Below are positions 1 to 20,563 of a stretch of DNA of 20,563 nucleotides, piece after piece; the stretch's first letter is position 1; each line of letters opens with the position of its first letter. The stretch is taken from positions 1 through 20,563 of the IMG/VR virus record IMGVR_UViG_3300045135_000261; one strand, given 5' to 3'. The DNA is from a virus. A program made the position numbers and the translations under genes. The notes under the pieces were generated by a model. The model worked only from the letters and a program-made list of their open reading frames with translations. It made no database searches and was not told the origin of the DNA.

Positions 1-96
1 CTTGCTGATAAAGACAGAGCTTTCGCACATGTTGTCCACATCACTGGCCGCCGATACGACAAAGCCGTTGCTCAGAATTTCAATATTAATCATCAT
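1..96 (-). CDS. Small hypothetical phage protein, cut by the window edge
   Basis: An open frame starts at the ATG at 94-96 (a second ATG follows at 91-93) and stays open for 32 residues to the left edge, so the C-terminus is missing. A GGAGG lies 9 bases before the first ATG, which favours that start. The start overlaps the last 11 bases of the preceding gene, the same coupled arrangement as the rest of this small-gene operon. The visible part begins MMINIEILSNGFVVSAASD, a short beta-rich start like those of many small marine phage proteins, but I recognise no function. The frame is short and unfinished, so it is supported mainly by its start signal and context. Confidence 0.5.
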   Translation of the reverse strand, partial: MMINIEILSNGFVVSAASDVDNMCESSVFISK

Positions 97-325
97 TTGT
101 GTAAGCCTCCATGAGATTGTCTGGCCGCTCGAGCGGCGTGGATGTTGATGTGATTATATTGGTCAGGATGCAGCGGCCCATCAGCCGCGCCTCGTGCAGC
201 GCCTGAGCGTTTGCACCAAGCACCTCGCTGCACTCCCACCTGTCTTTATAAGCATACGCCATGTGCTGATCGCTGTCCGCGTCGAGCGTCGATACGACAA
301 AAATTGTCAGATAGGTCGCAATCAT
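86..325 (-). CDS. Hypothetical 79-residue protein with hydrophobic N-terminus
   Basis: The ATG at 323-325 overlaps the stop of the upstream gene as ATGA and has an AGGAGG-type ribosome site inside the end of that gene, so the two are translationally coupled. Residues 3-14 (ATYLTIFVVSTL) are hydrophobic. This could be a short membrane anchor or a signal-peptide core, but there is no basic N-terminal residue and no clear cleavage motif, so a cytoplasmic beta strand is equally possible. The rest is mixed polar sequence with two cysteines (C32, C52). No family is recognised. It belongs to the leftward small-gene operon that starts at about 1550. Confidence 0.6.
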   Translation of the reverse strand: MIATYLTIFVVSTLDADSDQHMAYAYKDRWECSEVLGANAQALHEARLMGRCILTNIITSTSTPLERPDNLMEAYTNDD

Positions 326-870
326 AGCTCCACCTCCTCAGGGATAAGTTGGCAGAATTCGACTGCCCAGACTGTCGCGCCTGCCTTGGATTGATTGCCG
401 CGTGACCGAATGTCTGCTCGGCAGATCTCGCCGCGGTCATTCATGTTGGCTAGGTAGGTGCGGATGTTCTGCGTCACGACACCGAGGGCAGCCGCGACTT
501 GCGAGGTTGTTGCGGGGCCGACCATGTTGAGGAATGCGTAAGCCTCCTTGTATAGGTCACGCTGCGGCTTTGATATAGGATCTAGCTCGAAGCTGCCGCA
601 CTCGACCATCTCCTCTTTGATGTCGACCTGATCGCCTTCCTCTGCGACCTTGACGTGCAGGGCGAACCATGGGCAGCGGTCTGCATGCTCCTCGCTGCGG
701 TTTGGCACATACCAGACTGCGATGCGGTCGCCTACCTCGATGCCCGAGCGCTCGGCTACGATTGATCTGATGTAGATTTGCTCGCCATTGTCGGCTCGGA
801 CGGCAAAGCCCGTGCCATAGTCGTCGAGTGTTGTCACGAAAGCGTGAGTTTGATTTGGTTTGTCTAGCAT
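322..870 (-). CDS. OB/cold-shock-like domain fused to a helix-turn-helix domain
   Basis: The protein has 182 residues and starts at the ATG at 868-870 behind a well-placed AGGAGA; the TAG of the preceding 51-residue gene overlaps this ribosome site. Residues about 9-74 look like a five-strand OB fold of cold-shock type: a glycine-aromatic strand (TGFAVRADNGEQIYI), then VGDRIAVWYVPN, then a final PWFALHV strand. An acidic linker follows (about 75-100). Residues about 105-172 look like a winged helix, with TTSQVAAALGVVTQNIRTYL as the helix-turn-helix. Both halves are nucleic-acid-binding folds, so a phage transcription or RNA-binding regulator is the best guess. The domain calls are by eye and the function is inferred. 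Confidence 0.65.
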   Translation of the reverse strand: MLDKPNQTHAFVTTLDDYGTGFAVRADNGEQIYIRSIVAERSGIEVGDRIAVWYVPNRSEEHADRCPWFALHVKVAEEGDQVDIKEEMVECGSFELDPISKPQRDLYKEAYAFLNMVGPATTSQVAAALGVVTQNIRTYLANMNDRGEICRADIRSRGNQSKAGATVWAVEFCQLIPEEVEL

Positions 871-879
871 TGTCGTCTC

Positions 880-1035
880 CTAAAATGGTGGCTCTTCGCC
901 TAGATAACTTGGCATCCACTGTGTGATGATGCCTTTGACTGCTTGCGACCGTGTCTGTTGGGGCGGCCGCGACACCCCGACCTGCTGCAGCTCCTTCCAG
1001 AGCCACTCAGGTATCTTGTTCATCTGCTCGGTCAT
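880..1035 (-). CDS. Small 51-residue protein ending in an SSB-like acidic tail
   Basis: The ATG at 1033-1035 lies behind GGAGA at a spacing of 8 and the stop is TAG at 880-882. The start overlaps the last 29 bases of the upstream 56-residue gene in another frame, and the stop overlaps the ribosome site of the next gene. The sequence has an amphipathic N-terminal segment rich in tryptophan (IPEWLWKELQQ), a central basic part, and the C-terminus GEEPPF. The tail resembles the acid-proline-phenylalanine tip by which bacterial SSB recruits partners (DDDIPF in E. coli). No domain is recognised and the function is unknown. Confidence 0.55.
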   Translation of the reverse strand: MTEQMNKIPEWLWKELQQVGVSRPPQQTRSQAVKGIITQWMPSYLGEEPPF

Positions 1036-1177
1036 TGAGCTTCTCCAACCTGTCTACGATCGCCAGACACTCGCCCAGATCGTGTGTGAGCTGCTGCTTG
1101 CCGACTGACTTGGCGTCTAGCCGCAGGATGTCGATCTTGCGGCGTAGCCGCGCCAGATATTGCTTATTCGTAGTCAT
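1007..1177 (-). CDS. Small basic helical protein, 56 residues
   Basis: The ATG at 1175-1177 lies behind GGAGG at a spacing of about 9 and the stop is TGA at 1007-1009. It overlaps the gene before it by 14 bases and the gene after it by 29 bases, in different frames, which suggests translational coupling. The sequence is strongly helical with heptad-like leucine spacing: YLARLRRKIDILRL early and LAIVDRLEKLND late. It is probably a small two-helix or coiled-coil protein. The N-terminal half is basic and the C-terminus acidic. No known family is recognised. Confidence 0.55.
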   Translation of the reverse strand: MTTNKQYLARLRRKIDILRLDAKSVGKQQLTHDLGECLAIVDRLEKLNDRADEQDT

Positions 1178-1343
1178 CGCCTGTTGCCTCCGCTTCTTCT
1201 AGGGCTGCTAGGGCTTCCCGCATTGCGCGGTGTTTCTGCAGAAACTCGCCCTCGGTAATCATGTGGTTTTGGAATTCGCGGCGGGCCTTGTCGAAGGCCT
1301 CCCACGCTATCTGGTATTCGAGTTCACGGATCTTGATCAGCAT
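1164..1343 (-). CDS. Small coiled-coil protein, 59 residues
   Basis: I place the start at the ATG at 1341-1343, which shares one base with the upstream stop (TGATG) and follows AGGAGG at a spacing of 8. The frame is open further upstream, but that part only shadows the preceding gene. The sequence is almost wholly helical and charged (MLIKIRELEYQIAWEAF, then MREALAALEEAE), with an acidic C-terminus. It could be a dimeric helical hairpin. No function is recognised. It is the second gene of the leftward operon that begins at the promoter near 1560-1585. Confidence 0.6.
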   Translation of the reverse strand: MLIKIRELEYQIAWEAFDKARREFQNHMITEGEFLQKHRAMREALAALEEAEATGDDYE

Positions 1344-1531
1344 CACTGGGCCTCCTGCTGTAGCTGATGGATCAGGTTTTTGTAGCGCTGAATGTCGACG
1401 TGTAGCCAACCGATGTCGCCTGACACCCACGACGGGCGGACGCCCTTGTAGCGCTGCTCAAGCTCGGCAATCTCGCGCTCTGTGCGTTCGATCATGCCTT
1501 GGTAAAGTTTGATTTCGTCTTGGACTTTCAT
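1343..1531 (-). CDS. Small coiled-coil protein, 62 residues, first gene of the small-gene operon
   Basis: The start is set by AAGGAG seven bases before the ATG at 1529-1531. Starting 54 bases further upstream would place the ATG inside the promoter spacer, so the longer frame is rejected. The sequence has a long charged helix (residues 1-28, with MIERTEREIAELEQRY), a short central loop (VRPSWVSGDIGW), and a second helix (VDIQRYKNLIHQLQQ). This is a helical hairpin. No family is recognised. The transcript leader from the proposed promoter is only about 20 bases long. The next gene is coupled through TGATG. Confidence 0.6.
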   Translation of the reverse strand: MKVQDEIKLYQGMIERTEREIAELEQRYKGVRPSWVSGDIGWLHVDIQRYKNLIHQLQQEAQ

Positions 1532-1556
1532 GTCATTCTCCTTTGTGTATGCATAT

Positions 1557-1585
1557 AACATAGGGGCATCTGCCCCTATTTTCAA
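1557..1585 (-). promoter_or_regulatory. Leftward promoter of the small-gene operon with a built-in palindrome
   Basis: On the minus strand TTGAAA (1580-1585) and TATGTT (1557-1562) are separated by exactly 17 bases. A palindrome with perfect 9-base arms (ATAGGGGCA and TGCCCCTAT, two-base centre, 1560-1579) fills the spacer and touches the -10. This is the usual place for a repressor site. The same palindrome could also fold as a hairpin in RNA and, followed by TTTT on the plus strand, act as a weak rightward terminator. The promoter elements are 4-5 of 6 matches to the sigma-70 consensus, so this is an inference from sequence only. Confidence 0.45.
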
Positions 1586-1619
1586 TACCCTTAATAAACT
1601 TTTTTAACCCAATAAAATA

Positions 1620-1647
1620 AGGGCGACCGCTTGGCCGCCCTCTTTTT
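1620..1647. terminator. Bidirectional rho-independent terminator
   Basis: AGGGCG (1620-1625) pairs with CGCCCT (1636-1641). In the minus-strand RNA the stem continues through a G-U pair and two G-C pairs to a 4-base loop. Leftward, the stem is followed by UUAUUUUAUU. Rightward, it is followed by UCUUUUU. It closes the leftward replication operon just after the gene ending at 1670 and separates it from the small-gene operon. Confidence 0.75.
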
Positions 1648-1669
1648 AACATTCGCTTTAATTTACTAA

Positions 1670-2479
1670 TTAACCAGTGCATTCACCATCATCCCTTTGG
1701 CAAAGGAATGCCTCATCGTCAAATATCCAATCAGCCTGCCGATCGACAAAGTCGCCAAGATTTTTGTAGGTGCGAGACTTGTGAAAACTGCTGCCCAACT
1801 CAGCCTCCATGTCTGCCCACCATTGCATCCGATCTGGGTAATCGCGCCACATAGCAGCTAATGCCGCCTCTGACTTTAGGAAGCACCCATCACAGTTGCC
1901 AACGCCCACTGGCAGTTGCAGATCAAAGTCATTCGCTGCCCAATATCCATTCACATCAGCCTTGGTCGCGCCTGCATCTGCGAGAGGAAACCAATTATGC
2001 CAACGCTTATCTTTGGATGGTTTCACGCGATGCGCTTCGTCAGCACGAATGCCGACAGTGTTTACCCAGTGCGTCCATCCGATTGACACAAGATAGCGCT
2101 TAATTGTCTTGACCTTGGTTTCTTGTGTGCAAAACCGCGTCATTACATTTGGCAAATAGTTTCTTGACCTAATCAAAGCCTCTAGCGGCTCACCATTGCG
2201 TGATGCGCTGTTGTGACTGACAATCTCAAACCCAACCTTATTATCGCGCCGCACATACTCAATCCATGTGATAGGCACCTGCCATTCATCGCCGCAACGC
2301 TGCACAAAGTCCAACGTTTGCGGCATCTCGCGACCCGTGTTGGCAAACACAACCTTTGCGCGTTCTGGCAGGCCATCGTTTGCGTCAATGATCTGCTTGA
2401 GCATATATGCGCTTGTGCGGCCACCGCTGAAGCTGATCAGCACATTGCCTTCTGGCAAAGCGTAATTATTTTTCAACAT
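1670..2479 (-). CDS. PAPS-reductase-like PP-loop protein (CysH/DndC superfamily)
   Basis: The protein has 269 residues when started at the ATG at 2477-2479, which overlaps the end of the primase-helicase gene (ATGTTGA) and has GGAG just upstream; the longer open frame runs inside that gene. The PP-loop is SFSGGRTSAYM at residues 16-26, used by this superfamily to bind and adenylylate or bind PAPS/ATP. FANTGREMPQTLDFV and the VGIRADEAHR motif are typical of phage and DndC-like members. Cysteines C117, C196, C199 (CDGC), C260 and C267 could hold a metal or Fe-S cluster. The substrate is unknown: sulfate assimilation, nucleotide or tRNA thiolation and DNA phosphorothioation are all used by relatives. 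Base composition looks slightly poorer in GC than the primase gene, which would suit an acquired gene. It is the last gene before the terminator. Confidence 0.8.
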   Translation of the reverse strand: MLKNNYALPEGNVLISFSGGRTSAYMLKQIIDANDGLPERAKVVFANTGREMPQTLDFVQRCGDEWQVPITWIEYVRRDNKVGFEIVSHNSASRNGEPLEALIRSRNYLPNVMTRFCTQETKVKTIKRYLVSIGWTHWVNTVGIRADEAHRVKPSKDKRWHNWFPLADAGATKADVNGYWAANDFDLQLPVGVGNCDGCFLKSEAALAAMWRDYPDRMQWWADMEAELGSSFHKSRTYKNLGDFVDRQADWIFDDEAFLCQRDDGECTG

Positions 2480-4677
2480 TCGCTCCAACTTATCCACTCG
2501 CCGACCACGACGCATGGCACGTCTCGGCCTGTTCGCTTGTCTGGCAGATACTCGACCCGCAGTACGTCCTTGTTGACCCACGTCTTGAGTATCGACTTGA
2601 TCCTGCCCTTGTCTGCCTCGGGGTCGAGGTTCAGCACCTCCGCCACTGTATAGCCCGCCCAGTTTTTGGCCTGCGGATTTGATCGGGCAGGGTCGCCCTC
2701 GGCCTGATTACCGATAGCCTGCTGCACCCGCATGGCGTCCTTGGTGGTGATACCGTCGAACACGTCTGGCAGCTTGTATTCTGTCGCCACGCCGATCAGC
2801 TCATTATTGGCAAGCTCTACGCTGACCATTCGGCGGTAGACTGCCTTGTCTGCGGGCGGGGCCAGATTGGCCTTCCCGCTGTCGATCCGAAACAGGCCTA
2901 TTGCCTCGCTCTGAGGCACCCCAACGTTCATGGCGTCCTCTTCGGTCACCTTGTTAATCACCCGAGCTACCCGTGCCGCACCGATCAGGCTGCCCGCACC
3001 GCGGACGCTGTCGATTGTCGCATCCTCGCCATTGCCCTTGCGGACATGGTGGACAATGTGGACGGCGCAGTTAGCCTCTCGGGCGAGCTTTCGGAACATG
3101 GCCACGATTGCCTGGATCGAGCTGTTGCTGTTCTCGTTAGCCAAGTGAGTCGACACAAACGGGTCGATAATCACGAGGCCGATGCCGTTGTCCTTGACGC
3201 GCTTCATCAGCACCTCGAGCAGGGCGTCGTTTAGCGTCAGGCCATCTCGCGTCTCGGCACCCATGATCAGCTCGATCGTGTCCTCGGCGTCCATGAATAG
3301 CTTGCCTGCTATGTCCTCGTGCTTGACGTTGTAGTGCTTCATGGCTGCCGCGAGACGCAACATCATCTCTGACATGTCGTCCTCGAGGTTAATTACCCAG
3401 ACGTTGCACTGCTCGTAAATGTTCTCGCCGAGCAGCGGCCTGTTTGCCGCGACTGCCAATGCTTCCACCATTGTCAGGGATGTCTTGCCGATACCGCCTG
3501 CAGAGGCCGTCACGCTGACAAACCCCCTGATGTGGGTGCGGCCATAGATCCAGTGGCGGCGGGGCAGCAACAGCTCATTGATCGGCCCGACTGGTGTGGG
3601 CCACTCAAAGGCTGCAGGGGAAGCCTGCCCCGCCGCGTCAGAAGGCGTAGCGTCCTCGAGGGAGGGGGTTGGGACGCTTTGTTCGAGGCGCTGCACCATG
3701 GGGTCGGGGGGAGGTGTCCAACCCTTATCACGGGCGCCGTCGATCGCCTTCTGAACCTCTCGGCGGGTGTCGTCTACTGTGTAGCCCGCCAATGTGAATT
3801 TGTCTGTCAGCTCGTGGATCTCGTCGTCAGATAGGCCGCGGCTGACGTAGCTGCCAACCAACCTCACGACGTTGTGATGCCAGTCATTGCCCTGCAGGAT
3901 GTTCTGCTGCGCCAATGCCCGATCCATGGCCTGCTTACCGAGGTCGATCTGCAGGCCGCCAGATGTATCATGGCGTGATACATCCTGCACGGGGAAGGCG
4001 CGCAGCATGCGGTCGAATTCGACAGGGTCGCGGTCTTGGCTGAATTCTGTGCGGTAAGTGACAAGCTCGGGGACGTAGCCCTTTGCCTGCTTGTCAGCGT
4101 TAGGCCACGACACAGTGCCTGCCACGCGCATGATGCGGCTCGGGTTGACGACCATGGGGTCTGTCTTGAGAGAGGCCGCGATGCGCTTCTGCATGTCACG
4201 CCACGCGTCCAGATTGAAGACAGGATCCTCGAGCCGCCAATAGGCGTGGCCGCGGACAAATGGCTTCGTGCCTGTCTTCACGGACATTGTGAATTTTGGG
4301 CCTGCAAATGACAGAATATTCTGCATGGCGCCGTCATCGTCTGCATCAGCAAAGCAGAAGAATGCCGCCATGATGTCTGTGTCCTTGGCCGCCTTGCCTG
4401 CCAAGACGTTTTTGCCGTCGACAGGGTTTACGCAAACGTAAACATTCTGCTTGGCGGCGTTCATCTTATATGCATGCTCGACCGCGTCGTCGATCTGGAC
4501 GAGCGGGAACAGGGCGGATGTCGTGGATCTAGTGGTCGAGATGCAACGTATCTCGATCATTGGATTACCGCTTAGGGCTTCCCAACCCTCAGTAATCGTC
4601 GAGAGAAATCCGAAGATGTCGGTTTCGCTCGCTTGTGGCAATTCAGTCGTCATGTTACCCTCACTGTGTGGCCTCAT
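2473..4677 (-). CDS. Primase-helicase fusion: AEP (RepB-like) primase plus RepA-like RecA-fold ATPase
   Basis: The protein has 734 residues from the ATG at 4675-4677, behind a strong GGGAGGA; a second good start at 4653 would remove 8 residues. Residues about 45-230 look like an archaeo-eukaryotic primase: FADADDD (D111, D113) as the metal site, GHAYWRL (H144), and TDPMVVNPSRIMRVAGT (from D173). Residues about 255-322 resemble the PriCT helical linker found after such primases. Residues about 360-570 are a RecA-fold ATPase of the RepA hexameric helicase type: Walker A ASAGGIGKTS (K398, T399), Walker B GLVIIDPF (D505) and the IVHHVRKG motif. A C-terminal winged helix is likely (about 665-730). 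It probably primes and unwinds phage DNA, and is the core of the replication operon. Confidence 0.85.
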   Translation of the reverse strand: MRPHSEGNMTTELPQASETDIFGFLSTITEGWEALSGNPMIEIRCISTTRSTTSALFPLVQIDDAVEHAYKMNAAKQNVYVCVNPVDGKNVLAGKAAKDTDIMAAFFCFADADDDGAMQNILSFAGPKFTMSVKTGTKPFVRGHAYWRLEDPVFNLDAWRDMQKRIAASLKTDPMVVNPSRIMRVAGTVSWPNADKQAKGYVPELVTYRTEFSQDRDPVEFDRMLRAFPVQDVSRHDTSGGLQIDLGKQAMDRALAQQNILQGNDWHHNVVRLVGSYVSRGLSDDEIHELTDKFTLAGYTVDDTRREVQKAIDGARDKGWTPPPDPMVQRLEQSVPTPSLEDATPSDAAGQASPAAFEWPTPVGPINELLLPRRHWIYGRTHIRGFVSVTASAGGIGKTSLTMVEALAVAANRPLLGENIYEQCNVWVINLEDDMSEMMLRLAAAMKHYNVKHEDIAGKLFMDAEDTIELIMGAETRDGLTLNDALLEVLMKRVKDNGIGLVIIDPFVSTHLANENSNSSIQAIVAMFRKLAREANCAVHIVHHVRKGNGEDATIDSVRGAGSLIGAARVARVINKVTEEDAMNVGVPQSEAIGLFRIDSGKANLAPPADKAVYRRMVSVELANNELIGVATEYKLPDVFDGITTKDAMRVQQAIGNQAEGDPARSNPQAKNWAGYTVAEVLNLDPEADKGRIKSILKTWVNKDVLRVEYLPDKRTGRDVPCVVVGEWISWSEC

Positions 4678-4700
4678 GGCCTATCCTCCCTGACAAGAGA

Positions 4701-4731
4701 GTGCTAGGCGGCCGTCTCCTCCGCCTAGCAC
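4701..4731 (-). other. Perfect 11-bp hairpin between the SSB and primase genes
   Basis: GTGCTAGGCGG and CCGCCTAGCAC pair perfectly around a 9-base loop that contains AGGAG on the transcribed strand. The hairpin sits 8 bases after the SSB stop and ends about 23 bases before the primase start. The bases after it (UCUCUUGUC) make a poor U-tract, so it is more likely an RNA-processing, stabilising or attenuating element than a full terminator. Confidence 0.6.
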
Positions 4732-4738
4732 ATTCACC

Positions 4739-5365
4739 TCAAAACTCGAGGTCTTCATCTGCAGCCGCGGCTGCGGGCGCAGGAGCGGGCTGTGGAGCCG
4801 CTGCAGGCCGTGGAGCAGGCTCGGTGGCAATACCTGCCGCGGCACCTTCCTTGAGGCTGTCAGGGCGTTCAACCCACTTTGCAACCTCGAGGATCGGGGC
4901 CACAGTCGAGCCGCGCTTAAACTGCATGGCGTCTGTGCCTGCGAGCTTCACGACAGGCAGCATGCCTGGCGATGGTTGCGACTGCAAAGATGGTGCCAGT
5001 TTGACCAGTGCCTGCCACGCGGCCGCGCCTGCCTGCTCCCAAGTTGCCACGCGGCCACCGCCGAGCGCCACCTTGACCGACAGGCCTTTCTTCCAGTCAT
5101 CCCCTGGGGCTGCCATCATCTGGCTTGGCGATGGGTTCCACCGCCACTCAGGCGCCACGCCTGCCATGCCTTCAGACCGCTGCCATCCTGTCTTCATGGC
5201 CTCGATGTCGAGGATCATGCCCTTGGATACGTCGACCTCTTCCTTGTGGCCGCCGTCGCGGATGTAAAATGTCTTCGGGCCGATCTGGCCGTCTTGGGTG
5301 CCACGGGCTGACCACGCCAGAAACGGGCCAGAGGATCCGTCAGAACCTAAATCAAGTGCGAACAT
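4739..5365 (-). CDS. Probable single-stranded DNA-binding protein
   Basis: The protein has 208 residues; its ATG at 5363-5365 follows AAGGAG at a spacing of 7. Residues about 1-165 are beta-rich and could be an OB fold (FLAWSARGT, KTFYIRDGG, MILDIEAMKTGWQ, GLSVKVALGGG, FKRGSTVAPILEVAKWV). They are followed by an alanine-proline linker (about 175-202) and the acidic, aromatic tail ADEDLEF. Core, flexible linker and acidic tip is the SSB plan, and the gene lies between a recombination nuclease and the primase-helicase, where phage SSB genes are common. There is no sequence match to E. coli SSB that I can see, so the call rests on architecture and context. Confidence 0.6.
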   Translation of the reverse strand: MFALDLGSDGSSGPFLAWSARGTQDGQIGPKTFYIRDGGHKEEVDVSKGMILDIEAMKTGWQRSEGMAGVAPEWRWNPSPSQMMAAPGDDWKKGLSVKVALGGGRVATWEQAGAAAWQALVKLAPSLQSQPSPGMLPVVKLAGTDAMQFKRGSTVAPILEVAKWVERPDSLKEGAAAGIATEPAPRPAAAPQPAPAPAAAAADEDLEF

Positions 5366-5409
5366 TGTTGTCTCCTTGTCGCTTGCCCAAACGGGGCTTG
5401 GAATGCCGC

Positions 5410-5429
5410 AAAAGCCTGCGGCAGGCCTT
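5410..5429 (-). terminator. Possible weak terminator or attenuator after the nuclease gene
   Basis: In the leftward RNA AAGGCCUG pairs with CAGGCUUU (one G-U) around a 3-base loop, followed by UG. An alternative stem, GCCGCA with UGCGGC (5405-5422), competes with it. A further short stem, AUGGUC with GACCAU (5431-5445), covers the stop codon of the nuclease gene. Together they suggest that transcription is damped before the SSB gene. The U-run is short. Confidence 0.35.
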
Positions 5430-5434
5430 CATGG

Positions 5435-6184
5435 TCAAAGACCATAAAACTCTTCGCGCAGCGCCTCACTGCCGCGCCAGTAGAAACTGCCAGTGTTGAC
5501 TGGCACCGTGGCTCGAGCGCTGTCCTTGTCGTTGTGCTTCAGAAATGCCTCGAGCCGATTGATCTGCTGCTTGGCTCGGGCCAGTGTCTCGGCCACGTCG
5601 CCATCTTCTAGCAGGGCTGTCTTCTTTGGCGTGACATAGAGGAATTTGACGCCCATATTACCCATCGCCTTTTGATAGATGCAGCGCTGTAACTGATGCT
5701 CGTGCGTCATGACAGACGGACACCGCGTGGTGGTCTTTAAGTCGATGATTATGCCGTGTTCTGGAAAGACTAGATCGAGGAAACCAATTACAGGGATTTC
5801 GTAGCCGTCACCCTTAGCCAAAATGCTGACCTTGTGCTGTTTGTTGCTTTCTGGAAATTCTGGCTTGCCGTAGTCTTTCAGTTCTTCGATCGCCAAGGCT
5901 GTCATGTCAGAGATGTAGCCGCGCTCCTTGGTCGTCGTCTCGTCACCGATGGGGAAGCGGCTGTCAAATTTCTTTTCAGCCTTGGCCACTGCGGCGTCTA
6001 GGTCACCGCCCATCAGGACGTCAACTACTGCGTCTTCCGTGCAGATACCGCGCCAAGCCGCTGCACCCATGGGCGTCCGCTTGCCGTGTAGATACTGCAT
6101 CACCCAAACATCGGGCGCGTTAGCCCATAGGTTTAGGCTGCTCGCCGACAGGTGGTCGATTTTATGTTTTTCAAACCCGTTCAT
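5435..6184 (-). CDS. PD-(D/E)XK nuclease, RecB/Cas4-like exonuclease
   Basis: The protein has 249 residues from the ATG at 6182-6184, overlapping the upstream gene by 14 bases. HLSASSLNLW at 11-20 is the usual start of RecB/Cas4-type nucleases. The catalytic core is VIGFLDLVF (D137), IIIDLKTT (D148, K150) and the later HQLQRCIY motif (Q164, Y170) that follows it in this family. The acidic motif near residue 50 (GICTED) replaces the more usual histidine-bearing version. Such phage nucleases act in recombination or DNA-end processing, and some act as alkaline exonuclease substitutes. Its position between the Hjc-like resolvase and the SSB supports a recombination or replication role. Substrate polarity cannot be told. 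Confidence 0.8.
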   Translation of the reverse strand: MNGFEKHKIDHLSASSLNLWANAPDVWVMQYLHGKRTPMGAAAWRGICTEDAVVDVLMGGDLDAAVAKAEKKFDSRFPIGDETTTKERGYISDMTALAIEELKDYGKPEFPESNKQHKVSILAKGDGYEIPVIGFLDLVFPEHGIIIDLKTTTRCPSVMTHEHQLQRCIYQKAMGNMGVKFLYVTPKKTALLEDGDVAETLARAKQQINRLEAFLKHNDKDSARATVPVNTGSFYWRGSEALREEFYGL

Positions 6185-6587
6185 CTGCCATTATCTCCCT
6201 GACGATATAGCAGAATGCCTCAATGTTCATTTCCGCTTGATGGTTGCTTGTGGCGCCCTCAGCTCCGAATGCTTGATGCAGCGCCGTGAATGGCACCACC
6301 ACCCGAATATCTCGGCGGTCGTATTTGTATATGACTGCAGGCAATTTGCCGACGGCACCTGCCGCTGCCTTGGCTTGCTCCCACCAAGACACACGGCAAC
6401 CTGTCCCGTTGGCGTAACGCTTGCACTCGATAACAAATGGAAAAGCGTCGTCGCTTGGGATTAGGTCGCCGTGGTCGCTTGCTCGATACTGCTCGAGGTC
6501 ACGCTTGAATGAAATGCCTAATTCTGCCTCTAGGAGCTTCGCCGTGGAGCGTTCGAAGGCGCTTCCTTTATTGCGTCCATTGACCAT
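6171..6587 (-). CDS. Hjc-like PD-(D/E)XK Holliday-junction resolvase
   Basis: The protein has 138 residues. The ATG at 6585-6587 directly abuts the stop of the RHH gene (TAGATG). The pattern matches archaeal Hjc-type and related phage resolvases: NKGSAFERSTAKLL (G8, E12), then DHGDLI (D41), then FVIECKRY (E54, K56), then WWEQA (Q71) and a VIYKYDRRD strand. This gives a complete E...D...ExK...Q nuclease centre. It probably resolves branched DNA from replication and recombination before packaging. A less specific nicking nuclease of the same fold is the alternative. It is the second gene of the early leftward operon. Confidence 0.75.
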   Translation of the reverse strand: MVNGRNKGSAFERSTAKLLEAELGISFKRDLEQYRASDHGDLIPSDDAFPFVIECKRYANGTGCRVSWWEQAKAAAGAVGKLPAVIYKYDRRDIRVVVPFTALHQAFGAEGATSNHQAEMNIEAFCYIVREIMADERV

Positions 6588-6746
6588 CTAGTCCGCCTTT
6601 GGTTGCTCTGGATGAAAACCTGCCTTGCCTGCCGCGTCAACCGCGGCCATCCGAATGAAAGCCGACAGCGATAGACCGAGCTTCTGTGCGGCCAGTTCTA
6701 TCGCTGCGGCGTGGTCATCACTCAGATAAGTGATTGTCTTGCGCAT
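6588..6746 (-). CDS. Ribbon-helix-helix (Arc/CopG-type) regulator, 52 residues
   Basis: The frame runs from the ATG at 6744-6746, with AGGAGA at a spacing of about 8, to TAG at 6588-6590. The protein starts MRKTITYLSDDHAAAIELA, a beta strand of alternating residues (KTITYL) followed by helix A, then a turn (LGLSLSA) and helix B (FIRMAAVDAAGKAG), the standard RHH plan and size. RHH proteins bind as dimers with the strand pair in the major groove of short palindromes or repeats. It is the first gene after the leftward promoter, and a 12-bp palindrome lies about 90 bases upstream inside the opposing promoter. A repressor of the divergent switch is therefore likely. An antitoxin role is less likely, because no toxin gene adjoins it. 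Confidence 0.7.
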   Translation of the reverse strand: MRKTITYLSDDHAAAIELAAQKLGLSLSAFIRMAAVDAAGKAGFHPEQPKAD

Positions 6747-6777
6747 GAAACCTGTCTCCTCGTGGTTACGCCGTGCA

Positions 6778-6807
6778 ACCCTATCGCACCTGCCACATGC
6801 CCGTCAA
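6778..6807 (-). promoter_or_regulatory. Leftward early promoter (RHH and replication operon)
   Basis: On the minus strand TTGACG (6802-6807) is followed after 18 bases by TAGGGT (6778-6783), or after 17 by ATAGGG. The -35 is 5 of 6 to consensus and the -10 is poor. The likely start point near 6770 leaves a short leader before the RHH ribosome site. The call rests on the -35, the spacing and the position before an operon. Confidence 0.5.
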
Positions 6808-6823
6808 GTGCCTTAATTTTGAA

Positions 6824-6853
6824 TTGACATGATGCTTCATGAAGCGTTATCAA
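6824..6853 (+). promoter_or_regulatory. Rightward promoter with a palindromic operator
   Basis: TTGACA (6824-6829, perfect -35) is followed after 18 bases by TATCAA (6848-6853) or after 17 by TTATCA. The perfect 12-bp palindrome GCTTCATGAAGC (6834-6845) fills the spacer, with further symmetric matches outside it. CATGA also repeats exactly one helical turn apart (6828-6832 and 6838-6842). This is a classic repressor-site geometry. The neighbouring RHH protein is the natural candidate to bind it. Transcription would start near 6860 and reach the 29-residue gene after a short leader. Confidence 0.6.
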
Positions 6854-6882
6854 ATACGAACCAGACCAAAACGGAGGCAAAA

Positions 6883-6972
6883 ATGAAAGAGTGGATTGAA
6901 GATATAATTGGGGCAGTGTGCCTGTTTGCTATCGCATATCTAGCAATTATGGCGGGGTATGTATTCGGATGA
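6883..6972 (+). CDS. 29-residue single-pass membrane peptide
   Basis: The ATG at 6883-6885 has GGAGG at a spacing of 6. The product MKEWIEDIIGAVCLFAIAYL continues hydrophobic to residue 28 and ends in glycine, so residues about 7-28 form one transmembrane helix after an acidic amphipathic start. The stop overlaps the next gene's start as ATGA. Very small membrane peptides of this WIEDIIGA type seem familiar from alphaproteobacterial phages and prophages, but this is from memory. It could modulate the host membrane or act in exclusion. The strong ribosome site argues that it is translated. Confidence 0.6.
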   Translation: MKEWIEDIIGAVCLFAIAYLAIMAGYVFG

Positions 6973-7271
6973 TGGGGTTGATCACCGTGCCGCCAATTGA
7001 GGAGCGAGTTCTGACTGACGAGGGCATTCGCGTTTTAGAGGTGATTGCACAGAAACAAAAATCACACCTCGTCGCCCACCTGCATCACATCAATAGAAAA
7101 TTAAAATATTTTCGTGATCGGCAGATGCACCCTGCCACGCAAATGCTTGAGTGCTGCGGCTACATTGAGCTTGTAAAGCGCGTGGAGGTGGCAGGCCTCG
7201 GCCAAAACAAGGGCTACAAGCTCACAGACAAGGGGTGGGAAGTCCTCGGCGGTAAGCCAATCTGGATGTAA
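6969..7271 (+). CDS. Small winged-helix DNA-binding protein
   Basis: The protein has 100 residues, starting at the ATG at 6969 that overlaps the preceding stop (ATGA); the frame upstream is only a shadow of the membrane-peptide gene. A helical N-terminal half (LTDEGIRVLEVIAQKQ, then SHLVAHLHHINRKLKYF) leads into a wing: CGYIELVKRVEV, a loop with AGLGQNKG, then YKLTDKGWEVL. The final strand plus helix is typical of MarR/PadR-like winged helices. It is probably a regulator made from the rightward promoter. With the RHH protein opposite, the two could form a two-way switch. Two adjacent cysteines (C73, C74) occur near the wing. Its target is unknown. Confidence 0.6.
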   Translation: MMGLITVPPIEERVLTDEGIRVLEVIAQKQKSHLVAHLHHINRKLKYFRDRQMHPATQMLECCGYIELVKRVEVAGLGQNKGYKLTDKGWEVLGGKPIWM

Positions 7272-7303
7272 AAAAAAGACCCCCTGCTGTGATGGCAGGG
7301 GGT
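7270..7303 (-). terminator. Strong terminator for leftward (late) transcription
   Basis: ACCCCCTGC (7279-7287) and GCAGGGGGT (7295-7303) form a perfect 9-bp stem with a 7-base loop. In leftward RNA the stem is followed by C and then eight U residues (7270-7277). It overlaps the end of the rightward winged-helix gene and would stop transcripts arriving from the endolysin side. Rightward there is no U-tract. Confidence 0.8.
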
Positions 7304-7342
7304 AAGTCTTGGGAGGCAATCCCGAGCAGTGGGACTACCTAT

Positions 7343-7370
7343 TTGGTTTTGCACAGTTTTATGATATACG
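7343..7370 (+). promoter_or_regulatory. Possible promoter for the lone nuclease gene
   Basis: TTGGTT (7343-7348) and TATACG (7365-7370) are 16 bases apart, with TATGAT overlapping nearby at 7360-7365. The start point would be near 7377, about 24 bases before the gene. The matches are modest. The argument is mainly that the gene needs its own promoter, because the hairpin and a 129-base gap separate it from the operon to the left. Confidence 0.35.
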
Positions 7371-7400
7371 CAAGACAAGAGTAACGACCTTGCCAGAGAC

Positions 7401-7802
7401 ATGCAGAAAAAAGACACGCGGAAGACTGGCCGCGCGGGCGAATATTTAGCGTCATTTTTGTTTGAAATGAGCGGGCAGGTCGAAGTTCACCACGTCGACC
7501 GAACAGATTATGATCTGATTTGCCGCGTGTCAGACGGTCACCTCGTCAAGGTTCAGGTGAAGGCCGCGACAGAGGCGACGGTCAGGACGCCGCGGCAGCG
7601 GACGCCGACCTATGCTTTTTACAACAAGAGGGACAACGTAGATGTTGATTATTTCTGCTTCGTGGCTCTCGATCAGATGCGTATGAGGCTAATCAGGTCG
7701 CAGGACGTCAAGGTGAAATACACCACCATGCGTGTTGAAGAATTTTCTGATGAGCTACAAGCCGCCGATTTGGCGGCTTTTATTTTAGCTTTCAGCCATT
7801 AG
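7401..7802 (+). CDS. Lone PD-(D/E)XK endonuclease-like protein
   Basis: The protein has 133 residues. GRAGEYLASFLF (E14), DRTDYDLICR (D38), LVKVQVKAA (Q52, K54) and VDYFCFVALD (82-91) follow the PDDEXK_5-type endonuclease pattern, the group close to the I-Ssp6803I homing enzyme and Hjc-like folds. All expected catalytic positions are present, with Q in the E/Q-x-K site as in several members. It stands alone in the plus direction between the control region and the lysis genes. Its stop overlaps the endolysin end by 18 bases and its terminator hairpin lies inside its coding region. The ribosome site is weak (AGAG close to the ATG). The promoter, gene and terminator unit looks like a moron. Homing, host-DNA attack or exclusion are possible roles. 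Confidence 0.7.
   Translation: MQKKDTRKTGRAGEYLASFLFEMSGQVEVHHVDRTDYDLICRVSDGHLVKVQVKAATEATVRTPRQRTPTYAFYNKRDNVDVDYFCFVALDQMRMRLIRSQDVKVKYTTMRVEEFSDELQAADLAAFILAFSH
7759..7787 (+). terminator. Terminator lying before the stop codon of its own gene
   Basis: AAGCCGCC (7759-7766) and GGCGGCTT (7772-7779) form a perfect 8-bp stem with a 5-base loop, followed by TTATTTTA. Leftward the following bases (TTGTAGC) are not a U-tract, so it works rightward. The U-tract ends about 13 bases before the nuclease stop codon (7800-7802), so most terminated messages would lack a stop. Confidence 0.7.
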
Positions 7803-8300
7803 CAGGGCCGCCTGCCGCGTCTCCTTGTTCCGCCGTGTCCAACCGCGGCCGAAGGTATCAAACGTGTTGAGGCCCTGATAGAAGCGCTGACGCTCCTCAT
7901 ACATCATGTCGATGATCTTGACTGGATCCATGTCCATAACAGCCTGCAATGTCTTAGGGCCGATCTTGCCGTCAATTGTGGCGCCCACAATGCGCTGCAG
8001 CGCCCGAGAGGCGCGTCCTGGGCCTGAGTTCACACTCCAGTCTAGGACAGACCAGTCGACGCCAGACGGGAGGTCATCTCCGCGCACGGCGTCCCAGTAG
8101 TTCTTGCGGTAGATCGGCGCCACGTCGTCCACGGTAAGGCTCTTCATTTCGTCGATTGTGACGGCTCGGCCTACCCACTGCTCGTATGTTGCAAGCGTCA
8201 CGCCGAGATTGGTGGCGCCGCCAGGATCTTTAGGGTGGTTGACGAAGCCGCCCTCGTGCTTGAGCAGCATTTCAAAACAGTGGTCGAAGTTCTGTTTCAC
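7785..8300 (-). CDS. Endolysin, glycoside hydrolase 108 (muramidase) with C-terminal peptidoglycan-binding domain
   Basis: The protein has 171 residues from a GTG at 8298-8300 that overlaps the holin stop (GTGA). The N-terminal domain has the GH108 signature LKHEGGFVNHPKDPGG with the catalytic E16, then TNLGVTLATYEQW, and IYRKNYWDAVRGDDLPSG. Residues about 80-165 match the PG_binding_3 domain (WSVLDWSVNSGPGRASRALQ, then GKIGPKTLQAV). It cuts the glycan strands of the cell wall. There is no signal peptide or anchor, so it should depend on the holin for release. It is the last gene of the late leftward operon. Confidence 0.9.
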   Translation of the reverse strand: MKQNFDHCFEMLLKHEGGFVNHPKDPGGATNLGVTLATYEQWVGRAVTIDEMKSLTVDDVAPIYRKNYWDAVRGDDLPSGVDWSVLDWSVNSGPGRASRALQRIVGATIDGKIGPKTLQAVMDMDPVKIIDMMYEERQRFYQGLNTFDTFGRGWTRRNKETRQAALLMAES

Positions 8301-8674
8301 TGGGTGTTGCTCCGTCTCTGCGCCATGACGCCCTCAAATGCGCCACCGCCAAAGTAGAAGGTCAGAATAATCAGCATGGCATAGCCGATTTGGAAATCCT
8401 CCAGAACCTGCTTGACCTTTTCGGCGTCTGCCGTCTGATCGAGCAGGGTGAAACCGAGAACCATGGCAAAGCAAGACAGATAGATAAACGTAAACGAAAA
8501 GGCAATGACACGCTGCGCAAGTTTGAACGGCGCGTATGCGGTCAGCAAGTCTGTCTTAGCCTTTGTCTTAGCGGCAATCTCTTCCTCGGTTGAGGTGTGC
8601 AGGCTGTCGATCAAGGCAATGCCTGACGAGATTACCTTTTCGCTGCCAAAGATCTTTCCAAGCAGTCCAAACAT
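8297..8674 (-). CDS. Holin, GTA-type 3TM family
   Basis: The protein has 125 residues from the ATG at 8672-8674, one base after the stop of the preceding gene. It begins with an amphipathic MFGLLGKIFG segment, then a polar helical stretch (24-50). Two clear transmembrane helices follow, at about 56-77 (VIAFSFTFIYLSCFAMVLGF) and 96-115 (IGYAMLIILTFYFGGGAFEG), and then a short basic tail. This matches the holin family found in gene transfer agents and alphaproteobacterial phages. The position directly before the endolysin fits timing and release of lysis. Confidence 0.8.
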   Translation of the reverse strand: MFGLLGKIFGSEKVISSGIALIDSLHTSTEEEIAAKTKAKTDLLTAYAPFKLAQRVIAFSFTFIYLSCFAMVLGFTLLDQTADAEKVKQVLEDFQIGYAMLIILTFYFGGGAFEGVMAQRRSNTQ

Positions 8675-8675
8675 A

Positions 8676-8942
8676 TCATGTCACCTTAAATGCGTATGTC
8701 ACGCCCGCCGCGACGACGATCCAGAATACCCGCTCGGCAAACCGCAGCGTCTGGCCATTCATGCCCATTTTATTTTTGACAGAATTCACGTCATCCTCGA
8801 CGCGCGTCAGGCGTGTGCCGTGGTCTTCAATGCGCTTAAACACGGTCAGGATTTTTTCCTCCATGCGAGCGATTGAGATGATTGCTTGGCTCATTTCATC
8901 CAAGCGCTTTTCAATTCTGTCAAGCCGCTGATCGTCAGCCAA
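8676..8942 (-). CDS. Coiled-coil, tail-anchored membrane protein of the lysis cassette
   Basis: The protein has 88 residues, started by TTG at 8940-8942 behind GGAG at a spacing of about 7; the start lies one base after the stop of the 45-residue gene. Residues 5-60 form a heptad coiled coil (RLDRIEKRLDEM, then MEEKILTVFKRIEDHGTRL, then RVEDDVNSVKNKM), and residues 71-85 a transmembrane helix (RVFWIVVAAGVTYAF). The plan is like XhlA-type proteins that work with holins. It probably assists or regulates the holin next to it; a spanin-like role is less likely without a lipoprotein partner. Confidence 0.7.
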   Translation of the reverse strand: MADDQRLDRIEKRLDEMSQAIISIARMEEKILTVFKRIEDHGTRLTRVEDDVNSVKNKMGMNGQTLRFAERVFWIVVAAGVTYAFKVT

Positions 8943-8943
8943 G

Positions 8944-9081
8944 TCAATTCTCCATCGCTATCGAATTTAGGATGGTTTCGAGCCTCGTCACGCTGATCTG
9001 GAGGTCATTGGTGGTCTTAACATTCCACGCAATGAGGCTCACGACAGCCGCAATCAGCACTGTGACGACGCTCTTTTCCAT
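8944..9081 (-). CDS. 45-residue N-terminal membrane-anchored peptide of the lysis cassette
   Basis: The frame runs from the ATG at 9079-9081, sharing a base with the upstream stop (TAATG), to TGA at 8944-8946. The product starts MEKSVVTVLIAAVVSLIAWN: residues 5-19 form a membrane helix, followed by a short helical stretch (LQISVTRLETILNSIAMEN) that may form a coiled coil. Its position next to the TTG-started coiled-coil protein, the holin and the endolysin suggests a lysis accessory. The two coiled-coil proteins have opposite anchor ends, so they could interact. No family is recognised. Confidence 0.6.
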   Translation of the reverse strand: MEKSVVTVLIAAVVSLIAWNVKTTNDLQISVTRLETILNSIAMEN

Positions 9082-9383
9082 TAGACACCTTTAATGCGGA
9101 ACGCGGCGAAATCGCCGTCCATGAGTTTCTTTTTGCAGTATAACGCAAACTCTTTCGTTCCGATACCCGCGCCGCACTCCCGTGACCACTGCTCAGCGAC
9201 CACAAGGGGGATGCTGCCAACCTTACGGACGGCTGCGTCACCGTGCATTGACGGGGCTGTCTCGGCCTCGATCTTGTTTTGATCGATCAGGCCTTGGATG
9301 TCTTGGCGGCGGTCGACAATCAGTTTGCCGTCCGCCTCGACCATCCGCTCCATGACGCCGTGTTGATTAATCGTCCATGTCAT
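9081..9383 (-). CDS. Conserved-looking hypothetical phage protein, 100 residues
   Basis: The ATG at 9381-9383 follows AAGGA at a spacing of about 8; the gene overlaps the end of the preceding one by 17 bases. The protein begins MTWTINQHGVMERMVEADGK, has a helical middle, and ends with IPLVVAEQWSRECGAGIGTK and FALYCKKKLMDGDFAAFRIK. The tail, a helix followed by a small lysine-aspartate-phenylalanine turn, is reminiscent of short proteins in marine podovirus genomes, but I cannot name the family. Placement between coat and lysis genes would suit a minor virion or head-completion protein, with no direct evidence. Confidence 0.6.
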   Translation of the reverse strand: MTWTINQHGVMERMVEADGKLIVDRRQDIQGLIDQNKIEAETAPSMHGDAAVRKVGSIPLVVAEQWSRECGAGIGTKEFALYCKKKLMDGDFAAFRIKGV

Positions 9384-9549
9384 CCGACTTGTCCTTTTTC
9401 GAGAACGATGGGCGGCCCATCTTTTTCTCGGCCAAGCCGTTGTCGATCATCTGCTGCGCGGTTTCCGCGTCAAGCTCGCATTCGTAGCCGACCTCGCGTG
9501 GCTTCCCGTCAATCCATGGGCGGCGGTCGCTGATAACTTTGATTTTCAT
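9367..9549 (-). CDS. Hypothetical 60-residue protein after the coat gene
   Basis: The ATG at 9547-9549 lies behind AGGAGA at a spacing of about 7. The sequence has a beta-rich start (MKIKVISDRRPWIDGKP, then VGYECELDAETAQQMI), which looks like a small strand-strand-helix unit, and a highly charged C-terminus (KKDKSDDMDD). This shape is common among small phage proteins found after the coat gene. No function is recognised. A head accessory role is only a positional guess. Confidence 0.6.
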   Translation of the reverse strand: MKIKVISDRRPWIDGKPREVGYECELDAETAQQMIDNGLAEKKMGRPSFSKKDKSDDMDD

Positions 9550-9572
9550 GGGGTGTCTCCTGTCAAAAGGTA

Positions 9573-9598
9573 GAGGGGCCGACTACTGTCAGCCCCTC
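9573..9598 (-). terminator. Hairpin after the coat gene, likely partial terminator
   Basis: GAGGGGC (9573-9579) pairs with GCCCCTC (9592-9598). In leftward RNA a U-G pair and three more pairs extend it to an 11-bp stem with a tetraloop. It is followed by UACCUUUUG, a modest U-tract. It sits 8 bases after the coat stop. Such a site would let the coat message accumulate above the downstream genes. Confidence 0.55.
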
Positions 9599-9606
9599 CA
9601 TTTAGA

Positions 9607-10581
9607 TTAGAGTGCAGGGTCGATGTCTGCAATGACGCCGTGCGCCTTCTCGTTGTCGACCATCAAGCCGTATTCTGCCGAGATCAAGCGACGCTCGCTG
9701 TGGCCAGTGCGGGCCAAAGGAGTTTGCTTGGTGTTCGACAGGTAAGCAACGCGCGCCATGGATGGATCCAAGACGAATACGTCACGGCTACGGATGAAGC
9801 GCGAAGGCACAACCTGCAGCTCGCCGAAGTCGGAAACGTAGAGGTCAACAGCCGCCACGATCTTCTTGTCGGAAATGTCGCGGTAGCGAGTAGCCGAACC
9901 AGTGAAGGTCGAAGAGATCTTCTGCTTCACGCCAGAGCCACACAGAACGATGGTTGGTTCTGCGCCTTCGTCCCAACAGGAAGCGATAGTCGCCTTCAGC
10001 TGAGCTTCAGTCAACGCGCGCAGAGTGCCGTCAGTTGCGGCTGCGTCTGGGTAGCCAGATGTAGTGCCGCTGAGGGTTGGATCTGCACCGCCAGTGCCGC
10101 GGCTTGTGTTGGTCTTCAAGAAGGCCGACAAGGACGCGGTTTCACGAGCTGTGCCTGAAGCGCCTGCTACGGCGGCATTGTTCGTGCCGACGAGCATGGT
10201 TTCCATGTCGCGCTTCAGCTCTTTGAGCTTGTAAGCAATCTGCTTGGCCAAAGTCTGCGCGTCGCCTGCGCCGTTTACTGCTTCTGCAGTGTCGGACACT
10301 TCGACAACTTTGTCGGAGATCTGGGTGTAGTTGCCGAGGCGGATCGCGTTTGTAGGCGCGTCATTGCCAGGTGCTGCTTCACCTTCGATTACGACGTTGG
10401 TCGACGATGCTGCCGCCAATTCGATCACTGGCCACTCAAAGTAAGTGTTGCTTACGTTGCGGCGGCCGATAGCCGACATGAATGGAGTTTCGGTTGGGCT
10501 GATCGAAATCAGCGCGTCTTGAAGATCCTCGCGGATCGTGGAGACATCGTATGTCTCGTTGGTGTTTGCTGTAACAGCCAT
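9607..10581 (-). CDS. Major capsid protein (DUF5309 / SU10-type)
   Basis: The protein has 324 residues from the ATG at 10579-10581, behind AAAGGA at a spacing of about 8. NTNETYDVSTIREDLQDAL then ISPTETPFMSAIGRR is the usual N-arm of this HK97-fold coat family. Other features are FEWPVIELAAA, the long helix LAKQIAYKLKELKRDMETML (spine helix), VAAVDLYVSDFGELQVVPSR and VFVLDPSMARVAYL. There is no prohead-protease site that I can see. It forms the icosahedral shell and assembles on the scaffold encoded just upstream. The gene has its own ribosome site overlapping the scaffold stop region and is followed by a hairpin terminator, consistent with high expression. Confidence 0.9.
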   Translation of the reverse strand: MAVTANTNETYDVSTIREDLQDALISISPTETPFMSAIGRRNVSNTYFEWPVIELAAASSTNVVIEGEAAPGNDAPTNAIRLGNYTQISDKVVEVSDTAEAVNGAGDAQTLAKQIAYKLKELKRDMETMLVGTNNAAVAGASGTARETASLSAFLKTNTSRGTGGADPTLSGTTSGYPDAAATDGTLRALTEAQLKATIASCWDEGAEPTIVLCGSGVKQKISSTFTGSATRYRDISDKKIVAAVDLYVSDFGELQVVPSRFIRSRDVFVLDPSMARVAYLSNTKQTPLARTGHSERRLISAEYGLMVDNEKAHGVIADIDPAL

Positions 10582-10597
10582 GGGTCAGTCCTTTCGA

Positions 10598-11584
10598 TTA
10601 ACTGAGCAAAAATTTAGCGACGTCATCAATTGAGCCGCTCTGTCGCATACGAGCTGCAGCCTCGCGGGTGCGTTTCTGCTTAGAGCTTCGCGCATCCTTT
10701 TTAACTCCAGGCTTCACCACAGGACGTGCTGACTGAGCCTTTTGAGTAACCTCACCCCTAGTTTCCTGCATCTCACGCCATTTCATGGCGTCGTTCAGGA
10801 CGTTCAGATAGCGAGCGTCATCAATTGCGTTCAGCTCCCGCGGGTCGAACCCGTAGTAGTTAGATCCTGCCTGCACCATCTTATCCTTGTAAGCAGGTGC
10901 CCGCTTAGGGTCTGCTAGTTCAGGGATAGCTTGTTGCAGAACCTGCAATTGCTCTTGCAGGTAGGCTTGATGCTGCGCCTGGGTTTGCATTGCCTTCCGC
11001 TGCTGCATCTCAGTCATTTGAGCTTGTGTTTGCTCATACTGAGCGAGCTTTTCGTCATACTCGATCTTCTGCTGCATGTAGCCGATCGGGTCACGGTCGA
11101 ATAGCTCTTTGCTTGGCGGGGTCGGCTTCGACAGACCCTCTCCAGATTGGACGCGAGCATAGGCCTCTTGAACTTTCTGCTGCTCGGTTTGCAAGGTTTG
11201 ATACATCTCTTGCATCTGCTTTTTGGCAGATGCGAGCTGTTCCATCCCTTGCTGAATGTATGCTTGCCCAGAGTAACCTCGGGTCAGCTCGTCGAGGGTC
11301 ACCTGCTTCGTCTTGCCATCCACCTTGACGGTGTATAGCTGCTGCGCAGGCTCCTCAGTGGCTTCCTGGTCTTCTTGGTCGTCATACTCGTCGGACGGCT
11401 CGTCACCATCCTCTTCAACAGCCTCTTCGGCTGCATCATCCTCGGCCGATACCTCTTCGGTGTCGTCCTCGGAAACTTGTTCTGCGGCATCATCCTCGAT
11501 GATTTCCGCATCCTCAACCTGACTTGGTTGTTCGATAAGAGACGCTGCTACTGCGTCGATAGTGCCATCAGTCGTGTTATCCAC
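10598..11584 (-). CDS. Capsid scaffold protein
   Basis: The protein has 328 residues, starting with GTG at 11582-11584 behind an AGGA that overlaps the upstream stop (TAAGGA). Residues about 22-78 are extremely acidic (runs of D and E). A small beta element follows (LYTVKVDGKTKQVTLDEL, 83-100), then long coiled-coil helices from about 108 to 235 rich in Q, K, M and E. The C-terminus is basic (KKDARSSKQKRTREAAARMR), ending in VAKFLLS. An acidic head, coiled-coil middle and basic coat-binding tail is the scaffold plan, as in P22 gp8. Its position between portal and coat is also as in P22. It should leave the procapsid during packaging. Confidence 0.85.
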   Translation of the reverse strand: MDNTTDGTIDAVAASLIEQPSQVEDAEIIEDDAAEQVSEDDTEEVSAEDDAAEEAVEEDGDEPSDEYDDQEDQEATEEPAQQLYTVKVDGKTKQVTLDELTRGYSGQAYIQQGMEQLASAKKQMQEMYQTLQTEQQKVQEAYARVQSGEGLSKPTPPSKELFDRDPIGYMQQKIEYDEKLAQYEQTQAQMTEMQQRKAMQTQAQHQAYLQEQLQVLQQAIPELADPKRAPAYKDKMVQAGSNYYGFDPRELNAIDDARYLNVLNDAMKWREMQETRGEVTQKAQSARPVVKPGVKKDARSSKQKRTREAAARMRQSGSIDDVAKFLLS

Positions 11585-11595
11585 GGTGCCGATCC

Positions 11596-11826
11596 TTACT
11601 TTTTACGCTCCAACAGTCTACCAGTCGTGACATACGACTGTAGTTGCCGTTCTAGGAGCGATACGCACCGAACCATCCGATGCGCTTCCATGATGTCCTC
11701 TTCCGAGGCGGTGGGGTATTTAAATACCCCAACCTGACTATCTATTACCATAGTCAACGCCTCTTTGAAAAGATCGTCTTCCAGAATTGCCTTCGCGCGG
11801 GCTGCTTTGACCTTGACGTCCATCAC
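11596..11826 (-). CDS. 76-residue helical protein between portal and scaffold
   Basis: A GTG at 11824-11826 overlaps the portal stop (GTGA), with an ATG as the next codon (11821-11823) also possible. The protein is helical and charged: MDVKVKAARAKAILEDDLF, then MVRCVSLLERQLQSYV, ending in basic GRLLERKK. Small helical proteins with a RAKAILEDELF-like start are often found beside portal and coat genes in alphaproteobacterial phages, as far as I remember, but their job is unknown. Small terminase, head assembly factor or ejection-hub accessory are possible. I see no DNA-binding motif. Confidence 0.6.
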   Translation of the reverse strand: MMDVKVKAARAKAILEDDLFKEALTMVIDSQVGVFKYPTASEEDIMEAHRMVRCVSLLERQLQSYVTTGRLLERKK

Positions 11827-14003
11827 TGACCCATAAAGTTACGTTGACGGTTCTGCTCGGCCTGCACTCGGGCCACGTCGACCGAGGCGCCGTATTGGCC
11901 GAGGATCTTGGCTGCGTCGACAAGCAAGTTCTGAGCCATCTCGTCACGCTTGAGGTCGTCGCTTGCCGCCATCTCCATCAACTTGCGCTGATGCTCCATG
12001 GCCGCCTTCTGCATGTCGACCTGCGCCCGTGTCTGAGCCTTCATGCCCTCAGCCTGCAGATAGGCCTGCTGCGGATCGCTTGCCTGCCCCTGCTGCTGCT
12101 CCTGCATCATCGCCTGCATCATAAGCTGTTGCTCATACTCAGGCGTAATCGGGCGGAAATACCGCTCAGAATTTCGAATGCCAGACGAGGCAAGCATGTC
12201 TGCTACGGTGTTGCGGATGTTGGACAAGCCGACAACGCCGTTCTGTGGGCCGTAGTTCTGATAGACCTGCATCTGCAGCCCGAGGATTTCGCGGTAGGCT
12301 GCCGCCTTTTGATCTTCGCCACCAGTGCCAAGGCCGACATTGACGCTGACGTCCATGCCTATGTCCCAGACCCGAGGGTCGACAGGTGAATACTGGCCAT
12401 TGAGGCGCATAAACTTAGGCGCGTCTGCGTGTCTGACTGTGAGCTTGAGCAACAGGCTGAACAGGCGGCGCATGCCGCCCTCTGCCAAGTTGCGCGCCAT
12501 CACCTCTGTCTGGCCCGCTGCGGCCTGCACCGTGGCATTTACGGCTGCCTTGGTGGTCGACTGCAGTGCGTCTGGGTCAAGGCCCATAGATGCACGGGTG
12601 ACGCCTGTCTTCCCCTCGATCATCTGGTCGAGATACTGCATGGCAGGCAAAGTCTGCGCGGCAGTGAATGGCACAGAAAACGGCATCACAGCGCCAGGCT
12701 GCGTCATGCGGATGATGCCGCCGATCTCGTTGTTCAGCACGTCGTCGATGTCTACAGAGCCGTCTACGATGCCGATGCGTGGCGTGTTGGTCATTGCCAC
12801 GTTGTCGAGAACGCCGCGCATGATTGCAGTCGCGGCGTCTTGGTCGTCGATCAACAGATCTGCAACCGAGCGACCGAAGAATGCATGCGGCTCAGGATCT
12901 ACCTCAAACACGGCAAAGGGGATTTCGTCACATGGCATCATGTCAAGCAACTTGTAGCTCGTGCCGCCCATGATTATGCGGTGCAGGATTGGGACGCCTG
13001 TGCCGTCTGCGTCGATCCTCATGTAGGCCTCGGTGACCAAAACCTTTTTCATGGACGGATCGCGGGGGTTCTCGTCCTCGTCAGGATTGATCGGATAGCC
13101 GCGACGCTCTTCCTCTTCCTGAGCTGTCGTGTCAATCACGTCTGTCGAGCCGTCGAGGTTTGATACCTCGTCAAAGTCAAAGCCCATGGCGACAAGGTCG
13201 CCGACGCGCATGTCGGTGCGGTGACCGCAAATGTAGCAGTCGTCAATCGAGCGTGCGCCGCGGTCGATAAAGAATTCCTCGGGCGGAATAGACACGACGC
13301 AAATGTCGCCGTCTTTCGAGCGGCGCATCACTTTAACGTCATGGCTCTTTTCAACCATCATCGGCGTCTCGACGCCCTCGGCCATAACCTGCTCGCCAAT
13401 CACCTCTTCCGAATGCTCGAGGATCTCGATGTCAGGATCCATCACGACGGCCATGTATTGGGCGTCATTCAAGCCTGTGAAGGTGTGAATTTCCGAGGTG
13501 TCGTATTCTTCATAATACGCCTTGGCGATGCCGACCTTTTTGATCAGGGCGTCGTGGAAGACGTCAGAGAGGATGCGGAAGCCGCCCATCTCCTGAAATT
13601 TGTAGTGCATGTATTCTGTTGCCTGCTCGGCAATCTGCACGTCCTCGGCATTGCGAGGCACATACTCCACATAGCGACCAGACGACAGGAACACCCGCAT
13701 CAGGCTTGGCTTCACGGCGCGGACAGTGTCGCGCACCTTGGTTGCCACGACCCGAGAGCGGCCATCTTCATAACCGATGTCGACCTCGCCGTCGAAATAG
13801 CGCTGCGCCTTGATACGGTCAGGCGCAATGTCGCTCTCAATGAAATCAACAGCGTCGTCGATAGCCGTCGAGACGATGCCCTCAATCTCGTCGTCAGTCA
13901 GAGGCTCGAGGTCATCCTCGCCATATTCCTCTTCCTCGCCTTCCATGGCGTCCTCGAGGATGTCGCGGATGTCTTCGTCGTCAACTAGGTCTTCGGGTTT
14001 CAT
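11823..14003 (-). CDS. Portal protein (P22 gp1-like)
   Basis: The protein has 726 residues (P22 gp1 has 725), from the ATG at 14001-14003 behind AAGGGAAG. The first 42 residues are very acidic. The core has DIAPDRIKAQRYFDGEVD, VRAVKPSLMRVF, and the clip/stem region EGKTGVTRASMGLDPDAL then STTKAAVNATVQAAAGQTEV, which is characteristic of P22-like portals. Residues about 623-726 are a long Q, M and A-rich helix, as in the helical barrel of the P22 portal. The portal forms the dodecameric gate for packaging and ejection. The downstream genes (76-aa protein, scaffold, coat) follow the usual head order. Coupling to the next gene is through GTGA. Confidence 0.9.
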   Translation of the reverse strand: MKPEDLVDDEDIRDILEDAMEGEEEEYGEDDLEPLTDDEIEGIVSTAIDDAVDFIESDIAPDRIKAQRYFDGEVDIGYEDGRSRVVATKVRDTVRAVKPSLMRVFLSSGRYVEYVPRNAEDVQIAEQATEYMHYKFQEMGGFRILSDVFHDALIKKVGIAKAYYEEYDTSEIHTFTGLNDAQYMAVVMDPDIEILEHSEEVIGEQVMAEGVETPMMVEKSHDVKVMRRSKDGDICVVSIPPEEFFIDRGARSIDDCYICGHRTDMRVGDLVAMGFDFDEVSNLDGSTDVIDTTAQEEEERRGYPINPDEDENPRDPSMKKVLVTEAYMRIDADGTGVPILHRIIMGGTSYKLLDMMPCDEIPFAVFEVDPEPHAFFGRSVADLLIDDQDAATAIMRGVLDNVAMTNTPRIGIVDGSVDIDDVLNNEIGGIIRMTQPGAVMPFSVPFTAAQTLPAMQYLDQMIEGKTGVTRASMGLDPDALQSTTKAAVNATVQAAAGQTEVMARNLAEGGMRRLFSLLLKLTVRHADAPKFMRLNGQYSPVDPRVWDIGMDVSVNVGLGTGGEDQKAAAYREILGLQMQVYQNYGPQNGVVGLSNIRNTVADMLASSGIRNSERYFRPITPEYEQQLMMQAMMQEQQQGQASDPQQAYLQAEGMKAQTRAQVDMQKAAMEHQRKLMEMAASDDLKRDEMAQNLLVDAAKILGQYGASVDVARVQAEQNRQRNFMGQ

Positions 14004-14018
14004 GTCGCTTCCCTTTTG

Positions 14019-16022
14019 TTATTCTACAGGGCGGATGATGATGCGTGGAGGTGCGCCAGTCCCGCTTATTGGCCCAGTATTAGTGCCAGGTGTCATGTCA
14101 AGCAAACCTGCGCCAACTTCTCCTGCCTGCTGCACGCCCGCGAGCCCGCCCGCCTTGCGCAGTGGCGCAATCGACTGCTCAATCAAATCTTGCAATCTGC
14201 GCAAGCCGCTTGGGTCGCGTAGCGCATTCATGACAACCTCTGGGTTTCGCTCAATCAAGATCTGAGCAACTCGCATGCTCTCGGCTTCAGAAAGAGGATT
14301 ATCGGCCATATTTCTGAAAATGCCGTTTATGACACTCAGTGCGGCGTCTGTGTCACCTAGGGCTGCCCTAGTTGCTTGAACTGCAGTGTTTCCAATTTGA
14401 GCAACACGAGCCGCTTCTTGCGGTGCGGTGCCAGAACCGCGCAAAACCTCACCAGACGTAGCTGCCGCTTCTTGTGCAACCTGCAGTCTATTAAGAGCAT
14501 TGTTTAAGCTCGCTTGGTCTGGGAATATTTCTTCCATGATTTGACGAGAGTTTGATGGCATTCCGCTTTCATCGCCAAGTCCGCGGATAACTGATGCCCT
14601 GCTAGGCGTTCCCATGCGCTGTTGGAATGTAGCTAGAAATCCATCGCGGAATGCTTGCAGCTCCGCCTGCCCGCGCGCGCTAACATTAGGGTCTTTACTC
14701 GCAATGCGATTACGAATTTGACGGATTTGCGCCATCGCGTCGTCCAACTTCATCGTAAATGATCGCTCGCCGAGTGCAAATGCTTGATTTGCCGCCTCTT
14801 CCGTAGCGACATTGGCTCGAATTTGACCAATTCTGACGCCGTCAATCTCTGGGGCCAAACTATCAATTGCGTCTCGGAGCATTTCCTGAGTTCGCTGCAT
14901 CCCGCGACCAGTTGTCCTGCGTTCTGCGCTACTCAATGCGCCTTGAGCAGCCTCAGCAAGAATGCTGCGGGCCATCTCAATCTGCCCAATAGTGAGGTCG
15001 CCATTAATGGTTACAACGCCGTCTACTACGTCAATTAGATTTCCAATTTCTTCTTGACCCGCCAAAACTGCCTGACGCCTGAACGCACTATTCATTTGCC
15101 CGACAAGGTCAGGTTCTGCTCGAACCGCTGTTTTGAACGCATCAATAAGCTGCGGAGGCGCGACTGTATTGTCAAATGGGCCATATGACGCTGAACGAGC
15201 AGCGCGCTGCCCTGCGTATTCCTCTAGCTGACGAGTTCTTGCTCGGCCAGTCTGACCAGTCAGGCCAACCTCAAGAGCCTCCTGAGCCGCCGCCGCAGTC
15301 TCTGCGGGCCGCGCCTCTAGCACCTCCCTCAATACAGTGCCAGACGGCTGCGAGCTGCGAGCCATGCTGCGCACAGTGTCCCGCAGAGTTCTGTTTTCTG
15401 CCAGTAGTCGACCGCTCTGAATGTCAGCAATGATCTGATCTGGCGTCTTTCCTGTAAGCTCCACAAGGCGCTGAATTTCTGCCTCAACAGCACGAGATCC
15501 ACGGCGCCCAAGGGTGCGTCGAGCTGCATCTATCGCGCGAGTAGCAAGGCCTCCAAGAGCGGTTCCCGCAACCTGACCAACTAGACCGCCCGCAGCGCCT
15601 GCAACCGCGCCACCTGGCACTCGAGAAAAGCGCTCCTCTGCGCTCCCTTCGCCAGTCCCCATGCCATATACAGCGCCGCCTGCCGCGCCTGCCATACCTG
15701 CGCGCAGAAGCCCCCTGCCTGCACCCACAAGGCCCGCCCCAGGAATAAATGCATATGGCAAAGAACCCAAGGCCTCCAAGCCGATCGCAGTCATCGGATT
15801 GCGCTCACGGTAGGCCTCCATGCTGCCACGGATGTCTGCAAGCTCTTCCTGATATGAGCGACCCGTCCGGGACGACCGATACATTGCCTCAAGCTCGTCA
15901 CCAAAGCCGAATGTCAGGCCTTGGGCCGCCAAGCGGCGGCCGCCGTAGCGTCCGCGCTCTGCAAGGTTTTGTTCATCTTGCTGAATTTCACTCAGTGTTT
16001 GGCTTGAGACAGTAATAGTCAT
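14019..16022 (-). CDS. Large ejection (internal virion) protein with glycine-zipper region
   Basis: The protein has 667 residues from the ATG at 16020-16022, one base after the stop of the transglycosylase gene. Residues 33-88 carry AAQGLTFGFGDELEAMYRS, YQEELADIRGSMEAYRE and ALGSLPYAF, a motif set frequent in large virion proteins of alphaproteobacterial phages. Residues about 85-165 are a glycine-alanine-rich stretch (GAGLVGAGRGLL, GMAGAAGGAVYG, GAVAGAAGGLVG, ALGGLATRA) with repeated GxxxG spacing, which suits membrane-inserting helices. The rest is helical. It lies after the transglycosylase and before the portal, so it corresponds best to P22 gp16/gp20, which cross the envelope to let DNA pass. 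Samples of the gene look poorer in GC than the adjoining head genes. Confidence 0.7.
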   Translation of the reverse strand: MTITVSSQTLSEIQQDEQNLAERGRYGGRRLAAQGLTFGFGDELEAMYRSSRTGRSYQEELADIRGSMEAYRERNPMTAIGLEALGSLPYAFIPGAGLVGAGRGLLRAGMAGAAGGAVYGMGTGEGSAEERFSRVPGGAVAGAAGGLVGQVAGTALGGLATRAIDAARRTLGRRGSRAVEAEIQRLVELTGKTPDQIIADIQSGRLLAENRTLRDTVRSMARSSQPSGTVLREVLEARPAETAAAAQEALEVGLTGQTGRARTRQLEEYAGQRAARSASYGPFDNTVAPPQLIDAFKTAVRAEPDLVGQMNSAFRRQAVLAGQEEIGNLIDVVDGVVTINGDLTIGQIEMARSILAEAAQGALSSAERRTTGRGMQRTQEMLRDAIDSLAPEIDGVRIGQIRANVATEEAANQAFALGERSFTMKLDDAMAQIRQIRNRIASKDPNVSARGQAELQAFRDGFLATFQQRMGTPSRASVIRGLGDESGMPSNSRQIMEEIFPDQASLNNALNRLQVAQEAAATSGEVLRGSGTAPQEAARVAQIGNTAVQATRAALGDTDAALSVINGIFRNMADNPLSEAESMRVAQILIERNPEVVMNALRDPSGLRRLQDLIEQSIAPLRKAGGLAGVQQAGEVGAGLLDMTPGTNTGPISGTGAPPRIIIRPVE

Positions 16023-16023
16023 T

Positions 16024-17433
16024 TTATATGCTCATTTCTGGTAGTTGGCCAGTTTCGGAAAATTGCTGACGCTGAGTGTCTGTCATTGCTTCCCACACTC
16101 TTCGCCAAACATCTGCAGTCATTGGGCGCTCCACCCCAGCCCCATCTTCATAAGTTGCTCCGACTGGCATTGTGGGAAGCTCTTGAGGAATTACTGGGCC
16201 CACCTCTTGAGGCATTTGTCCAAAATAAATGAACTCACCTGGCACATTTATAGCCTCAGCGCGAGTGGTATAATTGTTTATAATTCCAGATACTTCTGCT
16301 GATTTTTGCGAATATATATCGCGCGCGCGCTCAGCAATTTGTTGACGCATTTCTGGAGTTAAGCTGCCTTCGCCACTTAGGGCGTTTAAGACAGACTGTC
16401 GGAAGGCAGGCAGCAATGCCCCAGATCTTTGCACCGCAGCAACTTCGCCTTCACGGGCAACAGAACCTGGGTCAAGAATTTTTGCGAATGCAACCGCCAG
16501 AGCGTAATCGCTCACTGAGCTTGGGCTTTCATAAAATGTCATAATGTTTTGAAAGCCATTGCTTACATCGTTCCATCCGAGGTTCTGCAACTCTGCCCGC
16601 AAGTCATCGCGGAACGCACCTGCGGCGGACAATTGTTCGTCGGATAGGCCAAGTTGTCCTGCGGCCTCCCTCATTGCCGCTGCCTCTGCCCTTTGAGCCT
16701 CAGTGTAGGCCGCAATAACTTCCGCAGGCGAACCGCCCGCCTCAAGCATTTGAACGTAAGGCTCAGACCCAGGCTGAGTGCGTAGCCACTCCATAGTCTG
16801 GTTTGCCCTGGCAGTCTCACGACGCCGCTCCTGATTGCGCGTCACAACGGCGGGGATGGTTTCGCTTGGGTTCAAGCGCAGCTCGTTCAAGCCGATCGCC
16901 AAGTTGCCCATAAAGTCACGGAATGTGTCGCGCTGATAGAATGGCTGCGCAGTCTCACCGCCTGCCTCTGGGTCACGGCGCTGAATGCCGAGTGCGCCGA
17001 GCAAGCCCTGCGGCTCTCCTGCCTGCGGCCGCATTCCGCTCGTGGAAGCGAAAACGGCGGGGCCGTCTTGGCCGCCGCCGAAGATACGGCTGAGGTAATT
17101 TTGCGTCTCTGGAAACGGCGGGACGCCGCCATACTCTTCAACGCGACCTGGGCCTGCGTTATACGCCGCAAGTGCAAGACGCTCGTCACCGCCGAAGCGG
17201 TCGAGCATCTGGCGCAGATAGCGGGCAGAGCCTTCCATGTTCTGGATCGGATCGCGCGGATCAACGCCAAGCTCTGCCGCGGTTGCAGGCATGAGCTGAC
17301 CGAGGCCTATTGCGCCTGCAGGGCTTACCGCTTCTGGGTTCCAGTTGCTCTCCGCGCCAATTACTCGGCCGAATAGATTAGGATCCAAGCCATAGGCCCG
17401 TGCGATCCGTGCTGCCTGTCCGCGATAGTCCAT
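16024..17433 (-). CDS. Virion lytic transglycosylase (SLT domain), ejection protein
   Basis: The protein has 469 residues from the ATG at 17431-17433, sharing a base with the upstream stop (TAATG). Residues 10-120 are a soluble lytic transglycosylase: GAESNWNP with catalytic E28, AIGLGQLMPATA (41-52) and LAAYNAGPGRVEEY (88-101). The rest is mostly helical and alanine-rich with no recognised fold (for example MREAAGQLGLSDEQLS and FIYFGQMPQEVGP). It probably opens the peptidoglycan during DNA ejection, not at lysis, as it sits among virion genes; the GH108 endolysin serves lysis. The 3' half has visibly lower GC than the SLT-coding part, so the catalytic domain may have been joined to this body by recombination. 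Confidence 0.85.
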   Translation of the reverse strand: MDYRGQAARIARAYGLDPNLFGRVIGAESNWNPEAVSPAGAIGLGQLMPATAAELGVDPRDPIQNMEGSARYLRQMLDRFGGDERLALAAYNAGPGRVEEYGGVPPFPETQNYLSRIFGGGQDGPAVFASTSGMRPQAGEPQGLLGALGIQRRDPEAGGETAQPFYQRDTFRDFMGNLAIGLNELRLNPSETIPAVVTRNQERRRETARANQTMEWLRTQPGSEPYVQMLEAGGSPAEVIAAYTEAQRAEAAAMREAAGQLGLSDEQLSAAGAFRDDLRAELQNLGWNDVSNGFQNIMTFYESPSSVSDYALAVAFAKILDPGSVAREGEVAAVQRSGALLPAFRQSVLNALSGEGSLTPEMRQQIAERARDIYSQKSAEVSGIINNYTTRAEAINVPGEFIYFGQMPQEVGPVIPQELPTMPVGATYEDGAGVERPMTADVWRRVWEAMTDTQRQQFSETGQLPEMSI

Positions 17434-18401
17434 TACGCTGCCTCGTTAAGTTTCTTCGCCAAGCCGCCGTAGTTGACGCGCAAGTAGCCGTCACCACCCT
17501 CGATCACAAGCTCTGGGTAGATCGCCTCAAGCTCCTGAGCGATCACGCCGACAGTGCGGTCGCCCGATACGCCGATCTGGTCTGCAATCTCGTTCCACTC
17601 CCATGTGTAGAATTTGATGCCATCCACAGTGTCGATGTGCTTGATGTTTTTCTTCAAGCGGCGGTCGGATGATGCAATGGTTGCGCCGAGCGTCAGGTAG
17701 TCAAATAGACCTGGCTTTTGCGTCGTAGTTGTCGACGTCATGGTCGGGATACCACCTGCCGCGGTCGACAGTGCGCCAAGGCGTTGATACGGATCTTGCT
17801 GCTGACGCATAAACTCTTGAAGCTGCGCATCAAGGCGAGACTGCTCAGTGGCCTGCTGTAGCCCGCCGAGCTGCGTGTAGCCCGCCGCGGCTTGCTGTGC
17901 TGCCGACTGAGACTGACCGATTTGCGCCATGGTCGCGGCCTGCGCTTGACTGTAGCCCTGCTGCATCAGATCTGCGATCATCTGGTCGCGGCCAATCTCA
18001 TAGGCTGCCTGACGCTCTGCCTCAAACACACCGCGACGCTCATTCCCGAATGCGCCTGCACGGGTAATGTCTGCCATTTCGCCAGTGCGGGCAATGTCAC
18101 GCTCCCGAGCAGAGCGAGCAAGTGCGGCGTCAATTACTTGGCTTTGATATGGCGACATGTTCGCGGCCGTCCGAGCTGCATACTGCTCAGGCGTCATGCC
18201 TGCGATGCCGCCCGCAACGTCGTAAAACTGCTGCGCCTGCATTGACATCCCAGGAATGTCTGCAACCATCTGACCTTCATATGGCGTGAATTCTTGCTCA
18301 GAAATGTTTGTCGCAAACGGCATGAGAGTGTTCTGCAGAAAGTCCTGCTGAAACTGTGGCATTTGCTGCGTCTGTGTCTGCGAACCGCCTCTGCTACCCA
18401 T
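17433..18401 (-). CDS. Ejection-type protein with C-terminal S74 self-cleaving chaperone domain
   Basis: The protein has 322 residues from the ATG at 18399-18401 behind GGAGA at a spacing of 8. Residues 1-230 are glutamine- and alanine-rich and helical (QFQQDFLQNTLMPFATNI, then YAARTAANMSPYQSQVI, then DAQLQEFMRQQQ), unlike a beta-structured fibre. A short linker (TMTSTTTTQKPGLFDYL) leads to the S74 domain at 243-322: SDRRLKKNI with the Ser-Lys dyad at S245 and K250, VGVIAQELEAIYPELV, and GYLRVNYGGL. In this family the chaperone helps trimers fold and then cuts itself off before the serine, which would release about 78 residues here. In gene order it matches P22 gp7. A tail-fibre or knob assembly role cannot be excluded. 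Confidence 0.75.
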   Translation of the reverse strand: MGSRGGSQTQTQQMPQFQQDFLQNTLMPFATNISEQEFTPYEGQMVADIPGMSMQAQQFYDVAGGIAGMTPEQYAARTAANMSPYQSQVIDAALARSARERDIARTGEMADITRAGAFGNERRGVFEAERQAAYEIGRDQMIADLMQQGYSQAQAATMAQIGQSQSAAQQAAAGYTQLGGLQQATEQSRLDAQLQEFMRQQQDPYQRLGALSTAAGGIPTMTSTTTTQKPGLFDYLTLGATIASSDRRLKKNIKHIDTVDGIKFYTWEWNEIADQIGVSGDRTVGVIAQELEAIYPELVIEGGDGYLRVNYGGLAKKLNEAA

Positions 18402-18403
18402 GG

Positions 18404-18853
18404 TTAAATCTCCATTTCATATGTGCGCGTGATTTCTTTAAAACCACATTTCGGCGCATGTTTAGCCCATCCAAGTCGGCCGTCAGCCTCGATCGTGTCG
18501 CAGCCTAATTTCTTTGCTGCATCCTTAATAACATCAAGTGCGGGCATAAGCCACTCTTGCATATCAAACCCGCCGATCAACAGGATCTTAAAAACTGTCG
18601 CCTGCGGGTGCGTCTCGACCGTTGTCGTCATAGCGGCTCTCGACTTGCCTTCTTTCTTGACGACCCACAGCTGATTAATACCACGCTCTAGCTCGTCATA
18701 TACGTCTGCCATGGTTGCCTTACGCTCGATCCGCTTCTGCGCCAGTCTGATTAGCGGGGCCACATTGCGCCACTCTGTCTCTAGCTGCTCGGGCGGTATG
18801 TAAAACAAGCCAGTTAATTGCTGCATGTTACCCTGATCTAGCATAAAAGTCAC
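18404..18853 (-). CDS. GNAT-like small protein in the tail/ejection module
   Basis: I start it at the GTG at 18851-18853, which overlaps the upstream stop (GTGA); the ATG at 18844 is the alternative. The frame upstream is open but lies inside the jelly-roll gene. The protein has 149 residues. LIRLAQKRIERKATMADVYDE, then WVVKKEGKSRAAMTT, then FKILLIGGFDMQEWL with DVIKDAAKKLGCDTIEADGR and a final WAKHAPKCGFKEITRTY resemble a compact GNAT fold; GWAKHAPKCGFKE is the usual GNAT ending. Related genes sit near virion genes in several podoviruses. Position matches P22 gp14. Whether it is an active acetyltransferase or a repurposed structural or chaperone fold is open: the acetyl-CoA loop is not obvious. 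Confidence 0.55.
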   Translation of the reverse strand: MTFMLDQGNMQQLTGLFYIPPEQLETEWRNVAPLIRLAQKRIERKATMADVYDELERGINQLWVVKKEGKSRAAMTTTVETHPQATVFKILLIGGFDMQEWLMPALDVIKDAAKKLGCDTIEADGRLGWAKHAPKCGFKEITRTYEMEI

Positions 18854-19503
18854 CCATGCAGACGCGTAATGCTGATAGTAGAGGCAGGCGCGGCAGGGGC
18901 GAAGGTCGTGGCCGCTGCCGCACTGAGAAAGCCAGACGTGCTGTCGACCGCCCACATGGCCTCCAGATAGTCGCCCGCAGCGAATGTAAAGATTGCCGAG
19001 CGGCTCACGACCAACACAGAACCATTCTGGTGCAGCGCGTTTTTCATGGTGCTGCCTGCCACGTCAGTCCCATTCACGCGCGGCCAGAACCAAAAGTTTA
19101 CGGTTGACGATGATGTCGATGCAATCTGTGCCGAAAATGCCACCATATACTCGCCGCCTTCTTCGAAGACTATACGAGATGCGGGTGTGCCGTTGCTAAT
19201 GCCCTCTTGGACGCTTGGTGTATACGTCAGTGCATACGCGGTGTTTGCCGCCGCCGCTGTCTGATTGGACGTGATGCCGCCGCTATAGTTGCCATCTTCT
19301 AGGACAATCTGCACAAACTCGCCATTCTTGGACACGACAGGATAGCCATTGGTGTCGTCCCACAGAATGATGCCGTTTTCTGACGGCACGTCATCTTGAC
19401 CGAGAAAGTTTAAACGCACCAAACCGCGCAGCAAGGCGCGGGTCAGGTTGGTCGCCCACACTCTCAGATCAGGGCCGACAGGTGGCAGCGTAGGCGCTGT
19501 CAT
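18850..19503 (-). CDS. Putative tail-tip or receptor-binding protein with TNF/C1q-like jelly roll
   Basis: The protein has 217 residues from the ATG at 19501-19503, overlapping the upstream stop (ATGA). The N-terminal 75 residues (MTAPTLPPVGPDLRVWATNL, then VPSENGIILWDDTNGYPVVS) look like an attachment domain. Residues about 80-217 are strand-rich in the order usual for TNF/C1q-like trimers: ANTAYALTYTP, RIVFEEGGEYMVAFSAQIAS, TVNFWFWPRVNGTDV, LVVSRSAIFTFAAGDYLEAM, ending STISITRLHG. It follows the gp10-like gene, where P22-like phages have the tail needle, and some needles (Sf6) carry a TNF-like knob. Receptor or membrane contact at the tail tip is therefore a reasonable guess. A decoration or minor fibre role is the alternative. 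Confidence 0.6.
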   Translation of the reverse strand: MTAPTLPPVGPDLRVWATNLTRALLRGLVRLNFLGQDDVPSENGIILWDDTNGYPVVSKNGEFVQIVLEDGNYSGGITSNQTAAAANTAYALTYTPSVQEGISNGTPASRIVFEEGGEYMVAFSAQIASTSSSTVNFWFWPRVNGTDVAGSTMKNALHQNGSVLVVSRSAIFTFAAGDYLEAMWAVDSTSGFLSAAAATTFAPAAPASTISITRLHG

Positions 19504-20563
19504 CGCTTGCCACCCTGCGTAACCTCAAGGCGCGGGATGCCGAAGCGCCAGTTGGTTGGACGCGCCGCGTCAACGCGCATCCGAGCCTGACGGCCAGAGA
19601 AGCGGACGCTTGTCGGGTTGGTCATGGTATACGGGCCGTGCGATGTCTCCGACCCATTGGGGTATAGCCGCGTCTTGAACGTCAGCGTCACGTCACCTTG
19701 CGTCAACTCGTCAGGGATTAGCTTCTTGGCGTTGAACGTAAACTCGCCGTCACCGAAATTCGCGGGGCCAGTTTCGGCGTAAACCGCTGACGTGCCAAAG
19801 TTAAAGCCAGTCTCGTGATTGTATAGGTCGCCTGTCTCGTCCGCCCAGATAGGCGCGCGGAATACACCACGGTCAACGCCAGACGTGCGGTTCAGCTTTC
19901 CAATTAGCCAATGGCCCTCTTGGTAATCGAACGCGACATACGAGTCCACCTCAACGCTGTTTTCGGAGGCATAGAACCACCATACCTCAGCATTTTGGCC
20001 ATTCGACACAGCCCACGACTTGCTGATCTGCGCAGGGTTTACGTCATTAAACACAAAGTCATGCACCTCGCATGGAAGCTCGCGGACGCTTGACCCGTCA
20101 AAGACGAAGAAGCCGTTGGCCCCCATCCAGAACACGCCCGCGTCTGTCGCGGCAACCGCCTTACGGGCAATCAGGCCACATGCAGTGCCGATACGCTCAA
20201 ACTGATACACGAAGGGCGGGCCAACATATTGCGCGCGGTGAGCGTCAATATCGGTCAGCACAAGCGTCTGGCCCGCTGTCCGCACAGCGGCCATGCACTG
20301 GCCAACGGTCTGTAGGATTTGGCTGCCCGCCTGATTGGTCGATGCGGGCGTCCAAAGAGTATTGTTCTCTTGGTCGCACCATTGCACCTTGCGCGGGTCG
20401 CCGCCTGCGCCGAGTGCGAAGATGAAGCGTTCCTCTGTTACAGTCAGGCCGAGGCAGTTGACTGGCGCATTGGTGATTGCCGCCGCAGGCGTGCCAGTGC
20501 CGAGCTGCCACTCGTATAGCTTGCCGTCAGCGTATGAACAGGCCACGAGATATTCGCCCCAGT
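19500..20563 (-). CDS. Packaged DNA stabilisation protein, P22 gp10-like beta-propeller (N-terminus outside window)
   Basis: The frame is open to the right edge (W-G-E-Y-L-V before ACSYADGKLYEW), so the gene is 5'-truncated; the GTG at 20544-20546 is internal. The visible 354 residues contain repeated blade-like strands: GLTVTEERFIFALGAGG, LVLTDIDAHRAQYVG, VFWMGANGFFVFDGSSVREL, VWWFYASENSVEVDSYVAFD and TGDLYNHETGF. This matches the gp10 family (a propeller below the portal and adaptor that plugs the tail). The C-terminus is a separate strand-rich domain ending EVTQGGKR. It should keep packaged DNA in and link the adaptor ring to the tail needle. The next gene is coupled through ATGA. Confidence 0.75.
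   Translation of the reverse strand, partial: WGEYLVACSYADGKLYEWQLGTGTPAAAITNAPVNCLGLTVTEERFIFALGAGGDPRKVQWCDQENNTLWTPASTNQAGSQILQTVGQCMAAVRTAGQTLVLTDIDAHRAQYVGPPFVYQFERIGTACGLIARKAVAATDAGVFWMGANGFFVFDGSSVRELPCEVHDFVFNDVNPAQISKSWAVSNGQNAEVWWFYASENSVEVDSYVAFDYQEGHWLIGKLNRTSGVDRGVFRAPIWADETGDLYNHETGFNFGTSAVYAETGPANFGDGEFTFNAKKLIPDELTQGDVTLTFKTRLYPNGSETSHGPYTMTNPTSVRFSGRQARMRVDAARPTNWRFGIPRLEVTQGGKR

Follow-up and report, generated by a model that had tools for sequence, protein, structure and literature searches.

Why should a gene of a marine phage carry, ahead of its own stop codon, an element with all the appearance of an intrinsic terminator? The question is raised by the 3' end of a 133-residue nuclease ORF (7401..7802, plus strand) in the viral DNA analysed here, a stretch of 20,563 nucleotides referred to below as the window. 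The element consists of a perfect hairpin (7759..7779, plus strand, AAGCCGCCGATTTGGCGGCTT), whose 8 bp are formed by the arms AAGCCGCC and GGCGGCTT around the 5-nt loop GATTT, and of the U-rich tail TTATTTTA, which follows directly at 7780..7787 on the same strand; the hairpin lies in frame, within the codons of the conserved QAADLAAF helix, and ends 20 nt before the stop codon TAG (7800..7802, plus strand). A GC-rich hairpin immediately followed by a U-rich tract, as found at 7759-7787, has the sequence make-up of an intrinsic terminator, and the rightward transcript would be expected to end at about 7786-7788. The folding energy is -14.1 kcal/mol for the hairpin alone and -14.7 kcal/mol in its local context, and the last 63 nt of the gene fold much more stably than their shuffled versions (z = -4.5). 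By a terminator score modelled on the d'Aubenton-Carafa formula, the site reaches 29.8, the top value on both strands of the window, the runners-up (23.8 and 16.9) being both leftward, near 1621-1640 and 7280-7302; a role of the 7759-7779 hairpin as a leftward terminator too was ruled out, no U-tail being present on that side. The choice of codons is also improbable: when the last 24 codons were resampled synonymously, with the window's own codon use and the protein sequence fixed, the strength of the element was matched in 2 of 4000 trials (0.25% in a second resampling with a looser tail rule), and the same resampling over all 24 genes of the window (60 trials) yielded on average none equally strong. 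Sequence, folding, score and resampling therefore confirm the perfect 8-bp hairpin and U-rich tail before the TAG that a preliminary description of this DNA had pointed out.

On sequence grounds, the protein can be assigned to the PDDEXK_5 family; indeed, it scores 27.6 bits against the Pfam profile (cut-off 26.1) and keeps the predicted catalytic residues, E14, D38 and K54 being invariant or nearly so across the homologues, at what we take to be the catalytic positions of the I-Ssp6803I-type family. The predicted structure, obtained from an input alignment in which the isolate-phage rows were left out, is confident (mean pLDDT 90.6), and its best fold match is I-Ssp6803I (2ost), a site-specific homing endonuclease; fold and family are shared, whereas the identity to the I-Ssp6803I chains is 15-18% and the window nuclease is a free-standing phage gene, with no intron and no known target. 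A PDB sequence search with the nuclease gave no match at E 0.01, and PADLOC gave none. The last helix of the model spans residues 117-129; a truncated product of about 128-129 residues is predicted to retain the whole fold and all conserved residues, with the loss of an unstructured end. It is the conserved C-terminal motif QAxD[IL]AxF whose codons encode the hairpin. Three different PD-(D/E)XK-type nucleases are found inside 2.4 kb of the window, at 5435-6184 and 6171-6587 on the minus strand and at 7401-7802 on the plus strand.

The preliminary description had considered the nuclease a lone gene, which is wrong: it closes a short rightward run, preceded on the same strand by a small winged-helix-like (wHTH) ORF (6972..7271), a neighbour that adjoins it also in the isolated relatives CRP-811, 821, 822 and 823, and it overlaps by 18 nt the convergent GH108 endolysin gene (7785..8300, minus strand), whose stop codon (7785-7787) falls within the U-tail. 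Inspection by eye revealed no convincing promoter immediately upstream of the nuclease. The endolysin gene closes the leftward series of lysis and structural genes, while the nuclease, in opposite orientation, belongs to a rightward, early-type module. Since no leftward terminator can be recognised before the one at 7303-7279 (7279..7303, minus strand), beyond the nuclease gene, the gene order suggests that late leftward RNA may cross this gene as antisense. The idea that the nuclease comes into play late in infection is unsupported and unlikely, given its orientation, its early-type module and the position of that terminator. The toxicity attributed to the nuclease in the preliminary description has no support. 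The genome is a mosaic: the early region of the window (1-8300) resembles CRP-8xx roseophages, the PAPS reductase DNA being 86% identical, and 9607-14003 encodes capsid and portal of SU10 type. Immediately after the major capsid gene, 9573-9598 on the minus strand forms a hairpin of -21.8 kcal/mol with a TACCTTTT tail.

The simplest account for the nuclease is that an operon terminator had to be encoded in overlapping coding DNA; the hairpin would act as intrinsic terminator for the rightward transcript, whose last gene is the nuclease, and would insulate the late genes, a reading to which we assign a probability of roughly 0.6. It is favoured by the top score of the window falling where a rightward series of genes finishes, by the coincidence of both the tail and the predicted 3' end with the endolysin stop codon, by the improbable codon choice, by the similar layout in one homologue (L012, see below), by a convergent overlap in all clade members examined, and by the precedent of arfA. 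The 18-nt overlap of the two convergent genes would leave the last codons of the nuclease to encode the terminator, and RNA polymerase, released at the endolysin stop codon, would be kept from transcribing the late genes rightward. Most nuclease mRNAs would then lack a stop codon, and much of the truncated product, still complete in its predicted fold, would be tagged by host trans-translation, some stable full-length nuclease arising from read-through past the hairpin; the lowered amount of product may be a consequence, useful or not. Non-stop transcripts, as proposed in the preliminary description, are a fair inference from the confirmed pre-stop element; termination in vivo, tagging and a selected insulating purpose are presumed along with them.

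How unusual such an arrangement is can be judged from 987 distinct phage genes of the fetched loci, whose ORFs were called mechanically, so that a few may be non-genes. Of the strong hairpins with a U-tail, 27 follow the stop codon and 11 lie deep in genes, while 4 are placed at most 90 nt before the stop codon, two of these 4 belonging to the nuclease discussed here; about 1.8 would be expected before the stop codon from the in-gene density. Pre-stop terminators are rare in phage genes and not generally enriched, which counts against the operon-terminator reading. Nor does the overlap force a pre-stop site, since in four roseophage-like contigs (L050, L051, L052 and L055), which share with the window the convergent early/late junction with overlapping genes, the terminator lies instead 3' of the stop codon, within the opposing gene. 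Insulation is likewise not generally needed, as eight of the nine clade homologues described below overlap their neighbour and yet have no comparable hairpin. In the same survey, a strong conserved hairpin (-19.5 to -22 kcal/mol) with a U-rich tail was observed about 243 nt before the stop codon of a tail assembly chaperone gene (L134:23618-23962, L135:21792-22136 and L136:20279-20623, minus strand), perhaps linked to frameshifting.

Relatives of the nuclease were found in five isolated roseophages (CRP-811, 821, 822, 823 and 831) and, by an alignment-based scan of viral contigs, at 43 virus contig loci; a peptide-pattern query of viral contigs gave no relatives, genome contigs contained none, and the nuclease was not found at loci sharing the early region or the endolysin of the window. 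The close clade comprises the window, the five CRP phages, L009, L012, L016 and L019, that is nine homologues of the window gene, and an overlap of 18-25 nt between the nuclease and a convergent ORF is seen in every member examined, the partner gene being variable and often unannotated. The hairpin is present only in L012, a comparable element being absent from the other eight, among which CRP-821 and CRP-822 are near-identical. Although the L012 nuclease is only about 36% identical to that of the window, its hairpin, AAGCCGCCGATCTGGCGGTTT, uses the same codons with 2 differences in 21 nt, and the layout is the same, the last stem base being at 2972 and the tail ending at the stop codon of the convergent ORF (2980-2982); codon resampling gives 0.13%, and the terminator score is a moderate 9.1 for the GC core, the full stem (-17.5) not qualifying as a terminator. 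L016, whose nuclease is 93% identical to that of L012, lacks the hairpin: when L012 (2564-3004) is compared with L016 (2613-3053), identity is 86-100% along most of the gene and falls sharply over the last 25 or so codons, to 66, 63 and 44% in the last blocks. This collapse suggests an exchange of the 3' end, likely a recombination junction at the early/late boundary. The pre-stop hairpin therefore recurs without being conserved. The preliminary description had proposed a search for the same in-frame hairpin in homologues, and had regarded its absence from otherwise similar ones as contrary evidence; the search went against it in eight of nine cases, and the L016 sequence comes near to such evidence, even though the searches yielded no close relative of the nuclease gene of the window. 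Long imperfect hairpins at the same codons of CRP-831, CRP-821 and CRP-823 were rejected as terminators, that of CRP-831 scoring -45. An ORF with a signal-peptide-like start converges on the nuclease at L002:6372-6650, L003:2872-3150 and L005:2887-3291 (minus strand); it is unannotated in CRP-831, CRP-821 and CRP-823, and annotated in a 69-residue version in CRP-811.

The putative terminator, wholly upstream of the stop codon and in frame with it, recalls arfA and brfA. In E. coli, arfA overlaps the convergent mscL by 4 nt and has its hairpin before the stop codon (PMC10070815), nearly the whole ArfA protein being made from non-stop mRNA (PMC6299226); in the brfA gene of Bacillus subtilis a typical Rho-independent terminator within the coding region, effective in vivo, causes the loss of the last 9 codons, and its synonymous disruption abolishes both termination and regulation (PMC6881298). 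An arfA-like design, with the nuclease level under tmRNA-dependent control, had been suggested for this locus, and its geometry is borne out, the control hairpin of E. coli arfA ending 19 nt before the stop codon as against 20 here; in each of the two genes that bear the hairpin its codons are an improbable choice (0.25% and 0.13%), and the truncated nuclease is predicted to preserve its functional core, conserved residues and fold included. Unlike the hairpin of the window nuclease, however, that of arfA is long, cleaved by RNase III and followed by a poor U-tail (terminator score -32 vs +30), and for brfA a feedback by way of trans-translation has been demonstrated. Furthermore, arfA and brfA both encode rescue factors, so that non-stop expression closes a logical loop; a PDDEXK nuclease has no evident such logic, no tmRNA or ribosome-rescue gene was found in the 20.5-kb window, and the hairpin is kept in just one of nine clade homologues. 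On balance this design is doubtful here; tmRNA-dependent control of the nuclease is possible, an arfA-like sensing switch possible but unsupported. We regard as still less probable that the nuclease is programmed from non-stop mRNA so that its level reports the state of host ribosome rescue, as the first case outside rescue factors, and one that arose at these codons on more than one occasion.

A further objection to the operon-terminator reading is that a ribosome closely trailing RNA polymerase may mask the hairpin. If masking prevailed, most mRNAs would carry the stop codon and the element would act, in a polarity-like manner, on poorly translated transcripts; coupled ribosomes do stop terminator hairpins forming in coding sequence (PMC5021804), and the entire nuclease hairpin is translated. 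The terminators of arfA and brfA are likewise translated and yet terminate (PMC6299226, PMC6881298), and we consider predominant masking unlikely. Mere coincidence, in which the alanine codons of the AADLAAF helix give the inverted repeat and the TTT-ATT-TTA codons the U-run, is very improbable in view of the top score of the window, the 2/4000 frequency and the recurrence at the same place in L012, even if an identical 23-nt string, also able to encode AADLAAF, occurs far inside a long ORF of L133 that is unrelated to the nuclease.

If transcripts end at the hairpin of the operon terminator proposed above, the phage makes a nuclease of intact fold from a stop-less mRNA, a design that, among the published cases compared, is documented only for the rescue factors ArfA and BrfA. 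This suggests that convergent gene overlap can yield non-stop genes as a by-product, from which arfA-type control could plausibly evolve; arfA, too, overlaps its neighbour mscL.

The leftward terminator beyond the nuclease is also the end of an MmgR/alphaR8-like small RNA (RF00519; 7264..7340, minus strand, read 7340-7264), matched over its full length with 42.2 bits (Rfam cut-off 41) and composed of the core CCUCCCAAGACUU and a strong terminator; the wHTH and nuclease genes lie on the other strand. The core CCUCCC(C)AAGACUU, with a terminator directly after it, is met again in the isolated roseophages CRP-811, 821, 823 and 831, where it separates the helicase gene from the ssDNA-binding gene, and core and terminator are found also on the contig of L009; these recurring cores reach 27-30 bits against RF00519, below the threshold. 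These copies, unannotated and with CCUCCCCAAGACUU as the core ahead of the terminator, lie on the plus strand at L134:6850, L135:6319, L136:5636, L160:1519 and L166:1527.

What the first reader, a model, noticed from the sequence alone, without database searches (positions are those of the whole stretch)
17433..18401. S74 self-cleaving chaperone domain on an ejection-type protein
S74 domains are best known at the end of beta-helical tail spikes and fibres, where they make trimers and cut themselves off. Here SDRRLKKNI with the complete Ser-Lys dyad (S245, K250) follows a helical, glutamine-rich body. The gene directly precedes a lytic transglycosylase and a glycine-zipper protein, the slot of the ejection protein gp7 in P22. 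Seen: motif, order, composition. Inferred: the protein is an ejection protein whose oligomer is templated and released by S74. If true, ejection channels can be matured by intramolecular chaperones.
Basis: partly seen in the sequence, partly recalled or inferred. Interest (0 to 1): 0.72.

Follow-up and report, generated by a model that had tools for sequence, protein, structure and literature searches.

The report
Self-cutting cap on phage ejection protein
This phage gene encodes what is probably an internal DNA-delivery (ejection) protein ending in a small domain of a kind known from other proteins to cut itself off; related proteins without the domain stop at or near the place where the cut would fall, so the domain looks like a temporary cap removed while the delivery machine is assembled.

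Summary
Observation confirmed (minus strand, 17433-18401, 322 aa): PF13884 at residues 245-299 (E 1.1e-13), dyad S245/K250, glutamine-rich body predicted helical, P22-like gene order 14-7-20-16. The architecture is widespread. In 109 unique ejection-type S74 domains the nucleophile is Ser (107) or Cys (2) and the Lys is invariant. S74 was gained or lost at least three times among close relatives; 8 of 11 S74-free ones end within 7 residues of the predicted cut. In the P22 gp7 family S74-free proteins end in Phe (57 of 69 unique), and Phe precedes Ser in 10 of 12 S74 proteins matching that family. An S74-free homologue of S74-bearing relatives, SU10 gp22, is among the proteins SU10 loses on genome release; a relative with a divergent S74 (Privateer) is in virions. 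So S74 is unlikely to template the oligomer; more likely the body assembles first and S74 senses this and cuts itself off. Cleavage was not shown here or in any paper I saw for this family. PHROGs already labels relatives 'DNA ejection protein'; ten paper searches listed nothing on S74 there.

The parts
17433..18401 (-). whole gene: ejection-type body + C-terminal S74 domain, 322 aa, stop at 17433-17435
   Evidence: ORF; PF13884; phrog_4287
17670..18401 (-). residues 1-244: Gln/Ala-rich body, predicted helical at low confidence; predicted mature protein
   Evidence: composition; AF2; homologues
17670..17729 (-). residues 225-244: less hydrophilic C-terminal tail just before the predicted cut
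   Evidence: hydropathy: above the rest of the body in 103 of 103 S74+ proteins measured (of 109 unique domains)
17436..17669 (-). residues 245-322: short S74/ICA domain without the C-terminal coiled coil
17667..17669 (-). Ser245 codon, predicted nucleophile; predicted cut between 244 and 245
   Evidence: alignment; MYRF S587 / endoNF S911 equivalents as stated in PMC8326128 (passages)
17652..17654 (-). Lys250 codon, predicted partner of Ser245 (Ser+5)
18404..18826 (-). 140-aa acetyltransferase-like protein in the P22 gp14 slot (start inferred from relatives)
   Evidence: phmmer to DB2 gp16 E 4e-5; relatives; no Pfam match
18850..19503 (-). 217-aa conserved protein of the same module
   Evidence: relatives upstream of 39 of 57 body-class S74 genes
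19500..20546 (-). virion structural protein, phrog_3287, in the P22 gp10 slot; cut by the window end
16024..17433 (-). 469-aa protein with N-terminal SLT lytic transglycosylase, P22 gp20 slot
14019..16022 (-). 667-aa protein, phrog_5880 (unknown function), P22 gp16 slot
11823..14003 (-). SU10-type portal protein
   Evidence: PF23899

Best explanation
An ejection protein of the P22 gp7 / SU10 gp22 kind, made as a precursor with a self-cleaving S74 cap. Steps: (1) inferred: the helical body (1-244) is the virion and ejection protein, and while S74 is attached its more hydrophobic C-terminal tail is kept from aggregating or inserting early; (2) inferred: bodies gather as an oligomer, probably at the portal barrel, where P22 gp7 is thought to bind; (3) inferred from conserved residues: this brings the S74 domains together, K250 activates S245, and the 244-245 bond is cut; (4) inferred from S74-free relatives: the 78-residue cap leaves, giving a body with the same kind of C-terminus that S74-free phages make directly. 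Because the domain lacks its own trimerisation coil, it acts as an assembly sensor and release catch more than as a template. Shown here: domain, dyad, their conservation, gene order, coincidence of ends, missing coil. Not shown: cleavage, oligomer state, cap function, and for this phage the presence of the body in the virion.
For: Dyad: 169 of 169 3'-complete S74 ORFs carry [S/C]D..xK; among 109 unique domains Ser 107, Cys 2, Lys 109. The scan patterns did not contain the dyad (one of six did include the Lys). Cys in 2 of 109 fits a nucleophile. Ends: S74-free orthologues in the same gene order stop at or near the junction, and no ORF of 50 aa or more with an S74 match was found anywhere in the 14 S74-free loci checked. 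On a profile built only from S74+ bodies their ends lie at -7 to +2 in 8 of 11 and +14, +14, +20 in the other 3, inside the range of the S74+ junctions themselves (-9 to +28, 51 proteins). S74 changed state at least 3 times on the body tree. P22 family: S74-free proteins end in Phe in 57 of 69 unique (32 of 43 distinct tails) against 4.3% Phe in the preceding 30 residues. Of 104 S74+ bodies, 12 match the profile of this S74-free family (E 1e-3) and 10 of these 12 have Phe before Ser; in the wider class of 31 shorter S74+ proteins outside the body and long classes it is 20 of 31. Ejection role: SU10 gp20-24 are in virions and absent after genome release (PMC9509320 passages); SU10 gp22 aligns with the Grimontviridae S74 proteins at HHalign probability 99 and fills phrog_4287 up to column 321 of 392, while the S74-bearing 7-11 protein fills it to 392. 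The Privateer relative, with dyad and S74 profile match, is annotated 'Virion protein verified via mass spectrometry'. P22 gp7 is itself processed by a host protease before assembly and is present at about portal copy number (PMC4992974 passages).
Against: I found no report of cleavage in this family. In MYRF cutting needs trimerisation through the C-terminal coil, which is missing here, so the domain might not cut. The window body shows no detectable similarity to P22 gp7 (HHalign probability 0.2 or less) and only weak similarity to SU10 gp22 (22) and phrog_4287 (E 0.0014). The Privateer S74 is so divergent that Pfam does not report it at E 0.1; it was seen only with my own profile and by tblastn. 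Aromatic residues before Ser are also common in fibre S74s (Tyr 33, Phe 11 of 77), so part of the Phe match may be S74's own preference. In the window's own class Phe before Ser is a minority (8 of 57). Loss of a domain at its edge is what many truncations would do. In P22, deleting gp7 still gives morphologically normal particles, so a chaperoned gp7 is not needed to build the virion.
Confidence: 0.55

Rival explanations
1. One reading: S74 trimerises and templates the folding of the ejection oligomer, then cuts itself off, as in tailspikes.
For: S74 domain and dyad; known role of S74/ICA in endosialidases and MYRF (passages).
Against: Coiled coil that drives trimerisation absent; S74 gained or lost three or more times among close relatives; body predicted helical, not a beta-helix, at low confidence.
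Confidence: 0.15
2. S74 is a captured passenger domain, or works only as an uncut folding or head-targeting tail; no cleavage occurs.
For: The coil needed for cutting in MYRF is missing; S74 is absent from several close relatives; S74 is also found as a separate 78-aa ORF in L081 and L083.
Against: A passenger should lose the dyad; Lys is kept in 109 of 109 and Ser or Cys in 109 of 109 unique domains. S74-free ends fall at or near the predicted cut.
Confidence: 0.22
3. The protein is an external tail fibre or tip protein with an ordinary S74 chaperone.
For: Many S74 proteins are fibres; some records name relatives 'tail spike protein/chaperone' or 'tail fiber domain-containing protein'.
Against: Match to a DNA ejection family (weak for the body alone), gene order 14-7-20-16, no beta structure predicted before S74 (low confidence), and ejection-type S74s lie on the other side of a 98/96 branch from 64 fibre S74s.
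Confidence: 0.06

Closest known systems
S74 / intramolecular chaperone auto-processing (ICA) domains: endosialidase endoNF (3gw6), GA-1 neck appendage (3gud), MYRF (7dc3)
   Same: Pfam PF13884, Ser-Lys dyad spaced by five, same core fold in the model (VIA-align Z 5.0, 3.8, 3.7), C-terminal position in phage proteins
   Different: No C-terminal coiled coil; no recognisable fibre part before it; attached to ejection-type proteins
P22 gp7 (phrog_598 'DNA ejection')
   Same: Gene slot 14-7-20-16; P22-type S74+ proteins are homologous to it (HHalign 98.7) and in the alignment their Ser falls where gp7 ends; gp7 is also made as a precursor, losing 20 N-terminal residues to a host protease
   Different: No S74; processed at the other end and by a host enzyme; no sequence similarity detected with the window body itself
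phrog_4287 'DNA ejection protein': SU10 gp22, Salmonella phage 7-11, Cronobacter GAP52, Proteus Privateer
   Same: Profile match of the whole window protein (E 7e-21); the family holds both S74-free (SU10 gp22) and S74-bearing (7-11, Privateer) proteins; GAP52 is their close relative
   Different: Longer S74+ proteins (409-412 aa); window body alone matches only at E 0.0014
Octadecabacter Antarctic DB virus 2 gp18
   Same: Best-scoring named hit, 52% identity over residues 214-318, same neighbours
   Different: Annotated 'tail spike protein/chaperone'; N-terminal part differs

Membership tests
S74 / ICA self-cleaving domain | PF13884 profile match above the curated cut-off | tested here: met
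   51.7 bits against 22
S74 / ICA self-cleaving domain | Ser-Lys catalytic dyad, Lys at Ser+5 | tested here: met
   S245/K250; 109 of 109 unique ejection-type domains keep Ser or Cys and Lys
S74 / ICA self-cleaving domain | ICA core fold | tested here: met
   S74 model mean pLDDT 83.7; the three entries listed are 7dc3, 3gw6, 3gud, but Z is at most 5.0; Foldseek alone gave no match at E 0.001
S74 / ICA self-cleaving domain | C-terminal coiled coil that drives trimerisation | tested here: not met
   Model ends at MYRF residue 682, before 685-699; length 64-85 against 84-111 in fibres
S74 / ICA self-cleaving domain | Auto-cleavage before Ser | not testable with these tools
   needs protein
Trimeric tailspike/fibre with S74 | beta-structured trimeric part before S74 | tested here: inconclusive
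   AF2 predicts helices only, at low confidence
P22 gp7-type ejection protein | gene slot between gp14-like and gp20/gp16-like genes | tested here: met
P22 gp7-type ejection protein | sequence homology to P22 gp7 | tested here: not met
   window-class body: HHalign probability 0.2 or less, 0 body-class proteins among the 12 hits of the P22 profile; met for P22-type S74+ relatives (98.7)
phrog_4287 DNA ejection protein | profile match of the body, not only of S74 | tested here: inconclusive
   body alone E 0.0014; S74+ body profile against Grimontviridae bodies HHalign 94, against SU10 gp22 22
phrog_4287 DNA ejection protein | present in virions and ejected with DNA | not testable with these tools
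   reported for SU10 gp20-24; virion presence for Privateer

The most novel reading that the evidence does not exclude
A separate, coil-less branch of S74 domains serves as an assembly-triggered, self-releasing C-terminal cap of podovirus ejection proteins: the body oligomer, not S74, provides the geometry that switches on cutting, and cutting frees a hydrophobic, often Phe-ended tail needed for the ejection channel. It would be a phage-encoded counterpart of the host-protease processing of P22 gp7.
Probability: 0.42. Interest if true: 0.76.

Novelty: new variant of a known kind. Interest (0 to 1): 0.62.

Why it matters
Ejection proteins leave the capsid and are thought to form a conduit across the cell envelope (PMC8402733 and PMC8954989, abstracts seen), yet how they are kept soluble and matured is, to my knowledge, poorly understood. 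A widespread self-cleaving cap would give a testable maturation step, a simple mutant (S245A) that should trap the precursor, and a case of an S74 domain that must work without its own trimerisation coil, which bears on how S74 cutting is triggered in general, MYRF included.

Tried and rejected
Foldseek of the full model and of the S74 model against the PDB gave no match at E 0.001; the full model matched viral models in BFVD, several of them named as S74 or intramolecular-chaperone proteins, probably through the S74 part. phmmer of the body against PDB sequences gave nothing better than E 0.29. NCBIfam had nothing for the protein at E 0.1. HHalign found no link between T7 gp14 and the P22 gp7 profile (probability 0.1), so the 'gp14-like (OM)' label of the review PMC8954989 (table passage) was not confirmed by sequence here. 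A regex anchor for measuring offsets failed for most rows and was replaced by the profile measure. The idea that the C-terminal Phe imitates the C-terminal Phe signal of outer-membrane proteins (recalled, no call) was considered and not pursued.

Literature: ten searches ran. Searches had no hit; the two hits have titles on capsule depolymerases; in the others only 12-20 of the papers held were listed (21 to 107 held), so the absence is of what was listed. I read passages of PMC9144972, PMC10386132, PMC8954989, PMC9509320, PMC4281155, PMC7881722 (plus its virion section), PMC8326128, PMC3742443 and PMC4992974; other papers were seen as listings only. No bioRxiv is held.

Rows dropped and limits: S74 ORFs cut at the 3' end and L085 (a fibre) were left out, L098 and L023 were added by hand, and identical domains were counted once. 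The fibre control comes from one seed fibre and its relatives (best 80 of 388 kept), so it does not sample all fibre S74s, and the seed alignment contained the coil, which may favour coil-bearing fibres. Independent support: the 18 listed profiles labelled 'tail' run on for 15 to 185 columns past the match, the ejection and structural ones (phrog_4287, phrog_6121) for 5 and 3. One search kept the best 80 of 557 relatives. The tree has 80 columns and an unsettled bootstrap.

Full report
WHAT IS THERE. The gene lies on the minus strand at 17433-18401 and encodes 322 residues. Residues 245-299 match Pfam PF13884 (Peptidase_S74, E 1.1e-13). The motif SDRRLKK places Ser at 245 and Lys at 250. The window is a 20,563-base virus record with one S74 match. 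Reading on the minus strand, the genes are a phrog_3287 virion protein, a 217-aa protein, a 140-aa acetyltransferase-like protein, the S74 gene, a 469-aa protein with an SLT domain, a 667-aa protein, a SU10-type portal, scaffold and SU10-type capsid. In P22 the order is 10-26-14-7-20-16, so the S74 gene holds the gp7 slot.

IT IS NOT A ONE-OFF. Named phages with S74 in or next to this slot include Octadecabacter DB2 gp18, Vibrio 199E37-1, Pseudoalteromonas H6/1 gp17 (annotated putative ejection protein), Pseudomonas AH02 gp11, Rhizobium RHph_Y1_10 and Vibrio 1.275, Vibrio PVA1, Microcystis Mae-JY35, Pseudomonas PAE2, Ochrobactrum OH and Rhizobium RHph_N2 (sequences). The Grimontviridae phages GAP52, 7-11 and Privateer carry it on proteins annotated DNA injection or virion-associated; the Privateer domain is divergent, missed by Pfam at E 0.1 but matched from its Ser328 by my S74 profile. 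Scans of IMG/VR gave many more. Among 57 body-class S74 genes, 44 have the acetyltransferase-like gene upstream and 16 have an SLT-protein relative downstream; many contigs end too early to tell, and this was not corrected for.

IS IT AN EJECTION PROTEIN. The whole protein matches phrog_4287, DNA ejection protein (E 7e-21, residues 107-315, S74 included); the body alone matches weakly (0.0014). HHalign links window-type bodies to the Grimontviridae bodies (probability 94, 95 columns) and these to SU10 gp22 (probability 99, 264 columns); window-type bodies gave 22 to SU10 gp22 directly and 0.2 or less to P22 gp7. SU10 gp20-24 are in the virion and missing from the genome-release particle (PMC9509320, passages). 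P22-type S74+ proteins are homologous to P22 gp7 (probability 98.7, 125 columns). The Privateer protein is recorded as verified in virions by mass spectrometry. So the role is well supported for relatives and inferred for this phage.

IS THE DOMAIN LIKELY ACTIVE. All 169 3'-complete S74 ORFs collected from ejection-type loci keep [S/C]D..xK; of 109 unique domains 107 have Ser, 2 have Cys (L114, L116), and all have Lys. The 109 are 57 on body-profile proteins, 30 on other shorter proteins, 19 on long or 5'-cut proteins and 3 on short ORFs. MYRF is cut between P586 and S587; S587A and K592A block it, and these residues equal S911 and K916 of endoNF (PMC8326128 passages). A passenger domain would be expected to lose this dyad.

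WHAT THE DOMAIN LACKS. In MYRF the C-terminal triple coiled coil is the main driver of the trimer and cutting happens only in trimers; residues named there are L685, L692, R695, I696, L699, and zipper mutants block processing (PMC3742443 passages). The S74 model of the window (mean pLDDT 83.7) aligns with MYRF 607-682 (Z 5.0, 64 residues, rmsd 1.8), endoNF and GA-1 and its last residue falls at 682. Across 109 ejection-type domains the length from Ser to the end is 64-85 (median 74), against 84-111 (median 96) in 77 fibre S74s; residues after the V-x-Y motif are 1-18 (106 measured) against 13-39 (76 measured), with one fibre under 23. On a tree of 141 S74 domains the 64 fibre domains lie on one side of one branch (98/96; only 80 columns, bootstrap not settled). 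Fibre sampling is narrow, see Tried and rejected.

WHERE S74-FREE RELATIVES END. L042, L043, L046, L182, L184, L185, L195, L210, L213, L215 and L216 lack S74, and no ORF of 50 aa or more in these loci matches the S74 profile; three-frame reading after the stop showed none in L042, L043, L046, L182, L185, L195, L213 and L216 (L210 has only 82 bases downstream). On a profile of S74+ bodies only, their ends lie at -7 to +2 in 8 of 11 and at +14, +14, +20 in L213, L215, L216; the S74+ junctions themselves range from -9 to +28 in 51 proteins. The body tree (56 S74+, 11 S74-free) forces at least three changes on well supported branches; whether gains or losses is not settled, though S74-free rows sit inside S74+ ones. 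In the P22 family, 69 unique S74-free proteins end in Phe 57 times and otherwise in I, Y, V or W; 12 of 104 S74+ bodies match that family's profile and 10 of the 12 have Phe just before Ser. In the wider class of 31 it is 20, against 11 of 77 fibres (Fisher p 6e-7); in the window's class 8 of 57. Fibre S74s also like aromatic residues there (Tyr 33, Phe 11 of 77), so this is supportive, not proof.

HOW IT PROBABLY WORKS. The simplest reading is a temporary cap. The last 20 residues before the cut are more hydrophobic than the rest of the body in 103 of 103 S74+ proteins measured and in 67 of 69 P22-family S74-free ones. P22 gp7 is made as a precursor, is present at about 12 copies like the portal, and is needed for efficient incorporation of gp20, although particles form without it (PMC4992974 passages). 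I propose that the body oligomer forms first, brings the short S74 domains together, and so triggers the cut. Cleavage itself is unproven.

KNOWN OR NEW. PHROGs and several GenBank records already join S74-bearing proteins to the label DNA ejection or injection. None of the papers listed by ten searches was seen to discuss S74 in ejection proteins (listings capped). The parts I believe new are the dyad census, the missing coil, the repeated presence and absence with ends at the junction, and the Phe match.

Noticed in passing
L081:7007-7243, L083:5672-5908 (L082 cut): S74 is encoded as a separate 78-aa ORF overlapping the end of the body gene by ATGA, while relatives (L070, L071, L076) have it fused: a naturally split version.
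   Followed up: partly
L006:6700-9234 and other 700-844 aa proteins: Roseobacter phage CRP-235 protein with an N-terminal LysM domain (E 9e-11), long middle part and a short S74; similar long S74 proteins are common in the census, their N-termini not checked.
   Followed up: partly
L042:7679-9109, L185, L046 against L043:7726-9213, L182, window 16024-17433: The gene after the S74-free or S74-bearing protein starts with either an SLT transglycosylase or an M15 peptidase-like domain in otherwise similar phages (Pfam for window, L042 and L043; the others read by eye).
   Followed up: partly
L114:4911-5705, L115/L116:4926-5780: Cys replaces the catalytic Ser of S74, with Lys kept.
   Followed up: partly
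ORFs upstream of the S74 gene in L051, L057, L059, L066, L078: In these DB2-like relatives the N-terminal part of the body profile weakly matches a separate upstream ORF (E 1e-5 to 2e-3); the body may be split in two genes.
   Followed up: no
L026:9369-10058 (P22 gp7): The 20 residues removed from P22 gp7 by a host protease are at its N-terminus, and several P22-type S74+ proteins seem to begin near the mature start, so the two processing steps would be at opposite ends.
   Followed up: no
L386:2515-2751: The only relative found in the genome collection is on a small contig of a Synechococcaceae MAG.
   Followed up: no
window 1670-2581 (-) and 7785-8300 (-): A protein with weak matches to PAPS-reductase-type profiles, and a glycosyl hydrolase 108 protein.
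   Followed up: no
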